From: Candidatus Micrarchaeaceae archaeon
Lineage (GTDB): Archaea > Micrarchaeota > Micrarchaeia > Micrarchaeales > Micrarchaeaceae
Assembly (NCBI GenBank): GCA_027310825.1
Contig: DAIDAC010000004.1
Span: forward strand, 1-64,000
Length of the DNA: 64,000 bases
Direction of reading: 5' to 3'
Below the pieces are notes generated by a model. It was given only the letters and a program-made list of their open reading frames with translations. It was not told the origin of the DNA and ran no database searches. Shown piece after piece: positions 1-64,000 of this stretch (position 1 is its first letter; every line of letters starts with the position of its first letter). Both the position numbers and the translations under genes were made by a program.

Positions 1-82
1 GCACAGGGCCTGTCGCTGCCGCTATGCCCTTCATTATCTGAAATGTGTAGATGTTTATGCCAAGCGTGCTTGGGTCGAACAT
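1..82 (-). CDS. Truncated 5' end of an unknown gene
   Basis: The reverse strand reads an ATG at 82-80 followed by an open frame running off the left edge (27 codons; MFDPSTLGINIYTF at the start). It lies 29-38 nt downstream of an AT-rich TATA element at 109-122, so a leaderless transcript is likely. The first residues are mildly hydrophobic and rich in Ala/Gly. I cannot assign a family from so short a piece. Confidence 0.5.
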   Translation of the reverse strand, partial: MFDPSTLGINIYTFQIMKGIAAATGPV

Positions 83-108
83 AGTATCGCTTGCAAACTT
101 TCTGAGAG

Positions 109-122
109 TATATTTATATATG
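109..122. promoter_or_regulatory. Shared divergent TATA element
   Basis: The AT-rich run gtatatttatatatg lies about 27 nt upstream of both the truncated reverse-strand gene (ATG at 82) and the forward tRNA-Trp (starts at 146). One near-symmetric TATA element could serve both directions, which fits the compact spacing. This is inferred from position only. Confidence 0.5.
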
Positions 123-145
123 AATTGGTCATAACACGTATGCGC

Positions 146-289
146 GGGGCTGTAGCGTAACCTGGCAGCGCGGCTGGCTCCAGATATTTATAATCGATAT
201 GAGCGCTTCGGCGCGATGATGACAATCTGGAATTACGAATTATGATATGAAGTAACCAGCAAATCCGGGTCCAAATCCCGGCGGCCCCA
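146..289 (+). tRNA. tRNA-Trp(CCA) with a 71-nt intron
   Basis: The acceptor stem GGGGCTG pairs with CGGCCCC (282-288), followed by A73 at 289. The T arm is CCGGG-TCCAAAT-CCCGG, and the anticodon stem GCTGG (173-177) pairs with CCAGC (256-260). The loop reads C32 T33 C34 C35 A36 G37, so the anticodon is CCA. An intron of about 71 nt (184-254) interrupts the canonical 37/38 position. The intron holds a GCGC-TTCG-GCGC hairpin (203-214) and ATGATGA (216-222), a perfect match to box C. Intron bases 226-231 pair with the anticodon region 179-184. CCA is not encoded. In many archaea the Trp intron guides 2'-O-methylation of C34. Confidence 0.92.
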
Positions 290-344
290 AATCCTTTTTA
301 ACAACATATAAATATTATGCAATCCAACCAAATTCCTGATTCTA

Positions 345-1184
345 ATGGCAGCAACAAGGTTTGGAATGCCCCTCACAAAAGGTGAGGACTTCGACAAGGC
401 CAGAACAGAGCAGGTGCTAGCCAAAAAGCTGGACGAAGCGTGGGCCAGAGTGGCCCAGAAGCAGTCAGATGCGAATTCTGTTGCAGTATTTGAAGACCGT
501 TTGAAAACAGTCGCAAAAGAGGGCGATGTGAAGCTTGGCAAAATAATTGAATTTGCAGTGTTAGGCGTGATATCCGCAAACGCTTTCGAAATGGAGAAAA
601 TAGAATGCGACATTGCACGCACACGGGATCAGTTATTGACGGAAATAACGGAGTACCAGACACACCTAAACCAGCTAAGAGAGCAGAAGAAAAAACTTGG
701 CGGCGGTACTGTAAGAGCTTGGTTGAACAAAGACAGGCTTAGAAGCATAGATGTTGACATTACTGTGCTCGAAGGTGCGCTGAGCAATGCAAGGATACGG
801 CTTAAGAAAGCGGAAGAAGAGCACTTGGAGCAGCTGCAGAAGCCTGATGATACTATAGCAGTGCGCAATTTATCGTCGGTTGCGCCAACATACTGTATCG
901 TTATCGTAAAGGAACGAAACTCCATTGCTTTTAGAGTAAGCCATCCGGACAGCGTGGTTGGAAGTTACTTGTCGGAAAAGCTCTCTGCCGCAATAGCGGA
1001 GAAGTCGATAACGGTTGGCGTTTCTGGTAGATCCATAATGGCAGATTTGGAGTTTGACATGGAGGCTCTCGGAATTAACCTTGTTTGCGACCACTTTTTC
1101 TGGATGCCACCAAAATTAGATAGCGTACATAAAGCAGAGCCTGGAGTTTATCACATACACCATGATGACGAGCTCATGTTATAA
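345..1184 (+). CDS. Orphan coiled-coil protein
   Basis: This is a 279-residue protein of no family I recognise. Residues about 90-170 are rich in Glu, Lys, Leu and Gln with heptad-like spacing and probably form a coiled coil. The C-terminal 110 residues look globular, and there is no signal peptide or membrane segment. The ATG follows a TATA box (306-316) by about 30 nt, so the mRNA is probably leaderless. The 3' end overlaps the convergent carbamate kinase gene by 11 nt. Function is unknown; it may be one of the lineage-specific helical proteins frequent in this window. Confidence 0.75.
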   Translation: MAATRFGMPLTKGEDFDKARTEQVLAKKLDEAWARVAQKQSDANSVAVFEDRLKTVAKEGDVKLGKIIEFAVLGVISANAFEMEKIECDIARTRDQLLTEITEYQTHLNQLREQKKKLGGGTVRAWLNKDRLRSIDVDITVLEGALSNARIRLKKAEEEHLEQLQKPDDTIAVRNLSSVAPTYCIVIVKERNSIAFRVSHPDSVVGSYLSEKLSAAIAEKSITVGVSGRSIMADLEFDMEALGINLVCDHFFWMPPKLDSVHKAEPGVYHIHHDDELML

Positions 1185-2085
1185 GTGTACCCGATTTCTC
1201 TTTTATCACATCCTCAAAATTAAGAAGATTTCCTATCTGAGCCGTTTTCCCGCCAGCTTTTATGAACGATGCACAAGCAGATACTTTCGGCTTCATCGTT
1301 CCTTCTTCGAACTCGTCAATTCGTTTCGACAGTGCTGATGCCGACACCTTTTTGATAGGTTTCTTTGTTTTGGGATCGAAAACATTGTCTATATTAGATA
1401 ATATCATCAAACGATCCGCGTTGATCGAGCTCGCGAGCAGTGCGCTTGTGAGGTCTTTGTCGATGACTGCCCTTCCACTGTGGAATCCATAGCCCTTAAG
1501 CACAGGAATGCCCCCACCTCCGCAGCATATCACTATTTCGTCCTGCGAAATCCTCTTTATCGCCTCTAGCTCGAGAATTTCGAGAGGCTTTGGCGAAGCT
1601 ACCACTCTTCTGTACATGCCTTCGACCTTTACGAATTCGAATCCCTCCTTTTTCAGTTCGCTGTCGAGCTGTTTCTTTGTGTAGAAAGGCCCGACTGGCT
1701 TTGTCGGGTTCTGGAATGCCTTGTCGTGTTTGTCGACAAGCACGTGCGTCACTACTGTTGAGATCTTCTTCTTTGCCTTGAACTTCTTGAACTCGTTGAG
1801 CAGCGCAGTCTCCAACATCGAGCCTATGAACGCCTGCGTCTCTGCGTTCAGAAGGTGCATTGGAAGAGAAGGCACGTGCCCCATAGCATATTTGTTGCGG
1901 AGCAGTTCCTCCCCAACTTGCGGCCCGTTCCCATGCGTGATCAGAAATCTTTTCCCCTTTTGCGCCAGTATCGGAGCCAAAGACTTTGCCGCCTTTGCAA
2001 TGTTCTTTGACTGAACCTCGAATGTCGGCTCTTCGCCTTTGTTGAGTAGAGCGTTCCCTCCGAGCGCAACAACGATGGTTTCCAT
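1174..2085 (-). CDS. arcC: Carbamate kinase
   Basis: This 303-residue enzyme of the amino-acid kinase fold interconverts carbamoyl phosphate plus ADP with carbamate (ammonia plus bicarbonate) plus ATP. It shows the N-terminal ALGGNAL motif, the HGNGPQVG nucleotide/substrate loop near residue 50 and a glycine-rich CCGGGGIPV segment near residue 190. Length matches the family. The ATG lies about 27 nt after a TATA box at 2112-2122. No arginine deiminase or ornithine carbamoyltransferase gene is nearby, so its role (ATP from carbamoyl phosphate, or making it for pyrimidines) is not fixed by context. A dihydroorotase-like gene lies 22 kb away. Confidence 0.93.
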   Translation of the reverse strand: METIVVALGGNALLNKGEEPTFEVQSKNIAKAAKSLAPILAQKGKRFLITHGNGPQVGEELLRNKYAMGHVPSLPMHLLNAETQAFIGSMLETALLNEFKKFKAKKKISTVVTHVLVDKHDKAFQNPTKPVGPFYTKKQLDSELKKEGFEFVKVEGMYRRVVASPKPLEILELEAIKRISQDEIVICCGGGGIPVLKGYGFHSGRAVIDKDLTSALLASSINADRLMILSNIDNVFDPKTKKPIKKVSASALSKRIDEFEEGTMKPKVSACASFIKAGGKTAQIGNLLNFEDVIKEKSGTLIT

Positions 2086-2136
2086 GATGAGCGTGGTTAT
2101 TGCAGGTTTTTATTTATATCCTATTGCTGACGCGCT

Positions 2137-2859
2137 TCATGTCACGTAGTAAACATCGACTTCGGTGTTTACCTGCTGGTTCGAGGATTGATTGTTCGCC
2201 AGAGTCACAGTGGTATTGTATGTCCTCGGCCCGAGGTCAGGGCATACTGCAACTATCGCACCGGTGTAGTTGTATGCTACATTCTTGATTATGTTGCAAC
2301 CTAGAGGCATTGAAGATATGCTGCATGTTGCATCTGCACAGGCCGCGATTATGACGGTTAGTGAAGATCTCCAGCTTGCGTTTATCGTAAAGTTCGTCGT
2401 GTACGGAGCTCTGAACGGACCAAAGGCGGTGGTGTAGTTCGTTGCATTGTACACAGCTATGAGAGCAGATGATGCAGAGCCTGCTCCAGATATTGCCGGA
2501 CATAGCGGAGTAGATGCACCCTTCAGAGATTCTGGTCCGAAAGTGCCTGCCGATGATGACGAGGCATTCTGGCTAGAGCTGATGCATAGGTATGATCCAT
2601 TGCCGCTCGGCGCATTGAGCGCTGAGGCGTATGGACCGTATGAACTAGATGCACTGTATGTTCCGAGGCCGAAGGTGCCTGATGAGGTGTTCTGCGGCAT
2701 TGTGGTCGTGGCCGAGGCAGTCGTCGGATTACTGGATTGTGCAGCGGTTGTCGTGCTACTCTGTGGATGCTGATGGCTTCCTGAAAGCACTACAGCCGCG
2801 ACTATTACTATCGCCACTACGATTATGACGCCTACAACAAGGCCAGCATTCATTGCCAT
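2137..2859 (-). CDS. Membrane-anchored extracellular protein
   Basis: This protein of about 240 residues has one N-terminal transmembrane helix (NAGLVVGVIIVVAIVIVAAVVL). A linker of about 40 residues rich in Ser, Thr, Pro and Gln follows, then a 160-residue domain with several N-x-S/T sequons and spaced cysteines. It is probably exported, anchored by its N-terminus and N-glycosylated by the AglB encoded in this window. The start chosen (ATG 2859) follows GTGAG, with a second ATG six bases on. An upstream ATG at 2883 would add eight residues. A TATA element lies at about 2888-2897. No family recognised. Confidence 0.7.
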   Translation of the reverse strand: MAMNAGLVVGVIIVVAIVIVAAVVLSGSHQHPQSSTTTAAQSSNPTTASATTTMPQNTSSGTFGLGTYSASSSYGPYASALNAPSGNGSYLCISSSQNASSSSAGTFGPESLKGASTPLCPAISGAGSASSALIAVYNATNYTTAFGPFRAPYTTNFTINASWRSSLTVIIAACADATCSISSMPLGCNIIKNVAYNYTGAIVAVCPDLGPRTYNTTVTLANNQSSNQQVNTEVDVYYVT

Positions 2860-3008
2860 TTTCTCACTTTGTTGATTACACATACCATTATTATATGTCT
2901 TTGTCTTTGCTTTTCGGCCTTTTGACCACTCCGATTTGCAGGCAGTTGAAGGCCATGCAACGCCGTTGCATCTTTTTATACTTTATCAGCTATGAAGTTT
3001 TGATTTTC

Positions 3009-3608
3009 TTGATAAAGCTAGTAATATTCGATATTGGAGGAGTGCTGATCGACTTCAGAGAAGATCAGTATGTCCATTACCTGCACGAAAAAGTGCTTCC
3101 TGAAGTTTCCGAGATTGACCTCTACAGATTCATAAATCCGCTTATTGCACTGATGGAGCTCGGGCTCCTGAACGTCACAGAGCTCGAGAACATGGTTGGA
3201 AAGCATTTCGTAAAGAAGAAGATACGCCTGCATTGGGTGGAAGGCTATAGAAAGCTGGCGAAACCGATGTACGAAAGCGTAAAGCTGGCCAACAGGGTTG
3301 CCAAGAAGAAGAATACCGCATTGCTTTCCAATGTAAGCTACAGCAGATGGAACGAAATGGGAGAAATTCTTGACGATATGCTGCACATAAAGAAGGCATT
3401 CCTGTCGTTTGCGCTTGAGATTAGAAAACCTGAGCCAGCAATCTACAGGCTTGTGCTTAAGGAGATGAAAGTAAAGCCGAAGGAAGCCCTATTCATAGAC
3501 AATCAGATAGAAAACGTGATCGGCGCGGAAAAGGCAGGACTCAACGCAATCTGGTTCAGGAATGCAAAGCAGCTTGAGAAAGAACTGAAGGATTTCGACG
3601 TTATTTAG
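3009..3608 (+). CDS. HAD-superfamily hydrolase
   Basis: This 199-residue protein begins almost at HAD motif I (IFDIGGVLIDF). It keeps the nucleophilic Asp but has Gly at the usual second Asp position, as in subfamily IA variant 3. Motif II is in LLSNVSYSRW, the motif III Lys is in RKPEPAIY, and motif IV is ALFIDNQIENV. It is probably a small phosphatase of unknown substrate. I chose a TTG start at 3009 because a TATA box (2973-2983) would start the RNA near 3005 and motif I follows at once. A longer reading from ATG 2955 adds a non-conserved hydrophobic tail. The 3' end overlaps the next gene convergently. Confidence 0.82.
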   Translation: MIKLVIFDIGGVLIDFREDQYVHYLHEKVLPEVSEIDLYRFINPLIALMELGLLNVTELENMVGKHFVKKKIRLHWVEGYRKLAKPMYESVKLANRVAKKKNTALLSNVSYSRWNEMGEILDDMLHIKKAFLSFALEIRKPEPAIYRLVLKEMKVKPKEALFIDNQIENVIGAEKAGLNAIWFRNAKQLEKELKDFDVI

Positions 3609-4107
3609 TTTTGGGCAGCGGGAGCTGATTCTTCAGTAATTCATATTCGGTGCGCCCCGCAGCAATTTGTTTCTGCTTCCTGCGATCGGCAAACCAGCCA
3701 CCGGGCACTCTCTTCTTTCCGATTTGAATCGTGGCTTCCCAGCTCATGTCGACGTTCACCATGTCTACATAGCTGGCGAGCACGTCCAGTTCTATAGGGT
3801 TGCCAAGTCTTTGCACAGCCGCATATATGAGCACAACTACACGAGCCTCTGTGGAAAGAGGAGTGGCCCTGAGGCCTTTGAAATGGCAGTTGCGTAGAAG
3901 CGCCAGCGCGACTTCCTCGGTTTCTGAAGGAATATTGGATTTCAATTTTTCCCTGAGGACCGCTGTTAGTAGTGGAATACCTTCTGCGACGTTGGCTTTG
4001 CTAACGTATGGCCCGAGCAGGGCTTTTCTGCTTCTTTCTCCGCGCAGCATGCCCTCTGTACCGTGGACTTCCTTTCCTGTTTGGCTTGACTGCCTCTGCG
4101 TGGTCAT
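3601..4107 (-). CDS. Orphan protein, possible single TFIIB-like cyclin repeat
   Basis: This 168-residue, mostly helical protein has a segment at about residues 75-130 (TPLSTEARVVVLIYAAVQRL, then GNPIELDVLASYVD) that resembles one cyclin-fold repeat of archaeal TFB. It lacks the zinc ribbon and the second repeat, so it would not be a functional TFB. The N-terminus is polar and basic. It converges on the HAD gene with an 8-bp overlap and starts opposite the proline dehydrogenase promoter. The cyclin resemblance is weak; otherwise it is an orphan. Confidence 0.6.
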   Translation of the reverse strand: MTTQRQSSQTGKEVHGTEGMLRGERSRKALLGPYVSKANVAEGIPLLTAVLREKLKSNIPSETEEVALALLRNCHFKGLRATPLSTEARVVVLIYAAVQRLGNPIELDVLASYVDMVNVDMSWEATIQIGKKRVPGGWFADRRKQKQIAAGRTEYELLKNQLPLPKTK

Positions 4108-4171
4108 TTTGATCGATTTCCATCGATTCGTTCAGATATTTAAAGCCTCGTTTCAAAGGTTAGCTGATTCG

Positions 4172-5008
4172 ATGAGCGGGACTCTTCTTAGGCTTCTTGC
4201 CGGACGATGGATAGCTGGAGAGACGATAGAAGATGCAGTCAACAGGGCCGCGGAGCTCAACAAGCATGGCGTGACTGCGATAATAAATTATTTGGGTGAG
4301 GAGTACGAGCAGAAGGATAACGTTGATGACGCAGTCCGCACTTATCTGTCGTTGATAGATGCAATAAAGGCTGCTCGTGTTAAAGCCGAAATATCGGTGA
4401 AGGCGACACAGATCGGTCTTCTTCTTGGAATGGAAGTCGCAAAGAAAAATTACAAGAGCATCGTTGAGCATGGAAAGAAAAATGGCGTATATGTCTGGAT
4501 GGACATGGAGGAATACGAGACAATTCCAAAAACCATAGAGCTCTTCAAAAGCGAGATCGGGAGCCACAACACAGGATTATGTCTCCAGTCGTGTCACAAG
4601 CGCACAGAAAAGGACCTTGAATCCCTCGCGAAACTTGGCGCAGACGTTCGCCTTGTGAAGGGCGCGCACAAACTCCACGACGGGCTTTCTTATCCGACAA
4701 GACAAGAAGCGACAGAGAACTACGTTGAACTTATGAACTACATGTTCTGGAACATGAAGAATTTCACAGTAGGAACGCACGACCAGAAGCTGATTGGCAT
4801 GGCGATGACATTGGAGAAGAAGTACAAGAGAAACATGACGATTGCAATGCTGAATGGGATAAGAGCGGACTATGCGCTTCGACTTGCCCGAAAAACAAAG
4901 GTTTCTGTGTATGTGCCGTTCGGGCCGAAGTGGTTTGGCTATTCCTACAGAAGGCTTAAAGAGATGAGCAATCTTAAGCTGATAATAAGATCTATTTTCA
5001 GTGGCTGA
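4172..5008 (+). CDS. Proline dehydrogenase family protein
   Basis: This 278-residue TIM-barrel protein of the PutA/ProDH family would oxidise L-proline to pyrroline-5-carboxylate with FAD. Recognisable blocks are SVKATQIGLLLG, VYVWMDMEE near residue 110, RLVKGAHK (substrate lysine strand) near 170, VGTHD near 205 and YVPFGPKWFGYSYRRLKE at the C-terminus, which carries the arginines that bind the proline carboxylate. Length fits monofunctional ProDH. The ATG at 4172 is about 30 nt after a TATA box (4134-4146). Its stop overlaps or abuts the start of prolyl-tRNA synthetase, so the two proline-related genes are probably cotranscribed. Confidence 0.88.
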   Translation: MSGTLLRLLAGRWIAGETIEDAVNRAAELNKHGVTAIINYLGEEYEQKDNVDDAVRTYLSLIDAIKAARVKAEISVKATQIGLLLGMEVAKKNYKSIVEHGKKNGVYVWMDMEEYETIPKTIELFKSEIGSHNTGLCLQSCHKRTEKDLESLAKLGADVRLVKGAHKLHDGLSYPTRQEATENYVELMNYMFWNMKNFTVGTHDQKLIGMAMTLEKKYKRNMTIAMLNGIRADYALRLARKTKVSVYVPFGPKWFGYSYRRLKEMSNLKLIIRSIFSG

Positions 5009-5009
5009 C

Positions 5010-6458
5010 ATGAGCGAAAAGCAGGAGGGCATAACCGTAAAGAAGAGCCAAGACTTTTCTGAATGGTATACGCAGGTAATAATCAAGTCTGGATTTGTCG
5101 ATTACACTGCAGTGTCTGGTTGCCTCGCCTTCAGGCCAGACGGCTACTTTGCGTGGGAAGCGACTATGCGGGCTACCGACGAGCTATTCAGAAAAGACGG
5201 AATACTCAACGTATACTTCCCATTGTTCATACCTGAAAAGTTCCTTCAGAAGGAACAGGAACACGTAAAGGGATTCACTCCTGAAGTCGCGTGGGTCACA
5301 CACACAGGAGAGAGCAAGCTCGACGAAAGGCTAGCAGTTAGGCCAACATCAGAGACAATCATGTATGACAGCTACTCAAAGTGGATAAGGTCGTGGAGAG
5401 ACCTTCCGATGAGGCTTAATCAGTGGAACAACGTCGTACGATGGGAGTTCAAGCACCCGGTTCCGCTCCTGCGAAGCAGAGAATTCCTCTGGAATGAAGG
5501 GCACACAGCATTTGCGACGAAAAAAGAGGCAGACGCAGAACAGGATTTTGTTCTCGGGACCTATGAAGCTGTGCTTAAAGATAATCTTGCGATTGCAGGA
5601 ATTGTTGGAAGAAAGACCGATTCTGAAAAATTCGCAGGCGCAGATGCGAGCTACAGCATCGAACACATACTGCCAAGCGGTAAAACTGTCCAGGGACCGG
5701 ACTTCCACAGCGACGGCCAACGCTTTGCAAAGGCGTTCGGCATAACTTTCCTTGACAAAGAAGGCAAGAAGGACTTCGTTTACCAAAACACGTTTGCGAT
5801 TTCAACAAGAGAGCTCGGAGTGATGGTCGCACTTCACGGCGACGACAAAGGGCTTGTGATTCCTCCAATGGTTGCCAGAATCCAAGTGGTAATCGTGCCG
5901 ATCTACAAAGAAGACACGATGAAGGAGGTAATGGCAGCGACAAAAGAGATCCAGAAACGCCTTAGCAAGAAGTTTAGGGTTCATGTTGACGACCGCGATG
6001 CATATTCTCCGGGATGGAAATTCAATGAATGGGAGATGCGCGGTGTTCCGGTAAGAATAGAGCTCGGTGCACGCGAAATAAAGGAGAAAAAGGTTGTCGC
6101 TGCCCGCAGAGACACCGGCGAGAAGGCGCCGCTTGCCATAGGCGAACTTGAAGATGGCATCGAAACACTTCTCGACGACATTCAGACAAATCTCTACAAC
6201 AACGCAAAGAAGTTCCTTTACGACAACATAAGGCCGGCAAAGACTTACGCTGAATTGAAGAAGATTCTCGACCAGCATGGTGGAATGGTAGAAGCAGGTT
6301 GGTGCGGCTCTGCCGAATGCGAAAACAGAGTGAAGGATGAAACCGGCGCAAAGATAACAAATATGCCTCTCGACACGCAGAAAAAGACGAAAGGAGCAAA
6401 GTGCACATACTGTGGAAAAGAGGCGAAGCACATAGCCAACTTCGGAAGGTCCTACTGA
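5010..6458 (+). CDS. proS: Prolyl-tRNA synthetase (archaeal/eukaryotic type)
   Basis: This class II synthetase of about 482 residues charges tRNA-Pro. Motif 2 lies in NVVRWEFKHPVPLLRSREFLW and motif 3 near GVPVRIELGAREIKEK. The C-terminal zinc domain has four cysteines (CGSAEC and CTYC) and ends in GRSY, typical of the archaeal/eukaryotic type. The ATG at 5010 follows GTGG; an in-frame GTG at 5001 would add three residues and overlap the upstream stop. It follows proline dehydrogenase directly. Two of its tRNA substrates are in this window (CGG at 23.8 kb, GGG at 48.0 kb). Confidence 0.97.
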   Translation: MSEKQEGITVKKSQDFSEWYTQVIIKSGFVDYTAVSGCLAFRPDGYFAWEATMRATDELFRKDGILNVYFPLFIPEKFLQKEQEHVKGFTPEVAWVTHTGESKLDERLAVRPTSETIMYDSYSKWIRSWRDLPMRLNQWNNVVRWEFKHPVPLLRSREFLWNEGHTAFATKKEADAEQDFVLGTYEAVLKDNLAIAGIVGRKTDSEKFAGADASYSIEHILPSGKTVQGPDFHSDGQRFAKAFGITFLDKEGKKDFVYQNTFAISTRELGVMVALHGDDKGLVIPPMVARIQVVIVPIYKEDTMKEVMAATKEIQKRLSKKFRVHVDDRDAYSPGWKFNEWEMRGVPVRIELGAREIKEKKVVAARRDTGEKAPLAIGELEDGIETLLDDIQTNLYNNAKKFLYDNIRPAKTYAELKKILDQHGGMVEAGWCGSAECENRVKDETGAKITNMPLDTQKKTKGAKCTYCGKEAKHIANFGRSY

Positions 6459-6503
6459 TACGATAAAGATATCTTTTTATTTCATGCCTTCGATAGCGTA
6501 TCC

Positions 6504-6974
6504 ATGGACGACCTGGAGGTAATCGACAAGAATGCAGGCAATCCTAGCTCTGTTGAAGTCGAGAGCGGCGATCTTGAGTATGTTGCAGACTCTTTTTCAG
6601 GCGCAGAAGATCAACACGAATCCGTGCAGCTGATTAAAAAAGAAGTCATCTTTAACCTTGAGCGCGCTGCAGAAAAACTTGAAGCTTTGGTCGTTGGAAC
6701 GCCAAGCCTTGAGGCGTATCTTGAGCTTTCTGACATTTATCTTGCGCTTGGGACTCTGACTAAGGACCAGGAGAAGCTCAGGAAAGCTGTCGACGCGGCT
6801 GACCAGGTCATAAAACTTAAGGAGAAAGACCGACCTATTGTCGACAACGCCGAGCAAAACAGAAGGGCAGCATACGACAGGCTCGGGACTGGAAGCTACA
6901 GCTACAGTTCTGTGGGAGCAGCTGCGGAGATTGTCGAAGAAGCCGCCGGCATGTTCAACATGCAAACCGATTAA
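6504..6974 (+). CDS. Small TPR-like orphan protein
   Basis: This 156-residue protein has an acidic N-terminal 50 residues followed by a helical TPR-like block (TPSLEAYLELSDIYLALG near residue 75, then LRKAVDAADQVIKLKE). The same pattern appears twice in the next gene, so the two are probably paralogues from local duplication. It has no signal peptide or membrane segment and is presumably a cytoplasmic interaction protein. It starts about 28 nt after a TATA element (6466-6481). Confidence 0.72.
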   Translation: MDDLEVIDKNAGNPSSVEVESGDLEYVADSFSGAEDQHESVQLIKKEVIFNLERAAEKLEALVVGTPSLEAYLELSDIYLALGTLTKDQEKLRKAVDAADQVIKLKEKDRPIVDNAEQNRRAAYDRLGTGSYSYSSVGAAAEIVEEAAGMFNMQTD

Positions 6975-7035
6975 CGGAATTGGAACATAGTGCTTTAAAT
7001 ATCAGAAACGACGCGATAATGAATGGTGTGGTGAG

Positions 7036-8397
7036 ATGGCAGCTTCAAGTGTAGGTGCAGTACCAGCAGTCAAGGGCGGAGTAGGAACTCAGAGCTCCGA
7101 GACATTGGAATTAAAGAGAAAGTACGACGAGGCACACAGGATTTTGAACAATAGCCCTACTGCTGAGAATTATTACAAATTTGCTGTGATAGGGCTTGAT
7201 TACGGAAAGAATATAGGCAACCAGATAATGCTCGAGTCTGCGCTCGATGCAGGAAAAGCTGCAGTAGAAGCTGGAATGAAGGAGAACAAGCCAGACATCG
7301 TAAAAGAGGCCAAGTTCATAATCGGTGAGCTTAATGCCGAGGTCAAGAAATTCGAGCAAACACCAAACCCGCCAGGAGCGGCACCGGTTACTCCAGTCGT
7401 GACGAATCAGCACGCTCAGAAGGTAAGAGACATGGAACAACGGGTACTTAACGCTGAAAGGATTTACTACAGCAACCCATCGGCAGAACATTCTTTGGAA
7501 CTGGCCCAAGAGCAGATCATACTTGCAATGGAGACAAATCACTTTGATACTGCAAGAAGGGCACGCAATTCTGTAGACCGGGCGATAGAACTCGAACAGC
7601 ACAATGCAACAAGAATGGGGCAACAGCCAAATCAAACGTTGATGAACACATTGAACAGCCTGCGCGACGAGATCAACAAATTTATGAATACAATACTGCC
7701 TCCTCCTCCTGCTCCGATTACTCAACAGGCGCCACAGGCAAACCAAAACACGACACAGCAGCCAACAGCAGCAGCAACAACAGCAACAGCCACCTCACAG
7801 CAAGCAGCGCAAACTGCGACCACTGTGCCGGCCCAGATGTCAGCGCAGGAGATACAGAGCTATATTCAGCGTGTCGAAAGCTACCTCCAGCTTGACGCAG
7901 CGTCAGGGCTAAGAGCAAAGATAGCTGCAGATCCAAAGCTGAGCGATCAGAATTATATAAGGACAGCAGATGGCGCAGTCGCATTGTACAAGGAGATGTT
8001 GAAATACTGGTATTCTGTGACTCCGCACAAAAACAACCTTGGCTTCGCGTCAAACGATATCGATAGTGCTGATCTAGTAAAGCTTTCGCAGTTCGCAACG
8101 AAGAGCTGGAACGTCGACGTCAGAGCAAGGATGAACCGTGGAGATTTCGCAGCGCTTGACAATACAGTAAAGCAGAACATCCTGCAGTTCCTAAACGGCA
8201 CCATTTACGAATCTGCCGCAGTATACACAAGAGTGATAGATGCGCTTCTCGAAGAATATCTGAAGCAGCAGAAGGCAGTGCAGCTTCCGCCGCCTCCTGC
8301 TCCGCCGCTACCGGCAGCAGCAACAACGCCGATACAACAGCAGAATCTGCCTCCGCCGCCGGCTCCGCCAACAGCAGCTCCACCGACGACAAATTAA
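7036..8397 (+). CDS. TPR-like protein with PPPPAP linkers
   Basis: This 453-residue protein has two TPR-like helical units (about residues 25-110 and 130-215; compare SPTAENYYKFAVIGL with NPSAEHSLELAQEQI). A Pro/Gln/Thr/Ala linker including PPPPAP follows (about 225-265), then a helical domain (270-415) and a second proline-rich tail with repeated PPPPAPP. GGTGAG just before the ATG supports the start, and a TATA element lies at 6993-7004. The proline motifs look like flexible spacers or docking sites. No known family; the neighbour at 6504 shares the helical motif. Confidence 0.75.
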   Translation: MAASSVGAVPAVKGGVGTQSSETLELKRKYDEAHRILNNSPTAENYYKFAVIGLDYGKNIGNQIMLESALDAGKAAVEAGMKENKPDIVKEAKFIIGELNAEVKKFEQTPNPPGAAPVTPVVTNQHAQKVRDMEQRVLNAERIYYSNPSAEHSLELAQEQIILAMETNHFDTARRARNSVDRAIELEQHNATRMGQQPNQTLMNTLNSLRDEINKFMNTILPPPPAPITQQAPQANQNTTQQPTAAATTATATSQQAAQTATTVPAQMSAQEIQSYIQRVESYLQLDAASGLRAKIAADPKLSDQNYIRTADGAVALYKEMLKYWYSVTPHKNNLGFASNDIDSADLVKLSQFATKSWNVDVRARMNRGDFAALDNTVKQNILQFLNGTIYESAAVYTRVIDALLEEYLKQQKAVQLPPPPAPPLPAAATTPIQQQNLPPPPAPPTAAPPTTN

Positions 8398-8422
8398 TAT
8401 AGTTTCCTGAGAAAGATGCCTT

Positions 8423-8749
8423 ATGGTAACCTTCAATGAATTCGCAGCGATAGAGCTTAGGGTAGCGAAGATCGTGGACGTTGAAGACCTTACTGCAGCA
8501 CGCAAGCCGATGTACAAGCTAAAACTTGACGTTGGTGAGCTCGGCGAAAGGATTCTTGTCGCCGGAATCAAGCCGTGGTATACAAAGGAGGAGCTCATGG
8601 GACGACTCATCATAATAATCGTGAACCTAGAACCGAAAAATATTGCTGGTGAGGTGTCGCAGGGAATGCTTCTTGCAGCTGATGATGGAGAACGCGCAGT
8701 GCTTCTCCAGCCAGATAAGGACATCTTGCCTGGAAGCAGAATTCGCTGA
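8423..8749 (+). CDS. tRNA-binding OB-fold protein (MetRS-beta-like)
   Basis: This 108-residue OB-fold tRNA-binding domain of the MetRS C-terminal/EMAP/CsaA family begins with FAAIELRVAKIVDVEDL and ends with SQGMLLAADDGERAVLLQPDKDILPGSRI. In many archaea this is a separate subunit that improves tRNA binding by methionyl-tRNA synthetase. The adjacent convergent gene is a MetRS that ends without this domain, which supports that partnership. The two genes are end to end (8749/8750). Confidence 0.9.
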   Translation: MVTFNEFAAIELRVAKIVDVEDLTAARKPMYKLKLDVGELGERILVAGIKPWYTKEELMGRLIIIIVNLEPKNIAGEVSQGMLLAADDGERAVLLQPDKDILPGSRIR

Positions 8750-10411
8750 TTAGGAATAGCTCTTTATCTTCTTTATCTGTTCGTCGGTAAGCTTCTCGAA
8801 TATCGGCTTTGGCTCTAGTTTTGGCGCGAGCTTCGGCGCCTTTGAAAGCAACGCCAATGTTGGTGTCTTTTCTATCCCGAAATATTTCAGGGCTCTTGCG
8901 CTGGCGTTTGGCACGAATGGGAAAATCAGTATTCCAACCGTGTATGATATCTTTAGGAGCGTATTCATTATCACAGAGAATTCCTTTGCAGAAGTTGGGT
9001 CGTTCAGCGACTGCGCTGTCTTTGCGATAAGCCATGGTTCCTTTTCACTTATGAGCGAGTTGCCGACATCGGTGATTTCGACAACGGTCTTCAGCGCTTC
9101 CCTCAATTCTACTTTTTCAAAAAAGTTGGTGTATTTCTTCACAAGGTCGTCAAGCTTGTCTGACACTGCCATGTCCACTTTCGCAGTGCTATCGAATATT
9201 TCTTTGTTTGTGTTGATGAGAGTTAGCACTCTTTGGAGAAGGTTGCCTATCTTTCCATTCATTATCTTGTTGACGGATTCGACGAAGCCTTCGGTTGTGA
9301 AATCTGCATCTGCATTCTCAGGAGCAGTCAGCATAAGCGCAAATCTCCAGTAGTCCGGATCTTTCACAACCGATATTGCTTCCGCCATATCCATGCCAAT
9401 TCCTCTGCTCTTTGAAAACTTCTTGCCTTCCCAGTTGAGAAATTCGTAAGACTTCAGGGTGTGGACAAGCGTGTAGCCCAAGTCTGAGCCCAAAAGCATG
9501 CCTGGAAAGAGTATCGAATGGAACACGATGTTGTCTTTGCCCATGAATTGAACGATTGTTGTGTCTTTGGCTTTCCAGTAACTCTCCCACTTCGGAGCAT
9601 TCCATTCCTTTGTTATTCCAATATAACCAATCGGTGCGTCAAACCAAACGTAAAATACCTGATCTTCAAAGCCTGTGAGCGGAACCGGGAACCCCCATTT
9701 TGTGTTTCTGCTAATATCGCGAGGCCTTAACCCCTCTTTGAAGTACTTCTTTGTCTCGTTGATGGCGTTCTTGCTCCACTCGTTCTTCGATGTCTGTTCA
9801 AAGAACTTTTCGAGCTTTGGCTGGAGCTTTTCAAGGTCGAGCGCAAGGTTCTTCGTCTTCTTGAAAACTATGTTCTTCTTGCCGCAAATTGTGCAGTGTG
9901 GCTCGATTAAGTCCTTCGGGTCGAGAAGGTTTTGGCATTTGTCGCACTGGTCGCCCCGTGCAGATTCGTATCCACACTTCGGGCATTTTCCTTCTATGAA
10001 TCTATCTGCAAGAAATATTTTGTCTGTGTTGCAATACGGAAGTTCGTGCTGTGTTTCAGTTATGTATTTGTTCTTGTAGAGCGCATTGAATATCTGGTCG
10101 GTTATTTCCTTGTTCTGCTCAGTATGGGTGCTTCCATAATATGTGAAGTTGCAGCCGAATTTGAGAAAAAGGGACTTTGCCGTCTCGTGAAGTTGAGTTG
10201 CGAGCACTTTTGGATCGGTTTTGTCCCTCAGGGCGCGCACTTCCAACGCGGTACCATGCATATCTGATCCGCAAATGAAGATGAAGTCGTCTCCCCTCAT
10301 TCGCAGATAGTTAGAATACACATCAGCAGGCAGCACAGAGCCTACAAAATTGCCTAAATGTGGTGTAGAATTGACATATGGCAATGCAGATGTTACGATT
10401 ATCTTACTCAA
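8750..10411 (-). CDS. metG: Methionyl-tRNA synthetase
   Basis: This 553-residue class I synthetase charges elongator and initiator tRNA-Met. The HIGH motif appears as TPHLGN (near residue 15) and KMSKS as KFSKSRG (near 330). Two zinc-knuckle pairs lie at about residues 140-175 (CPKCGYESARGDQCDKC and HCTICGKK). The C-terminal dimerisation/tRNA-binding domain is absent and is probably supplied by the 108-residue protein next door. TATA-like sequences at about 10448-10456 precede the ATG. Confidence 0.97.
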   Translation of the reverse strand: MSKIIVTSALPYVNSTPHLGNFVGSVLPADVYSNYLRMRGDDFIFICGSDMHGTALEVRALRDKTDPKVLATQLHETAKSLFLKFGCNFTYYGSTHTEQNKEITDQIFNALYKNKYITETQHELPYCNTDKIFLADRFIEGKCPKCGYESARGDQCDKCQNLLDPKDLIEPHCTICGKKNIVFKKTKNLALDLEKLQPKLEKFFEQTSKNEWSKNAINETKKYFKEGLRPRDISRNTKWGFPVPLTGFEDQVFYVWFDAPIGYIGITKEWNAPKWESYWKAKDTTIVQFMGKDNIVFHSILFPGMLLGSDLGYTLVHTLKSYEFLNWEGKKFSKSRGIGMDMAEAISVVKDPDYWRFALMLTAPENADADFTTEGFVESVNKIMNGKIGNLLQRVLTLINTNKEIFDSTAKVDMAVSDKLDDLVKKYTNFFEKVELREALKTVVEITDVGNSLISEKEPWLIAKTAQSLNDPTSAKEFSVIMNTLLKISYTVGILIFPFVPNASARALKYFGIEKTPTLALLSKAPKLAPKLEPKPIFEKLTDEQIKKIKSYS

Positions 10412-10501
10412 ACTACCACTTACAACAAAAAGAAGTCACTGCACTTCCGGATATACCTTTTGAAGAAATGTATATTAACGTTGTGTAGACAATTCTGGTT
10501 G

Positions 10502-10512
10502 TCTATAATATC
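10502..10512 (+). promoter_or_regulatory. TATA box of the MCM gene
   Basis: The sequence tctataatatc lies about 42 nt before the MCM ATG (10549), implying a leader of some 15 nt. The 137-nt gap to the divergent metG holds promoters for both genes; I see no further gene in it. Confidence 0.5.
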
Positions 10513-10548
10513 AGAAGGCGCTAATACTTCTGCTTTTGGGGCGATTGG

Positions 10549-12618
10549 ATGGGAGACCCTCTCGTTGATGCAATACGAACAAGATTCGACGACTTCTTGG
10601 AGCGTTATTACAGAGAAGGCATTAACGACATAATTGTGGCGTTTCCTGACAAGAGAAGCCTTACTGTAGATTTCAACGATCTCAGCAAGTTCGATCCAGA
10701 CCTTGCTGCCGAGCTGATAAACAAACCGGACCTAATTATTGATGCTGCTACCGAATCGCTGAAGGGAAAGCTCGGCGAGCTTGATCTCGGCGACAACGAA
10801 GTTCACGTCAGGTTCAAGGGACAGAATACAAACAGCCCGCTAATCATGGATGTTGGATCAGCTAACATAGGCAAGCTGCTCAAGCTCGACAGCCTGATAG
10901 TGAAAAGGTCGGAAATAAGCCCGAAGGCGAAGATCGATGCTTACAAATGCAGCTACTGCGGTGCTATATACAAATTCATAGACGGAAAAGATGAAGTTCT
11001 CGACATATGCCAGCAGTGCAAAAGGAAGTCGCTCAAGCAGATGCCTGAAGATTCCTCTTTCATAAACTTCCAGAAAGTGGCCGTGCAGGACCCTCTTGAG
11101 AAACTGCGCGGAAACTCTCCGACGTGGCAGCTTGAAGTTTGGCTCGAGGACGATCTTGTCAACAAGATAATTCCGGGAGACATAATCGAGCTGACTGGAA
11201 TCCTTAGGATAAGACCAAGGAAAAATCTTAAGGGGAAGATAGACAGGAGCCTATACACTATGTTCCTCGAAACAAGCTCGATAGTTCCGAAGCAGAAAGA
11301 GTTTGCCGAACTTTCGATAAGCGAGGAAGAAGAGCGGCAGATAAAGGAGCTCGGCAGCGACCTGAAGATATTCGACAGGATAACAGACTCGATAGCCCCT
11401 TCGATTTACGGTTACAAAGAGATAAAGCAGGCAGTCGCACTCCAGCTTTTCGGCGGCACACCAGGAAAGAAATTGGTTGACGGAGGGCCGATAAGAAGCG
11501 ATATGCACGTGCTTCTGATTGGAGACCCTGGAAGCGCAAAAACAAGAGTGCTTCAGTCAGTAGCAAGACTTGTTCCGAAGGGAATTTACGTGAGCGGAAA
11601 ATCCGTCACCGGAGGAGGAATGACTGCGATCGCGGAGAGGGACGAATTTTCTGAAGGAGGATGGGTGCTGAAGGCAGGAGCTCTCGTTTTGGGATCCGGA
11701 GGGACATGCTGCATAGACGAATTCGACAAAGTCGGCGATGACGACAGGGCTGCGCTCCACGAAGCGCTTGAATCGCAGACAATCAGCGTCGCAAAAGCGG
11801 GAATCATCGCAACGTTCAATGCAAGGACCGCGGTTCTTGCGGCTGCAAACCCGAAGTTTGGGCGGTTCGATCCGAACACATTCCCTGCACAGCAGTTTGA
11901 TATACCGACGACACTGCTTTCAAGATTCGACCTTATATTCCCAATCAAAGATACGATGGACGAGGAGCTTGACAAGAACATAGCCCACCACATTTTGCTG
12001 CAACACGAGGCTGCAGGCGCAACAATCGCAGACATGAAGGACCACGAGCAGGTAGATAAACCTCCAATCGATGGAGAGCTTCTAAGAAAATACATTGCGT
12101 ACGCCAAGAAAACAGTCCTGCCTCGCCTTAGCGAAGAGGCGTCGAAGCGAGTGCAGGAATATTATGTTGAGCTTAGAAAGATCGGCCAACGCCAGGGTGC
12201 AACTCCAATCACTCCGCGTCAGATAGAGGGTCTTGTCAGAATGGCCGAAGCGAGCGCGAAGGCACGGTTGTCCGAGATTGTGGAACTTAGCGATGCAGAG
12301 CGTGCAATAGGTTTGCTCGAATACATGATGAACACGCTAGCCGTCGACACGACTGGAAGACGCGACATAGATATGCTCACTACAGGAATGCCGAGGGAGA
12401 AAGTAGACAAGATGAATAACATCATAGGAATAATCAGAAAGCTCGAAACAGAGGGCGGAGGGACCGGAGCCAAGTATGGCGCCGTGCAAGAAGAGGCACT
12501 CAAAATCGGCATAGATGCGACTGCATTCACAAGATACATACAAGAACTGGAACGTTCCGGCGACATATACACTCCAAAGCCGGGTGTGCTGAAGCTTGTG
12601 AAGAAAGATTCTGAGTAG
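10549..12618 (+). CDS. mcm: MCM replicative helicase
   Basis: This 689-residue MCM protein would form the ring helicase of the replication fork. The N-terminal region has a zinc motif (CSYCG ... CQQC, residues about 135-165) and an OB fold. The AAA+ core has Walker A GDPGSAKT (near 325), Walker B CCIDEFDK (near 388) and the arginine-finger motif LLSRFDL (near 460). A C-terminal winged helix follows. GINS and PCNA, its usual partners, are encoded at 52.3 and 25.5 kb. Confidence 0.98.
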   Translation: MGDPLVDAIRTRFDDFLERYYREGINDIIVAFPDKRSLTVDFNDLSKFDPDLAAELINKPDLIIDAATESLKGKLGELDLGDNEVHVRFKGQNTNSPLIMDVGSANIGKLLKLDSLIVKRSEISPKAKIDAYKCSYCGAIYKFIDGKDEVLDICQQCKRKSLKQMPEDSSFINFQKVAVQDPLEKLRGNSPTWQLEVWLEDDLVNKIIPGDIIELTGILRIRPRKNLKGKIDRSLYTMFLETSSIVPKQKEFAELSISEEEERQIKELGSDLKIFDRITDSIAPSIYGYKEIKQAVALQLFGGTPGKKLVDGGPIRSDMHVLLIGDPGSAKTRVLQSVARLVPKGIYVSGKSVTGGGMTAIAERDEFSEGGWVLKAGALVLGSGGTCCIDEFDKVGDDDRAALHEALESQTISVAKAGIIATFNARTAVLAAANPKFGRFDPNTFPAQQFDIPTTLLSRFDLIFPIKDTMDEELDKNIAHHILLQHEAAGATIADMKDHEQVDKPPIDGELLRKYIAYAKKTVLPRLSEEASKRVQEYYVELRKIGQRQGATPITPRQIEGLVRMAEASAKARLSEIVELSDAERAIGLLEYMMNTLAVDTTGRRDIDMLTTGMPREKVDKMNNIIGIIRKLETEGGGTGAKYGAVQEEALKIGIDATAFTRYIQELERSGDIYTPKPGVLKLVKKDSE

Positions 12619-12621
12619 TTA

Positions 12622-13950
12622 TTACTTTGATGCCCTTTCGTCTCCGTTTCTCGGCTTCATCGGCATTCTTATAGGTTGCCCATCTCTGAGTAGAGACGCT
12701 TTCTTCTGTGGTACATCTTGCACTGCCGGCTCTTCGTTTGTAGGCTGCGGATTTGCCACGCGCAATATTTCTTCGTCTGTCAAGACTGGCCGTAGCTGCT
12801 CCGTTGGCGGCTTTTTGTTGAGCGCCACCCCAAGTGAAACGAGCACTATTTCTGTGACTTTTGTCAGTAACTGCTCTGCGTTCACCTTCGTGACAACCGG
12901 TGCCACGTTGAGTATTATCGCAGTTGCAGTAGCAGGTTCAAGCTGCACAAGAGCAGAATACATGCTGTCCGCAACCAGTGGCTGTGTGCTTCCCTGCGTG
13001 TAGTCTATCCTATTTGATATGGTGACAATTGCTCCGTTGACAAGCAGTGTTGTTTGCGTGTCTTCTGATGCATTGATCAATTTCCTCATTAGCGGAATCT
13101 GGTTTTGGGTGTGCATGAAGCGTTTGTTCTGCTGCCCTCTTTCTGCTATGGCGTTGTGGAGTGTCTGCATAATCAATGTTTCGCCCTGCACCTTCTGTTC
13201 GCTAAGGTCGACTTCGTCGGTTGATACGAGTGCTCTTACTACTGTTCCAAGCACAAGCCTCTCTGCCAATCCTCCTGTGCTCTCTGCTTCGTGCAATACG
13301 ACTATCGCGTCTTGGACGTTTTTCGCCATTACTATGAACTTCATGTTGTCTACGCGGTTTACAGTGCTGGCAGTGTTCGACAGCGCCATTAGCCATTGCT
13401 TGATAGCGCTCTTGTCGGCATTGTTCTGTTTTAGAAGATCGTTCGTCTTGTTGCATATGATATCCACAACCTCTCCGGTCACAACGTCGTTATTGGCGTC
13501 TGTTCTGAAGCCGGCGTGTACTATTGTCGCAAGTTCGCTGACCAGATCGGAATCTGTGTACAGAGTTAATGCAACCCTGTATGTAGCGAACAGCCCAACG
13601 AATTTTTGGAACTCATCCTGGTTGAGAGCTGTTTTCGCCTTGCTGATCTCTGAAAGCATTACATTTGCTATCTCTTCGTGTTTTCCGCCAAGAGTTGCGC
13701 ACAGCGTTCTGACTAGTTTCTCTTCTGGAAGCCCTTCTGTGGTCACCACGCTTTCTTGGTGCAGCTCCGCGGCTACCTCTTTTGGAGTTGTAGACTTCGC
13801 ATCTTCGTCGTAATCAGGAATCTTTGCATTCTTCTGCGCGGCTACGCGTGAAACGTCAACTATGCCGTCCTCTGCATGGGCGTGGCCATTCCCGTTGCCT
13901 TGTGCACCCCTTTTGTTCGCCTTTAGTGTCATTTTATCGTCGCATCGCAT
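12622..13950 (-). CDS. Orphan helical-repeat protein
   Basis: This 442-residue protein has a disordered Gly/His/Asn-rich N-terminus (about 60 residues), a helical body (about 70-380) and a polar, proline-rich C-terminus. It has no membrane segment or recognised catalytic motif; the regular helix pattern suggests an ARM/HEAT-like scaffold. A TATA element (TTAAATATC, 13980-13990) lies about 35 nt upstream of the ATG. An in-frame ATG six codons on is an alternative start. It converges on mcm with a 3-nt gap. Confidence 0.72.
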   Translation of the reverse strand: MRCDDKMTLKANKRGAQGNGNGHAHAEDGIVDVSRVAAQKNAKIPDYDEDAKSTTPKEVAAELHQESVVTTEGLPEEKLVRTLCATLGGKHEEIANVMLSEISKAKTALNQDEFQKFVGLFATYRVALTLYTDSDLVSELATIVHAGFRTDANNDVVTGEVVDIICNKTNDLLKQNNADKSAIKQWLMALSNTASTVNRVDNMKFIVMAKNVQDAIVVLHEAESTGGLAERLVLGTVVRALVSTDEVDLSEQKVQGETLIMQTLHNAIAERGQQNKRFMHTQNQIPLMRKLINASEDTQTTLLVNGAIVTISNRIDYTQGSTQPLVADSMYSALVQLEPATATAIILNVAPVVTKVNAEQLLTKVTEIVLVSLGVALNKKPPTEQLRPVLTDEEILRVANPQPTNEEPAVQDVPQKKASLLRDGQPIRMPMKPRNGDERASK

Positions 13951-14034
13951 TCTAGCTATGCAGAATTATAGTGATTTCCGAGATATTTAAGTGCTGTGAA
14001 AATAAGAAATTCCGTAGCAGATGTTTCGGACTCT

Positions 14035-14481
14035 TTATGGGGCCATGTCCTTCTCCGTCCATGTCTCTGTTGAGCCTTTTCTCCTCTTCGGAGTGTAGAT
14101 GTACTCTCTCCCCCAAGGATCGCGGACCTTGACCTTTGACGGCCTGAGTTTGGTATACTTCGACAGGGCGAACTCGTCCTGAATCGGCTCTTCGCGGGTG
14201 AGAGGGCCCTGGATCGGAGCATACGCAGGTTCCTTCTGGACGTCGATTATTGTTATGCAGGAGACGGGGCACTCTTCCTGGCAGATATTGCAGCCTATGC
14301 ATCTCGCCACCTGAATAGGGTATTCAGTCATGTCGACGACAGCTTCGTCGTGGTCGGTCGCCGTGTCCTCTACGTTCTTGTGCATAGGCCGCGTAAAATC
14401 GAGTGTGTTGACGGGACATACGTCTCCGCATACGCCGCACTGTATGCAGATTGTGTTGTCGAAGGTGAATTGGTATGGCAT
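14035..14481 (-). CDS. Dicluster 4Fe-4S ferredoxin-like protein
   Basis: This 148-residue protein has two CxxCxxCxxxCP motifs: CIQCGVCGDVCP (near residue 12) and CIGCNICQEECP (near 63). It should hold two [4Fe-4S] clusters, as in the NuoI/polyferredoxin family, and act as a cytoplasmic electron carrier or oxidoreductase subunit. The start at 14481 is set by GGTGA eight bases upstream; longer readings run into the pilin gene. It is the last gene of an operon after a five-helix membrane protein and a LamG pilin, an unexpected combination. Confidence 0.88.
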   Translation of the reverse strand: MPYQFTFDNTICIQCGVCGDVCPVNTLDFTRPMHKNVEDTATDHDEAVVDMTEYPIQVARCIGCNICQEECPVSCITIIDVQKEPAYAPIQGPLTREEPIQDEFALSKYTKLRPSKVKVRDPWGREYIYTPKRRKGSTETWTEKDMAP

Positions 14482-14489
14482 TGTTTCAC

Positions 14490-15386
14490 CTATGGGGCAG
14501 TATATCCGCTCTCCCACGAGCTGCTGTAGCCTACGCTGATTGCATTTCCATTGTTGTTGTTTCCGGAATAGTCGTTGGCGTTCCCGTTGAGGGGCCACCA
14601 TCCTACGAGGTTTTGGGGTCTTATCGGAGCACCGCCTATGCCTTCCTGATAGAGTGCTTGGACTTCACTTGCGGACAACGTCGTGTTGTAGATTTGCAAA
14701 TTCGCAAGATATCCATTCATGTAGCTGTTAGTGTCCGATTCCCCTATGTAAATAGTTTGTACTGCAAATGCTGTAAGGGCCGCTGTCGGTGGACAGCTTG
14801 AAGGGGTGCCATCATCAAACCACATTTCTGCTCCGTTTATTGAACCTCCCCATTCAACTGTAAGTTGATGCCAGGTGTTTCCAGAAATTGATGAATCCGC
14901 CACCGAATTGATCCAACATCCCCCAGAAGGAGACCACAGTCCGAAATACCACTTGTTGTCAGTCCACTTAAAAAGCTGTATACTATTATCGTTCGTGTTG
15001 CCGACGCCAGCTGCCCCATAATATCCGCCCATCCCCACGAGGCCATGGTACTGTCCGTCATTTGTGGTCCATTGCCTGTTAAACCAAATAACTATAGTAC
15101 CCTGAGAAGGCGTGGCGGTTGATGGCATTGAGGTTGTTATTACGCTACTTGCACCGTTGAACTGCCCCACAAACTCCGGCAGCATCCCGTTGCACTCCCC
15201 CTCCAACGATATTCCTGCAATGCTCTTCTGCACCTGACATGATCCTGCCTGCGCATGCGGTTGGAAGTTTCCGCCAGAGAAAATGCCAAGCTGGAAAAGT
15301 ATCCCAAGCACAACCGCTATGATGAGTATCGCCCAGCCGTACGTCATGAGGTATTCCATTGCCGACTGGGATTTCTTGAAATACAT
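14490..15386 (-). CDS. Pilin-like protein with class III signal peptide and LamG domain
   Basis: This 298-residue protein begins with a class III (prepilin-type) signal, KKSQSAMEYLMTYGWAILII, followed by the hydrophobic helix. Residues about 80-250 resemble a LamG/concanavalin-like fold, with NTWHQLTVEW, an IYIGESDTNSYMNGYLANLQIYN strand region and ALYQEGIGG. It should be processed by an archaeal prepilin peptidase and displayed outside, possibly binding glycans. A near-identical signal occurs in the gene at 63473. The ATG at 15386 is eight bases after the upstream stop. A longer frame is open upstream but overlaps the preceding gene and lacks sense as protein. Confidence 0.88.
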   Translation of the reverse strand: MYFKKSQSAMEYLMTYGWAILIIAVVLGILFQLGIFSGGNFQPHAQAGSCQVQKSIAGISLEGECNGMLPEFVGQFNGASSVITTSMPSTATPSQGTIVIWFNRQWTTNDGQYHGLVGMGGYYGAAGVGNTNDNSIQLFKWTDNKWYFGLWSPSGGCWINSVADSSISGNTWHQLTVEWGGSINGAEMWFDDGTPSSCPPTAALTAFAVQTIYIGESDTNSYMNGYLANLQIYNTTLSASEVQALYQEGIGGAPIRPQNLVGWWPLNGNANDYSGNNNNGNAISVGYSSSWESGYTAP

Positions 15387-15394
15387 CGCATCAT

Positions 15395-16102
15395 CTATGC
15401 CTGCTTTACTATCGGCTTTGGATTGGTCTCTATGCTCTTTCTCGGATAGCTGCCCTTGAAAGACGCGGCAACAGCCGCGGCTCCGGCAATCAGCAGGATT
15501 GTGAATGTGACATAGAACGTGTAGATGCCCATGGCCGGATTGTTCTCCGAGTTGAAGTATGTGTTCATGAAGCCCCAGAAGTTCGATGTGCTTGTCGACA
15601 CCGTTGGCGGAAGCGTAGCTAGCGCGACCGCATTCTCGGTGACAAAAACAGTGCCGAACAGGTAGAGTGTCGTTCCGATAAGCACGAATATTGTGAGCAG
15701 ACTGTTCCATTTTGGAACTTCGTCTGTGTCTACGACCAGAAGAAGCACAAGCGCGAACGCGAAGAAGTCGATTGCGAGCGGCTGGAACGGAACTGCTATC
15801 GGGTAATCTTGGTAGGTTCCTGGCCAGAAAAGCGACACTCCCAAAAACAGTACCAAGAATATGCTCGCGTCTCTCAGTAATACAAAGAGAAGCCACCAGA
15901 TATCCGCTGCCAATCTGAGAGTGAACTTTCTTAGTATCCTCAGGAAATAACCCCTTGCTATCTGCATAGATATCGCAAGCACCGCAAGTATCTCGATGAG
16001 AACTGTAATCGTGTTTTCAGTATAAACAGAGCCGGCAGTCACATAGGTTTGTGCAGAGCCCGCCGCTTGGAATAGCAATGAGATAGGAATACCAAACATC
16101 AT
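15395..16102 (-). CDS. Five-helix membrane protein of unknown family
   Basis: This 235-residue integral membrane protein has about five hydrophobic helices (residues about 30-50, 68-92, 108-125, 133-155 and 195-215) and a short basic tail (KGSYPRKS). No family recognised. It is first in an operon with the LamG pilin (8-nt gap) and ferredoxin-like gene, so it could take part in pilus assembly or anchoring; that is guilt by association only. A TATA element (TTATAAG) lies just upstream. Confidence 0.75.
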   Translation of the reverse strand: MMFGIPISLLFQAAGSAQTYVTAGSVYTENTITVLIEILAVLAISMQIARGYFLRILRKFTLRLAADIWWLLFVLLRDASIFLVLFLGVSLFWPGTYQDYPIAVPFQPLAIDFFAFALVLLLVVDTDEVPKWNSLLTIFVLIGTTLYLFGTVFVTENAVALATLPPTVSTSTSNFWGFMNTYFNSENNPAMGIYTFYVTFTILLIAGAAAVAASFKGSYPRKSIETNPKPIVKQA

Positions 16103-16138
16103 AGCACCGACTTATAATTGAAAGCTACTTCTTAAAAC

Positions 16139-16696
16139 CTATCTGAACTTGAGCACAACTAGGTCTTCAAAGAAGTAGTGGGTTCTTCCGACTATGTCAG
16201 CCTTCAGCTTTTCTGCGTCTTTTTCAAATCCGTTGAGCGAGCTCTCGAGCATCAGCACAACATGCACCGATTCTACGTGCTTCTTGTACTCCTTTAGAAA
16301 CCTGTCGATTAGTTCTCTCCCGTCTGCTCCGCCGTCAAGGGCGATGTGCCTCCTGTTGGTCTCGCCTGTCGGCAGATACGGCGGATTGAATATTATTGTG
16401 TTGTACTTTCCTTTGACGTTGCTGAAAATGTCTGTCTTGAGGAACTTTCCCTTTACTTCGTTGAGCTTTGCGTTCATCTTTGCTGCGGCAAGGGCGTTGT
16501 CATCGATATCTGCGAATGTTACGGTGCAGTTTCTAAGCCCGGCTATTATGCCTTGGATTCCTGAGCCTGTCCCGAGGTCAAGCACCTTGCCGAATGCGTA
16601 ATCTTCGACCGCCTTTGCAAGAAGCTGCGAGTCCTCTAATGCTGGATAGACCTGTTCCTTCTCAACCAACCTGATCTTCTCGTACAGGTAGCCCAT
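16139..16696 (-). CDS. HemK2/Mtq2-type protein N5-glutamine methyltransferase
   Basis: This 185-residue SAM-dependent methyltransferase has the AdoMet loop VLDLGTGSGIQG (near residue 38), an acidic FADIDDN (near 62) and the catalytic NPPYLP (near 103) that marks glutamine/adenine N-methyltransferases. The short form, lacking the bacterial PrmC N-terminal domain, matches the archaeal/eukaryotic enzyme that methylates the GGQ glutamine of release factor aRF1. It follows the aldo/keto reductase by 5 nt. Confidence 0.9.
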   Translation of the reverse strand: MGYLYEKIRLVEKEQVYPALEDSQLLAKAVEDYAFGKVLDLGTGSGIQGIIAGLRNCTVTFADIDDNALAAAKMNAKLNEVKGKFLKTDIFSNVKGKYNTIIFNPPYLPTGETNRRHIALDGGADGRELIDRFLKEYKKHVESVHVVLMLESSLNGFEKDAEKLKADIVGRTHYFFEDLVVLKFR

Positions 16697-16701
16697 GGTT
16701 G

Positions 16702-17505
16702 TTATACGTTGCTAAGAATCTTATAATCTTCGTCGTCTAGCTGCCAACCGACAGAACCAATTATATCGCGTATGTGTCCCTGGTCGACAGCCTTTGGAAT
16801 AGGAAGCGATTTCTTTAGCAGATAGTTCAGTGCAACCTGCACTGGTTTCTTTTTGTAACGCGCTGCCGTCTCTTCAACTTCTTTCATGCGAATCGCGCGA
16901 CCCTGGGCAAGCGGCGTATGCGCTATTATCTTTATCTTCTGGGTTTCGCAGAATGGTATGACATCGTTTTCGTCCTCTTTGTGCATGAGGCTGTACGAGA
17001 TTTCGTTCGCCACTATTCTGTATTTCTGTGCTGCCGCCATTGCAGTTTGAAGATGGCCGATGTGGAAATTGCTGACGCCGATATTTCTTATTAGACCTTC
17101 ATCCATCAGCTTCTCCATCCCCATTATCGTTTCGCGTATTGCCCCGCTTGTAGTCGGCCAGTGTATCAGATAAAGGTCGATGTATTTGCACTTCATTCTT
17201 TCTATGCTGGCTTTCGCAGCCATTTGCACTCCCTCAAAGCCCATGTTGTGGACAAACACTTTTGATATTATTAGTAGCCTTTCGCGGTTGATCCCTTTTA
17301 TCGCCTGCCCGACCAGCTCTTCTGCGTGGCCCTTGCCGTAGAGCTCTGCAGTGTCTATCACGTTAATGCCTTTGTCGAGGGCGTAGCTTATCGCTTTTAC
17401 CTCTTTCTTGTCGTTGGCGGTGCTCTTGAGCATTGCTCCTCCGCCCAGCCTCCAGGTGCCGATGCCTATCGGAAATACCCTTTTGTCACACAGCCTTGTT
17501 ATCAT
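16702..17505 (-). CDS. Aldo/keto reductase
   Basis: This 267-residue (beta/alpha)8 NADPH-dependent oxidoreductase shows the catalytic tetrad: Asp and Tyr in NVIDTAELYG (near residue 50), Lys in LLIISKV (near 80) and His in LIHWP (near 113). NIGVSNF and the C-terminal nucleotide region (PIPKAVDQGH) are also present. The substrate cannot be told. A TATA element lies at 17529-17536. The methyltransferase gene follows 5 nt downstream. Confidence 0.93.
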   Translation of the reverse strand: MITRLCDKRVFPIGIGTWRLGGGAMLKSTANDKKEVKAISYALDKGINVIDTAELYGKGHAEELVGQAIKGINRERLLIISKVFVHNMGFEGVQMAAKASIERMKCKYIDLYLIHWPTTSGAIRETIMGMEKLMDEGLIRNIGVSNFHIGHLQTAMAAAQKYRIVANEISYSLMHKEDENDVIPFCETQKIKIIAHTPLAQGRAIRMKEVEETAARYKKKPVQVALNYLLKKSLPIPKAVDQGHIRDIIGSVGWQLDDEDYKILSNV

Positions 17506-17528
17506 GAAGGTTTCACTGATGACTTATC

Positions 17529-17548
17529 GATATAAATCATTAAATATC
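17529..17548. promoter_or_regulatory. Back-to-back TATA elements
   Basis: GATATAAA (17529-17536) reads as TTTATATC toward the aldo/keto reductase (ATG 17505). ATTAAATATC (17539-17548) faces the orphan gene at 17576. Both distances (about 27 and 32 nt) suit near-leaderless transcripts. Confidence 0.5.
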
Positions 17549-17575
17549 AGAACTTTGTGAGTGATAGAGGTTTAA

Positions 17576-18706
17576 ATGTTCGGCAAACCTAACACGTCTT
17601 CTGCACCGGCAGGAAAGCCTCCAGTAGTGATAAGGGACCAAGTCGACAGCACACAGAAGCGGATCATAGAACTCAGAGAATCGTTTAAGGCGAGGCACCC
17701 GAAGAGCCAAGAAGTGACAGATGCGCTCAATGCTCTCCAGGCCCTCGAAAAGCGCAATGCAAAGTTTGACAGCCTTCTGCTTTGCTATCAGATAGTCGAC
17801 AAGCTGATCGATAGCCCAAAGACAATGAGATGTGCGGCTATTCTGCTTGATGATTTCTACAGGGAAAAGATACAGAGCATGTCGCAGCTGCGCAAGCCTG
17901 AAGAGAGCCAGATGGCAGCTTCAATGCGCGGAGAAGAAGCATTCAGGATGTTTGCCAACAGGGTCAAAAACGCTGTCGAGATACCTGAAGCAGTAGCGCT
18001 TTTCGCAAAGGCAGGTGAAATCTACAGCCCTGAGAAGGCGCAGAAGTTCATGGCATCGTTTGTATTGAATGTGTTGAGGCTCGCCACGCCCTCTTCGATG
18101 AAGATCGCTGCAAAGGTCGCCATCGACAGGCTTGACAAGATGGACCCTGAGAAGAACACATTCTTGACAAGCATAGGAGAGCATTCGTCTTTCATAGATG
18201 CGCTCGCTGGCCGTTTCACAGAAGTCGCGGATAGGACAGGGACAAGAGGCAGTGCAGAACAGATAGTGACCGTGTTCCTGGAAATGACTGGTGTGCTGGA
18301 AGAAAATGCCAGCAGGCTTGAAGCAGGAGCAGATCCGGTCGCGGCAAAGCGCTGCAGAGAAGGCATCAGCAATCTCAAGATCGTGCTTGCGAAGTATGGC
18401 GACGACAAAAGCTGGTACCACCTAAGATACCTGCGCTCTTTCGTGTTGAGGATGCAGGATCTGCATTATGAATATGGGCTTGACTGCTCGCTCGGACTGC
18501 TGAAAGAGCTTTCAGAACTGAATGTGATAAGCCCAAACGACCATTATCTATACTGGCAGCACGCCGACAGCTATCTAACAATATTGACGCAGAACAGAAA
18601 GATGCGTTATACTCCTGGAAGCTTGGTTACAATGTATAATGATGTTAGCCAGCACCTTGCAGCCGAGGCCGTTTCCCTGAGGGAGCGTTATGGCATAGTC
18701 GTATAG
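17576..18706 (+). CDS. Orphan helical protein
   Basis: This 376-residue, almost wholly helical soluble protein begins with a short disordered N-terminus (Pro/Ser/Ala). It has no membrane segment, zinc site or nucleotide-binding loop. The helix-turn periodicity suggests a repeat scaffold similar in style to the products at 12.6, 19.0 and 19.9 kb, though I cannot show homology by eye. TATA lies at 17539-17548; GTGATAGAG precedes the ATG. Confidence 0.73.
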   Translation: MFGKPNTSSAPAGKPPVVIRDQVDSTQKRIIELRESFKARHPKSQEVTDALNALQALEKRNAKFDSLLLCYQIVDKLIDSPKTMRCAAILLDDFYREKIQSMSQLRKPEESQMAASMRGEEAFRMFANRVKNAVEIPEAVALFAKAGEIYSPEKAQKFMASFVLNVLRLATPSSMKIAAKVAIDRLDKMDPEKNTFLTSIGEHSSFIDALAGRFTEVADRTGTRGSAEQIVTVFLEMTGVLEENASRLEAGADPVAAKRCREGISNLKIVLAKYGDDKSWYHLRYLRSFVLRMQDLHYEYGLDCSLGLLKELSELNVISPNDHYLYWQHADSYLTILTQNRKMRYTPGSLVTMYNDVSQHLAAEAVSLRERYGIVV

Positions 18707-18795
18707 CGCTTTGCTTATTGACGAGACAGAAATACTGCCGGCGTAAGGCATATATATCTCCTTTTTTCAGGTATCTTCACCGGAATGGTGGAAAT

Positions 18796-18984
18796 ATGGC
18801 GACCCAAGACATTTCCAGAGACTCGAATGAAGACGCAAGCCTGATTCATGTGAAAGCATCGGCAATGTATGCTGCACAGCTCGAAAGAGTGGGAATCGGC
18901 CAGCGAGTTGCTGCAAAGCTTCAACAGATAGAAAGGGAGCAGTATGTAGTTCCTCCTCGCAGGGATGCGCCAAGATTACGCTAA
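18796..18984 (+). CDS. Small orphan protein overlapping the next gene
   Basis: This 62-residue ORF starts with an ATG behind GGTGG and about 40 nt after a TATA box (18748-18760). It is polar and helical and ends 20 nt inside the next ORF, which is in the +1 frame. Either two proteins are translated in coupled fashion, or the two frames are one gene joined by a frameshift (real or a sequencing error). Confidence 0.5.
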   Translation: MATQDISRDSNEDASLIHVKASAMYAAQLERVGIGQRVAAKLQQIEREQYVVPPRRDAPRLR

Positions 18985-19672
18985 GGTGTATAAATTGACA
19001 AGAAAAGAAATCGCAGCAAACGAAGCGACAGGATTCAGAACATTGGAGGAGAACCGAGTGTTTAGAGCAATATCTGACCTTGGTATACAGCATTCGCAAA
19101 AGATTGCAGACCTTTCGATAGCGTGCTCGGACAGAATAATCATGGATAGGGAGCGCCTGGGCAAAATGCTGTCAGAAGGATTCATGCGCATAGTCGGGCA
19201 AGCGCAAGATGGTTGCGGACTCGAGAAGGCCGAGATACTTGCAAATTTCCTGTCAAAGAGAGAAGAGACTTTGCACATTACTGCTGATTTCGTTTCAAAA
19301 CTTGCAGCGCCTGCAGCAGTAAAAGACATCACGACCTGGGAGGCGGCCTTTGGCGGGGCGCAGAGCTTTGCTGAAGTTTTGCAGATGCTCTACATGACAG
19401 GCGATGAGCGCAGAGCGGCAAGTTCGATAAGACAGTCTGCAGACGCGCTCGGGCTTTTCGTAAGCCCTGAATTTGCAACTTCGCTAGCCGCACTCGGAGC
19501 CCGCACCAGAGCAGGAAACCTTAGGCTTGTTGTTTCCGACATTAGAATGCTTCAGAGGAATGCAAATCCTATAGAAATCGAAATGACGACAGAAGCCCCT
19601 GCGGTCAGGATAACAAATATCCGCGATCTGCACAGATACGGAGGCAATCTTGCGCCAGGAAAACTGCAGTAG
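18965..19672 (+). CDS. Orphan helical protein
   Basis: This 235-residue helical, cytoplasmic-looking protein has no recognised motif. Its ATG lies within the last codons of the preceding 62-residue ORF and no separate promoter is visible, so translation depends on the upstream ORF or on a frameshift. A fused product would be about 290 residues. The C-terminus is polar. The 212 nt that follow hold no supported gene, only a reverse-strand stretch coding Ala/Ile-rich hydrophobic residues without a start codon. Confidence 0.68.
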   Translation: MRQDYAKVYKLTRKEIAANEATGFRTLEENRVFRAISDLGIQHSQKIADLSIACSDRIIMDRERLGKMLSEGFMRIVGQAQDGCGLEKAEILANFLSKREETLHITADFVSKLAAPAAVKDITTWEAAFGGAQSFAEVLQMLYMTGDERRAASSIRQSADALGLFVSPEFATSLAALGARTRAGNLRLVVSDIRMLQRNANPIEIEMTTEAPAVRITNIRDLHRYGGNLAPGKLQ

Positions 19673-19884
19673 TTTTGCAATGCTGCTAGGACCCGGAGTC
19701 TCTCCCTAAAATAATTGCTATAGCGCCGGCTGCGATGGATATTGCTGCTTGGCTGATGCAGGCGAAGAATGCAGAAAACGGAAGAAGCAGAAGTCTTTAT
19801 TCATCCACTTCGGAGCCCTGCTACCTCATCAAAAAGAACCTATAAATATCCTGTGCAACAATTGCTAGCGCGATTGGTGAATTC

Positions 19885-20394
19885 ATGACTGGATATGCCG
19901 CGGCCCGGCCACATAGACAGCGCTCTTTGGATGAAGGCAGAGTAGTCGAGGGTGCGAAGCAGATCATAGCGAAGATGAAAAGTGCGAGGATTGAAAGGAG
20001 CGAGTTCACGGACGCTGCCAGCACGCTTGTAGACACACTGAAAAGGATATATCCTGGAGAAGGCGCCAGGCTCATAGACGCACTTTATGCTTTCAGGGGA
20101 TGTGATCTTCCAATGGCGATTAAAGTCGATACAAAAAAGTATGCGGAGATTCAGTCTGCTCCGAATGACCACGGATATGTGCTGCAGCTTGGAGCCCTCA
20201 CTGCGGATATGACACGTTCTGCGCTGCGGGTTGCAGAGAACATTGCAGCAGTGACAATAGCAAGCCATGTTGACGATGATGGAAAAAGCGCTTCTGCCGG
20301 ATTCACTACAAGTGGCGTGCTTAGAGTGGCTGGCGAAGGCGCAGCTGCTAGAAATCCAAAAGATCTTTATAGGATAGGAAGGCGACAAGGTTAG
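19885..20394 (+). CDS. Orphan protein
   Basis: This 169-residue protein has a basic N-terminus, two or three amphipathic helices (residues about 20-70) and a mixed C-terminal half. No family recognised. GGTGAATTC directly before the ATG and a TATA box (19841-19851) support the start. The last 4 bases overlap the convergent phosphohexomutase gene. Confidence 0.68.
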   Translation: MTGYAAARPHRQRSLDEGRVVEGAKQIIAKMKSARIERSEFTDAASTLVDTLKRIYPGEGARLIDALYAFRGCDLPMAIKVDTKKYAEIQSAPNDHGYVLQLGALTADMTRSALRVAENIAAVTIASHVDDDGKSASAGFTTSGVLRVAGEGAAARNPKDLYRIGRRQG

Positions 20395-21791
20395 GGAAGC
20401 CATTCTCCGAAGAACCTGTTGACCGCTCCTTCTATTTCTGTTGCCGCCCTTGCGTCCTTCGACTCTATGTATACCCTCATCTGCGGCTCGGTGTTCGACT
20501 TCCTTATCAAAACCCACGAGCCGTCGTCGAGCGTGAATTTTATCCCGTCGTTGTAGTTCCTGCTCGCTATCTTTCTGCCTCCGAACATCTCTCGTGCCGT
20601 GTCTTTGTAGAGGAATTCTATTGCGGTCTTTAGCTTGTCGTCAATTTCAAAGTCGTATGTTGTGAATGCCCCGTAGTTGTACTCTTTTGCGAGATCCTGC
20701 CAAATCTGGTCTAGAGGCTTTCCGTAGTTTGAGATTGCCTGTGTCAGATATGCCCCTGCTGCAACTCCGTCCTTGTCAGGAATCCACCAGCCAAGGCCGA
20801 CTCCTCCGGATTCTTCCACTGCGATGCCTGCGCCCTTTGCGAGTTCTGCGCCCAGGTATTTGAACCCGACGTTGGTTTCTATTAACGGAATTCCGTATTT
20901 CTTTGCAAGGTTGTCGATCGCGCTCGGTGTGGCGAGCGATCTGACTATTGGGCCTTTCGTGATGGTGTTGCTGTACATATAGTCTGCCAATATCAGGCCA
21001 ATCATGTGTGAAGGGTAATAGTTGCCCTTCTGGTCAACGGCTACTATCCTGTCGCCATCTCCGTCGTTGGCAAGCCCGAAATCCGCGCCACGCTGCTGCA
21101 CGTGGCTTATCAGCTCTGCTATGTTCTCCTTCTTCGGGTTAGGAGTCAGCTCTGCTCCCATGCCGTGGACGTTTCTTATCTCGTCGACATTTACCCCGCG
21201 CGTAGAGAGCGCCTGTGCAAGATAGCCCGATGCTCCCCCGAACATTGGATCCACGACAACGTGCATGCCTATCGCCTTTGAGAGGTCTAGCTTTTTGCTC
21301 AGGGCAAGAATGTATTCTTCTCGCACGTTGATAGGCTTCGCCTGCTGCTGCTGCGGCTGCTTCGGCGGACTGCTCGGCACTAGCTTCTCTATTTGTGATG
21401 TGGTTTCGTTGAGCGAAGGAATGCCTCCCTTCTGTATGAACTTTATTCCGTTGTAGTTTGATGGGTTGTGGCTTGCAGTCACTTCTATACCTCCAATAGC
21501 ATTTTTGTCGATCACGGTCTTTGTTATCGCAGGTGTTGGGCTCGGCGAATCAGACATCAATGCCTCGAAGCCGTTTGCAGCGATTATTCCTGAGACCAAC
21601 TCTGCCGCATGCTGCGAAGTAGGCCTCGCATCAAACCCGATTATGACTGTTCCACCCTGAAACTGTGTCTTTAGGAACGATGCTATGCCCTGCGCCACCC
21701 TTAGGACGTTTTTGTCTGTGAATTCCTTCTTAACATCGACCCTCCAGCCGCTGGTTCCGAACTTTACTTCGCTTGCGCGCCAAAATAGCAT
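20391..21791 (-). CDS. Phosphomannomutase/phosphoglucomutase family
   Basis: This alpha-D-phosphohexomutase of about 466 residues interconverts hexose 1- and 6-phosphates for sugar-nucleotide synthesis. It begins VKFGTSGWR (substrate loop) and has the phosphoserine loop TASHNPSNYNG (near residue 105), the metal loop NDGDGDR (near 240), a sugar-recognition loop around EESGGVG (near 330) and the phosphate-binding NTEPQMRVYIES near the end. The start at 21791 follows GGTGG. It could supply precursors for N-glycosylation by AglB. Whether mannose, glucose or glucosamine phosphate is used cannot be read. Confidence 0.95.
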   Translation of the reverse strand: MLFWRASEVKFGTSGWRVDVKKEFTDKNVLRVAQGIASFLKTQFQGGTVIIGFDARPTSQHAAELVSGIIAANGFEALMSDSPSPTPAITKTVIDKNAIGGIEVTASHNPSNYNGIKFIQKGGIPSLNETTSQIEKLVPSSPPKQPQQQQAKPINVREEYILALSKKLDLSKAIGMHVVVDPMFGGASGYLAQALSTRGVNVDEIRNVHGMGAELTPNPKKENIAELISHVQQRGADFGLANDGDGDRIVAVDQKGNYYPSHMIGLILADYMYSNTITKGPIVRSLATPSAIDNLAKKYGIPLIETNVGFKYLGAELAKGAGIAVEESGGVGLGWWIPDKDGVAAGAYLTQAISNYGKPLDQIWQDLAKEYNYGAFTTYDFEIDDKLKTAIEFLYKDTAREMFGGRKIASRNYNDGIKFTLDDGSWVLIRKSNTEPQMRVYIESKDARAATEIEGAVNRFFGEWLP

Positions 21792-21871
21792 TTGTCCACC
21801 AAAAAGCCTCGTAAAGAATAGAGGGCATCGGCTTTTAAACGTTTGCTGAGCATATTTTTCAAAGTGGTACC

Positions 21872-22516
21872 ATGACGGCAATAATAGATGACTTTAAGAT
21901 AGGCCTGGATGCGGTATTTCACCCGAGCAAGAACAACAAGCAGATGTCGATAGGGCAGACGCTTGGAATGTACTACAAATTCTCCGTAGTGCCTTTCGTG
22001 TTGTTCATAGTTCTGGGCTTGATAGTAACGACAGTCCTAGGCAGCGTACTGAGCGCAATACCAGGCGTAGGCGGCTTGGCGACTGGCCTCGGTGCAGTGT
22101 TCATAGTGGTCGGAGCGATAATGTATCTATGGATCGCAATCCCGATAGGAATCATAATTGACGGAATACTCTACTACCTTGTAGGCGGAGTAGTCTTCAA
22201 GTGGTTCAAGAATGGGCTTAGCGGAACAGTGACAGGAGTTGCATACTCTGTCATGACAATCGTTGGCTTCATCTGGCTGATATTCATACCTGTAATAGGC
22301 TGGCTAATAGTCGGTCTTCTTGGCTTGTACAGCCTATGGGTCCTTTGGAACAGCCTCGCAGCCCAGCATAAGGCAACACTTGCCCAGGCATTCATAGTAT
22401 GGCTGGTTTGGGTGATAGTCGCCGGAATCCTATACTTCGCTGTGTTCGCCGCTGCTCTCGGAGCTGTTGGCGCGCTAGGAGGTGCAGGAGCTTTGGGTAC
22501 TGGATCGTATCCATAA
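21872..22516 (+). CDS. Multi-helix membrane protein (Yip1-like)
   Basis: This 214-residue protein has about five hydrophobic helices and a short soluble N-terminus (MTAIIDDFKIGLDAVFHPSK) of the kind seen in Yip1-domain proteins, followed by a Gly/Ala-rich C-terminus. The function of archaeal members is unknown. GTGG precedes the ATG. A strong stem-loop with a T-rich tail follows the stop, then another small membrane protein. Confidence 0.75.
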   Translation: MTAIIDDFKIGLDAVFHPSKNNKQMSIGQTLGMYYKFSVVPFVLFIVLGLIVTTVLGSVLSAIPGVGGLATGLGAVFIVVGAIMYLWIAIPIGIIIDGILYYLVGGVVFKWFKNGLSGTVTGVAYSVMTIVGFIWLIFIPVIGWLIVGLLGLYSLWVLWNSLAAQHKATLAQAFIVWLVWVIVAGILYFAVFAAALGAVGALGGAGALGTGSYP

Positions 22517-22531
22517 ATTGTTTGATTTGAA

Positions 22532-22551
22532 GGTGCGGCTTTTGCCGCACC
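22532..22551 (+). terminator. GC-rich hairpin with T tail
   Basis: GGTGCGGC (22532-22539) pairs perfectly with GCCGCACC (22544-22551) across a TTTT loop and is followed by GTTTTGTTT. This has the form of a bacterial intrinsic terminator, unusual in archaea, which usually terminate on T tracts alone. It lies 15 nt after the Yip1-like gene and 23 nt before the next. Confidence 0.65.
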
Positions 22552-22574
22552 GTTTTGTTTAATATGGTGATGAG

Positions 22575-22910
22575 ATGGCTGAAAAAACAACAAAAAGCGA
22601 GAATGACAAGATAATGTTCTTCATAGCGTACATACTGCCGGTTATTTCCGGAATACTTATTTACGTGCTTTATGCGGACAAGGACAAGAGGCTGAAGTTC
22701 CACGCGGTGCAGGCGATAATATACTGGATAGTCGCTGCTGTGATAGTGTGGATCCTCGAATTCCTGTTCGTGTTCTTCTTCTTCCTGTTGTTCCTGATCC
22801 CGCTGCTCTGGCTGCTGGTCTGGATATATGCGATGTACATAGCATACCAGGCGTTCAACGGAACAGACATGGAAGTCCCATACATAGGAGAGATGGCGAA
22901 GAAGGCCTAA
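22575..22910 (+). CDS. DUF4870/Tic20-like small membrane protein
   Basis: This 111-residue protein has three hydrophobic helices (about residues 12-32, 46-75 and 73-95) and the LKFHAVQAIIYW segment typical of DUF4870-type proteins. The ending YIGEMAKKA is cytoplasmic and basic. Function in archaea is not known. GGTGATGAG immediately before the ATG fixes the start. The pairing with the Yip1-like gene suggests shared membrane physiology. Confidence 0.82.
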   Translation: MAEKTTKSENDKIMFFIAYILPVISGILIYVLYADKDKRLKFHAVQAIIYWIVAAVIVWILEFLFVFFFFLLFLIPLLWLLVWIYAMYIAYQAFNGTDMEVPYIGEMAKKA

Positions 22911-22997
22911 GGATCATATTTGAAAATCCGAAGGTCTTATTCCTATTTTTTCCATTTTCGAGATGCTTAAATAGCTCGGGCTACGAGATGTTTATTG

Positions 22998-23741
22998 ATG
23001 GGAGACAATGGTCTGAACAGCGGCTCACAGACGGCACAGAAAAGGCTAGCGTTCGCAATGTACGATTCGCCGGCAATACTGAAGGGCTTCGAGAGGAGGG
23101 AACCGACTGCTTACGAGCCAGTGGAGAAAGAAGCGAGGCCTGCGCCGTTCATGTACGATAGCGCGAAGATACTTGAAATCGCGGCTGCGCGGGAGAGCGT
23201 TGCCCTGCAAAAACCACAGGCAGAAACTGCAGTAACCGCAGTGGTTGATGACAAAGTGCAGATTACGGGCGACATGGCGCTGCAGACGAGCAAGCACGCG
23301 GGAATGCCAGTCGCAAAGACGCAGAGCTTGATAAACAGCGCAGAACTTGCAGTAAATGTTCCTAGCGGCTCGCCGCAAATAACAGTGAACACCGCTTACG
23401 GTGGCTGGAGAATACACCAATCAGTAAGAGAAGTGGGCCACAAGTTCACAGAATCAGTTGCACATGTCGACGGCAAGCCCACTGCGGAGATAACTACGGC
23501 AGTCACAGAAGTGGCGCACAAGAAAAGCACATCGGAATGGGCTCCTGGAACAACTGCAATGGCACCTTGGGAGGCAGAGAAACTCAGGAACAGAATGAAG
23601 GTATTGAAGGTTAGAAAACAGCGGGATCTCGAAAGCAGAGTTCTCGGAAGCGTGGCGCCAGTGAAAAGATCATTCATCTCACGGTTCACAGACGTTCTCG
23701 GCATTGGAAAAAGACTCGGCACAAAGGGCAGGCCGATTTAA
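22998..23741 (+). CDS. Orphan protein
   Basis: This 247-residue protein is likely disordered over the first 100 residues, with an internal near-repeat of MYDSPAILKGFERRE and MYDSAKILEIAAARE (about residues 21 and 52). A beta-rich middle and a basic C-terminus (KVRKQRDLES ... GKRLGTKGRPI) follow. No membrane segment or known family. A TATA element (22968-22976) lies 25 nt before the ATG, implying a leaderless mRNA. An in-frame TTG directly before the ATG is less likely. Confidence 0.7.
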   Translation: MGDNGLNSGSQTAQKRLAFAMYDSPAILKGFERREPTAYEPVEKEARPAPFMYDSAKILEIAAARESVALQKPQAETAVTAVVDDKVQITGDMALQTSKHAGMPVAKTQSLINSAELAVNVPSGSPQITVNTAYGGWRIHQSVREVGHKFTESVAHVDGKPTAEITTAVTEVAHKKSTSEWAPGTTAMAPWEAEKLRNRMKVLKVRKQRDLESRVLGSVAPVKRSFISRFTDVLGIGKRLGTKGRPI

Positions 23742-23789
23742 TCGCCAAAGATTAGCAATAAATAGCTATTAGCCAAAGCTCTACTACGT

Positions 23790-23862
23790 GGGGTCATGGG
23801 CTAACCTGGCAGACTACCAGCTTCGGGAGTTGGTGATCCGAGTTCAAATCTCGGTGGCCCCA
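23790..23862 (+). tRNA. tRNA-Pro(CGG)
   Basis: GGGGTCA pairs with TGGCCCC, followed by A73. The anticodon stem CCAGC/GTTGG encloses TTCGGGA, giving anticodon CGG. The T arm is CCGAG-TTCAAAT-CTCGG. No intron and no encoded CCA. It is closely similar to tRNA-Pro(GGG) at 48.0 kb. Confidence 0.95.
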
Positions 23863-23876
23863 TTTTGTGTGATTGA

Positions 23877-24290
23877 TTGAAAACTATATTCATCTGCGCC
23901 CCGAACAGGCATAAAGAAAGGACAAAGGCCTTGGCAACAACGCTAGAGAAACTTGGATTCACTGTAACGTTCGCTGCTGAGCACACAAAACAGAACATGG
24001 AGAAGCAGGAGATATTCAATTCTAACATGAAACACATCAGGAATGCCGAGATATTCCTTGCTTATTTCGTCGACGATGGGCACTACGGAATCGACTTCGC
24101 CGCAGAGGTTGGCAAAGTGTCCGAGATGCGAAAGCCGGTGATAGGTTTTGTTGACGTCAATGGCGGCAAATTGGATGATCTTAAGAGCAGGCTTGACAAA
24201 GACCTCATGTTCACTAATTCTTTCGACACTTTTGCGTGGAGCTTCGAAGAACTGATGGAAGTTCTCGAAAGGCTAAACGTGCCGAAGTAG
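23877..24290 (+). CDS. Nucleoside 2-deoxyribosyltransferase-like protein
   Basis: This 137-residue protein with an N-terminal Rossmann-like strand (KTIFICAPN) resembles the nucleoside 2-deoxyribosyltransferase/Rcl family. The IRNAEIFLAYFVDDGHYGIDFAAEVG block (split here at residues about 55-80) contains the Asp and the catalytic-type Glu (AAEVG), followed by KPVIGFVD. It could cleave or exchange the glycosidic bond of deoxynucleoside monophosphates. The start is TTG at 23877, only 15 nt after the tRNA-Pro 3' end, so it may be cotranscribed with that tRNA and released by tRNA 3' processing. Confidence 0.78.
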   Translation: MKTIFICAPNRHKERTKALATTLEKLGFTVTFAAEHTKQNMEKQEIFNSNMKHIRNAEIFLAYFVDDGHYGIDFAAEVGKVSEMRKPVIGFVDVNGGKLDDLKSRLDKDLMFTNSFDTFAWSFEELMEVLERLNVPK

Positions 24291-24338
24291 CAGAACAGCA
24301 GACTTAAATACCAGTTGAAGCTGATTGAAACTGATTCT

Positions 24339-25382
24339 ATGATGAGCCTCGCCTCTCCTTCGGACTTGATTCCAAAGGGTTCTGCTGCAGTCGCATCAAG
24401 GTATGTAGGAAAACCAATCGACCCGCACGTGCACTTCAGAGACGAAGAGCAGTCTTTTTATACAATAAGAAAAGGCAGAGATGAAGCCGACAGACAGGGA
24501 GTCGGTGCCGTAGTAGACATGCCGAACACAAAGCGGCCAAGACTGACAGTGACAGACTGTGAGGCGCGCATGGATCTCGCTAGAAAAGAGGGAGTAACCG
24601 AAGGTTACTACATCTACGTGGGCGTCACAAGCGACCCAGACCAAATCAGAGAGGCGGTCAAAGCATACAGCACAATTCCGGGAGTCGTCGGAATAAAGCT
24701 TTATGCCGGAAGAAGCACCGGCAATCTTGCAGTGACAAACCGAGAAGACCTGAGGACTGTTTTTAGGATACTAAAGCTGATGGGTTATGAAGGACCTGTT
24801 ATGATACACGCAGAAAGTGTAGATCTGGAGTTTCCTTCAAAATGGGATCCGGAAAAGCCGGCCAGCTGGAACGAAGTAAAGCCGCCAGGAGCAGAGATTC
24901 GCTCGATAATAGACCTTATAGGCATAATACCAGATTCCGGATTCGCTGGCCACGTGCACATCTGCCACATCACAACCCCGTGGGGAGTAATGCTTGTCAA
25001 CGATGCAAAGTCTTGGATGAAAATAAGCTGTGGGGCTACTCCGCATCATATGACCCTTTCGACATTGGATATGGAAGCGCAGGTTGGCGTTAAATACAAG
25101 GTAAATCCTCCTTTGAGGGATCATGTGATGATGATGGAAATGCGTGAGCTTCTGAAGCAGGGAAAAATCGATTGGATAGAAAGCGATCACGCTCCGCATC
25201 CGGCATCGCTTAAGACATACAACAAGGGCACAAAGCCAGAGGATTATGCTTCTGGAATACCGAGCCTGGAGCGCTATGCCGTATTCTTGACAACAATGCG
25301 CGATTGGGGCATTTCAAGCGAGCAAATAGATGCGATGACATACGGCAACATCAGAAAAGTTTTGAGGAAAATAAAGGAGTGA
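24339..25382 (+). CDS. Dihydroorotase-like amidohydrolase
   Basis: This metal-dependent amidohydrolase of about 347 residues has the metal motif DPHVHFRD near the N-terminus, VVDMPNT (dihydroorotase block), GIKLYAG (site of the usual carbamylated lysine), MIHAES (His ligand), HVHICHIT (second His ligand) and ESDHAPH (catalytic Asp with His). These suit dihydroorotase, which closes carbamoyl aspartate to dihydroorotate in pyrimidine synthesis. The ATG at 24339 is about 32 nt after a TATA box (24302-24310). A TTG at 24315 would add eight residues but lies too close to the TATA box. Confidence 0.9.
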   Translation: MMSLASPSDLIPKGSAAVASRYVGKPIDPHVHFRDEEQSFYTIRKGRDEADRQGVGAVVDMPNTKRPRLTVTDCEARMDLARKEGVTEGYYIYVGVTSDPDQIREAVKAYSTIPGVVGIKLYAGRSTGNLAVTNREDLRTVFRILKLMGYEGPVMIHAESVDLEFPSKWDPEKPASWNEVKPPGAEIRSIIDLIGIIPDSGFAGHVHICHITTPWGVMLVNDAKSWMKISCGATPHHMTLSTLDMEAQVGVKYKVNPPLRDHVMMMEMRELLKQGKIDWIESDHAPHPASLKTYNKGTKPEDYASGIPSLERYAVFLTTMRDWGISSEQIDAMTYGNIRKVLRKIKE

Positions 25383-25457
25383 GTTTAAGAACCTTTTGTC
25401 GATAGTAAACTGCGCCGATGTTTTGCATATGTTTATATGCTTTTAGGGCAGTATATT

Positions 25458-25476
25458 TATCACATATCCTGTGATA
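25458..25476 (+). repeat. Inverted repeat over the PCNA ribosome site
   Basis: TATCACA (25458-25464) and TGTGATA (25470-25476) form a perfect 7-bp inverted repeat separated by TATCC. The right arm contains GTGAT, the likely ribosome-binding sequence, and ends 3 nt before the PCNA ATG. It could be a DNA operator or an RNA hairpin that hides the ribosome site. Confidence 0.5.
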
Positions 25477-25478
25477 GC

Positions 25479-26222
25479 ATGTTCGAGATCAAGATAGATG
25501 ATGCACGTTATTGGAAAAGCTGCGTTGATTCGATAGTAAGCCTCGTTGATGAGGGCACTTTCAACATAGCGAAGGAGGGCATCACCCTGAAGGCTATGGA
25601 TCCTTCTGGAATAAGCATGGTCTCGTTCACCATTCCGAACAAGGCATTCTCAAAGTTCGAGATTGAGAAACCGACTTCTGTGGGCCTTAACCTGGACAAC
25701 CTTGGAAAGATACTAGCCAGCGCGCGAGACGGCGAGCAGCTTGTGATGAAGGACAGCGGAAACAAGCTTTCTATGGAGTTCGTGGGCCAGAACGGCAAAA
25801 GGAGATACAAACTTCCAATTATAGACGTGAAAAAAGATGCGGACAAGGAGCCGAAGATCGCGTTTGAGTCGAATGTAGAAGTCAAGAGCGACTTCCTGAA
25901 GGAGGTTCTGAAGGACGCGAACCTGCTAAGCACATATGTCAGCTTCAAGACGGACAAGAATGCGTTTGTGGTTGCCGCGAAGGGCGATGCCGGTGAACTT
26001 GAAGAGGAGCACCAGGGCAACACCGACGGCATAAAGAAGCTCGATGTGACAAAAGCGTCGGCAGCGACATTCAATCTGGAGTACTTGGAAAGGATAATCA
26101 GTGCATCGCCGGCTGGCGCATCTATAATGATGGGTTTGAAGACGGAAGAGCCTGTCAAGATCAACTACAAAATTGGCGACGCAGAATTGTCATACTTTTT
26201 GGCACCGTACATGGCCGAGTGA
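25479..26222 (+). CDS. pcn: PCNA sliding clamp
   Basis: This 247-residue clamp subunit has two PCNA folds, an interdomain loop and the AMDPSGISMVSF and LDNLGKIL blocks of the family. Homotrimers encircle DNA and bind polymerase, ligase and FEN1. The C-terminus is ELSYFLAPYMAE. The ATG at 25479 follows GTGAT; TATA-like boxes lie at 25428-25440 and 25450-25460. It is first in an operon with a DJ-1/PfpI-like gene (4-nt gap) and RNase P Rpp21 (11 nt further). Confidence 0.97.
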   Translation: MFEIKIDDARYWKSCVDSIVSLVDEGTFNIAKEGITLKAMDPSGISMVSFTIPNKAFSKFEIEKPTSVGLNLDNLGKILASARDGEQLVMKDSGNKLSMEFVGQNGKRRYKLPIIDVKKDADKEPKIAFESNVEVKSDFLKEVLKDANLLSTYVSFKTDKNAFVVAAKGDAGELEEEHQGNTDGIKKLDVTKASAATFNLEYLERIISASPAGASIMMGLKTEEPVKINYKIGDAELSYFLAPYMAE

Positions 26223-26226
26223 CTAA

Positions 26227-26748
26227 ATGAAATTCCTGATATTCATAGCACCGAACAACTTCCGCGATGAAACGTTGTCAATGGTAAAGATGTTCTTCGA
26301 CAGGTGGAACGTCGGCTATGAAATCACCAGCTACTCGACGAAGCCGTGCATTGGAAGCCATGGCGCATCTGTTGCTGTGAATCTCAACGCTGCCAAGGTT
26401 AATCCTTCTGATTACGACGGAATAATACTTGTCGATGGCCCTGGAATCGACAGCTACAAGCTCTTCGAATACAGGCCGCTCCTCGACATGCTGCTCCAGT
26501 TCAACAACAAAAACAAGATGATAGGCGCGATCGACAACTCCGTCAAGGTGGTTGCCCGCGCAAACATAATAAAGGACAGGAACATAGCTGCTCCAGAGGA
26601 CGAAGAGACAAAGCGGGCAGTTCAGCTTTTCCATGGAAAATTGACCGACAAGCCTATCGAAATATCGAATAACATAATTACGATAAAGAGCTCTAGCGGA
26701 CTGGAAGGTCCTCTGCAGGAGTTTCTTGGCCACGTCGGGGCAATCTGA
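26227..26748 (+). CDS. DJ-1/PfpI-like protein without the nucleophile Cys
   Basis: This 173-residue flavodoxin-like protein of the DJ-1/PfpI superfamily has KFLIFIAPNNFRDETL at the N-terminus (with the conserved Glu) and DYDGIILVDGPG near residue 62. The nucleophile elbow, usually AICHG-like, reads GAIDNS, with Asp in place of Cys. It is therefore probably not a protease or glyoxalase of the usual kind. It sits between pcn and rnp4 with tiny gaps, so it is coexpressed with replication and RNA-processing genes. Confidence 0.8.
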   Translation: MKFLIFIAPNNFRDETLSMVKMFFDRWNVGYEITSYSTKPCIGSHGASVAVNLNAAKVNPSDYDGIILVDGPGIDSYKLFEYRPLLDMLLQFNNKNKMIGAIDNSVKVVARANIIKDRNIAAPEDEETKRAVQLFHGKLTDKPIEISNNIITIKSSSGLEGPLQEFLGHVGAI

Positions 26749-26759
26749 CGACTGATTTT

Positions 26760-27065
26760 ATGCAAGAAAGCAGGAAGGAGCTTGTGAAAAAGGTAGCCGA
26801 GGAAAGGATAGGGCTGCTCTTTAAGTTGGCTGACGACAATGCAAAGGACCATCCTGACTTTTCGCACAACTATGTCGTTACTCTCAGAAAAATAAGCTCG
26901 CACTACAAAGTTCCTGTACCGAAAACCATGAAGGACAGAATTTGCACGCACTGCAATTCTGTTTTGGTCCCTGGGCTTAATGCAACTGTAAGAATAGTGA
27001 GCTCAAAAGGCTACATCGCCTACAAATGCAGCGTGTGCAGAAAGGAAAGGCACATTTTTTACTGA
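26760..27065 (+). CDS. rnp4: RNase P protein component 4 (Rpp21/Rpr2)
   Basis: This 101-residue protein has an N-terminal helical pair and a C-terminal zinc ribbon with CTHC and CSVC pairs (residues about 62-65 and 92-95). It binds the RNase P RNA specificity domain together with Rpp29 during 5' maturation of tRNAs. Last gene of the pcn operon; converges on an orphan gene with no gap. Confidence 0.93.
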   Translation: MQESRKELVKKVAEERIGLLFKLADDNAKDHPDFSHNYVVTLRKISSHYKVPVPKTMKDRICTHCNSVLVPGLNATVRIVSSKGYIAYKCSVCRKERHIFY

Positions 27066-27338
27066 CTAGATCACAACTACGTTTTCTACGTTTCCGGTTG
27101 TGTCGATCGAGAACGCGTAGTGCGCCTTAATCCCGTTCTGGTAGTCTACACTCAGCCTGCCAGTGCCTTTACCGAGTCTTTGCCTGCGAAGAAGTGTGCC
27201 TAGTTTGCCAGGCTCTCTTGCTTCGAGCGCGACGTTGAGCGGAACTTCGAACGTCTTTGGCTCATCGCTATGTCCACCCCAGCCAGTGAAGCGCAACTCC
27301 ACTTTTGCCCTTGGCGCGATTTTTTGTGCATCTGCCAT
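27066..27338 (-). CDS. Orphan small protein
   Basis: This 90-residue, probably beta-rich soluble protein (KVELRFTGWGG, RLSVDYQNG, HYAFSIDTTG) has no recognised family. The ATG at 27338 is about 28 nt after a TATA element (27360-27372). The stop directly abuts the stop of rnp4 on the other strand. Confidence 0.65.
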   Translation of the reverse strand: MADAQKIAPRAKVELRFTGWGGHSDEPKTFEVPLNVALEAREPGKLGTLLRRQRLGKGTGRLSVDYQNGIKAHYAFSIDTTGNVENVVVI

Positions 27339-27384
27339 TTGAATCAATTCGGCTTTGTTGATTATACTATAAAGAGCTTTCGGA

Positions 27385-27786
27385 TTACTTCGTGAGTTTC
27401 CTTAACAGCAGATTCTTCTCCTTTTCTGTTATTTGTTTATGTCTTTTGCCGTTCAAATTGACTGTTTTTTTGTAAGCAGGGATTATGTGGATGTGGAGGT
27501 GCATGACAGATTGATCTGCGGCTTTTCCATCGTCAACAAGCAGTTTGAACCCTTTTGCGCCGAGCCGTTTTTCTATCTTTTTCGATATCTTTTTGGCGAC
27601 TATAGCCATGTGGGCCAGCGTTTTGTCGTCTGTTGTCAGGATATCTTTGTGGTGCTTGTTAGGTATAATGAGTGTGTGTCCCCTTGAGTTTGGGTATCTG
27701 TCTAGAACTGCAGTGCACAACTTGTCCTTATATAGCACTCCGTGCTTCTCAAGAAGCTCTCTATCGCAGAACCTGCAATAAGCCAT
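27385..27786 (-). CDS. HIT-family nucleotide hydrolase
   Basis: This 133-residue HIT (histidine triad) protein has the active site MHLHIHIIPAY (His-x-His-x-His, residues about 95-101) and an N-terminal CRFCDRELLEKHG containing a CxxC pair. The length is typical of Hint-type nucleoside-phosphoramidate or dinucleotide hydrolases. The promoter lies in the repeat-bearing region upstream (27797-27806, TTTAAC). Confidence 0.93.
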   Translation of the reverse strand: MAYCRFCDRELLEKHGVLYKDKLCTAVLDRYPNSRGHTLIIPNKHHKDILTTDDKTLAHMAIVAKKISKKIEKRLGAKGFKLLVDDGKAADQSVMHLHIHIIPAYKKTVNLNGKRHKQITEKEKNLLLRKLTK

Positions 27787-27801
27787 ATTGTCACGGAGTT
27801 A

Positions 27802-27840
27802 AATGGGCCCGATGCCCTGCCTGTTAGGAGTTTAAATCTC
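27802..27840. repeat. Left copy of a 39-nt direct repeat with tRNA T-arm character
   Basis: It begins AATGGGCC and ends TGTTAGGAGTTTAAATCTC. The copy at 28809-28847 has the same two conserved ends at exactly the same spacing (18 of 19 at the 3' end, 8 of 8 at the 5' end). GAGTTTAAATCTC resembles a tRNA T arm. The two copies bracket the AT-rich EamA gene. Confidence 0.6.
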
Positions 27841-27860
27841 AAGATATATTTATATATATT

Positions 27861-28721
27861 TTACAAAGAGAGCAAAATCAAGCTAACTAAAATTAGCAAG
27901 ATACCTACCTTATGATTAATTTCTAGTTTCTCTTTCAGTCTAGTAAGTGCGAGGACTACAGTTAGAGTTGGTGCTGCACCAAGCAGAACAAGTACTATTA
28001 ACGTATAATTTAAGGTTATTCCGATACTATAAGCTAGAAAACCTATTGTGGCCAATACACCAGTTAGAGCAGTAATAGGAAGTGCTGGTTTTAAGTTTGT
28101 AAACTTTACACGAAGAGAAATTGCGTATATAACACAATAGGTAAAATAGAACACATACACAAGAAATATAGGTATAAACCATCCGAGATTATTAACAAGA
28201 ATTATAATAAGAAAACTTCCAATGCCCCAAAATATCATAGCACCAAAAGCATACCAAACACCTTTTACCGCAATTTTAAAATTAAGCTTTTTCAGTTCTT
28301 TTAATTCAAAAGAAGCCAAGACAGTTCCGATTATTATGAGGATTATGCCCACCGTTTCAAAATTTGTTAGAGTGTAGCTAAGGAACAATAATGCTAGAAC
28401 CAAAGTGACAACTACGGCAGAGTTTGCTATTGGAGAGACTATAGAAACCTTACCAACACTGAATCCTTTGTAAAAACAGATATAGCCTAGTAGAAGCAGC
28501 AAACTTGTTACGGCTAAAAGTGCCCATGTAGCAGGCATTATCACAGGCAGTTTAAAGAAAATCAATAATATGACTAACATGATAGCTAAGGAGAATATTC
28601 TGCTTACAATAACTGATTGAAATGCTCCTATTTTTCTTGAAGAGAGAGCACCAAAATAATCAGATAAACCAAATCCTACGAAACAGATAACTCCGAGTAA
28701 TACGCCAATTAAAAGAGACAT
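27861..28721 (-). CDS. EamA/DMT-family transporter, AT-rich
   Basis: This integral membrane protein of about 286 residues has ten predicted helices arranged as two EamA repeats. The first begins FGLSDYFGALSSRKIGAF, the second around FGAMIFWGIGSF. Such proteins export or import small metabolites of many kinds; the substrate is unknown. Base use is clearly more AT-rich than its neighbours (many AAT, TTA and ATA codons), and the gene is bracketed by T-arm-like direct repeats next to tRNA-Ile, so recent transfer is likely. The ATG at 28721 is about 28 nt after a TATA box (28745-28755). Confidence 0.85.
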   Translation of the reverse strand: MSLLIGVLLGVICFVGFGLSDYFGALSSRKIGAFQSVIVSRIFSLAIMLVILLIFFKLPVIMPATWALLAVTSLLLLLGYICFYKGFSVGKVSIVSPIANSAVVVTLVLALLFLSYTLTNFETVGIILIIIGTVLASFELKELKKLNFKIAVKGVWYAFGAMIFWGIGSFLIIILVNNLGWFIPIFLVYVFYFTYCVIYAISLRVKFTNLKPALPITALTGVLATIGFLAYSIGITLNYTLIVLVLLGAAPTLTVVLALTRLKEKLEINHKVGILLILVSLILLSL

Positions 28722-28808
28722 GAAAATACTTATCAGCCAAGAATATAAATACGGCAGGTTTGCCCTGGCAGGATTAAACTGCGTAAAAGAGATCTGAACT
28801 CCTAGTTC

Positions 28809-28847
28809 AATGGGCCTTTTGTCCACATTGTTAGGAGTTCAAATCTC
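28809..28847. repeat. Right copy of the 39-nt direct repeat
   Basis: It begins AATGGGCC and ends TGTTAGGAGTTCAAATCTC, and continues as CTGACTGGGCCC into the tRNA-Ile 3' end. AGGAG-TTCAAAT-CTCCT forms a perfect T-arm hairpin. An inverted, degenerate relative (GAGATCTGAACTCCTAG) lies just upstream at about 28788-28804. Confidence 0.6.
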
Positions 28848-28852
28848 CTGAC

Positions 28853-28927
28853 TGGGCCCGCGGAGATTTGAACTCCGGACATCTGGCTTATAAGACCAGC
28901 GCTCTGACCAGGCTGAGCTACGAGCCC
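28853..28927 (-). tRNA. tRNA-Ile(UAU)
   Basis: The reverse strand gives acceptor GGGCTCG/CGGGCCC plus A73, D stem GCTC/GAGC, anticodon stem CTGGT/GCCAG around loop CTTATAA, and T arm CGGAG-TTCAAAT-CTCCG. The anticodon is UAU, reading AUA. Most archaea instead read AUA with a CAU anticodon carrying agmatidine. No intron, no encoded CCA. Confidence 0.93.
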
Positions 28928-28980
28928 GTGCATTATGCTTTAATGATAAAATATTAGATGGTTTCCCTGAGATGTTTGCT

Positions 28981-31900
28981 TCAAGGCATAGTGTAGTTGT
29001 TGTTTATCCATGATGGCTTCTGCGGCACCGGAGGCAGTTGTCCCGTGAAGTTGTTGACTGCGTATATTCTGACAGGCCATGTTCCATTTATGAAGTTGAT
29101 TCCTGTGGTGTTTGCCCCTTCCGGATATACTTGGTGGAAACCAGGAAGGTTGCCAAGCACGAAGCCCTTGTAGTAGTTTGAGCTGTAGAAAAGGGTCGGT
29201 GCATCTGTGATGACGCCGTTTGCTGCATTTGGCGTGTATATCATCATATACTGCACTAGCGGCACATTCTGGTAATTGACTACGCCTAGATAGTTGTTTG
29301 ACTGGATGTATGCGTTGATCTGCTTTCCAGACTGGTTGTAAACCTTGAGTATTCCGGTTTGTGATGGCGCCAGATTCACACAGACGGTTTGGTTCGATAG
29401 GCCGCTATTGCCCAAGATAAGGCCTATTGCATACGTTGCGTTGTTGTTTGATATGGAACAGTAGTAGTTTATGTTGGACCCTGTGCTGTTGGTCTGCACA
29501 AGCGCTGCTAGCGGTATGAATACGAACTGTGGGTTGTGATCAAGCTCGCACTGCGATGTGCCAAGCGCGTACGGGGCCGGAGGACTCTGCGACTGCCCTT
29601 GCGATACTGCGAATTTGTATGACGTCTCGTTAGCGTAGATGCAGCCAAGGAAGTCGAGGGCCTGCCACTTTGAAATTAGATCCTGGTCGAAAAGCACATA
29701 TTTGCTCTGGTTGGTGTTCATGAAGTTTGCGAGCGATGATGGCCCATATTTTTCGCCGAGGACGTAGTGTGCCGCGGTCGCGTAGTCCTCTGTTGCATTG
29801 GCGTTGTCGCCTCTCAGGAACGCATTGCTGTTGCCGAACCAGTTGATCCAGTCGCCGTAGTCCCACCACGATAGAACTCTTGGCGCCATAGGGCCGACAT
29901 TCTGTCTTATCCAGGACATCGAATTGAGCCAGTACTGCGGGATTGTGTTGCAGAATATTGTGTAGCCGACACCATTGCCCTGGTTTGATAGCTGTGCGCA
30001 TCCCTGGGCGTTTGATGTGGCGCCGCTCATTGTAAGCGCACCGCCGAACGAAGCTAGATATGTAACGCTTTCTCCCCAGAAGACGTTGCCGTTCTTCAGC
30101 GTGGCCGCAGCTGTGACAACGACGAGAAGCGCTAGGCCGACCCATATATATGTGGTCATTGCTGCAAACCTCTTTGTGAAGCCCATGTAAGCGAGATAGA
30201 GTATTGCAAAAACAGAGGACAGGAAGAACAGCCCGATTGCAAATATTATAGACGATAACACAGTGTTGTGGTGGTGCTTCCTTCCGTCGTTGTGGGTTAT
30301 TGCTGCGCCTTGCTGCTCTGCGCTGATTTCTTTGCTGACATCTGCGAACTTTACCCCGACTTCGAGCTCCTTGCCCTTCTTCAGTTCGAAGCCATGCTCT
30401 GCGAGGTAAATCAACTCTCCCATCACTATGACGAACAGTAGAATGTACGCAGCTCCGAAGTGTGGAAGGTACTTTACTTCAGAATATCCTGCAACCATAA
30501 GAGGAAGCGCAATCGCAAGATAAAGTATTCCTGTCTGGCTTCTTCTGAATATTATGCTGATGAATATTAGCAGCAGTGCTAACGCTGATACGATCCAGAC
30601 CAAGAGCGGGATTCCGAAGAAGCTTGTGCCTATTACGCCAAAGCCTGCTCCGCCGAAATTGAACGTAAGCCCTGTCGGTATGTATTCCTGGACTGTCATG
30701 AAGAGCGCGCTCGATGGGGTTGTGAACTTTGCCGATAAGTTTAGATACCCCATAATCGGCTTTCCGAGCGGAGTCAGGAATATGGCCAGCAGCGCAAGAA
30801 CCGCGAGCGCCAACACCCCGATTAACCGGTTTGTTGCGTTCAGCTCTTTGAATATTATCTTGCGCTTCGCGAGTTCTTTTGGACCATAGTCCATCAGTGC
30901 GATAAGAATGAGAACCAGCAGCGGCCCGCCTATGATGATAGGAATTCCGAGTACGCTTGGTATTCTATTCTGCAATGTTGAGCTGTATGGAAGGAACAAA
31001 GCGAGGAAAACGGCTATGACGCCGAGAACTATCAGGTTCATCTTGTAGAAATCTTTGTTTATGTCGCCCTGGAGGACGCTGATTACTCCCTGTATCAGCA
31101 GGTATGCAGCGAACACCCCCATTGTTACTGTGTAATAGTGGGCGCCGAGGAAGTTTGATACGAATGCAATGCCGGCAAAGAGCGCAAGCCTTATGCTCTT
31201 CGGGTTCTTTACTGCCAGCATGTAAGCTGCTATGAAGAAGAACAGCGCGAAAATTCCCCACGGTTCGACAAGCTGTTCCCCTGCTATGAAAGTTGTCAGA
31301 AGAACAGGCATTGCAGCGGCGAACCCGGCCGCGATCAGGCCAAGATACTCGTCGTATTCGTGGTATATTATCATGAAAAGTACAAAGCAGAGGAGCGCTG
31401 CCGCGATTGGCGGATATATGCTGCCTACATCGCTCATCAATGTTGTGTTGAGCTGGCTGTAGTTAGGCCCGAATGAGTTCGATAGATCATACCAGAACGA
31501 TTCGACGTATGGGACAAGCGGTTCTATTCTGTGGTTTGTTCCGGCCGGTATTGCAGGCCATGCAGACGGATCAAGCAGAAGCTGTTGGCCGTATGTGAGT
31601 ATGTAGTTCGTGTCTACCATGTCGAAGTACGGGTCGAATTCGAAGAAGGTTGGTGCTGTTCCTATACTGAGCATTCTTGTTGCGAACGTCGATAGCATTA
31701 TCACGAGCAACACAATCCAGACCCAGCTCTGCACATTTCTGGTTCCTGTTTGCTGGAAAAGTTCCTGCCTGAAGTTCTTGAAGACACCTTGTCTCCAGCA
31801 CAAGATCGCTCCTATTACCGTCAGTATTAGCACGTTGACAAAGAACAGTGTGAGCGAGAATGTGAAGAAGTGTATCGAATTCATCAGATACGACTCAAGC

Positions 31901-32064
31901 CATGTTAGCGTAGCCGGACCTATGAACCCGAATGTGAAGCCGAGCACTGCAATCTCGAAAATGTGTAGTCCCGTCTTCCTCAGAAGCGCAATCGCTAGAA
32001 GGATTCCAGGGATGAACATGGCCAGGAAGGCTATGAGCGCTACTATGATTGTCGTTACAAGCAT
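28981..32064 (-). CDS. aglB: Oligosaccharyltransferase STT3/AglB
   Basis: This 1027-residue GT66 enzyme transfers the lipid-linked glycan to Asn in N-x-S/T sequons on the outer face of the membrane. The N-terminal half has about 13 transmembrane helices with the acidic motif EFDPYFDMVDT (near residue 145) in the first external loop. The soluble C-terminal part carries the hallmark WWDYGDW (near 715). It is monocistronic, between tRNA-Ile and the S3 end of the ribosomal operon. Likely clients include the secreted and pilin proteins encoded here. Confidence 0.97.
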   Translation of the reverse strand: MLVTTIIVALIAFLAMFIPGILLAIALLRKTGLHIFEIAVLGFTFGFIGPATLTWLESYLMNSIHFFTFSLTLFFVNVLILTVIGAILCWRQGVFKNFRQELFQQTGTRNVQSWVWIVLLVIMLSTFATRMLSIGTAPTFFEFDPYFDMVDTNYILTYGQQLLLDPSAWPAIPAGTNHRIEPLVPYVESFWYDLSNSFGPNYSQLNTTLMSDVGSIYPPIAAALLCFVLFMIIYHEYDEYLGLIAAGFAAAMPVLLTTFIAGEQLVEPWGIFALFFFIAAYMLAVKNPKSIRLALFAGIAFVSNFLGAHYYTVTMGVFAAYLLIQGVISVLQGDINKDFYKMNLIVLGVIAVFLALFLPYSSTLQNRIPSVLGIPIIIGGPLLVLILIALMDYGPKELAKRKIIFKELNATNRLIGVLALAVLALLAIFLTPLGKPIMGYLNLSAKFTTPSSALFMTVQEYIPTGLTFNFGGAGFGVIGTSFFGIPLLVWIVSALALLLIFISIIFRRSQTGILYLAIALPLMVAGYSEVKYLPHFGAAYILLFVIVMGELIYLAEHGFELKKGKELEVGVKFADVSKEISAEQQGAAITHNDGRKHHHNTVLSSIIFAIGLFFLSSVFAILYLAYMGFTKRFAAMTTYIWVGLALLVVVTAAATLKNGNVFWGESVTYLASFGGALTMSGATSNAQGCAQLSNQGNGVGYTIFCNTIPQYWLNSMSWIRQNVGPMAPRVLSWWDYGDWINWFGNSNAFLRGDNANATEDYATAAHYVLGEKYGPSSLANFMNTNQSKYVLFDQDLISKWQALDFLGCIYANETSYKFAVSQGQSQSPPAPYALGTSQCELDHNPQFVFIPLAALVQTNSTGSNINYYCSISNNNATYAIGLILGNSGLSNQTVCVNLAPSQTGILKVYNQSGKQINAYIQSNNYLGVVNYQNVPLVQYMMIYTPNAANGVITDAPTLFYSSNYYKGFVLGNLPGFHQVYPEGANTTGINFINGTWPVRIYAVNNFTGQLPPVPQKPSWINNNYTMP

Positions 32065-32080
32065 TTACTCCCGCAGTAAT

Positions 32081-32099
32081 TATCGCCGATGGGGCGATA
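32081..32099. repeat. Inverted repeat between rps3 and aglB
   Basis: TATCGCC (32081-32087) and GGCGATA (32093-32099) flank GATGG. It lies 27 nt beyond the rps3 stop and 17 nt before the aglB ATG on the same strand. It could act as a transcript end for the ribosomal operon or lie at the aglB transcription start. Confidence 0.4.
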
Positions 32100-32125
32100 T
32101 ACATAATTAAACAACCTTTATTAAG

Positions 32126-32749
32126 CTAGGCGTTCAGTATTGCCTTCGGAATCTCTATCTTGCCTATTTCCCTGTCCGGGAACTTTGTTCCAGGAGGCAC
32201 TATTCGCACTTTTACTCCGATGGCTCCGTACTTTGGATATGAAGTTGCTTCTGCTTCTCGAACTAGTTCTGTGACGTTGCCGGCTTTTGGAATGTAACCT
32301 ATGCTCTTCCTTATGCTCTTTGCGCGCGCGCCCTTTGCGGCTAGCTTTCCGCTCGCGATTATTTCTGCGCCTAGCGCGCCATTCTCAATTATTATTCTGA
32401 GCGCCATCTGAAGGACTCTTCTTGCGTTCATTCCCCTTTCGAACTTCTCTGCTATGTCGCGGGCGACAAGCATTGGCTCAAGCATTTTGTTCTCGACTTC
32501 CATGACATTTATCTGCGGATTTTCTACGCCGAACTTCGCCTTTATTTCTTCCGTGAGCTTGTTGATTGTTCTGCCTCCTGGACCGATTACACGGCCTGGA
32601 AGAAGAACGAAAACTGTGATTCTTGTCAGCACCGGTGTCTTCTGGATCTCGACTCGCGAGAATCCTGCCCTCATTAATTCTTTTTCGAGATAACGGGATA
32701 TCTTAAGCTTGATCGTCGCGTTTTCTATGAATTTTCTTTCTATGGTCAT
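32126..32749 (-). CDS. rps3: Small-subunit ribosomal protein S3
   Basis: This 207-residue protein contains a KH domain (LPGRVIGPGGRTINKL, GxxG loop near residue 57) and the C-terminal S3 domain (GMNARRVLQMALR; YPKYGAIGVKVRI). It binds the 3' part of 16S rRNA at the mRNA entry tunnel. Its ATG overlaps the rpl22 stop (ATGA). Unlike most archaeal S10/spc clusters, no L29 or S17 gene follows; aglB comes next. Confidence 0.98.
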   Translation of the reverse strand: MTIERKFIENATIKLKISRYLEKELMRAGFSRVEIQKTPVLTRITVFVLLPGRVIGPGGRTINKLTEEIKAKFGVENPQINVMEVENKMLEPMLVARDIAEKFERGMNARRVLQMALRIIIENGALGAEIIASGKLAAKGARAKSIRKSIGYIPKAGNVTELVREAEATSYPKYGAIGVKVRIVPPGTKFPDREIGKIEIPKAILNA

Positions 32750-33444
32750 TGCTTCACCGGTTGTGTTATCTCTTTCTTTTCAGCAGGGACTGGCTTTGGT
32801 GCCTCCTTTGTCGCTGCTGGTTCTGCAGTCTTTGGCGTTTTTGTTATGATTGCTTTCTTCTCTTGTTTCTTTTCCTGTTTTGGCGCCGCCTCTTTCTTTT
32901 GCTTTGGCAGGCCTTTTATAGTGTACTTTATGTTGGCCGTCATCGACGGATGCATCTTTCTGTCGTCAAGCATTGCAATCCCGATTTCTACTCTTGCGAA
33001 CTCCAGGTCGGACTTTCTTGCGGGCCCCATTCCCATGACGTGCATTATGAAGAGTGCCCCCTTTGACGGGTACCTTCCGGCTATCATTGTCTTGTTAGCA
33101 GCTGCGTGAACAACGTACATTGCATCAGGGTTGAGCCCTTTGTTCTTCGCGTTTGCGACTGCGTTGACCAGCACCTTTCTAACTATGCCTGCGCATTTGC
33201 CTGGCCACCTTCCCTGCTTTCCTCCAAGTTCGTGGCGGGCACCCATTCCTCTCTTGTGCTTTCTGTAAACGATTGGCTTCTCGAAGTTCTCCACCTTTTC
33301 AAGCGTATCGAGTGCTATTCCTATCGGCTTGTATCTTATCTCTGCGCAAACTGCCCCCAAGTCCTTGAAGCTTGCGTTGATATCCTTCTGGCTAGCGAAA
33401 ACTACACCTTCAGGATTCTGGTTGAATGAATATTTTACAGTCAT
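32746..33444 (-). CDS. rpl22: Large-subunit ribosomal protein L22 with long tail
   Basis: This 232-residue protein has a core of about 155 residues that is L22 (KPIVYRKHKRGMGAR; ARVEIGIAM) and lines the exit tunnel. The final 75 residues are low-complexity Lys/Ala/Pro/Glu, an unusually long tail. The ATG at 33444 shares a base with the rps19 stop (TAATG) and follows GGTGA. Confidence 0.96.
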   Translation of the reverse strand: MTVKYSFNQNPEGVVFASQKDINASFKDLGAVCAEIRYKPIGIALDTLEKVENFEKPIVYRKHKRGMGARHELGGKQGRWPGKCAGIVRKVLVNAVANAKNKGLNPDAMYVVHAAANKTMIAGRYPSKGALFIMHVMGMGPARKSDLEFARVEIGIAMLDDRKMHPSMTANIKYTIKGLPKQKKEAAPKQEKKQEKKAIITKTPKTAEPAATKEAPKPVPAEKKEITQPVKQ

Positions 33445-33836
33445 TACTTCACCGCTAGGAACTTGCTTCCCTTTGTTGCTCTTATTCCAGGAGCGCTGTG
33501 CTGCACCCTCTTTGTCGAGTATGCGAATTCGCCCAATCTGTGACCGAGCATGTTCGCCGCTATGTCGACGCGTGCGAACTCCTTTCCAGTATAAACTTCG
33601 AATGTGAGGCCTACCCATGATGGAATGATTACAGCTTCGCGGGTGTGCGTCTTTATCGGCTTTGTTGCGCCCTTTTTCTTCATCGCTTCTACCTTCGCGA
33701 CCAGCTTCCTGTAGTCGACAGCATTCCTCTTTAGCGCCCTCCTTGTCCTTGCAGTGACTAGCTTTACATAGTCGTCGAACTTTATTGCCGCTGCTTCTGC
33801 GGGCATCTTTCCTCTAAAAGCTACACGTTCTACCAT
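33444..33836 (-). CDS. rps19: Small-subunit ribosomal protein S19
   Basis: This 130-residue archaeal-type S19 has the conserved IPSWVGLTFEVYTGKEF, MLGHRLGEF and GIRATKGSKFL segments. It contacts S13 and the head of the small subunit. It follows the MazG-domain gene by 10 nt and overlaps rpl22 by one base. Confidence 0.97.
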   Translation of the reverse strand: MVERVAFRGKMPAEAAAIKFDDYVKLVTARTRRALKRNAVDYRKLVAKVEAMKKKGATKPIKTHTREAVIIPSWVGLTFEVYTGKEFARVDIAANMLGHRLGEFAYSTKRVQHSAPGIRATKGSKFLAVK

Positions 33837-33846
33837 TCAATCAACA

Positions 33847-34182
33847 TCATTTCTTTGCTTGGACATATCGCTGTGCGTTCTCCTGCATTTTCTTAGCGAA
33901 CGACTGCTCCATGTCTATTCCAAGGAGCGCTGCGATTCTCGCCAGATAGAAAAGTGCGTCTGACACTTCTTCTGCGATCGACTCTTTCTCTATTCCTGTT
34001 GAGTGTGCCTTTGTCCAGTACTTGTTCCTCATGAATTTCTTGACCTTGTTCTGAAGCTCGCCAACTTCTCCTCCAAGCGCGTTGGATATGTAGAGAAGTT
34101 CTACGTCCTCTGCAGTGTACTTTGCGTCCTTTGGGCTGACCCAAGTCTTTGCAGATTCAGTTATTGTGTCGTTGAGCTTCAT
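33847..34182 (-). CDS. MazG-like nucleotide pyrophosphohydrolase in the ribosomal operon
   Basis: This 111-residue single MazG/all-alpha NTP pyrophosphohydrolase domain has the metal-binding GGEVGELQNKVKKF (Glu pair) and EEVSDALFYLARIAALL (EExxD-type) helices. It should hydrolyse a nucleoside triphosphate to the monophosphate and PPi, perhaps clearing damaged nucleotides or adjusting dNTPs. It lies between rpl2 and rps19 with 12-nt and 10-nt gaps, a place where other archaea have no extra gene. Confidence 0.9.
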   Translation of the reverse strand: MKLNDTITESAKTWVSPKDAKYTAEDVELLYISNALGGEVGELQNKVKKFMRNKYWTKAHSTGIEKESIAEEVSDALFYLARIAALLGIDMEQSFAKKMQENAQRYVQAKK

Positions 34183-34194
34183 GAATATCGCTGA

Positions 34195-34911
34195 TTAACC
34201 TTTCTTCTTTCTTCCAACTCTGCGTGCAGCGATGTGTCCCACCTTTCTTCCAGGAGGTGCATTCCTCGACGTCATAGAAGACTGTCCCTTGTGGTGCTGC
34301 TTTCCTCCGAATGGGTGGTCGACCGGGTTGAGCTTTACTCCACGGTATGTCGGCCACATCTTGTTGATCGCGTGCATGATGTAGTGGTTCTTTCCTGCCT
34401 TGACTATCGGCTGCTCGTTCATTCCTCCTCCGGCAACAACTCCGAGTTGTGCCCTGCATTCGCTGCTAAGTGTTATGCTTTGCTTTGATGGAAGCGTAAG
34501 CGTCGTGGTCTTGCCAATGTGCGACGCGATGTATGCCTTGCTCCCTGCGCTTCTTACGAACTTGCCACCGTCTCCAGGCCTGGATTCGATGTTGTAAACC
34601 GGAATTCCTTCTGGTATGTCTCCCAGCTTCATTACGCTTCCGAGTGTGTAATGAGGAGTCGGGCCTACGTGTATTCTGTCGCCGACGCGGATGCCTTCCG
34701 GTGCAAGCATGTGCGACGTTGTGAAATCTTCAAATCGGAGTTCTACCAATGGGGCCGTGTGGCCGGTGTGGTTTATTATTTCGATGACTTCTCCAGTCAT
34801 GCTCTTTGTCTGGTCTCCAGTGTAGCCTACGCTGATGTCAAAGGTGCCTGGCGCTTTTCTGTACGCCACCGAGCCCTTTCCTCTTCGTTGCTGCTTAAGA
34901 CGCTTTCCCAT
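34195..34911 (-). CDS. rpl2: Large-subunit ribosomal protein L2
   Basis: This 238-residue protein has the C-terminal signature GVKLNPVDHPFGGKQHHKG, including the histidine near the peptidyl-transferase centre. The OB and SH3-like domains match family length. It is preceded by rpl23 (10-nt gap) and followed by the MazG gene. Confidence 0.98.
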   Translation of the reverse strand: MGKRLKQQRRGKGSVAYRKAPGTFDISVGYTGDQTKSMTGEVIEIINHTGHTAPLVELRFEDFTTSHMLAPEGIRVGDRIHVGPTPHYTLGSVMKLGDIPEGIPVYNIESRPGDGGKFVRSAGSKAYIASHIGKTTTLTLPSKQSITLSSECRAQLGVVAGGGMNEQPIVKAGKNHYIMHAINKMWPTYRGVKLNPVDHPFGGKQHHKGQSSMTSRNAPPGRKVGHIAARRVGRKKKG

Positions 34912-34921
34912 TTTTACACCG

Positions 34922-35176
34922 TTATCCTACGAGCTTCAACTTCGCCGCTACGTCGCTGGCCTTGTAGCCCTTTGCCACTTGGATGTAGACCTTCTTGACG
35001 TTTGTCGGCAGGTTGATTGCCCGTATGTTTGAAACCTTTACATTGAACATCGATTCGAATTCCTTTTTTATCTCCGGCTTTGTCGCCCTGATGTCGGCTA
35101 TGTATGTGATGGTGTTGTGCTTATCGACCATGCCTATGGCCTTTTCTGTTGCAAGCGGGTGTTTTAGTACTGCCAT
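34922..35176 (-). CDS. rpl23: Large-subunit ribosomal protein L23
   Basis: This 84-residue protein begins AVLKHPLATEKAIG and has the KKEFESMFNVKVSNIRAINLP core of L23, the docking site near the tunnel exit for SRP. Four nt follow the rpl4 stop. Confidence 0.96.
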   Translation of the reverse strand: MAVLKHPLATEKAIGMVDKHNTITYIADIRATKPEIKKEFESMFNVKVSNIRAINLPTNVKKVYIQVAKGYKASDVAAKLKLVG

Positions 35177-35180
35177 GAAA

Positions 35181-35984
35181 TCATTCCAATGATAGCTTTG
35201 TTATGTCGTCTGCGAGCGACTTCACTGCGCCTTCGCTCCACACTGTCACTCTTCCCGGTGTTCCGCCAGGAGCAAGCAGTTTTGCACGGAGGTTTTGTGC
35301 TGTGCAGACGTCGACTCCAGGTATGTTGCGCGCTGCCCTTATTACGCCCTTGTCCTCCTTGACGACGAGGAGCACGCTCTTTCTGAATGTCTTTCTTTGC
35401 GAAAGCCTCCTTAGCCCTTTCCTTATCCTTGGCTTTGAGCTCTTTTCGAGATCTGAAGAAAGCTTGAGCGACTCGAATGCCTTCATTACGTCTTTTGTCT
35501 TCTTCACTGATTCGATGTCGTTGGTGATTACAATAGGTACAACAAATTCTGCGTTGTGCCTGCTCTTGACATAATGCGTGTCTGCTGTCGCTGCGACAGC
35601 CGACCTTATCGCCTTTTGGTATTCCTTTCTGTTGATCCTTTCTACTAGCGTCTTTTCTATCATGTGCGGGTGTGCCCTTCTTCCCTTCACTCCGGAAGGG
35701 ATTCTTCTGACGTCACCCTGTCGACCTCCTCCAAGTTTCTGTCTTGGTCTGATTGCCCTTCCCATGTGTCTGCCGCTTCTGTATGAGTTCATTGCCCCGT
35801 AGTAACGGGCGGTTGTGTTCATACCTGCGAGCGGGTCGTGGCTTTTTGGCTGAAGTGCAAGGCTTTCTTCTGCAAGCACAGCTCTTCTTATTAGGTCAAC
35901 GCGGACTTCCTCGTGGAAAGCTGCTGGAAGCTCGACTGTTCCTTGCGTGCTGCCTGTTAATGTTCTGATGCTTGCGCTTGCCAT
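35181..35984 (-). CDS. rpl4: Large-subunit ribosomal protein L4
   Basis: This 267-residue archaeal/eukaryotic L4 has the RQKLGGGRQGDVRRIPSGVKGRRAHP loop region (split here, residues about 80-105), which reaches into the exit tunnel. Nearby are VPIVITNDIE and the C-terminal RVTVWSEGAVKSL. It follows rpl3 by 4 nt. Confidence 0.97.
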   Translation of the reverse strand: MASASIRTLTGSTQGTVELPAAFHEEVRVDLIRRAVLAEESLALQPKSHDPLAGMNTTARYYGAMNSYRSGRHMGRAIRPRQKLGGGRQGDVRRIPSGVKGRRAHPHMIEKTLVERINRKEYQKAIRSAVAATADTHYVKSRHNAEFVVPIVITNDIESVKKTKDVMKAFESLKLSSDLEKSSKPRIRKGLRRLSQRKTFRKSVLLVVKEDKGVIRAARNIPGVDVCTAQNLRAKLLAPGGTPGRVTVWSEGAVKSLADDITKLSLE

Positions 35985-35988
35985 GTTT

Positions 35989-36954
35989 TCACTTTGCTAT
36001 GTATGTTATCTTTGGTTCCTTGATGCCCTTGATGTTCCTGTCACGGATCGACTTTCTAAGTCTGACCATTCTCTTCGACGGACCTCCGACAGACCCGTGG
36101 ACTATTATGAAATCGTTCTTGACTACTCCGTAGTTCTTGAAGCCTGAGCCTTTGTTGATAGTAACCGCGTCTGCCTTTGCCCCGATCTTAAGTATGCGCT
36201 TATTGTGTTCTGTCCTGTAGTTGAATCCCATCTGCCCCGCTCTTGGCACAGTGTAGAATATTCTGCTGTCTCCATATGAACCGAGAGGTCCCCCGTGCCT
36301 TACTTTGTTTGTGGCCTTTCTCCTGTTTCTCTTTACGTGGAATCTCTTTATTACTCCTGCCCAACCCTTTCCTGTTGTGACGCCAGAAACGTCGACGAAT
36401 TCTCCTGGCTTGAATATGTCTGTTGCCTTGATTTCTTTGCCGAGGACCTTTGATGCGAGCTCGAATTTCTCTGCTGAGTCCTTGCCGCCGAGCGTTGTCT
36501 CGAATCGGACCGGGTGATGTTGGCCGACTGAAACCTCTTCGGGATAAGCGACGACGAGCGCTGTGATGTCGGTGAACTCTTTTGCCTTCGCCTTCATCGA
36601 TTCGAGCTTGCTTTCATCGTTGGCAAGCTTCTTGACATTGAGCTTCTGCGCGAGCGCCTTGTTGTAGAGCTCGCCTCTTGCTACTTTATAATTAGAAATT
36701 TCGTCTGTTCCGTAAAACCTTATTCCATAAACCTCCATCCGAGGAACTTCGAGGACAGTAACTGCCCTCACCGCTTCTTGATTCTTCGCCGGCCCTTCAG
36801 AATCGTCGACATATGCAAGGTGGGTCATTCCCACTTTGTAGGCGACCATGTTGCAAAGGACAGGTTCCTTGACCTTCGGTGCATTGCGCAGCCTTGGCAG
36901 TCGCTTTTGTGCGCGTCTGTGCGGCCAATATTGCATTGAACCATGTCGGGTCAT
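35989..36954 (-). CDS. rpl3: Large-subunit ribosomal protein L3
   Basis: This protein of about 321 residues has the archaeal N-terminus (WPHRRAQKRLPRLRN), the FVDVSGVTTGKGWAGVIKRF block and the PRAGQMGF loop near the peptidyl-transferase centre. The ATG at 36954 is preferred because the family starts close to this point; an ATG at 36984 lies in a hairpin and would add ten uncharged residues. First gene of the L3-L4-L23-L2-MazG-S19-L22-S3 operon. Confidence 0.96.
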   Translation of the reverse strand: MTRHGSMQYWPHRRAQKRLPRLRNAPKVKEPVLCNMVAYKVGMTHLAYVDDSEGPAKNQEAVRAVTVLEVPRMEVYGIRFYGTDEISNYKVARGELYNKALAQKLNVKKLANDESKLESMKAKAKEFTDITALVVAYPEEVSVGQHHPVRFETTLGGKDSAEKFELASKVLGKEIKATDIFKPGEFVDVSGVTTGKGWAGVIKRFHVKRNRRKATNKVRHGGPLGSYGDSRIFYTVPRAGQMGFNYRTEHNKRILKIGAKADAVTINKGSGFKNYGVVKNDFIIVHGSVGGPSKRMVRLRKSIRDRNIKGIKEPKITYIAK

Positions 36955-36981
36955 AAGTAACACTAGTTGTTGTATCTTCGA

Positions 36982-36997
36982 CATCGCCGAGGCGATG
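36982..36997 (-). promoter_or_regulatory. Hairpin in the rpl3 operon leader
   Basis: CATCGC (36982-36987) and GCGATG (36992-36997) form a 6-bp hairpin with loop CGAG, about 28 nt upstream of the rpl3 ATG. It lies inside a leader of about 100 nt, long for this genome. It may take part in feedback control of the operon; no protein-binding site can be proven. Confidence 0.35.
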
Positions 36998-37080
36998 ACC
37001 AGAACGTCGGGAAAAGAAGGCTTTTACCTTCAGGGAACATCAAGATTTCTCTCGATATAGGTAGTATATTATGCGAATGG

Positions 37081-37090
37081 GTTTATAAAC
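37081..37090 (-). promoter_or_regulatory. Palindromic TATA box of the rpl3 operon
   Basis: GTTTATAAAC is a perfect palindrome between pcc1 and rpl3. Transcription of the rpl3 operon would start near 37058, giving a leader of about 104 nt. Confidence 0.55.
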
Positions 37091-37132
37091 TTTGGCTCTC
37101 GTGCCGAGAAAGGGCTTATTTGTGGAACTACC

Positions 37133-37363
37133 CTACTTTTCTGTTCCTGAAACTGTGCCTTCTATTGCTTGGATGTCGCGCATCAATGAGTTGAAAGAAG
37201 CCCTTAGCGCCGTTGCATCCTCTGCAGATATGATTATCGTGATCGTGGCTTTGTCTTCCTTTACTGAGACCGTGCCCCTTTTCTGGTCTCTTGCCTTTCC
37301 CAGAATAGACTGGTAGCTCGACTTTGTTCGCTTCGGAAGTACGATTGTCGCTGTATGCGTCAT
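37133..37363 (-). CDS. pcc1: KEOPS complex subunit Pcc1
   Basis: This 76-residue protein has the Pcc1 C-terminal helix DATALRASFNSLMRDIQAIE. Pcc1 dimerises and scaffolds Kae1/Bud32/Cgi121 for the t6A modification of ANN-decoding tRNAs (including Ile, Asn and initiator Met tRNAs encoded here). The ATG at 37363 follows GGTGA and overlaps the Brix gene stop (ATGA). A longer reading from 37417 adds a stretch out of keeping with the family. Confidence 0.88.
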   Translation of the reverse strand: MTHTATIVLPKRTKSSYQSILGKARDQKRGTVSVKEDKATITIIISAEDATALRASFNSLMRDIQAIEGTVSGTEK

Positions 37364-37638
37364 TTCTTCACCGATATACTTTCTGTCTTTCCAAACTTCC
37401 AATTTAATCCTTTGCATGTTTTCGTTACCCTCATCTGCAGTGCAGATATCTTTCCTTCAGAGTAATCTTTTACTATCAGAACTTTGTCGAATCCGTTTTC
37501 TTGCGCGAGTTCTGCTATCCGCTTTATTGTTTTGGTGCCCCTCCTTTCGACTACAGAATCTTTTATCGGATTTGCCTTCAGGGCCTTTTGGACCAGCGTT
37601 GTCGAGGAAAAGTTTCTCGAGAAAGTTATGTACGGCAT
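37360..37638 (-). CDS. Short Brix/Imp4-like protein
   Basis: This 92-residue protein has ITFSRNFSSTTLVQKALKA and RRGTKTIKRIAELAQENGFDKVLIVKDY, which match the first half of archaeal Brix-domain proteins of ribosome/rRNA assembly. Those usually run to 150-180 residues, so this is a half-length version. It is translationally coupled to pcc1 and follows rpl15e by 7 nt, which supports a role in ribosome assembly. Confidence 0.78.
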   Translation of the reverse strand: MPYITFSRNFSSTTLVQKALKANPIKDSVVERRGTKTIKRIAELAQENGFDKVLIVKDYSEGKISALQMRVTKTCKGLNWKFGKTESISVKK

Positions 37639-37645
37639 GGCAGGA

Positions 37646-38212
37646 TCAGCTCCTGTTGTTCGCTCTCTTGCTTGGCCTGAATCTTGCTGTTCCGAAGCCT
37701 TTGTGCATCAGCCCTCTGTGCTTTCTTCCGGTCTTTGTCATTCCGCGCCATACCTTGTTCCTCTGCGCGATTGCCTGGCTGAAGTTTCTGTCTGCGAGCA
37801 CCGATGGGTTTGCTCTCTCGACGAGGATTACCTCGAAGAACTTCTGTGCGCCGGCTTCGCCGACAAAATAAGAATTAAGCACTTCGCAGTTCGTGAATCT
37901 TCTTCCTGCCCTTTCTTCTGCTGTAGATTGCGTTGACTTCTGTCTTGAAAAGTATCTCCCCGATTTAGATGGCTTTCTGCCTCCTGAGAATGCGACCCTC
38001 TTCTTCTTTCCTCCGAGCACGTGGACCCTTACTACGATGACACCGTCCTTTGCCTTGTAGCCGAGCTCGCGAGCCCTTGCTATGTTTGTTGGATGGTCTA
38101 TCCTTGTTATCGGCGGTTCTGCGCTCCATTTGACTATGCGTTCCTTGTAGAGCGGCGAGCGCTGCTTATACTCATCGACGAATGTTTGCTTTACGTGTCC
38201 GTAGAGTGCCAT
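37646..38212 (-). CDS. rpl15e: Large-subunit ribosomal protein L15e
   Basis: This 188-residue L15e protein begins MALYGHVKQTF and has RIDHPTNIARARELGYKAKDG, VRVHVLGGKKKR, and a basic C-terminus ending in RPSKRANNRS. It is specific to archaea and eukaryotes. First gene of an operon with Brix and pcc1. Confidence 0.97.
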   Translation of the reverse strand: MALYGHVKQTFVDEYKQRSPLYKERIVKWSAEPPITRIDHPTNIARARELGYKAKDGVIVVRVHVLGGKKKRVAFSGGRKPSKSGRYFSRQKSTQSTAEERAGRRFTNCEVLNSYFVGEAGAQKFFEVILVERANPSVLADRNFSQAIAQRNKVWRGMTKTGRKHRGLMHKGFGTARFRPSKRANNRS

Positions 38213-38255
38213 GTTTATCGCTGTAGAAAACTAGCACATCTATTGATTGCGAAAA

Positions 38256-38265
38256 CTATATAAAA
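38256..38265 (-). promoter_or_regulatory. TATA box of the rpl15e operon
   Basis: The reverse strand reads TTTTATATAG about 48 nt upstream of the rpl15e ATG, implying a leader near 20 nt. Confidence 0.5.
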
Positions 38266-38295
38266 CTAGACGTAAAACTGCCGCTATTGGAACTC

Positions 38296-38802
38296 TTACC
38301 ATAAGTTGTCAAGAGCGCGCCTGACCTCGGCTATCTGTATTTCCCTCTCCTTTCTAATCGAGAAGAATTTGTACAGCTTCCCGACTACGAAGCCTCCGCC
38401 GTGGAGCACTCCAGACGACAAAAGACCTCCAACCAGCACATACATCGCCATCGCAGGTGGAATCAGCCACGGTGCAACTATCGACAGTGCGTATATGCTG
38501 CCTGCTGCAACTGCTGCTCTCGAGGCCAATGATCCGGCGGTGTTCCTGACTATCACCTCTACTGCAGTGGCATGGTCCTTTATCTCCAGGTCGTTCACTA
38601 TCTCGGCAGGTATGAACCTGGCGTGCGGCCTCAGCATGTTCCTCGCCGTGGCTATAGTGCTCCAGAAGTTCGAAGAAAGCGAGCCTGGCATTTGTATCTG
38701 TGGTGTATGCTGTGCCTGTTGTGCCGTACTATGCGCACCTATCCTAAGATGCGCGACTACCCCCGGTGCCGCTGCCACATGGCAAGGCGCTATTGTTTGC
38801 AT
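38296..38802 (-). CDS. Orphan membrane-hairpin protein
   Basis: This 168-residue protein has a soluble Ala/Gln/His-rich N-terminal half, then a hydrophobic double segment (SIYALSIVAPWLIPP and AMAMYVLVGGLLSSG, about residues 100-135) likely to form a membrane hairpin. A basic C-terminus (FSIRKEREIQIAEVRRALDN) follows. No family recognised. A TATA element (CTTAAATAG, 38838-38847) lies about 40 nt upstream. The next reverse-strand gene has a similar layout. Confidence 0.68.
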   Translation of the reverse strand: MQTIAPCHVAAAPGVVAHLRIGAHSTAQQAQHTPQIQMPGSLSSNFWSTIATARNMLRPHARFIPAEIVNDLEIKDHATAVEVIVRNTAGSLASRAAVAAGSIYALSIVAPWLIPPAMAMYVLVGGLLSSGVLHGGGFVVGKLYKFFSIRKEREIQIAEVRRALDNLW

Positions 38803-38922
38803 CTCTATCCCCCATGATGAATCTATGATACAACTGCTATTTAAGCGAGGTATCCAAAACCGACAAGAAACAGAGTCCTTTTAAAGAAAACCTGACACTT
38901 TGACAGAACACGTAGTCCGCAC

Positions 38923-39417
38923 CTAGATAGTTTGGCGCAGGCATGAAGATAACGCGGCTGTCTCTTTTGCGACGACAATTCGGTACATGCGTACCAGACT
39001 GCTTGCTGGGTTTTTGTCCCAGTAGCCGCAATCGTCAGGTTTCTCTGCTACAGGCCTCTTAGCCATAAGCGCCTTGGCTATGTATGATACCACAATGATA
39101 ACTGCGCAGATTATGCCAATCGCTGCTGTCGATGAGCCAAGCCCTGCTGCCGAGCCGACAACAATCGCGGTTGCTTCTGCGGAAACGGTTATATGACCGA
39201 GAACGCCGGCTATCCTCTTTCTTCTCTCGGCTGCCGCATGTTCGGCTTTTGCAGCCTCCGCCATTTCTTTAGAAGCAGTTGAATGGACTTCGGAAGTTTC
39301 CGCTACGGATTGCCTCTGCTCTGTCGCCTCCGCTAATGTTGCAGCCTCTGCAAACGCTTCTTTGGCAGCTCCACGGCGCCTTGCCAGTGCCGTTGTCGAG
39401 CTCGCTTCCGCAATCAT
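38923..39417 (-). CDS. Orphan Ala-rich membrane-hairpin protein
   Basis: This 164-residue protein's first 70 residues are a highly charged Ala/Glu helix. Two hydrophobic segments follow (ITVSAEATAIVVGSAAGLG and AIGIICAVIIVVSYIAKAL, about residues 75-120) and a basic C-terminal tail. Similar in layout to the downstream neighbour. A TATA box (TTTAAATATC) lies at about 39446-39456, some 30 nt upstream. Function unknown. Confidence 0.68.
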   Translation of the reverse strand: MIAEASSTTALARRRGAAKEAFAEAATLAEATEQRQSVAETSEVHSTASKEMAEAAKAEHAAAERRKRIAGVLGHITVSAEATAIVVGSAAGLGSSTAAIGIICAVIIVVSYIAKALMAKRPVAEKPDDCGYWDKNPASSLVRMYRIVVAKETAALSSCLRQTI

Positions 39418-39513
39418 ATCCGTCTCCCATGATTATGTTGGCGCGTTTTAGATATTTAAAACAGGTGTGCAAACCCGACAGATGCCAGATGTGCACTGCA
39501 GAAATAGCGAAAC

Positions 39514-40665
39514 CTACGGTTGCATCCAATCGATCTCGTAATATTCACATGGGCTCTTCGGCAGTTCGATCCTCCTTATTTTGTAGTACGTTACCGATGT
39601 CTCCCTGTCTGCGATGGCCACCACGAGCTCTAGCTTGCGTTGTGTTGCGTCGTCGATAGCGGCGCTTAGTTCACTGCCGCCTATGTATTCCTCTTCGCTG
39701 AGCGATAGCATTGCGTAGCTTGGGCTGTCCTTGCCTGGCAATTCCGGATCGTTGTTTTTCCGATGATAAAGCACAAAGTCAACATCGAGATTTTTCTTCC
39801 TGCTTTTGCCGGGAATGGCAAGGATGAATGTCTTCCTGACAGAGTGCGCCACCCTTATTGCTCTGGCCCACTCAGACGTCAATAGCTTTGCATCTCTTGG
39901 GAAAACGTGGAGGACGTGTTCGCTGTGCACCCAGCTGTCGCCATCCTTGTTCGGCTTTGCCCCTGGAAAGTATATTCTGAAGTGTGTCCCGAACTTGAAT
40001 CCTGATTTTACCACGTATCCTTTCGACCTCCAGTCGCTGTAAACTTCGTAGAGCTTTTGGAAATCCGGGCGTTTCTTTTCTGCGGTTGTGATAAGCTCTT
40101 GCTTGCTGCAGTTGCTTATCTTCAAGACGTTGTGTTCGATGAGGAAAAGTGCTTCAAAAGCGTCTAGCTTATTTAGGATTCCCCGTTCGCTAAGCTTGTA
40201 TGTTCCGAATTGCCCGAACCAATGTTCATCGTAAATCTCCTTTCCTGCCTCTTTGTCGTCGATTACTGTGATTAGGTCTTCTGGGAAGAAAAGCCCTTTT
40301 AGTTTGTAGTGCTTTAGGCTTAACGCAGATGTTGGATACTTCTTCGCGACTTTTGCAGTAGCTCCAATTACACCCTCCGGATATTTTATTATGAGCCCGC
40401 GGTCTCTCCAGTCCTTGTATGTCGAGTAACGTGCCATTAGTTTTCCTTTGCTGCCGAACCGCGTTGCGACTTCGTTGAAACTTAGTTTCTTGGTTCCGTC
40501 CCTGCACTCTGCGCCTCTGACGTCGATAAGATAAAGTGTTTCTTCTGGAGACAATCGTAGTGTCTTGCCTTCCTGCACGCCGAAGTGGCCCTTCCGCAAC
40601 GACTCTTTCGTTGCCTGGTCGTTTGCGGTTACCGTTTTTGCGTCTGAAAACTCAAGCAGCAGCAT
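39514..40665 (-). CDS. endA: tRNA-splicing endonuclease, duplicated (three-unit) form
   Basis: This 383-residue protein contains two related halves. YSTYKDWRDRGLIIKYP (near residue 80) repeats as YEVYSDWRSKGYVVKSG (near 207), the latter followed by the catalytic region FGTHFRIYFPG, HSEHVLHVFP and RVAHSVRKTF. Candidate catalytic residues are Y232, H247 or H250, and K278. A further C-terminal unit follows (residues 300-383). Ordinary archaeal EndA subunits are about 170 or 340 residues; a protein near 390 with three units is the form described from ARMAN archaea, which acts as a homodimer on bulge-helix-bulge introns. Intron-bearing tRNA-Trp and tRNA-Ser are encoded here. Confidence 0.92.
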   Translation of the reverse strand: MLLLEFSDAKTVTANDQATKESLRKGHFGVQEGKTLRLSPEETLYLIDVRGAECRDGTKKLSFNEVATRFGSKGKLMARYSTYKDWRDRGLIIKYPEGVIGATAKVAKKYPTSALSLKHYKLKGLFFPEDLITVIDDKEAGKEIYDEHWFGQFGTYKLSERGILNKLDAFEALFLIEHNVLKISNCSKQELITTAEKKRPDFQKLYEVYSDWRSKGYVVKSGFKFGTHFRIYFPGAKPNKDGDSWVHSEHVLHVFPRDAKLLTSEWARAIRVAHSVRKTFILAIPGKSRKKNLDVDFVLYHRKNNDPELPGKDSPSYAMLSLSEEEYIGGSELSAAIDDATQRKLELVVAIADRETSVTYYKIRRIELPKSPCEYYEIDWMQP

Positions 40666-40676
40666 AATATCACCAT

Positions 40677-41435
40677 TCAGTACATGCTGCCTATGACCTC
40701 TTTTTCGACGTCAGATAGTTTTGCCGGGACGATTATTGCTGTTGGCCCGTTTGCAAAGCTCAGCATCTTCGCCTGCTTCAGAGTTGTTATTGTTTTCTGC
40801 TGATCCGGAAGCCCCATTTTGTGCATCACGAAAATAGTCGTTTTGTCGTCGAAAAGCTTACCTGCGTACTTCTGCTCGGCCTCTTCCATGATCCGAACCG
40901 CTTCTTTTATTTCGAGAGACGAGTTGTGCTCGGGAACGTAGTCCATCAAGACCAGGCTGTGTAGCTCGTTTGTGTGGTTTCGCTGGATTGTTTCGTAAAA
41001 CGATACCGGCGAGTAGTGCTGGACCCATTTTGATATCGTGCAAATCTGCCCGAATCTGTAAAAATCGAGTCCGGATTCGCCCATTAAAACTGACAGCGCA
41101 GAGTTTGCGTGGACAACTTTCACCTGCACTCCGAGCTTCTTTGCCTCTATGAACATTATCTTGTGCGTTGTCGCGACAAGCGGATCTCCGCCGACAAGTA
41201 TCGCTACGTTGTACTTCTTCGCCTTCTCAAGCAGTTCAGGAAGATCTTCTTCCATGTCAGATCTGCTCAGCTCCTGCAGCTGCTTTCCCAACAGCTTTTT
41301 TAGGAACGCAATTCGGTCTTCGTCGACAAATGTTGTGTATCGGTCCAGGCATACTAGCGTGCACGCCTTTGCAGCCTCTATCGAGCTTAACGGTATGTCG
41401 TTCTTGTCGAGGCCGATTCCGATGAGATAAAGCAT
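40677..41435 (-). CDS. dphB: Diphthine synthase
   Basis: This 252-residue SAM-dependent methyltransferase of the tetrapyrrole-methylase fold makes diphthine on elongation factor 2. It begins MLYLIGIGLDKNDIPLSSIEA and has AILVGGDPLVATTH (near residue 75), ANSALSVLMGESGLDFYRFG and VLMDYVPEHN, all typical of DphB. Located between endA and radA on the same strand with 11-12 nt gaps, so these three are an operon. Confidence 0.96.
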   Translation of the reverse strand: MLYLIGIGLDKNDIPLSSIEAAKACTLVCLDRYTTFVDEDRIAFLKKLLGKQLQELSRSDMEEDLPELLEKAKKYNVAILVGGDPLVATTHKIMFIEAKKLGVQVKVVHANSALSVLMGESGLDFYRFGQICTISKWVQHYSPVSFYETIQRNHTNELHSLVLMDYVPEHNSSLEIKEAVRIMEEAEQKYAGKLFDDKTTIFVMHKMGLPDQQKTITTLKQAKMLSFANGPTAIIVPAKLSDVEKEVIGSMY

Positions 41436-41447
41436 TCCACCACAGGA

Positions 41448-42398
41448 TTAATCCTTTACGCCGTCCGGTGTCACCTTGATGACGCATTCTCCTTCTGGCT
41501 GGCTTGGCGAGTCGACAAGCCTGATTATTCGTTTTTCCTCTTTGCTCTTTCTTAGATAAAGTCGCGTGGTCGCTGCGTGAGCAAGGACGTTTCCACCTAT
41601 TGGTGTTGTCGGGTCGCCGAAAAGAATTCCTGGGTTGTCCATTACCTGGTTTGTTATGTAGATTGCCAAGTTGTGCTTATCTGCAAGCGTCTGAAGCCTG
41701 TGAATGTGCGAGTTTAGCTTTGATTGTCTTTCGCTAAGCGCGCCCCTTCCGAGGAATTCCGCCCTGAAAAGCGATGTGAGCGAGTCGACAACTATGAGTT
41801 TTATGTTCTTTTCTATGATAAGCTTGTCTGCCCTTTCTGCAGTAAGCATCTGCTGCTCTGTGGTCAAAGCCCTTACAACTATTATGTTCTCGAGTATTTT
41901 CTTTTGGTCAAGACCTGCTGCCTTTGCCATTGCTGCTATTCTTTCAGGCCTGAATGTTCCTTCTGTGTCTATGAAAAGCGCTGCTCCTTCAAGACCGCCG
42001 TCCTTCTTTGGAAGCTGGACGTTGACCGATAGTTGAAACGCGATTTGCGATTTTCCTGAGGAGAATTTGCCGTATGCCTCTGTTATCGCGTTCGTCTCTA
42101 CGCCTCCCCCGATCATTTCGTCGAGGTCCTTTGATCCTGTCGTTATCTTGCCGATATCTTTTCTCTTTTGAAGTATGGCTTCCCCAGTTTCATAGTTTAC
42201 TGTTGTTGATTCCTGTGCTGCCGCGATCGCTTTCTTCGCCGCGTCTACACTGATCCCGGACTGCTCAGACAGGTCGTGAGGCGAAGACACGGCTACCTTT
42301 TCGAGGGTGTCTATGCCGAAGCTTCGCAGTTTTTCTGCAGCAACTTCCCCTATGCCGGGCAAATCCTCTAACTCCCTTATTGCTTTGTCTTTTGCCAT
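41448..42398 (-). CDS. radA: DNA repair and recombination protein RadA
   Basis: This 316-residue archaeal RecA/Rad51 recombinase has an N-terminal helix-hairpin-helix (LEDLPGIGEVAAEKLRSFGI), Walker A AYGKFSSGKSQ (near residue 108), Walker B LIVVDSLTSLFR and the L2 region TPIGGNVLAHAATTRLYLRK. It forms filaments on single-stranded DNA for strand exchange. First gene of the radA-dphB-endA group. Confidence 0.98.
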   Translation of the reverse strand: MAKDKAIRELEDLPGIGEVAAEKLRSFGIDTLEKVAVSSPHDLSEQSGISVDAAKKAIAAAQESTTVNYETGEAILQKRKDIGKITTGSKDLDEMIGGGVETNAITEAYGKFSSGKSQIAFQLSVNVQLPKKDGGLEGAALFIDTEGTFRPERIAAMAKAAGLDQKKILENIIVVRALTTEQQMLTAERADKLIIEKNIKLIVVDSLTSLFRAEFLGRGALSERQSKLNSHIHRLQTLADKHNLAIYITNQVMDNPGILFGDPTTPIGGNVLAHAATTRLYLRKSKEEKRIIRLVDSPSQPEGECVIKVTPDGVKD

Positions 42399-42529
42399 GA
42401 AAACACGAGATGAATGCTATTCTTTATGCACAAATAAGTATTTATTGATGAGCATTGGAAAGTCCGAATTCCTGTTTCGGATACGACGTAATTCCGCACA
42501 CTATAAATATCTGGAAAAGACCAATAACG

Positions 42530-43111
42530 ATGATTGAAATGGCGTCTCAAAGGGACATAGCTGCAACGCAGGTCGGCATAGAGCTAGCAAAGCTGAGAGG
42601 ACTCATTAGCGTAGACGTTCAGGGATCCCCAGATATTATTGCAGTTTGGGAGAAGGCTACAAGGAGAGCTGCGCCTGCACTTTACGGCGATGCCGGAGTC
42701 AGGTTGGGCGACGGTGTGCTTCTATCGCTGGCCAATCTCCGTGACGACATTATACAGGCAATGACAAACGAACTTAAGATTACGGAGCTTCCGGACGACG
42801 CACAGAAAATTATTGCGATGGTTGAAAAAGGGATAAATTCATCGGAAGTGTCCAACCCAGTCAGGCAGGCGCTGGCAACCATGTTAGAAGTCTACAAGTG
42901 CGTGGGCGGAATACTTTCTTACAGCAGCATGTTGAGGCGCGGGCAGCAGGCACCGACGACAGTGCAGCCAAAGGAGCTTGTAAGACAACCAGAAGACAGC
43001 GACCGTGAGCTCGACGTCCTGCTTTTCAGATTCGCACATTTAGAGGAAGCAAAACCGTCAGAGAAAGCCAAGAACGACGATTCCGGCAAGGCCTCCGACA
43101 ACGCTGCATAG
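42530..43111 (+). CDS. Orphan helical protein
   Basis: This protein of about 193 residues is helical through residue 130, then has a charged, disordered tail rich in Glu, Lys, Asp and Ser. No membrane segment. A TATA box (CTATAAATATC, 42500-42511) sits 26 nt before ATG 42530; ATG 42539 is an alternative. The last 54 nt overlap the convergent DUF92 gene. Function unknown. Confidence 0.68.
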   Translation: MIEMASQRDIAATQVGIELAKLRGLISVDVQGSPDIIAVWEKATRRAAPALYGDAGVRLGDGVLLSLANLRDDIIQAMTNELKITELPDDAQKIIAMVEKGINSSEVSNPVRQALATMLEVYKCVGGILSYSSMLRRGQQAPTTVQPKELVRQPEDSDRELDVLLFRFAHLEEAKPSEKAKNDDSGKASDNAA

Positions 43112-43792
43112 GAAGTTTGACGAGTACTTAGTCCCTATTCCTTTTTCTTCGAAGTGGCCTAGCCACGAATCCATAAGCGTGCCGAAGAATCCGCCGAAGG
43201 TTATTGCGATTATAGGAACGATGTAGGCTTCGTAGAATACTACGCCGTTGCAGCCGTCCGCCGGGCAGTTGTAGACCTGCGGGTTAAGTATGTTGATTAG
43301 CACCAAGCCGAATACTGCTATGATGAATGCGCCAAATGCTCCGGCAGATAAGCCTAGCAGGGTAACTCCTCCCGATTCGCCCTTTTGCACCTTCTTCAGT
43401 GTTATTATCGATGTTGGTGTTCCATCAAGAACGCCTATCTCGCTGCTGAACTTGTCTGCGGTGACGCTGGCTGCGCTGGAAAGAAAGCCGAGCAACAGCA
43501 GGTTTGACGCAGTGAACATCCCAAATGAAGAAGCAATAAGGTAGCCGAAAGCGAAGAGCAGAGGTCCAGTTCCGTTCGCGACTACGTTCTTGACTCCTCT
43601 TGTCTGCTGGTAAAGCCGCGCCTGTTTTTTGTACTTCCTGCCTTTGCCAGTAACCATGGCCGAGAGCACCAAAAATAGGATCATTACAAACACAAAAATC
43701 AAGCCGTAATGCGGGCCTCCAAAGTAGTAAAGCAGCGCTGCGATCAGCACTGCTAGAATTACCCCTTTGACGTCGAGAGTTAGCACATCCAT
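43058..43792 (-). CDS. DUF92 family membrane protein
   Basis: This protein of about 244 residues with six or so helices carries the DUF92 signatures SVTADKFSSEIGVLDG (near residue 110) and GGFFGTLMDSWLGHFEEKG (near 205). Plant relatives (VTE6) are phytyl-phosphate kinases; archaeal members are thought to act on isoprenoid phosphates, but this is unproven here. An NCPADGC insert lies in an external loop. The start is uncertain: ATG 43792, or TTG 43861 just below a TATA element. Confidence 0.88.
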   Translation of the reverse strand: MDVLTLDVKGVILAVLIAALLYYFGGPHYGLIFVFVMILFLVLSAMVTGKGRKYKKQARLYQQTRGVKNVVANGTGPLLFAFGYLIASSFGMFTASNLLLLGFLSSAASVTADKFSSEIGVLDGTPTSIITLKKVQKGESGGVTLLGLSAGAFGAFIIAVFGLVLINILNPQVYNCPADGCNGVVFYEAYIVPIIAITFGGFFGTLMDSWLGHFEEKGIGTKYSSNFLCSVVGGLAGIVVLGFL

Positions 43793-43866
43793 TAGCCATA
43801 ACCTGCGTGGGATACTGCCCCGGTATTCGGTTGCAGAAATTCCGCTATTCGATAGCGACAAGAAGC

Positions 43867-43878
43867 TTTATAAATATA
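43867..43878 (+). promoter_or_regulatory. TATA element at the head of a gene-poor stretch
   Basis: TTTATAAATATA can serve the forward candidate RNA at about 43900. Read the other way, TATATTTATAAA could serve the DUF92 gene. Confidence 0.45.
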
Positions 43879-43899
43879 CCTACCGCTTTAATATTACGA

Positions 43900-44067
43900 G
43901 TTCTCTAAACTGTAGGAAGGTCGTGAAGAACTGGTCGCCTTGCTGGGGGGCGTTCTTGCCTCCTGGCACTTTTTCTGCTGTGAATTTAAGCACGAATAGC
44001 CTTGGCTATTCGTTGCACAGAAACAAAGCGCACACGGCTAACTGCACGTGCAGCGTGCCAGTTTTCT
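43900..44067 (+). ncRNA. Candidate structured RNA, unassigned
   Basis: About 165 nt without a plausible protein, headed by a TATA element about 28 nt upstream. It contains a strong hairpin (CGAATAGC/GCTATTCG, 43993-44012) and ends in a terminator-like stem (CTG-CACG/CGTG-C-CAG, 44042-44061) followed by TTTTCT. An AAGAAC/GTTCTT stem is possible at about 43925-43958. It begins with CTAAACTGTAGGAAG, repeated exactly at 44177-44191. It resembles no RNA I can name; tests against RNase P and SRP RNA landmarks failed. Confidence 0.3.
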
Positions 44068-44406
44068 AACGTTTAAATACCTATTTGTGCCTAAAAGGTT
44101 TAGGAATGCGTGCGCCGACGCTCTATAAGCAGGCAATCTTGTTGTGGTTTAAAGATAATAAAACTTAGCTGCTGCACTAAACTGTAGGAAGTTAGAAGTG
44201 TGATGGTAGTGGAATGCTTATCCCATGACAGAGTTTCTTGCTGTTAAAGGTAGTCACATACCAGCCCTGGGAACGTTTTCATTCCGCTACATATACTATA
44301 ACGTAGTTGAGATATTTACGGGTTGCGCCCGGGTATTTACGTATTTCCGGTTAGTTGGACTTGCGTCAAAGGAAAAGCGTATATACTGTTTACTATTTAT
44401 TGAAAA
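44068..44406. other. Gene-poor stretch with repeated promoter/motif units
   Basis: These 339 nt hold no convincing protein gene. There are TATA-like boxes at 44071-44080 and 44147-44153, a degenerate copy of the CTAAA...TAGGAA motif at 44091-44108 and an exact 15-nt copy at 44177-44191. A possible leaderless 20-codon ORF lies at 44106-44168, and a 66-codon ORF at 44225 runs into tRNA-Ser. Either several small RNAs or decayed sequence. Confidence 0.4.
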
Positions 44407-44530
44407 CGCCAGGAGGGAGATTTGAACTCCCAATCCCCGAAAGGACCGGTTTGCTTGTTTGCATCACTAATCAGCTCTTGATATTTTAAAAATTCAAGAC
44501 CGGCGCAATACCGGATTATGCGATCCTGGC
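44407..44530 (-). tRNA. tRNA-Ser(UGA) with a 41-nt intron
   Basis: The reverse strand gives acceptor GCCAGGA/TCCTGGC with G73. The anticodon stem CCGGT/ACCGG encloses loop C T T G A A (anticodon UGA), and there is a class II variable arm (CC-TTTC-GGGG). The T arm is GGGAG-TTCAAAT-CTCCC. An intron of about 41 nt (44452-44492) interrupts position 37/38; TCTTGA of the anticodon loop pairs with intron TCAAGA, giving the central helix of a bulge-helix-bulge for EndA. Confidence 0.92.
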
Positions 44531-44570
44531 TTACAGACTCTTTTATCAAGAAGTAATTTAAGATGATGTT

Positions 44571-46424
44571 ATGAACGCGAAGATAGTTGAGACTTTGAAA
44601 GCTTGTGCTAAAAAATTTGAATCTTTGACTTCTGGCTGCTTCTTTGAGATAGCAGAAGAGAAACCAGGCGTGGCTTACATGTTTGGCGAACGGCTGGAGA
44701 GCTTGCGGTGCGTAGAAGGCCGCCAATCCAGTTATGGAAAGGCCAAAGACGCGTGGGAATGGACGAAAGACAGTGGCCCTGTGCTTATAGAACCTGACAA
44801 CGAGCCAAACCCTCACATCCTCGTAGTGGGGATGAGCGGCTTTGGGAAGAGCACGCTTTGCAAGTCGCTGATTTTGGAGATTTGTAGGGCAGGAAAGAAG
44901 ATAATGGTGTTCGACGTCCACAACGAACACACAGACGCGATAAAAAGTGTCGGTGGGGAGGTAAGGAACGCTCTTTATTCTGGAATAAATCTGCTCGCTC
45001 TTGACGGAATGACAGTAAGCGAGCGTGTTGATGGCCTTGTTGATCTTTTTGCAGAGGTGTACAGGCTTGGCGGCATACAAATAGCGAAGTTGGGCGAATG
45101 CCTAAAGTACACCTACAGGAGGTTTGGTGCGCAAGGAGAAAACGCGGTCTCCTTGGAGAAAACCCCGACCATGGACGACTTGATTGACGAACTTAGCGTC
45201 TTTATAATGCATTCCAAGACTTCTACGGAGCGCGACGGTTTGCTGAACCTCAGAACAAAGCTAAGGCCGTTGAACACCGCAGCATTCAATAAAAACTTCG
45301 TTACTTTAGAACAGCTTAGAGGTTCCGTAATGTCGTTCTCGCTTGCCAGATTAAAAAGCAAGGAAGCTCGTGCCATTTACATAAACGAGCTGCTGAAAAG
45401 ACTCTATCTGACCATGAAAGACAACACCAGAGAGCAGGGAATACGCCATTACATAATGATAGATGAGGCACAATTCTTGCTCGGGAACGGCAGCATGGCA
45501 GGTGAGTTGATAAAGCGGTTGATAGAAGAAGGTAGAAAGTATGGAGTAGGCCTGATAGTCGCGACCCATTCCGCGAGCGCGCTTGACAAACAGATTGTGG
45601 CCAACGCTTCAACATTCATAAGTTTTTATTCGAGGGAGCCGGACGAAGTAGAATACGTTTCGAAACTTCTGTCGAATGGAAATCGGGAGATGGCTGAGGC
45701 TGTAAAGAGCCGTATGTTGCAGATGAAACAGCACGAAGCGCTTGTCGCGTCTGGCAGTATCGGCACGCCATTATTGGTGAGAACGCTCTCTGCTGCAGAA
45801 GTCATACTGCAATTGGACAATGACAAGCTTGCGGAGGCGGCTGAAAAGGAGTTAAAACAGGATATTGTTGCATTCGCGCTCAGGCCTGTCAGCAATAAAA
45901 TGTTGTGTGAGAAGTTTGGTGCGAAAGCCGAGGCTTCGGCACTCGATCTGATCAGCACTGGAGAACTTGGCATAATGACCTGGAAGCCGACAGCAGATGA
46001 AAAGGACAACGAAACTTGGTACATGATGAAAAATGGTGGACTTAGCATACAGCACGAGGTCTTCGTAAGAAAAATCTCTGAAGGACTTTCGCTGCATGGA
46101 ATAAAGAATGTTACGACGCTACAGGGCAGCGATAAGCCGGATATTATCGCGTTCACAAAAGCTGGGAACGCTGCAGTAGAATATGAAACTGGCAACAAGA
46201 AAAGTTCCATACCGACCAAAGTGATGCTAGAAAGGCGAATAAAGAACTACTCTGCAGTCTACGTCTTTGTCGCAGATGATCATTATGAAAGGTATTGCAG
46301 GAATTTCGCACAGGATAAATTACACATAGTAAAATTCTGTGACTTGGATTCAGTAGCGAAAGCGCTTCTGGACTTAGAGCCTGTGGCGGCGCAACATAAC
46401 AATTTAAAAGAGGCTCCGACATAA
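44571..46424 (+). CDS. HerA/DUF87-type ATPase with C-terminal nuclease-like domain
   Basis: This 617-residue protein has a HerA/VirB4-like P-loop: Walker A VVGMSGFGKST (residues 85-95), FDVHNEH (114-120), Walker B HYIMIDEAQF (293-302) and VATHSASALDKQ (330-341). A winged-helix-like region follows (about 430-490). Residues 520-575 (SDKPDIIAF ... AVEYETGNKK) fit a PD-(D/E)XK nuclease, with D524, E537/E539 and K543. It may be a hexameric DNA-translocating ATPase joined to a nuclease, for DNA processing, transfer or defence. It starts 41 nt from the divergent tRNA-Ser and ends 7 nt before the UbiA-family gene. NurA is not adjacent. Confidence 0.85.
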   Translation: MNAKIVETLKACAKKFESLTSGCFFEIAEEKPGVAYMFGERLESLRCVEGRQSSYGKAKDAWEWTKDSGPVLIEPDNEPNPHILVVGMSGFGKSTLCKSLILEICRAGKKIMVFDVHNEHTDAIKSVGGEVRNALYSGINLLALDGMTVSERVDGLVDLFAEVYRLGGIQIAKLGECLKYTYRRFGAQGENAVSLEKTPTMDDLIDELSVFIMHSKTSTERDGLLNLRTKLRPLNTAAFNKNFVTLEQLRGSVMSFSLARLKSKEARAIYINELLKRLYLTMKDNTREQGIRHYIMIDEAQFLLGNGSMAGELIKRLIEEGRKYGVGLIVATHSASALDKQIVANASTFISFYSREPDEVEYVSKLLSNGNREMAEAVKSRMLQMKQHEALVASGSIGTPLLVRTLSAAEVILQLDNDKLAEAAEKELKQDIVAFALRPVSNKMLCEKFGAKAEASALDLISTGELGIMTWKPTADEKDNETWYMMKNGGLSIQHEVFVRKISEGLSLHGIKNVTTLQGSDKPDIIAFTKAGNAAVEYETGNKKSSIPTKVMLERRIKNYSAVYVFVADDHYERYCRNFAQDKLHIVKFCDLDSVAKALLDLEPVAAQHNNLKEAPT

Positions 46425-46431
46425 CTTTATC

Positions 46432-47301
46432 ATGAATAAACTGGTAGCGATTGCTAAGCTGACAAGGATAGAGCATTCGATAATGCTGATCATTGCCGTG
46501 CTTGCTGCAGAACTCATTGCCGGGGGCCTCCCAAGCCTCCAGATAGTTCTGCTTAGCCTGGTGAGCGCGATCTTCGTGAGTGCTGGCGCGTTCGCGATAA
46601 ATGACTATTTTGACGTCGCTGCCGACAGAGCCAACGGCTTGAAGAACAGGCCGATAGTCGCAGGAGCGATATCGAAACGGGGCGCCTTTGGCGTGGCCAT
46701 TGCATGCTTTGTAATCGGAATACTGGCGAGCGCGCCGATCAATGTCTATGTTCTGACGATTGCAGTTATCTTTAGCGTTCTTGATTACCTTTACAGCTAC
46801 AAAATGAAGGACATTGCAGTCCTCGGCAACGCCTACGTTGCGCTCGGCATGGCGCTCCCGTTCGTTTTCGGAACGTTTGTAGTGACTACTGCAATACCTC
46901 CATCAATAATCTTTATCTTCTTCATCATTTTCCTGAGTGGGGTTGCTCGCGAGATACACGGAGCAATCCGCGACAAAGAAGGAGACATGAAGGCCAGGAG
47001 GTCGAGGAATATCGTTTACAAAATTGGTGTGAAAAAGTCTGCTCAGCTCGCATTCATACTTTACGCCGAGGCGATTGCGTTGAGCGAGTTCCTTTTTGTT
47101 TTCAGGGCCCCGTTCGCCTACAACCTTGTCTACATAATCCCGATAACGATAGTCAACATTGCGCTCTTTTACGTAGCTGCTGGTTACTACGCGAAGCCCA
47201 CAAAAGAGTTCTTCAAAAGGTCGAGGAACATAAGCCTTGGAGCCATGGCTCTGGCTCTGATAAGTTACCTGATTGCGGCAATCTACTTCTTGCCGATATA
47301 A
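46432..47301 (+). CDS. UbiA-family prenyltransferase (likely DGGGP synthase)
   Basis: This 289-residue integral membrane prenyltransferase has about eight helices. The first Asp-rich motif is NDYFDVAADRANGLKNRP (near residue 62) and the second is RDKEGDMKARRSRNIV (near 180). In archaea the closest role is (S)-2,3-di-O-geranylgeranylglyceryl phosphate synthase, which adds the second geranylgeranyl chain of membrane lipids. Substrate choice within UbiA is hard to read, so menaquinone-type prenylation is the alternative. Seven nt after the HerA-like gene. Confidence 0.88.
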   Translation: MNKLVAIAKLTRIEHSIMLIIAVLAAELIAGGLPSLQIVLLSLVSAIFVSAGAFAINDYFDVAADRANGLKNRPIVAGAISKRGAFGVAIACFVIGILASAPINVYVLTIAVIFSVLDYLYSYKMKDIAVLGNAYVALGMALPFVFGTFVVTTAIPPSIIFIFFIIFLSGVAREIHGAIRDKEGDMKARRSRNIVYKIGVKKSAQLAFILYAEAIALSEFLFVFRAPFAYNLVYIIPITIVNIALFYVAAGYYAKPTKEFFKRSRNISLGAMALALISYLIAAIYFLPI

Positions 47302-47303
47302 AA

Positions 47304-47993
47304 TTAGGCCTGTGACTGAGGAGCCTCCTGCTGCTGGAAGTTCGAGCGGCCTCCTTCACTCTTCGCTTCGAAGTCCTGCGGAGCAAACTTGAATTCCTCG
47401 TTGCCCTTTATCTCTCCGCGAGCCTTCAGCACCTCTCTAGCCAAAAGGTAGTAGATGAATGCGAGCGACTTCCTTCCGCGGTTGTTCGCCGGGATTATCA
47501 GATCTATGAACTTTGTCGAGTTGTCTGTATCGCTGAGCGCCACTATCGGAATGTTCTGCATGCTGGCCTCCTTGATCGCCTGCTTCTCGTTCCTCGAGTC
47601 GCTTATCATGATAAGCTTAGACTCCATGTAGTCATCCCTGTGCGGATTTGTGAATATTCCAGGTGTCACTCTGCCCTTTATGAAGTTTGCCCCGATTATG
47701 CCGGCGAACTTCTCCGCGGCGACAATCGCGTATATTCTTGATGCAGTGACAACAACGTCCTTTGGACTGTATCTTGCTATCATAGAAGCTGCTGTCTTTA
47801 TCTTAGCGTCGATTGTCTTGAGGTCTAGAAGGTAGAGGCCGTCCTCTCTTGTCTTGTAGATGAATTTCTTCATTCCCGCGCTCTTGGTCTTCGTGGCTAT
47901 GTGTATTCCTACCTCAAGGTACTCGTTCTGGTTGACCAGAAGCTGTTGATCGTCTTGAACCTGTTCCATTACTTGTTGTTCTGTTTCTGACAT
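47304..47993 (-). CDS. rps2: Small-subunit ribosomal protein S2
   Basis: This 229-residue protein has the S2 blocks YLEVGIHIATKTKSAGMKKFIY, GRVTPGIFTNP and IDLIIPANNRGRKSLAFIYYLLARE. Both ends carry Gln/Glu-rich tails beyond the family core. Last gene of the rpoD operon, separated from rpoN by tRNA-Pro(GGG). GTGATTTAA precedes the ATG. Confidence 0.97.
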   Translation of the reverse strand: MSETEQQVMEQVQDDQQLLVNQNEYLEVGIHIATKTKSAGMKKFIYKTREDGLYLLDLKTIDAKIKTAASMIARYSPKDVVVTASRIYAIVAAEKFAGIIGANFIKGRVTPGIFTNPHRDDYMESKLIMISDSRNEKQAIKEASMQNIPIVALSDTDNSTKFIDLIIPANNRGRKSLAFIYYLLAREVLKARGEIKGNEEFKFAPQDFEAKSEGGRSNFQQQEAPQSQA

Positions 47994-48007
47994 TTAAATC
48001 ACTTATG

Positions 48008-48080
48008 TGGGGCCGCCGAGATTTGAACTCGGATCACCAACACCCCAAGCTGGTAGTCTGCCAGGTTAGCCTACGGCCCC
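48008..48080 (-). tRNA. tRNA-Pro(GGG), inside a protein operon
   Basis: GGGGCCG/CGGCCCC acceptor with A73, anticodon stem CCAGC/GTTGG with loop TTGGGGT (anticodon GGG), and T arm CCGAG-TTCAAAT-CTCGG. It starts 7 nt after the rpoN stop and ends 14 nt before the rps2 ATG on the same strand, so its maturation would cut the polycistronic RNA. Confidence 0.95.
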
Positions 48081-48087
48081 GCCTGGC

Positions 48088-48288
48088 TTACTTCTTGTTG
48101 AACGTTATGAATTCATCAATCAATTCTACATTGCTGATGAACATGCGCCTGCAGCAGTATCTCTTTACTCCGAGATCGTCGAGAACCTTGCCTGCGTCCT
48201 CCTTCTCTTTGTTGACACGCTTGTCGTAATCTTCCCACTTGTCGGCGATAACAGCGCCGCACGTGAAACACCTTACAGGCATCATCAT
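48088..48288 (-). CDS. rpoN: RNA polymerase subunit N (Rpb10)
   Basis: This protein of about 66 residues has the zinc-binding N-terminus [11 protein letters not shown] and the atypical CC pair (KRYCCRRMF) that complete the Rpb10 zinc bundle. It docks with subunits D and L in RNA polymerase assembly. GTGAT precedes a run of three ATG codons; the first at 48288 is taken. Confidence 0.96.
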
Positions 48289-48307
48289 ATTTATCACTAA
48301 TCGTAAT

Positions 48308-48856
48308 TTATCTGTACGAAGTCTGGAATTTCGCCCTCGCTTTTGTGCCGAGGAACTTCTTTGGCTCTACTCTTCGTGCATCGTCAACTATTATTGAGCG
48401 GTCGTACTGCAAGAACTCCTTCTTCAGCGACTCGCTGCCTGAAAACGCAACTATGCCCTTTGCGATTGCGCCCCGAACGGCTTGCATCTGTGAACTGACA
48501 CCTCCGCCCTTTACATTTATGTTTATGTCCATTTTCTTTGCCCACTCCCTAGCTTGGCTTGATATCAGAAGCGGCTCCATAATCATGTTCTTGATTGCAT
48601 CGGTTTCGATTGCGCTGACCTGCTTGCCGTTGATTCTGAGCGAGCCTTTTCCTGCCTTGATGTAACCTCTAGCAATCGATCTCTTCCTCTTTGCCTTGAC
48701 AACTTTTGTCTTGCTCTCTTTCTTCGCTGTGCGCCTTTTTGCAGGAGCCTTCTTCACTGCCTGGGCGTCAGTTGTTGTTTGCTGCACCGGCTGCGGCTGT
48801 TGTGGCTGTGTTGTAGGTTGTGTAGTTTTCTGTGCCTGTGCTGGTTGTTCTGCCAT
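48308..48856 (-). CDS. rps9: Small-subunit ribosomal protein S9 with long N-terminal tail
   Basis: This 182-residue protein has an S9 core of about 130 residues ([38 protein letters not shown]; ending [13 protein letters not shown]). An N-terminal extension of about 55 residues is low-complexity Gln/Thr/Pro then Lys/Ala. The ending that reaches the P-site tRNA is intact. GTGAT precedes the ATG. Confidence 0.96.
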
Positions 48857-48861
48857 CAATA

Positions 48862-49317
48862 TCACTTTGTGCTGTAACCTAGGCTTTCCGATAGCTGCTT
48901 TGTAGTTATGTAGCCAACGTACATCTCCTTTGGATTCTTGCTCTTTATCTCTATCGGTTTAATGTCTTTGAATGCGCTTGGAATGCCAACGAACACCCTT
49001 AGGTTTTCGTATGCCTCTTTTCCTGTTGTCTTCTTCTTGTACGGAAGCATTCCCCTTATTACCCTCTTGACAAGCATGTCTGTCCTTCTAGGCCAGTATG
49101 GCGAGTGCTCAGGGTTTGCCTTCTCTTTTATGTCGAGCCTTGTCTTGTACTTCGCCTTTATGCCCTTCCTGTCTCCGCTGATTATCGCCATGTCGGAGTT
49201 GATTACTGCAACTTTCTTTCCGTTGAGAAGTTCCTTTGCCACTATGCTGGCAAGCCTGCCGAGCACTTTGTCCTTTGCGTCATAAACCTGATACTCCTTT
49301 GCGTTAATGTCCGTCAT
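48862..49317 (-). CDS. rpl13: Large-subunit ribosomal protein L13
   Basis: This 151-residue L13 has YDAKDKVLGRLASIVAKELLNGKKVAVINSD (split here) near the N-terminus and RRTDMLVKRVIRGMLPYKK with the conserved GMLP. Its ATG overlaps the rpl18e stop by one base. Confidence 0.97.
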   Translation of the reverse strand: MTDINAKEYQVYDAKDKVLGRLASIVAKELLNGKKVAVINSDMAIISGDRKGIKAKYKTRLDIKEKANPEHSPYWPRRTDMLVKRVIRGMLPYKKKTTGKEAYENLRVFVGIPSAFKDIKPIEIKSKNPKEMYVGYITTKQLSESLGYSTK

Positions 49318-49676
49318 TAAATCACTATCCTGATTTTCTTCTGCGCCATCATATCCTTGAGCGGGAGCGCCTTTGATCCTGATTCTTTTAGCGCCTTTAA
49401 TGCGCCGGCAGAATATTCGAGTGCAGTAACTGTGACTTTGTGGTCAAGCTTTCCGCTCGACACAAGCTTTCTTGGAATTATCACTATGTCGCCGTCGTTC
49501 GTCAATGAGTTAAGCCTGAAAATGCTGACAGCCCTTCGCTTCCTAGAAGGAACGTTGAGCATCGAATGCAGCCTTTTGTAGAGCTGAGCGTAGCTCTGGC
49601 CCCTCGCTGCGCTGTCGAAAGCAGTTAGCCATTCCATTACATTCTTCTTTTCGATGTTTGTCTTCATGAAATTCAT
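49317..49676 (-). CDS. rpl18e: Large-subunit ribosomal protein L18e
   Basis: This 119-residue protein of the L18e/L15p fold has the motif RAVSIFRLNSLTNDGDIVIIPRKLV in residues about 48-72 and GSKALPLKDMMAQKK. It follows tRNA-Leu(GAG) by about 45 nt of almost pure purine sequence. ATG 49667 is an alternative start three codons on. Confidence 0.95.
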   Translation of the reverse strand: MNFMKTNIEKKNVMEWLTAFDSAARGQSYAQLYKRLHSMLNVPSRKRRAVSIFRLNSLTNDGDIVIIPRKLVSSGKLDHKVTVTALEYSAGALKALKESGSKALPLKDMMAQKKIRIVI

Positions 49677-49716
49677 TCTTTCTTTTTCTTTTCTTTTTCT
49701 TTCTTTATTCTTCTAA
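49677..49716 (-). other. Purine tract between tRNA-Leu and rpl18e
   Basis: On the sense (reverse) strand about 40 nt are nearly all A and G (repeats of AAAGA and AAAAG) directly upstream of the rpl18e ATG. It would be the new 5' leader of the downstream mRNA after tRNA-Leu is cut out. An unstructured purine leader could substitute for a ribosome-binding site. Confidence 0.5.
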
Positions 49717-49721
49717 TCATA

Positions 49722-49806
49722 TGCGGAGGCCGAGATTTGAACTCGGGCAGTCCTACGACACTGACCCCTCAAGCCAGCGCATTTGACCAAGCTCTGCCAC
49801 CTCCGC
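49722..49806 (-). tRNA. tRNA-Leu(GAG), inside a protein operon
   Basis: Class II tRNA: acceptor GCGGAGG/CCTCCGC with A73, anticodon stem CTGGC/GTCAG around TTGAGGG (anticodon GAG), a variable arm with GTC...GAC-type pairing, and T arm CCGAG-TTCAAAT-CTCGG. It lies between rpoD and rpl18e on the same strand. Confidence 0.94.
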
Positions 49807-49817
49807 GTGTAAGCCTG

Positions 49818-50387
49818 CTAGAGTTTCTTTGCCTCCTTTTGTACGTCTTTCAATTCATCTTCTATCGATTCGAGAGCTCTGCCGACGATTTCCTTTGGTG
49901 TCATCTGGCCGAACGTTTCGACGTAAAATGTGAACTTTCCCTTGTTTTCTTCGTATGTGATAAGGCCTGGCTGGAACTTTGCATGCTTTGATCCTGTGCC
50001 TACCCTTGCCTTGCCCTCGAGCCTTAACCTCTGGCCCTCAGCAAGCTTCATTATCGGGATCTTGTCGTTTGCTACTGAAATGTCCTTGTCCTTTGTCTCG
50101 AGATCCTTTGAATATACTGTAAGCGGTCCTGTCGCGTCAAGCGTGAACATAACTTCATCTTCGTCCTTGAATCGCTTCGGCGTCGAGAGCGGAACAAGGC
50201 CTATCCTGTGTGCTATGTATTCGTCGAACATTGCGCTGGTGTTCTCGTAAACTGTGACCCTGTCGATTGCGAATGTCTTGACGTTGTTCATTGCAGTCCT
50301 TCGCACAGCGTTGGCGTAGGCGTGCGTGGCTCCGTCTAGGACAAAGCTCATGCTTGCTGCGTTGCTTGTCTGCACTTCAATCTTCAT
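49818..50387 (-). CDS. rpoD: RNA polymerase subunit D (Rpb3-like)
   Basis: This 189-residue protein has the alpha-motif AYANAVRRTAMNNVKTFAIDRV and EYIAHRIGLVPLSTP, with the C-terminal dimerisation helix. It has no inserted 4Fe-4S ferredoxin domain, unlike some archaeal D subunits. With L, N and P it forms the assembly platform of RNA polymerase. First gene of the operon; the usual upstream S13-S4-S11 genes are absent. Confidence 0.97.
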   Translation of the reverse strand: MKIEVQTSNAASMSFVLDGATHAYANAVRRTAMNNVKTFAIDRVTVYENTSAMFDEYIAHRIGLVPLSTPKRFKDEDEVMFTLDATGPLTVYSKDLETKDKDISVANDKIPIMKLAEGQRLRLEGKARVGTGSKHAKFQPGLITYEENKGKFTFYVETFGQMTPKEIVGRALESIEDELKDVQKEAKKL

Positions 50388-50408
50388 ATAGACACGACTT
50401 TGCTGTTG

Positions 50409-50451
50409 GTCTGACCTGATAAAGAGTAGTGACTCTAACTTGACGTCAGAC
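50409..50451 (-). promoter_or_regulatory. Structured leader of the rpoD operon
   Basis: An outer stem (GTCTGAC 50409-50415 with GTCAGAC 50445-50451) encloses an inner hairpin (AGAGT-AGTG-ACTCT, 50423-50436). From the TATA position, transcription would start at about 50451, so the whole leader of about 64 nt is this structure. It may sense a product of the operon. Confidence 0.4.
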
Positions 50452-50471
50452 AGAATACTTTATGAAGAGGA

Positions 50472-50485
50472 ATATTTATATATAT
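50472..50485 (-). promoter_or_regulatory. TATA box of the rpoD operon
   Basis: The run atatttatatatat lies about 90 nt upstream of the rpoD ATG. No closer TATA-like element is seen, so a leader of some 60 nt is expected. Confidence 0.5.
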
Positions 50486-50571
50486 TGGTGCGGCTTCCGT
50501 GTCTTCAGAAGTTCCTGTTTTGCCGGCTCCGAAGTATTTAAGCTGTTGCTGCCATAAAAGTAGGTGAGTCT

Positions 50572-51246
50572 TTGAGCTTCGAACGGTTTCTTGAAAGTGC
50601 TGCGATAAAGCCGGAGTTCGGCCAGTCGCGCTTCGTAAAGAACTTCAAAGACAGGCAGCACGTGTCGAGAGTGGAGCTGGATTCGGATAAGGGCTGCAAA
50701 TACCTCAGCGTGGGCGAGGTCTACTATACAAAGTACTCCAATATGGGAGTGTTCTACGTAGGAGTAGTCGACCTAAGCTTCGACGCGATACTTAGCATTT
50801 ATGACGTCAATTCGCAGAAATTGCTCGTCTGTAGGTTCTACAAATTCACTGCAGATTTCGAGACATTCCTGAACAAAGAGCTCAAAAGGATGGCAAACGC
50901 TAACTTTGAGGCTAGAGTAATCGGAATGCAGAATGGTGACAAAACGACAGCTTACAGCGTAGTTAGCTTCCTGAGGGCGCACAATCTCGTTGTTGTAGAA
51001 GTGGACATTTTCGGAGACGAGACGCGGCACCTTGCCATCGATGTGAAGCGTGGAGTGACGTTCAACGTCCTGGCAGGAAACAAGCCATACAAGCCCGGGG
51101 AGCTCAAAAACGACCTTACAGTAGAACAGTTCGAGAGGGCACTTATGAGCACACCAAAACAGGGAGCGGCAAACTACACGACGACAGACGTCTTGGAAAG
51201 GCTTAATAAAAAATCCGCAAAAACACCTTCGGAAATTATCAAATAA
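50572..51246 (+). CDS. Orphan protein
   Basis: This 224-residue mixed alpha/beta soluble protein contains three or four beta strands with VYYTKYSNMGVFYVGVVDLSF and LVVVEVDIFGDETRHLAIDV. No family recognised. The start is TTG 50572, about 33 nt after a TATA box (50534-50541), with GGTGAG close upstream. The C-terminus is polar. It lies upstream of TFE on the same strand with a 52-nt gap containing a separate promoter. Confidence 0.68.
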   Translation: MSFERFLESAAIKPEFGQSRFVKNFKDRQHVSRVELDSDKGCKYLSVGEVYYTKYSNMGVFYVGVVDLSFDAILSIYDVNSQKLLVCRFYKFTADFETFLNKELKRMANANFEARVIGMQNGDKTTAYSVVSFLRAHNLVVVEVDIFGDETRHLAIDVKRGVTFNVLAGNKPYKPGELKNDLTVEQFERALMSTPKQGAANYTTTDVLERLNKKSAKTPSEIIK

Positions 51247-51298
51247 TGGAGGGTTTAAATACTCTGGGCGCCCTATTTATGATTAAGAAGTGATGCTA

Positions 51299-52072
51299 AT
51301 GACGACTAAAAGGATCAAAAAGAGAATGCATGCGCGAGTGAAGCCTGCTCGAGTAGCTAGAAAGATTGCTAAAAAGGCAGTAAAAAGGAATATAAAAAAG
51401 ATTACGCTTAAATCTACAAAGAAAATCAAGACAAAAGCAGTAACGCCGACGAAAAAGGTCAAAACCGGAGCGCAGGAAAAGCCTGAGAAGAGGAGCAGGA
51501 AAGAGATCAAGAACGCTAACATATACGCTCCGGAAGAGGTTGCTGCTGCGATACAGGGACTTGCAGCCAATGAAGCTGCGATCGGTTATCTGAAAAAGAA
51601 CGTCAGCAAGAGGGCTATGGACGTTGTTAACGGCCTTGTCAGCCCGAAGACAGACGAAGCTCTCGCAGCTGAGCTCGATATGAAGATTAACGCTGTGCGA
51701 AGAATACTGAACATAATGCAGGGTTACGGAATAACCAACTATTATGTTGCTAAGAACGTGAACGGGTGGCTTTCCTTTGCTTGGTACATAAACATAAGCA
51801 AACTGCCTCCGTTCTTTGACTACATTGAAAGCCTCGAGCAGGCACAGCCGATTATAAACAAGGACTGCAACGACTACTTCGTTTGCGACAGCTGCTACGA
51901 TAAAACAAAGCTCATTTTCACATTCGACGCTGCTTTTGAGGAAAATTTCAAATGTGGAGCATGTGGAGACGGCTTGAAGATGCTTGACAAGAGCCAGGCT
52001 TCAGATCTTATGGGAACAAGGCAGAAAACCGTCGACGTTGAGCCAGAAGTGCAGGCCGTGGACTCCGAGTAA
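51299..52072 (+). CDS. tfe: Transcription initiation factor TFE with basic N-terminal tail
   Basis: This protein of about 257 residues is homologous to TFIIE-alpha and helps open the promoter. The winged helix spans about residues 85-170 (SPKTDEALAAELDMKINAVRRILNIM is its recognition part, across about 25 residues). A zinc ribbon follows (CDSCYDK ... CGACGDGL). Ordinary archaeal TFE is about 170-190 residues; here about 70 extra N-terminal residues are Lys/Arg-rich (KRIKKRMHARVKPARVARK), like a histone tail. GTGATG precedes ATG 51299. Confidence 0.92.
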   Translation: MTTKRIKKRMHARVKPARVARKIAKKAVKRNIKKITLKSTKKIKTKAVTPTKKVKTGAQEKPEKRSRKEIKNANIYAPEEVAAAIQGLAANEAAIGYLKKNVSKRAMDVVNGLVSPKTDEALAAELDMKINAVRRILNIMQGYGITNYYVAKNVNGWLSFAWYINISKLPPFFDYIESLEQAQPIINKDCNDYFVCDSCYDKTKLIFTFDAAFEENFKCGACGDGLKMLDKSQASDLMGTRQKTVDVEPEVQAVDSE

Positions 52073-52090
52073 TCGGCAGTGTTTGGTTAA

Positions 52091-52100
52091 GTTTATATAC
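52091..52100 (+). promoter_or_regulatory. TATA box of initiator tRNA
   Basis: GTTTATATAC lies 26-35 nt upstream of the first base of the initiator tRNA-Met and just after the TFE stop, so the tRNA has its own strong promoter. Confidence 0.55.
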
Positions 52101-52125
52101 TCGTTTCGTCAATATAATCAAACAC

Positions 52126-52200
52126 AGCGGGGTAGAGTAGCCTGGAGTACTCGTCGGGCTCATAACCCGAAGATCGTTGGTTCAAATCCAGCCCCCGCTA
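52126..52200 (+). tRNA. Initiator tRNA-Met(CAU)
   Basis: Acceptor AGCGGGG/CCCCGCT has A1-T72, which marks archaeal initiators. The anticodon stem TCGGG/CCCGA carries the three G-C pairs (29-31 with 39-41) needed for P-site entry, around loop CTCATAA. T-arm loop TTCAAAT, discriminator A. No intron. Confidence 0.95.
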
Positions 52201-52337
52201 CTTTCTTTGTACCACCCTTCACTTCCCCTAATACGTTCCTTCGTCGGCTTTAAATTCGTTATTAAAGTATATTAACTCGGTAATTCAACAAACAATATTA
52301 TATAAGAAAGCCATGAATAATGGAACTGCGGGGTCCT

Positions 52338-52838
52338 ATGGATAATCAATCAACCTATGATACGCTATGGCAGGTGACGCAAAAGGAGAAGCAGTCAAAC
52401 GAGCTTCAGCTTTTGCCAAAACCTTTCTACAACGATGTCGATCAATTCCTGAAGTCGCTCGGAGGACACGAACTGACAGACAACGAACAGAACATAAAAA
52501 AGAACACAATACGGCTTCTAAACGAGCTTCAGGAAAGGAGGAAGCAAAAGATACTTATATATGTCGCCTACAAAAAGCAATTACCACAGCCAGCTATACA
52601 GACAGAAGTTGACTTCTACAACAAGATATTGGATATCGCAAACCAGAACAGCATAGAGACCGGAGCACAGCAAAAGCAGCACGTTCACATGCTCAAGTCT
52701 CTGCAATCAATTCCGGAAATACTGCTGCCGTCTGGGAAGAAACTTGGTCCATTGGAAAAAGGTCAGCTAATTGAGATGTCAGGAAACGAAGAAGATGTCA
52801 AGTTCCTAATCAACAGCACGATCTGCCAGCAGGCGTAA
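52338..52838 (+). CDS. GINS complex subunit
   Basis: This protein of about 166 residues has a helical A-domain (YDTLWQVTQKEKQSNELQLLP, then FYNDVDQFLKSL; KKNTIRLLNELQERRKQKI) followed by a small C-terminal B-domain (KLGPLEKGQLIEMSGNEEDVKFLINSTICQQA over the last 35 residues), the order of the archaeal Gins51/15 type. It links MCM and RecJ/polymerase in the replisome. ATG 52338 is preferred; ATG 52320 is only about 20 nt from the TATA box (52295-52306). Confidence 0.82.
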   Translation: MDNQSTYDTLWQVTQKEKQSNELQLLPKPFYNDVDQFLKSLGGHELTDNEQNIKKNTIRLLNELQERRKQKILIYVAYKKQLPQPAIQTEVDFYNKILDIANQNSIETGAQQKQHVHMLKSLQSIPEILLPSGKKLGPLEKGQLIEMSGNEEDVKFLINSTICQQA

Positions 52839-52854
52839 AAAGAAAGTGAATAAC

Positions 52855-53139
52855 ATGAAAATAGTAAGAGAGATGAATGCGTTTTGTCCAAAGTGCAACA
52901 AGCACACACCACACACAGTTAAGATGTACACGAAGGGCACGAGTGCAGGACAAGCTATCGGCACGAGAAGAGCAGTAAGGAAGAGAACCGGATATCACGG
53001 AAAGGTAAAAGGTCAAGCTACTGTAAAGAAGTTAGCCAAGAGGCAAAAGGTCATGCTCAATTGTAAGGAATGCAAATACATAGTCGAGAGGGTAGTGGGT
53101 TCAAGGACAAAGAAGAAGCTCGAATACAAGATCGAGTAA
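52855..53139 (+). CDS. rpl44e: Large-subunit ribosomal protein L44e
   Basis: This 94-residue zinc ribosomal protein has CPKCNKHTPHTV near the N-terminus and CKECKYIVERV near the C-terminus, with the GQAIGTRRAVRKRTGYHGK segment that contacts the E site. GTGAATAAC precedes the ATG. In most archaea S27e follows; here aIF2-alpha follows directly. Confidence 0.96.
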   Translation: MKIVREMNAFCPKCNKHTPHTVKMYTKGTSAGQAIGTRRAVRKRTGYHGKVKGQATVKKLAKRQKVMLNCKECKYIVERVVGSRTKKKLEYKIE

Positions 53140-53149
53140 TTGTGAAAAG

Positions 53150-53947
53150 ATGGCAGAGCAAAAGACTATACCAAAGGTAGGCGAGATAGTAATCGCACAA
53201 GTAAGCAAGATTATGCCTTTTGGTGCCTACTGCAAACTTCTTGAATACAACAACCTCGATGTCTTTCTTCCAATAAAGGAAGTATCGTCTGGCTGGATAA
53301 AGAATATCCACGAATTCATACACGAAGGCCAGAAGCTAGTCTGCAAAGTTTCTTTCTACGACAAAGAGCGGCAGACTGTCGACGTGTCGCTGAAAAAGGT
53401 AACGCCGAACGAAACGAAGCAGAAGATAAACATCTTCAATTTAGAAAAGAGGCTGAACGCGCTGTTTCTAAGGGCACTTCACTCGGCGAATCTAGAGCCG
53501 CAGAAGGAAAGCCTTGTCGCTCTAGCGAAAACAGAATTCCCGACATTTACTGCTTTGATGAGGGCAGCCACCGAGAACACAGAGGAGTTCAAGGCGTCGA
53601 AGCTTCCAAAGAAGGCAAAGGACGAAATGCTAAAACTGCTGGAGACCAGCCGAAAGAAAAAACGGTACATCGTCTCTTATATAATGCAACTCTCAAGCTA
53701 TAATACAAAGAACGGGGCATCTGAGCTCAGGGGCATCCTCGCCGCAATAAAGGAAAAGGATGTAGAGGTGCAGTACATAAGCGCACCCAAGTATCACTTG
53801 TCTGCAGAAGGCAAGGACTACGCCGACGCAGAGAGCAAGATAAAGAGTGCATCGGAAGTAGTGACGAGCAAACTGAAGAAAGGGCTTTTCGAAATAGAGA
53901 AAGAAAAGCTGAGAAAGGAAAAGGAAGACATAATGTCGACGTTATAA
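53150..53947 (+). CDS. eif2a: Translation initiation factor aIF2 alpha subunit
   Basis: This 265-residue protein has an S1 domain (VGEIVIAQVSKIMPFGAYCKL to VDVSLKKV), a helical middle and the C-terminal alpha/beta domain that binds aIF2-gamma. The initiator tRNA it helps deliver is encoded 1 kb upstream. The gap to rpl44e is 10 nt. Confidence 0.95.
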   Translation: MAEQKTIPKVGEIVIAQVSKIMPFGAYCKLLEYNNLDVFLPIKEVSSGWIKNIHEFIHEGQKLVCKVSFYDKERQTVDVSLKKVTPNETKQKINIFNLEKRLNALFLRALHSANLEPQKESLVALAKTEFPTFTALMRAATENTEEFKASKLPKKAKDEMLKLLETSRKKKRYIVSYIMQLSSYNTKNGASELRGILAAIKEKDVEVQYISAPKYHLSAEGKDYADAESKIKSASEVVTSKLKKGLFEIEKEKLRKEKEDIMSTL

Positions 53948-53957
53948 TCGTGATGCA

Positions 53958-54716
53958 GTGAAGGAAACTGTGATAAGATTCAAGAAAAGTGTAAAGCTCA
54001 ACAAGCCGATCCTAGTGGTGGGTCTTCCTGGAATAGGTAATGTCGGCAAGCTTGTCGCAGAAACGCTGAGGAAGCAGTACAAGCCAAAGAAGATCGCAAC
54101 ACTATACTCACCACATTTTCCACACCAAGTCGTAATGCTCAAAACTGGAGGAATCAGGCTTGTCGGAAATAGATTCTATTTATTGAGGCCGAAGGGCGCA
54201 AAGAACGACATAATTCTCCTTACTGGAGAAACACAGGCAGTCACGCCAGAAGGGCAGTACGAAGTAAACAAGAAAATAGTTGACTTCTTCGCCGACAAGC
54301 TGAAGGGCCAATTCATCTACACGCTTGGCGGGTACAGCGTCACAAAAGAGCTAACCACATCGCCGAAGGTCTATGCAAACGTCACAGACAAAAAGTTGAT
54401 AAGCAAATACAAAGAGCACGGAATAATATTCGGCAAGTCGAGAGGAATGATTTGGGGGTCAGCAGGGATGATTCTCGCATTCGCAAAAATGCGCAAGATG
54501 AAGGGAATCTGCCTGATGGGGGAGACAGGCCTTCTAGACATCGACGCGTCGGCAGCAAAAGCCGTCCTGATCGCGCTTTCAAAGAGCACAAGCCTCGAAA
54601 TAAACACTGCTGCGCTAGACAAGATAATCGAAAAGACTGCAAAGCTGCTCAAGGAGCAAGAAGCAATTATGCAGGGCCAGCACAACCTTGAGCAGAAGCC
54701 AGCCTACATACGCTAA
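53958..54716 (+). CDS. PAC2-family proteasome-assembly-like protein
   Basis: This 252-residue PAC2/ATP-grasp-like protein has KPILVVGLPGIGNVGKLVAETL at the N-terminus (split here), ILLTGETQAVTPEGQYEV and YTLGGYSVTKEL. Archaeal PbaB-like members assist proteasome assembly. The usual archaeal order is L44e-S27e-aIF2a-Nop10-PAC2; Nop10 is missing here. GTG start behind GTGAT. Confidence 0.92.
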   Translation: MKETVIRFKKSVKLNKPILVVGLPGIGNVGKLVAETLRKQYKPKKIATLYSPHFPHQVVMLKTGGIRLVGNRFYLLRPKGAKNDIILLTGETQAVTPEGQYEVNKKIVDFFADKLKGQFIYTLGGYSVTKELTTSPKVYANVTDKKLISKYKEHGIIFGKSRGMIWGSAGMILAFAKMRKMKGICLMGETGLLDIDASAAKAVLIALSKSTSLEINTAALDKIIEKTAKLLKEQEAIMQGQHNLEQKPAYIR

Positions 54717-54738
54717 TTATAAATATCTGGCAAAACCG

Positions 54739-56139
54739 ATGCCTTTCGGTGTTATTACGGTATCTGCAAGGAGCAAGCAACACGAAACAAGCCCGGTAGT
54801 TACGCAAATGGACGATATGCGTACGCCACAAATCAGGCTAATGCAATTTCTAAACACATTCATGCACCACGAAAGGGTAAATGTAACAATCACAACTCCA
54901 GATATGTTTGCAGCAACCGCAGTAATGAAGCAGATACCGCCAAAACTGACATTTAAACTGGAAAACGTAACGATACCAAACGACTCCACAGAGAACAAAT
55001 CCTCTTTCACAGAGCTGAACTACATAGGCCTTGAACCTGAAGATGCAGAATACGTTTCATCTTTAATACTGTGGGTTCTTGTCCAGGACAGAAGGAACAT
55101 CACACTATCAATAAAGATGTATGATGGGCGAGCAGGCACGATGTCTTCAATAAAGTTTGAACCTGCAGCGACCGAACAAGAGCTTTCAGAAATGCGCAGA
55201 TCTGCCTTAGACCTAGAGCACGGAGAGCTGCATTTCCCAAGCGTAAAGATAACCGAGCACAAACCGTCGGTTCTTGTAAAACCGACAATACAGCTGTCAC
55301 AGGGGCAACACATTGTAGACAAGACGAGTCTGCCAGAAAAGCAATCCGCCATTCACATAGATTCGATACTCCAGAACGTTTTCGAGCCAATAGCGAACGG
55401 TCTTCAGGACACGCCATCGTTCCAAGGCCAACCAGTATACCCAAGGCCTAATGTTTTGGAGCACACCGGAGGCGTAGTCTTAGCCGCACTGTATCTTTCG
55501 TCTTATTTCAACAAGATTGGAATCTACAACAGCAAAGAAAAGGTGGTCACGCTTGCAGCTTTGCACGACACCCCGGAAAAGTTATACGGCGACATACCAA
55601 GAGATGCAAAATACGACCATGGCGCAGCGTCAGAAAAGTTAAGGGAGGCACTTGCAATGTTGGACGAGGTAGCAGAAAGACAGAATTTCGGCCCGCTCGG
55701 AGACCCGGAACTATACGACATGTCAGCAGAAGCGCTTAGAGAAGAGGCTGCAAAATCAAGCATCGAATCTCTCATAGCAAAACTCGCAGACATAGCCGAT
55801 AGGATAAGGACGATAAAACACTCCCCAAGTTTGCCGGACGGGATACGCGCAGAAATGTTAGAGAAAAACAGGAATGTGTTTGTTGCAAGAAGAGATGCGC
55901 TTATCCACAAAGCACAAACCGACTTCGAAGAAAGGCACAAAAACTCTGAACTGAAGAGCGACGTCGCCGTATTTCCTGTAGACGAAAAGGAGCTGCGGAG
56001 GATTGTCAGCAGGGAAGATCAGGTAAATTCGCTTATAAAACAGGTCAGCGATGCGATGGACAGAGAAAATGCACAAAAGAAACGTGCGGATGCCGCAGAA
56101 GCAGAACTCGCGAAGCTCAGGCGTGGTAAGTCAACTTAA
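54739..56139 (+). CDS. HD-domain phosphohydrolase with unknown N-terminal region
   Basis: This protein of about 466 residues has an HD metal site formed by His in VLEHTGGVVLAALYL, His-Asp in LAALHDTPEKLYGD and Asp in IAKLADIADRIRTIKH, a set used by nucleotide phosphohydrolases of the HD superfamily. The first 200 residues match nothing I know, and the last 50 are coiled coil (VSDAMDRENAQKKRADAAE). The start is unsure: ATG 54739 is only about 17 nt below the TATA core (54718-54725), and ATG 54808 would give a 60-nt leader. The next gene is a nucleotidase-like HAD protein. Confidence 0.8.
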   Translation: MPFGVITVSARSKQHETSPVVTQMDDMRTPQIRLMQFLNTFMHHERVNVTITTPDMFAATAVMKQIPPKLTFKLENVTIPNDSTENKSSFTELNYIGLEPEDAEYVSSLILWVLVQDRRNITLSIKMYDGRAGTMSSIKFEPAATEQELSEMRRSALDLEHGELHFPSVKITEHKPSVLVKPTIQLSQGQHIVDKTSLPEKQSAIHIDSILQNVFEPIANGLQDTPSFQGQPVYPRPNVLEHTGGVVLAALYLSSYFNKIGIYNSKEKVVTLAALHDTPEKLYGDIPRDAKYDHGAASEKLREALAMLDEVAERQNFGPLGDPELYDMSAEALREEAAKSSIESLIAKLADIADRIRTIKHSPSLPDGIRAEMLEKNRNVFVARRDALIHKAQTDFEERHKNSELKSDVAVFPVDEKELRRIVSREDQVNSLIKQVSDAMDRENAQKKRADAAEAELAKLRRGKST

Positions 56140-56176
56140 TCTATAAATAACTCAAGGAGAGAAAGAGTCTGTTCAA

Positions 56177-56929
56177 ATGAATGCAACAAAAAGTAGGACC
56201 ACAATGCCACAGTTCGAGCAGCATAAGCTTGCGAAACTGCACAGGCTTGTCCACGATCCACACGCCAAGATAGCTGTAGATGTAGAGGGAACTTTAGCGC
56301 TGATTCATCCGCCGCTGGTAGAAATATACAACGAACGCCACCGAACGAACTTTACAATCAATGACATCACCAACTACGACACATCAAAGTCCAGAATCGG
56401 TATGCCATGGGACGAATTCTTGGACATTTATAACACATTATGGGAAGATCGCCAGCACCGTATAGAACCATCTGTTTCGATAGCCGAGATAGAGGCGCTT
56501 AAGCACAACTTCAGTGCGGATCTTGTCACGTACAAGCCAGCAGAACAAGGCAAAGCACTAGAGGAGTGGCTTGCTGCAAAGTTTCCTGGTGTAAGCTTCA
56601 ATGACGGAACAAAAATGAGGATAGTGCCGACACAGGAAAAGAAGGTGCACCTGCCTTACAACATCTACATAGATGATGCTCCGCCCGTCGCAGACGAAGT
56701 AATAGAGCACCTTGTCAACGGAGAGAGGAAAACAAAGTTCCTACTGGTGATATCCCAGCCATGGAACAGAAGGCAACACTACGAAAACAACGAAGATGTA
56801 CTTGTTGTGAAAGATCTCAGGGCTGCAATAGCCCTTCTTCTAGAGTTGAAGTCTATGCCGCAGCACGATACCATTACGCTAAGCGAGACGGTCGCGCAAG
56901 GAATAGTCTTGGCATCAGATAACTTATAA
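56177..56929 (+). CDS. 5'(3')-deoxyribonucleotidase-like HAD protein
   Basis: This 250-residue HAD protein resembles the NT5C family. Motif I is KIAVDVEGTLA, with Glu where the family has the second Asp (DxDGT). A cap region follows (residues 45-110), then YNIYIDDAPPVADEV as motif IV and VISQPWNRR, the PWN(R) signature of NT5C proteins. It would dephosphorylate deoxynucleoside monophosphates if the Glu is tolerated. TATA (56140-56152) lies about 30 nt before the ATG. Neighbour of the HD protein; both suggest nucleotide turnover. Confidence 0.82.
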   Translation: MNATKSRTTMPQFEQHKLAKLHRLVHDPHAKIAVDVEGTLALIHPPLVEIYNERHRTNFTINDITNYDTSKSRIGMPWDEFLDIYNTLWEDRQHRIEPSVSIAEIEALKHNFSADLVTYKPAEQGKALEEWLAAKFPGVSFNDGTKMRIVPTQEKKVHLPYNIYIDDAPPVADEVIEHLVNGERKTKFLLVISQPWNRRQHYENNEDVLVVKDLRAAIALLLELKSMPQHDTITLSETVAQGIVLASDNL

Positions 56930-56934
56930 ATAAC
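56923..56934 (+). promoter_or_regulatory. TATA box of tRNA-Gly overlapping a stop codon
   Basis: CTTATAAATAAC spans the stop codon (56927-56929) of the nucleotidase-like gene and lies about 30 nt before tRNA-Gly. It shows how tightly the genome is packed. Confidence 0.5.
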
Positions 56935-56958
56935 TTCAAAGCTCTCCTTCTTACACTT

Positions 56959-57031
56959 GCGATCGTAGTCTAGCCTGGTAGGACGATGGCTTCCCAAGCC
57001 GTAAACTCGGGTTCAAATCCCGGCGGTCGCA
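56959..57031 (+). tRNA. tRNA-Gly(CCC)
   Basis: Acceptor GCGATCG/CGGTCGC with A73, anticodon stem ATGGC/GCCGT around TTCCCAA (anticodon CCC), and T arm CTCGG-GTTCAAA-like loop with CCCGG. It ends one base before the stop codon of the convergent ABC permease. Confidence 0.93.
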
Positions 57032-57032
57032 T

Positions 57033-57800
57033 TTATATCTTCATCCTCTTGAAGGCTTCTGTCCCTATTATCACCATAGCAACTGCGAATCCAATCAATA
57101 CAGCGAAGTCGAGAGCAAGTCCGAAGCTGCTTGGAATTCCAAGTATCGTCGACCTGAGCGCATCAACTGCATAAGAAACAGGGTTGATCGCCACAAAAGC
57201 AAACAGCCAGCTTGGGAGGCTCTTCACTGGGAACAGCGCACCGCTCAGGAAGAAAAGCGGGAATATCACAAAAGTTATGACAAGGCCGAATCCTTCCGGG
57301 CTCGACATTATTGCGCCGAACGTCAGCCCAAGGCTGATTATCGAAACCATCAATATCAAAACAATAATAATCGAAAGAACCAACGAATAAAACGTGAAGT
57401 GGATTCCGAAGAAAAGCGCCCCGAGCAGCATCAGTATTGCTATCTGTATAACTCCGTCGGTGGAGCCTCCAAGGACTTTGCCGAAGAAGATGGTCGTTCT
57501 GCTAAGCGGAGCGACAAGGACCTCTTTGAGGAAGTCGACACGCTTGTCCATAATGATATAAAGGCCGAAGAAGAGCGATCCAAAAAGGACTGTCATCGCA
57601 AGAATGCCTGGAAATATGTATGTCTGGTAGCTTCCACCGGTTCCGAGAAAATTTCCTCCGAGAGCAGAGCCCAACCCCGTTCCAAATATGACCAGCCACA
57701 TCAATGGCTGCACAAGCGAGCCTATCATTCTGGATATCTCTCGCGTGAAGACCTTTGCTTCTCGATACCAAAGGGCATAAAGCCCATTAAGCTCACCCAC
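57033..57800 (-). CDS. ABC-2 type transporter permease
   Basis: This 255-residue membrane protein has six helices and the ABC-2 family motif SPEGFGLVITFVIFPLFFLSG, with LPSWLFAFVAINPVSYAVDALR near the end. It forms the channel of an exporter with the ATPase encoded just upstream (4-nt gap). Related systems export drugs, lipids or polysaccharides; the substrate is unknown. Confidence 0.94.
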   Translation of the reverse strand: MGELNGLYALWYREAKVFTREISRMIGSLVQPLMWLVIFGTGLGSALGGNFLGTGGSYQTYIFPGILAMTVLFGSLFFGLYIIMDKRVDFLKEVLVAPLSRTTIFFGKVLGGSTDGVIQIAILMLLGALFFGIHFTFYSLVLSIIIVLILMVSIISLGLTFGAIMSSPEGFGLVITFVIFPLFFLSGALFPVKSLPSWLFAFVAINPVSYAVDALRSTILGIPSSFGLALDFAVLIGFAVAMVIIGTEAFKRMKI

Positions 57801-57804
57801 AATA

Positions 57805-58770
57805 TCACCTGTTTCTGCTCGCCATCATGTGCTCCATGTAGCCTCCCTCGCCGCCCTCGTCACGGATCTCGCTTCCGGTGTAGTGAAGGAACACGTCATT
57901 CAGGGTCGGTTTGCGCGTCTCAACACTCTCGACACTGCCGACCTTCTTCAGTATTTCCTGCAGGTGCTTACCAGAATCATTTACAGTCATTGTCAGTAAG
58001 CCATCGGTCTGCTTTACGCTGCTCACGAACTTCAATGACTTCAGCGCCTTAAGGTTCGGCTTTTCCACCTTTAGCCTTACAACATCCCCGCCGAGCTTGC
58101 TCTTCAGCTTTTCAGGAGTGTCCATAGCGGCTATCTTCCCATGGTCTATTATCGCAATCCTGTCGCAGAGCATGTCAGCTTCTTCCATGTAATGGGTCGT
58201 TATTATTATCGTGATTTTCTTTTCTTGAGAAAGCTTCTTTATATAAGTCCAGAGGTGCTGCCTTGTCTGCGGATCAAGCCCCAGCGTCGGCTCGTCAAGG
58301 AAAAGCACCTTCGGGTTGTGTAGAAGTCCTCTGGCAAGCTCAAGCCTTCTCCTCATTCCGCCGCTGTATTTCTTCATTCGCTCATGCTGCCTGTCTTTCA
58401 GATCGACAAGCTCAAGCAGTTCATCCATTCTTTTGTTGATATTTTTCATGTCGACTCCATACATGAGTGCATGAAGGTATAGGTTCTCGCGGCCTGTAAG
58501 CAGGTCGTCAGAGCTCGGATCCTGGAAAACAAAGCCTATGCAGTGCCTCACCTCAGAAGAGTTCTTCTTGACGTCAAAGCCGTTAACGGTGGCATGGCCT
58601 TCTGTAGGCGGCAGCAAAGTGGCGAGCATGGACAGGGTTGTCGTCTTTCCTGCACCGTTGGGTCCAAGGAGGCCGAATATCTCGCCCTCGTTGACGCTAA
58701 GGTTGAGTTTGTCGACGGCAACAAGCTTATCGAACTTCTTAGTAAGGTTGTGTGTTTCTATGATCGACAT
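57805..58770 (-). CDS. ABC transporter ATP-binding protein (DrrA-like)
   Basis: This ATPase of about 321 residues has Walker A GPNGAGKTT (near residue 37), signature YSGGMRRRLELARGL (near 133), Walker B VLFLDEPTLGLDP and the switch His in TTHYMEEAD. The C-terminal 90 residues form the domain typical of DrrA/ABC-2 exporters. The ATG at 58770 follows AGGGATGCT; TATA (ATTTATATACC) lies at about 58801-58811. It pairs with the downstream permease. Confidence 0.96.
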   Translation of the reverse strand: MSIIETHNLTKKFDKLVAVDKLNLSVNEGEIFGLLGPNGAGKTTTLSMLATLLPPTEGHATVNGFDVKKNSSEVRHCIGFVFQDPSSDDLLTGRENLYLHALMYGVDMKNINKRMDELLELVDLKDRQHERMKKYSGGMRRRLELARGLLHNPKVLFLDEPTLGLDPQTRQHLWTYIKKLSQEKKITIIITTHYMEEADMLCDRIAIIDHGKIAAMDTPEKLKSKLGGDVVRLKVEKPNLKALKSLKFVSSVKQTDGLLTMTVNDSGKHLQEILKKVGSVESVETRKPTLNDVFLHYTGSEIRDEGGEGGYMEHMMASRNR

Positions 58771-58904
58771 AGCATCCCTCGCCCAATAAACCTGAATTTT
58801 AAGGTATATAAATGGATTTGCCGCGCTTCGATAGCCAGCTACGTTATACGCACCGCCAGACAAACCTTTTTAATGCCTAATGTAAGTAATGTAGTGGCGA
58901 TAAC

Positions 58905-59045
58905 ATGGTAGAAGCGTATTGCGTTAAGTGCAAAGCCAAGAGAGAAATGAAGGGCGCAAAGGAGGTCACAATGAAGAACGGAAAGAAGGCAAAGACCGGA
59001 ACTTGCGAGGTCTGCGGAACAAAGATGTTCAAGATCGGGGGCTAA
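58905..59045 (+). CDS. DUF5679 zinc-ribbon protein
   Basis: This 46-residue protein has two CxxC pairs (YCVKCKAKREM and CEVCGTKMFKIG) separated by VTMKNGKKAKTG, matching the DUF5679 family. It likely binds one zinc; function unknown. GTGGCGATA precedes the ATG and a TATA-like CTTTTTAA lies at about 58866. A long T-rich stretch follows the stop. Confidence 0.88.
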   Translation: MVEAYCVKCKAKREMKGAKEVTMKNGKKAKTGTCEVCGTKMFKIGG

Positions 59046-59092
59046 TTTCTCAGTTTTATATTTCTTTTTCTATTTTTTATTTTTAAGGCTCA
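59046..59092 (+). terminator. T-rich archaeal terminator
   Basis: Directly after the zinc-ribbon gene come several T runs (TTTT, TTTCTTTTT, TTTTTT, TTTTT) within 47 nt, the usual form of an archaeal termination region on the forward strand. No stable hairpin is needed. Confidence 0.6.
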
Positions 59093-59109
59093 GCGGAGCA
59101 AAGCCAAAG

Positions 59110-59182
59110 CGCCTCGAGCAGGACTCGAACCTGCGACCTATTGGTTAACAGCCAATCGCTCTACCTACTGAGCTATCGAGGC
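59110..59182 (-). tRNA. tRNA-Asn(GUU), overlapping the gatB 3' end
   Basis: Acceptor GCCTCGA/TCGAGGC with G73, D stem GCTC/GAGC, anticodon stem ATTGG/CCAAT around CTGTTAA (anticodon GUU), and T arm GCAGG-TTCGAGT-CCTGC. The first 18 nt of the tRNA are also the last codons and stop of gatB (same strand). GatCAB can act on Asp-tRNA-Asn, so enzyme and substrate may be cotranscribed. Confidence 0.95.
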
Positions 59183-60577
59183 ACCTAATTGCTTTAGCAA
59201 AGCTTCATTTATGAGTTTTGGATCTGCCTGTTTGTTTGTAGCCACGAGAACGCGGCCGAGCAGGAACTTGAGTGCTTCTTGCTTTCCCGATCTGTACTCG
59301 TCTACTGCCTTTTTGTTCTCTTCAAGCACCTTTTTAACTACTGCGTCCAAGTCAATCTTTCCGGAACTGCTCTTTTTCATAAGTTCCTTTGGAGAAATTC
59401 CGGTGTCTACGTATTCCTTGATGAGTTCTTTTGCATACCTTTCTGTTATTGTTCCGTTTTCAATTAGTGTGAGCAGTTCAACGAAGGTACCAACACGGAC
59501 TTTCGAGTTCTTTATCCTTTCAGAGCGCCAGTTAAGGCTCTTCAAAAGATAATTCATCATCCAATTCGCAACGGTTTGCGGTTTGTTGTAATTCCTGCAG
59601 CATTCTTCATAGAAGTCGGCAAGGTTTTTGTCGGCGTAAATCAGCACAGAAGCAGTATATTCATCAAGTGCATACTGCTTAACGAACCTCTTCACTCTTT
59701 GGTCTGGAAGCTCTGGCATATTCTTCTTAATGGAACTCACCCACTCCTTACTTATCTTTATCACAGGAAGATCGGGGTCGAATATGTAGCCATAGTCTTC
59801 CTCATATTCCTTCTTTCTGAGGCTTTTTGTTGTGTTGCTATCCGAATCAAAGTGGCGAGTCTCTCGTTCCACCTTGACTTCCATACGTTTCATTCCATTT
59901 TGCCGTATTATCTCGAAGTTGAGCGCCTTCTCCACGTTTTCGAAGCCGGTTATGTTCTTCACCTCAACCCTCTCACCACCGTCAAGTGAGATGTTTGCGT
60001 CGCACCTTAGCGTAGCCTCTTTGCTCGAATCGTATACGCCGAGGTGCTCAAGTATCGAAAGAAGGTTGTCGAGGAACTGGTGCACTTGTTTCGGTGTGGT
60101 GAAATCAGGTTCTGTGACTATTTCTGCAAGTGCCACGCCAGATCTGTTGTAATCGATGAGAACATACTCTGCATTTGTGATGTCTCCACCGACGTGCATC
60201 AGCTTTGCAGGGTCCTCTTCAATGTGCACTCTTCGGATTCTGATTTTAGTATCGCCAACAGTCAGATACCCTTCAGTTGCGAGAGGGACTTCGTATTGTG
60301 TTATCTGATAGCTCTTCGACATATCGGGGTAGAAGTAGGTTTTTCTCGAGAAGAACATCGAATCTGCAATCTTGCAGTCAAGAGCAAGCCCTATTCTCAT
60401 TCCTAGCTCGATTGCATGCTTGTTTATCACGGGTTTTGATCCGGGATAGCCAAGGCAGATCGGGCACACACTTTCGTTCGGCTTCTTGTTCCGCATGTCG
60501 TTGCTGTTGCTGCAGAAGAGCTTGCTCTCAGTATTGAGTTGACAGTGTACTTCTATACCGATCATTACTCCTGCCAT
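59165..60577 (-). CDS. gatB: Asp/Glu-tRNA amidotransferase subunit B
   Basis: This 470-residue protein has the N-terminal catalytic block VMIGIEVHCQLNTESKLFCS, the ammonia-channel/kinase region (FYPDMSKSYQITQYE; RVHIEEDPAKL) and the C-terminal helical YqeY-like tail that binds the tRNA. It transamidates misacylated Asp-tRNA-Asn and/or Glu-tRNA-Gln. The start follows GGTG and the gatA stop by 2 nt. The last five codons and stop (ASIAQ-stop) lie in tRNA-Asn sequence. Confidence 0.97.
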   Translation of the reverse strand: MAGVMIGIEVHCQLNTESKLFCSNSNDMRNKKPNESVCPICLGYPGSKPVINKHAIELGMRIGLALDCKIADSMFFSRKTYFYPDMSKSYQITQYEVPLATEGYLTVGDTKIRIRRVHIEEDPAKLMHVGGDITNAEYVLIDYNRSGVALAEIVTEPDFTTPKQVHQFLDNLLSILEHLGVYDSSKEATLRCDANISLDGGERVEVKNITGFENVEKALNFEIIRQNGMKRMEVKVERETRHFDSDSNTTKSLRKKEYEEDYGYIFDPDLPVIKISKEWVSSIKKNMPELPDQRVKRFVKQYALDEYTASVLIYADKNLADFYEECCRNYNKPQTVANWMMNYLLKSLNWRSERIKNSKVRVGTFVELLTLIENGTITERYAKELIKEYVDTGISPKELMKKSSSGKIDLDAVVKKVLEENKKAVDEYRSGKQEALKFLLGRVLVATNKQADPKLINEALLKQLGASIAQ

Positions 60578-60579
60578 GT

Positions 60580-61980
60580 TTACACCTGCTCGCACGCTCC
60601 TGCAACTGCAACAAGCGTGCCCTCTTGTTCATAGTTTCCGATAAACTGTATCCCGGTCGGCATTCCAGACGATGTTCCGCTAGGAACTGATATCGTCGGC
60701 AATCCTGCAAGATTTGATGGAACTGTCATTCTATCCATTGCATAGTTCTCTACTGGAGTAAGCTTCTTTACTTCGTCAAATCTCGGCGCGATAATCGGCA
60801 TAGACGGAGTAGCGATCACACCGACTCTGCCGAAGGCCTTTCTGAACTCACCGATGATCTTTGCGCGGACTTTCAACGCCTTCAAGTAGTACGCATCACG
60901 ATATCCAGACATTCTTGCGTATGTCCCGAGTATTATTCTGCGCTTTGCTTCTTCGCCGAAGTATTTTCCACGGAGTTGCGCAAAATACTGCTCATAATTC
61001 CCATCAAGAGGCCCTTCCATTCCATAACGGAGGCCGCAGAACTTGGCCAAGTTGGTAGAAGCCTCGCTCATGGCGATCAGATAATAAGCGGAGATCGCGT
61101 ATTTTGTCGACGGTAATGATACTTCTTCCCATGTTACCCCGAAGCTTTCGAGACCCTTTATCATATCGAGTGCGTTCCTTTTGATTGATTCGTCAACGTC
61201 GGCACCAAAATATTCAACAGGAACACCAACCCTCAGATGTTTTATTTCTGATCCAAGCAACGCGGTGTAATCAGTCTTCGGCGCATTCAACGAAGTCGAA
61301 TCCATGGGATCGTATCCAGAGATTATCGAAAGTCCCAATGCAGCATCGTAAACACATTTTCCTATCGCACCTATGCGATCCATGCTGTTGGCGTAGTCGA
61401 TAAGTCCCCACCGCGACACTCTTCCATAAGTTGGAGTTATTCCTACAGTTCCCGTGAACGCAGCAGGCGCAGTTATGCTGCCTCCTGTAGACTGCGCAAT
61501 CGCAATATGCGGAAATTCGGCCGCGGCTGCAACGCAAGCCGCCCCTCCGCTGCTTCCACCACACACCCTTGTCGGGTCAATCGGGTTCTTCGGTGCACCG
61601 TAGGCACAATTCGTAGCAAAAGTTCCAAATCCAAACTCGTCCATCATAGTTTTTCCAACCACGAATCCGCCAGCGTTCTTTATCTGATGTATGCAAGTTG
61701 CGTCGAAGGGCGGAACATAAGGCTCGAGTATCTTCGAACCTGCAGTCGTTCTTATTCCCCGCGTGCAGATGTTGTCCTTTACAGAAAAAGGCAGCTTCAT
61801 GACGTGCCTTGGCATGTTTTCAGAAGCCAGCTTCTCATTGATTGTTATGAAAGGAGAAAATCTTTCCTGGAGCGCCTTGGCTTTCTCTATTACTTTTGGC
61901 GCAAAGTCATCAAGGTTCACATCCTCGGCAGCAAGCCGTTCGAGATGTTTTTTAACAAGGCTTTGTATTAATGGAACCAC
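60580..61980 (-). CDS. gatA: Asp/Glu-tRNA amidotransferase subunit A
   Basis: This 466-residue amidase-signature enzyme releases ammonia from glutamine. The Ser-cisSer-Lys triad sits in PFSVKDNI (Lys, near residue 72), CGGSSGGAA and STGGSITAP. The last usually reads DTGGSIRxP, so Asp and Arg are replaced here. GTG start at 61980, directly after the gatC stop. Confidence 0.96.
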   Translation of the reverse strand: MVPLIQSLVKKHLERLAAEDVNLDDFAPKVIEKAKALQERFSPFITINEKLASENMPRHVMKLPFSVKDNICTRGIRTTAGSKILEPYVPPFDATCIHQIKNAGGFVVGKTMMDEFGFGTFATNCAYGAPKNPIDPTRVCGGSSGGAACVAAAAEFPHIAIAQSTGGSITAPAAFTGTVGITPTYGRVSRWGLIDYANSMDRIGAIGKCVYDAALGLSIISGYDPMDSTSLNAPKTDYTALLGSEIKHLRVGVPVEYFGADVDESIKRNALDMIKGLESFGVTWEEVSLPSTKYAISAYYLIAMSEASTNLAKFCGLRYGMEGPLDGNYEQYFAQLRGKYFGEEAKRRIILGTYARMSGYRDAYYLKALKVRAKIIGEFRKAFGRVGVIATPSMPIIAPRFDEVKKLTPVENYAMDRMTVPSNLAGLPTISVPSGTSSGMPTGIQFIGNYEQEGTLVAVAGACEQV

Positions 61981-62271
61981 CTAGACTATGCGGGGACCCT
62001 TGTAATATCCGTTTTCCTTGTTCTTAACTGTCGCGAGCGGGTCCATTTTGCTCTCGACAACCTTGTCTTCTCTCCAGGAATTTTCCACAGGTCGTGGGTG
62101 GAATGCAGGTTCCAAGCCCTTCACATCAACCTCGTCCAGCCGCTTGAAAACTGCAAGAACATCTGTCAACTGCTTGGTGTAAAGCGCCTTCTCCTTTTCG
62201 GTAAGCTCAAGCTTTGCAATGAGGGATATTCTCTCCATTAACTGCTTGTCTATCTTCCAATAATCAGGCAT
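61981..62271 (-). CDS. gatC: Asp/Glu-tRNA amidotransferase subunit C
   Basis: This 96-residue subunit stabilises GatA-GatB. It has the helical N-terminus (MERISLIAKLELTEKEKALY) and LDEVDVKGLEPAFHPRPVEN, which matches GatC. First gene of gatC-gatA-gatB-tRNA-Asn; the TATA box (CTTAAATAAG) lies at about 62296-62306. Confidence 0.93.
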   Translation of the reverse strand: MPDYWKIDKQLMERISLIAKLELTEKEKALYTKQLTDVLAVFKRLDEVDVKGLEPAFHPRPVENSWREDKVVESKMDPLATVKNKENGYYKGPRIV

Positions 62272-62429
62272 TGAATCGCTAAGTAATTCTCTGTCGCTTA
62301 TTTAAGGGTTCTGTTCACACAAAAAGCACCAAAACACGCCAATTCCGCTATCATTTACTATCGGCTAAAATGGCAAATCTTTTTAAAGGGTTATTCTCAA
62401 TATAAAATCAGCGACCAATCGGTGTTAGT

Positions 62430-62681
62430 ATGGTAAAGTTCATCATTGCAAGACAGCTAGTTGGAAAGAAAGTTGTGACAAGCGACGGATTTGACGTCGG
62501 AAGGCTTTATGATCTTGAGATCAGCGAAGTAACCGGCAAAATAGTCAGCCTTGTTGTTGAACCAAACCTTGATTCTGGTCTTGCAAGCAAGATGAAGATC
62601 GAGGCAGGGCAGATAAAGATACCTTACAACTCAGTCCTCGCTGTAAACGACTATGCAGTCGTAGACAGGAAGAACTGGTAA
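62430..62681 (+). CDS. PRC-barrel domain protein
   Basis: This 83-residue PRC-barrel (YlmC/YmxH-like) has VGKKVVTSDGFDVGRLYDLEI at the N-terminus and IPYNSVLAVNDYAVVDR at the end. Such small proteins bind RNA or other proteins; in archaea they are widespread and poorly understood. TATA (62399-62410) and GGTGTTAGT precede the ATG. Its stop codon is in the same frame as the RNase HII gene that follows, with no stop between. Confidence 0.9.
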   Translation: MVKFIIARQLVGKKVVTSDGFDVGRLYDLEISEVTGKIVSLVVEPNLDSGLASKMKIEAGQIKIPYNSVLAVNDYAVVDRKNW

Positions 62682-62700
62682 GCTTTTTATTCTCGAAGGA

Positions 62701-62723
62701 ACCAATACCTATCAAGTATTGGT
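62701..62723 (+). promoter_or_regulatory. Hairpin covering the RNase HII ribosome site
   Basis: ACCAATAC (62701-62708) pairs perfectly with GTATTGGT (62716-62723) across CTATCAA. The right arm overlaps GGTGGT (62721-62726), the only ribosome-binding sequence before RNase HII. Folding would hide it, so translation may be conditional. No T tract follows, so a terminator is less likely. Confidence 0.55.
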
Positions 62724-62732
62724 GGTATTATC

Positions 62733-63428
62733 ATTATCAGCGGCGGCGATGAAGCCGGAAGAGGCGCAGTTCTAGGTCCTTTAGTCATATCCATAGTCGC
62801 GATCAAGAATACCTCTGAGAAGAAGCTTGCTGACATAGGCGTAAGGGATTCAAAGCTGCTTACAAGGCAAAAAAGGGAAAGCCTATTCGAAAAGATAAAC
62901 GAAGCTGCTCTTGAAGTGCTTGTCGATTCTATTTATCCAGAAGAAATAAACAACGCAATGCAGAACAAAATATCCCTCAACGAACTCGAAGCTGTGAGGT
63001 TCGCTAGGCTGTTCGAAAGGCTTCAAAACCACGTGTCAGAGCTGTATCTCGACTCTCCTGATGTTATTGCCCACAAGTTCGGAATGCGCGTGAACATTTA
63101 CGCCACGAAGCCAACCGTTGTCGATGGGATAAAATCCACTAGAATAAAAGGCCAGAAATACACCAAGATAATCGCGGAACACAAAGCAGATGCACGTTAC
63201 CCAGTTGTCAGCGCAGCAAGCATAATCGCAAAAGTAACGAGGGACAACGCAGTACGCGACATCGAAGAGTCTCTTGGCGTAAAAATCGGCTCTGGTTACC
63301 CTTCCGATTCAACAACAGTCAACGCAGTCAAGGAAAACCTTAAGGATCCGGAGTTCAAGCGGCAGATCCGCGAATACTGGGTAACTATCGATGGAATAAA
63401 GCAGCAGAAGATGGATTCCTTCTTCTGA
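62733..63428 (+). CDS. rnhB: Ribonuclease HII, apparently with an ATT start
   Basis: This protein of about 231 residues removes RNA from RNA-DNA hybrids. The N-terminal motif SGGDEAGRG holds the first catalytic acids; VRDSKLL, YLDSPDV and YPVVSAASIIAKVTRD, then the C-terminal SGYPSDSTT, follow the family. No ATG, GTG or TTG occurs in frame before the motif, as far as the PRC-gene stop. ATT 62733, seven nt after GGTGG, would give MISGGDEAGRG, just like normal family N-termini. Starting at GTG 62916 would lose the active site. Readthrough of the upstream TAA to make a PRC-RNase HII fusion is the alternative. Confidence 0.88.
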   Translation: MISGGDEAGRGAVLGPLVISIVAIKNTSEKKLADIGVRDSKLLTRQKRESLFEKINEAALEVLVDSIYPEEINNAMQNKISLNELEAVRFARLFERLQNHVSELYLDSPDVIAHKFGMRVNIYATKPTVVDGIKSTRIKGQKYTKIIAEHKADARYPVVSAASIIAKVTRDNAVRDIEESLGVKIGSGYPSDSTTVNAVKENLKDPEFKRQIREYWVTIDGIKQQKMDSFF

Positions 63429-63472
63429 AAAAACCACCACCATTTTTATACGTTCGGATTCATATTAACTCA

Positions 63473-64000
63473 ATGTTGAAATTCGACCACGCAAAATACA
63501 AATCCCAGTCTGCAGCTGAGTATCTGTCCACATATGGATGGGCGATCCTGATAATCGCAGTGGTCCTGGCAGTGCTTTATCAGCTAGGCGTCTTTGGAGG
63601 TTCAAACTTCACGGGTAGTAGCTGCCTTGCAGTGTCCGGGTTCCTATGCAAAAATGTTGTGCTTAATGGAGGGGGCACACTGTCGTTTGTATTGGGCTAT
63701 GTGGGTTCACAAACACTGACAATAACTGGCGTAGGGTGCAGCAATACGACCAACGCGCCATCGTCATTTCCTGGAGTCGGCGCTACTCTAACATCAGAGC
63801 AGAACTTCTCGGCGAGCGTGAAATGCTCGCTTCCGAGCCAGGCGATTGGCACTCCATTCAGCGGAACACTATGGATACAGTACAGCTCCGGATCGCAGAC
63901 CGGGCTCGTGCTAAAGGTAGCAGACATCAGGACGACGATAATTACCCCGAAGCCCGGGGCCCAGCTTCTTTCTCCTGTTTACTACCCTGGCGACCTTACG
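63473..64000 (+). CDS. Pilin-like protein with class III signal, cut by the window edge
   Basis: The first 176 residues of an open frame run to the right edge. It begins with KYKSQSAAEYLSTYGWAILI and a hydrophobic helix, almost the same prepilin signal as the LamG pilin at 14.5-15.4 kb. The ectodomain seen so far is beta-rich with spaced Cys (SSCLAVSGFLCKNV; GVGCSN; VKCSLP). It should be processed by prepilin peptidase and placed in a pilus-like fibre. TATA (CATTTTTATACG) lies about 28 nt before the ATG. Confidence 0.85.
   Translation, partial: MLKFDHAKYKSQSAAEYLSTYGWAILIIAVVLAVLYQLGVFGGSNFTGSSCLAVSGFLCKNVVLNGGGTLSFVLGYVGSQTLTITGVGCSNTTNAPSSFPGVGATLTSEQNFSASVKCSLPSQAIGTPFSGTLWIQYSSGSQTGLVLKVADIRTTIITPKPGAQLLSPVYYPGDLT

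Follow-up and report, generated by a model that had tools for sequence, protein, structure and literature searches.

The locus described here lies in a window of 64,000 nt (the whole stretch of DNA that was analyzed, from a Candidatus Micrarchaeaceae archaeon), and it raises the question of what a cell might do with a HerA-type motor that carries a nuclease-like domain on the same polypeptide chain. An earlier note on this DNA had described one 617-residue protein with a HerA/VirB4-like motor, and this is confirmed by an open reading frame at 44571-46424 on the forward strand and by its Walker motifs. The note had given the span as 43867-46424; the gene itself accounts for 44571-46424, but position 43867 falls in a spacer beside an RNA gene. 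The features of the region are as follows.

43892-43981, forward strand: structured small-RNA gene of ~85 nt, separate, phylum-wide and single copy (covariance models R1 and R2; covariation)
44407-44530, reverse strand: intron-containing tRNA-Ser(UGA), oriented head-to-head to the motor-nuclease gene (Rfam RF00005, E 4e-6)
44571-46424, forward strand: gene for a 617-aa predicted single-chain DNA translocase/nuclease (open reading frame; AlphaFold2 model; relatives in the order)
44676-45815, forward strand: HerA/FtsK-superfamily ATPase core with short N-terminal beta part, residues ~36-415 (Pfam DUF87, Foldseek)
45819-46028, forward strand: winged helix-turn-helix (wHTH) domain, residues ~417-486 (secondary structure of both models; wHTH Foldseek matches)
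46047-46370, forward strand: PD-(D/E)XK-like nuclease domain, ExE variant, residues ~493-600 (predicted fold, Foldseek, invariant residues)
46432-47301, forward strand: UbiA-family prenyltransferase-like gene, 7 nt downstream of the motor-nuclease gene (own-genus synteny; named by sequence recognition)

The AlphaFold2 model of the motor-nuclease protein, which was built on 70 homologs and has a mean pLDDT of 91.5, runs from a short N-terminal beta part through a HerA/FtsK motor and a winged helix to a PD-(D/E)XK-type domain. The motor and the nuclease of the earlier domain layout are thus both present, but the winged helix between them had been overlooked; wHTH proteins are among the Foldseek matches of the C-terminal model. 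Walker A (G87-x-S-G-x-G-K-S94) and Walker B, which ends in D298-E299, show no or almost no variation among the 70 homologs and agree with the intervals that had been claimed for them (residues 85-95 and 293-302). With both Walker motifs and a DUF87-type fold, the motor belongs to the HerA/FtsK ATPase superfamily. Pfam DUF87 matches it at 2.6e-10 and covers the ATPase part only. For the whole model, Foldseek ranks highest the C-terminal domain of DndH (7.4e-18), VirB4 (4e-15), and HerA (1e-14), and the top-scoring profile among the libraries scanned is PADLOC mad8 (5.5e-26), which is confined to the motor core. NCBIfam gives CedD at 6e-16 and CedB at 1.3e-14, again for the ATPase part only, and the curated NCBIfam cut-offs for CedB, CedD, and VirB4 are missed (58 bits versus 600 and 54 versus 700). 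Across Pfam, NCBIfam, PADLOC, and PHROGs, matches are restricted to the motor or, at the C terminus, are weak. No HAS-barrel is among the Pfam matches listed for this protein, whose motor is preceded in the model by only a short beta stretch, and a HAS-barrel search across the order gave few weak matches, with a control that was positive in just 4 of 14 genomes.

The structure prediction that the earlier note proposed for the C-terminal block gives a PD-(D/E)XK-type fold. Modeled alone, the domain has a pLDDT of 94.5 and an alpha-beta-beta-beta-alpha-beta core, and its best Foldseek matches among solved structures, at modest E-values, include HindIII (2.8e-4, the best), Bax1 (7.3e-4), and Hjc (about 0.02), along with BspD6I. 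A viral structure library returned generic nuclease folds. Seven residues (H495, P523, D524, E537, Y538, E539, and R556) are invariant in the 70 homologs, and K543 is conserved in at least 90% of them; D524, E537/E539, and K543 had been placed correctly. Glu539 occupies the position of the Lys of the PD-(D/E)XK motif, which makes this an ExE variant; BamHI has the same ExE arrangement in place of ExK. The domain has no significant sequence match to the Pfam nuclease families, and a PDB sequence search with a profile of it found no match. Based on the predicted core fold and on D524/E537/E539, the assignment of the C-terminal domain to the PD-(D/E)XK type is supported, and together with the Foldseek matches and the invariant residues it bears out the claim that a nuclease-like C terminus and a motor are joined in one chain.

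We surveyed 164 genomes of the phylum that are at least 85% complete, 82 of which belong to the order of the window (Micrarchaeales). Taking a match better than E 1e-45 as presence, the motor-nuclease protein is found in 69 of these 82 genomes, one of the 69 as a partial match. The 13 genomes that lack it (G004, G013, G014, G031, G032, G047, G053, G057, G207, G222, G235, G242, and G244) show that it is not a conserved housekeeping gene kept at one locus in all relatives, as the earlier note had considered. Public-genome relatives are titled Candidatus Micrarchaeota, with a few labeled "Marsarchaeota" and one labeled "Mancarchaeum"; among them is the complete Micrarchaeum sp. A_DKE record. In the gene tree, members of the order form one clade that is divided into two taxonomic families, with some long branches; motors from other families are sisters of this clade, and canonical HerA and VirB4 fall outside. 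Within the genus, the proteins are 38 to 55% identical.

Canonical HerA has a very different distribution. With Fermentimicrarchaeum HerA as the query and a threshold of E 1e-25, it was detected in 65 of the 164 genomes; all 65 are among the 82 that lie outside the order, and the order itself has none. NurA (PF09376) gave 65 matches, and the only member of the order among them is the window's own genome, with a weak match. Rad50 is present in 156 of the 164 genomes. The A_DKE record, in which 72 kb are masked, yielded neither canonical HerA nor NurA, and no rRNA motif either, but it does contain a distant DUF87 ATPase. This pattern fits a loss of HerA-NurA in the order. The window's own genome has a divergent NurA-HerA pair (L194:5618-8541, on contig G000:C9) that is nearly absent from the family; a transposase-like gene, named by its sequence, lies ~1.5 kb away. 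The HerA of this pair escaped the Fermentimicrarchaeum query, and therefore other divergent HerA-NurA pairs could be missed as well. Some genomes of the order appear to have neither machine: the 13 without the fusion also have no recognizable HerA. A literature search on Micrarchaeota and NurA found nothing.

Other C termini are found on this motor lineage in genomes outside the order. In L197, and by sequence in L198 and L200, it ends in an MTES_1575/DUF559-like nuclease; in L199 it ends in a winged helix; and in L154 (403 aa) there is no extra C terminus. Motor and cutter have been combined repeatedly, with various C termini on one motor lineage. The nuclease domain of the order also aligns by hhalign with a VirB4-like protein of L197 (E 1.7e-8) and more weakly with that of L200 (E 3.1e-5). 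These VirB4-like proteins, at L197:1720-4098 and L200:955-3300, have a terminal EIETG segment. Sister groups have this motor alongside HerA-NurA, and therefore the motor's ancestral job differed.

In its own genus, the motor-nuclease gene sits between DUF92/tRNA-Ser and the UbiA-like gene, with no NurA gene among these neighbors. The intron-bearing tRNA-Ser reported upstream is confirmed by the Rfam match, and its serine identity comes from sister loci, where most calls are tRNA-Ser(TGA) with an intron of ~40 nt. When sister genomes are compared at this tRNA, as had been suggested, presence and absence are both seen: G002 and G012 have a clean empty site with tRNA-Ser and ubiA directly adjacent, and in G001 the slot holds a different gene on the opposite strand. 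The head-to-head arrangement with tRNA-Ser (within 300 nt) recurs in 20 of 27 loci of the family, spanning 14 genera, with varying protein neighbors, and is found in 0 of 13 loci of the sister family. There, in five loci, an endonuclease IV (PF01261) gene precedes the motor-nuclease gene by 2 to 29 nt on the same strand. Endonuclease IV was observed directly upstream in L064, L066, L070, L072, L073, and L203. Most of these loci also have a protein of 180 to 230 aa nearby or directly before, and L203 has the three genes in a row; the 180- to 230-aa protein of L064 matches no Pfam family.

The spacer upstream had been read as a series of repeated TATA/motif units. We found a single 15-nt direct repeat, CTAAACTGTAGGAAG, which starts at 43905 and 44177 and exceeds chance. 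Its first copy lies inside the conserved small-RNA gene at 43892-43981, and the spacer is better described as one RNA gene and a lone 15-mer than as promoter repeats. The second copy (44177-44191) stands by itself and is unlikely by chance. A TATA-like box precedes the small RNA. Model R1, made from eight sequences of the genus, detects this RNA in 145 of the order's 158 genomes, among them every one of the 51 with a completeness of at least 90%; model R2, made from 34 sequences, detects it in 195 of the 223 phylum genomes searched, almost always as a single copy. Eight of 13 base pairs change on both sides, a level reached by 0 of 500 shuffles. Rfam scans of this part of the window (up to E 10) and of seven related loci (up to E 2) gave no match to the RNA. 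The RNA lies between divergent DUF92 and radA genes in most of the genera examined within the order, and outside the order an RNA-cyclase-like gene (named by its sequence) follows it in several genomes. It is present where the motor-nuclease gene is absent and is therefore independent of that gene. This previously uncatalogued RNA may be more novel than the motor-nuclease itself.

What, then, does the fusion do? The earlier note had left the choice between a single-protein DNA-processing device and a defense device. We favor processing; a defense role is conceivable, although no feature in the vicinity of the gene suggests one. Specifically, we give about an even chance to the proposal that this is a single-chain DNA translocase-nuclease for end processing or repair beside Mre11-Rad50, partly replacing HerA-NurA. 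The HerA/FtsK-type domain would form a ring, presumably a hexamer, that pumps double-stranded DNA at the expense of ATP; the winged helix would touch DNA or position the cutter; and the C-terminal domain, with its BamHI-style ExE site, would cut the DNA during its passage. We consider the processing or repair of DNA ends next to Mre11-Rad50 the most likely setting, with the fusion partly standing in for a two-protein HerA-NurA machine that the order may have lost. A repair role is favored by the lack of recognizable canonical HerA, and the near-absence of NurA, in the order, the retention of Rad50, and the presence of the fusion in 69 of 82 genomes, and the pairing with endonuclease IV in five loci of the sister family favors a role in DNA processing. 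Against this, losing HerA-NurA and gaining the fusion look like a single coincidence in evolution, with no independent replicates, and the endonuclease IV link is restricted to one family. The 13 genomes with neither the fusion nor a recognizable HerA, the coexistence of the motor with HerA-NurA in sister groups, and the chance that divergent pairs were overlooked also count against it, and patchy presence and fast divergence would suit a defense gene as well. The broader proposition, that the whole order dropped HerA-NurA resection and relies on one motor with its own wHTH-nuclease arm, a nuclease type found also on a VirB4-like motor in the phylum, is one that we put forward tentatively and consider somewhat less probable.

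The fusion could instead be a chromosomal defense gene, in which the motor would seize invading DNA and pass it on to the nuclease of the same chain. HerA motors work with separate nucleases in known defense systems, and for HerA/FtsK "capture" systems it has been proposed that captured DNA is channeled to nucleases for degradation (PMC12839542). That mad8 is the highest-scoring profile and that the DndH C-terminal domain is the nearest solved structure of the motor are both consistent with this, as are the empty slot in G002 and G012 and the low identity within the genus. However, the mad8 match stops at the motor core, the own-genus neighbors are housekeeping genes, no other component of a PADLOC system was recognized beside the gene (the PADLOC scan covered the motor-nuclease protein), and the gene is in most genomes of the order, compared with the patchy occurrence typical of defense genes. 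A literature search on MADS found nothing. Although defense is the main competitor of the processing reading, we consider it rather unlikely.

A role in processing DNA for an import or conjugation-like apparatus with a VirB4/CedB-like motor is improbable. It would account for the CedD and CedB matches, for VirB4 being among the best folds of the motor, and for the related nuclease domain on a VirB4-like protein of another family, but every NCBIfam score is far under its cut-off, the model has no VirB4-like N-terminal domain, and the gene has no VirB6-like neighbors, while a separate VirB4-like gene of the same genome adjoins multi-membrane proteins. The latter locus (L193, on contig G000:C8) resembles a type IV secretion-like locus. 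Very improbable, and mostly refuted, is the suggestion in the earlier note that the gene is a remnant of an element integrated at tRNA-Ser. The tRNA is indeed adjacent and the slot is variably occupied within the genus; however, the locus showed neither an integrase nor att-like repeats, it is the 5' end of the tRNA and not its 3' end that faces the gene, and the tRNA pairing is kept in 14 genera. A recent mobile or integrated element was likewise rejected: the family is order-wide, its tree agrees with taxonomy at the level of the two families, no relative was found in viral contigs, and no full-length relative in phages or plasmids, where matches are confined to the motor.

On the preferred reading, as a DNA end-processing enzyme, the protein is a natural single-chain test case for the coupling of a HerA-type pump to a nuclease, and it hints at a way in which DNA ends might be processed in reduced DPANN genomes that have no HerA-NurA. 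That one motor bears several kinds of C terminus indicates that motors and cutters have been recombined. The same DNA stretch also holds a phylum-wide, single-copy structured RNA outside all Rfam families.

Compared with HerA-NurA, the archaeal system for DNA end resection, the fusion likewise combines a HerA/FtsK translocase with a nuclease in genomes that have Rad50, but it does so in one chain rather than two, has no HAS-barrel match, and has a nuclease that is PD-(D/E)XK-like and not NurA; none of the order's 82 near-complete genomes has a recognizable canonical HerA. The DndH C-terminal domain (7ES4) is the motor's best Foldseek match (E 7.4e-18, TM 0.75 on the target), but no DndF or DndG genes were recognized beside the motor-nuclease gene, whose product carries its own wHTH and nuclease domains. 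SIR2-HerA and DUF4297-HerA defense systems also pair a HerA-like motor with an effector, whereas here the effector is fused in cis and has another fold, and no such partner was recognized at the locus. VirB4, CedB, and CedD have a related ATPase core but differ in that the motor-nuclease has neither a VirB4-like N-terminal domain nor membrane partners at its locus and ends in wHTH and nuclease domains. Finally, the predicted C-terminal fold is the PD-(D/E)XK fold of Hjc, HindIII, Bax1, and BamHI, although the sequence of the domain matches no Pfam nuclease family significantly.
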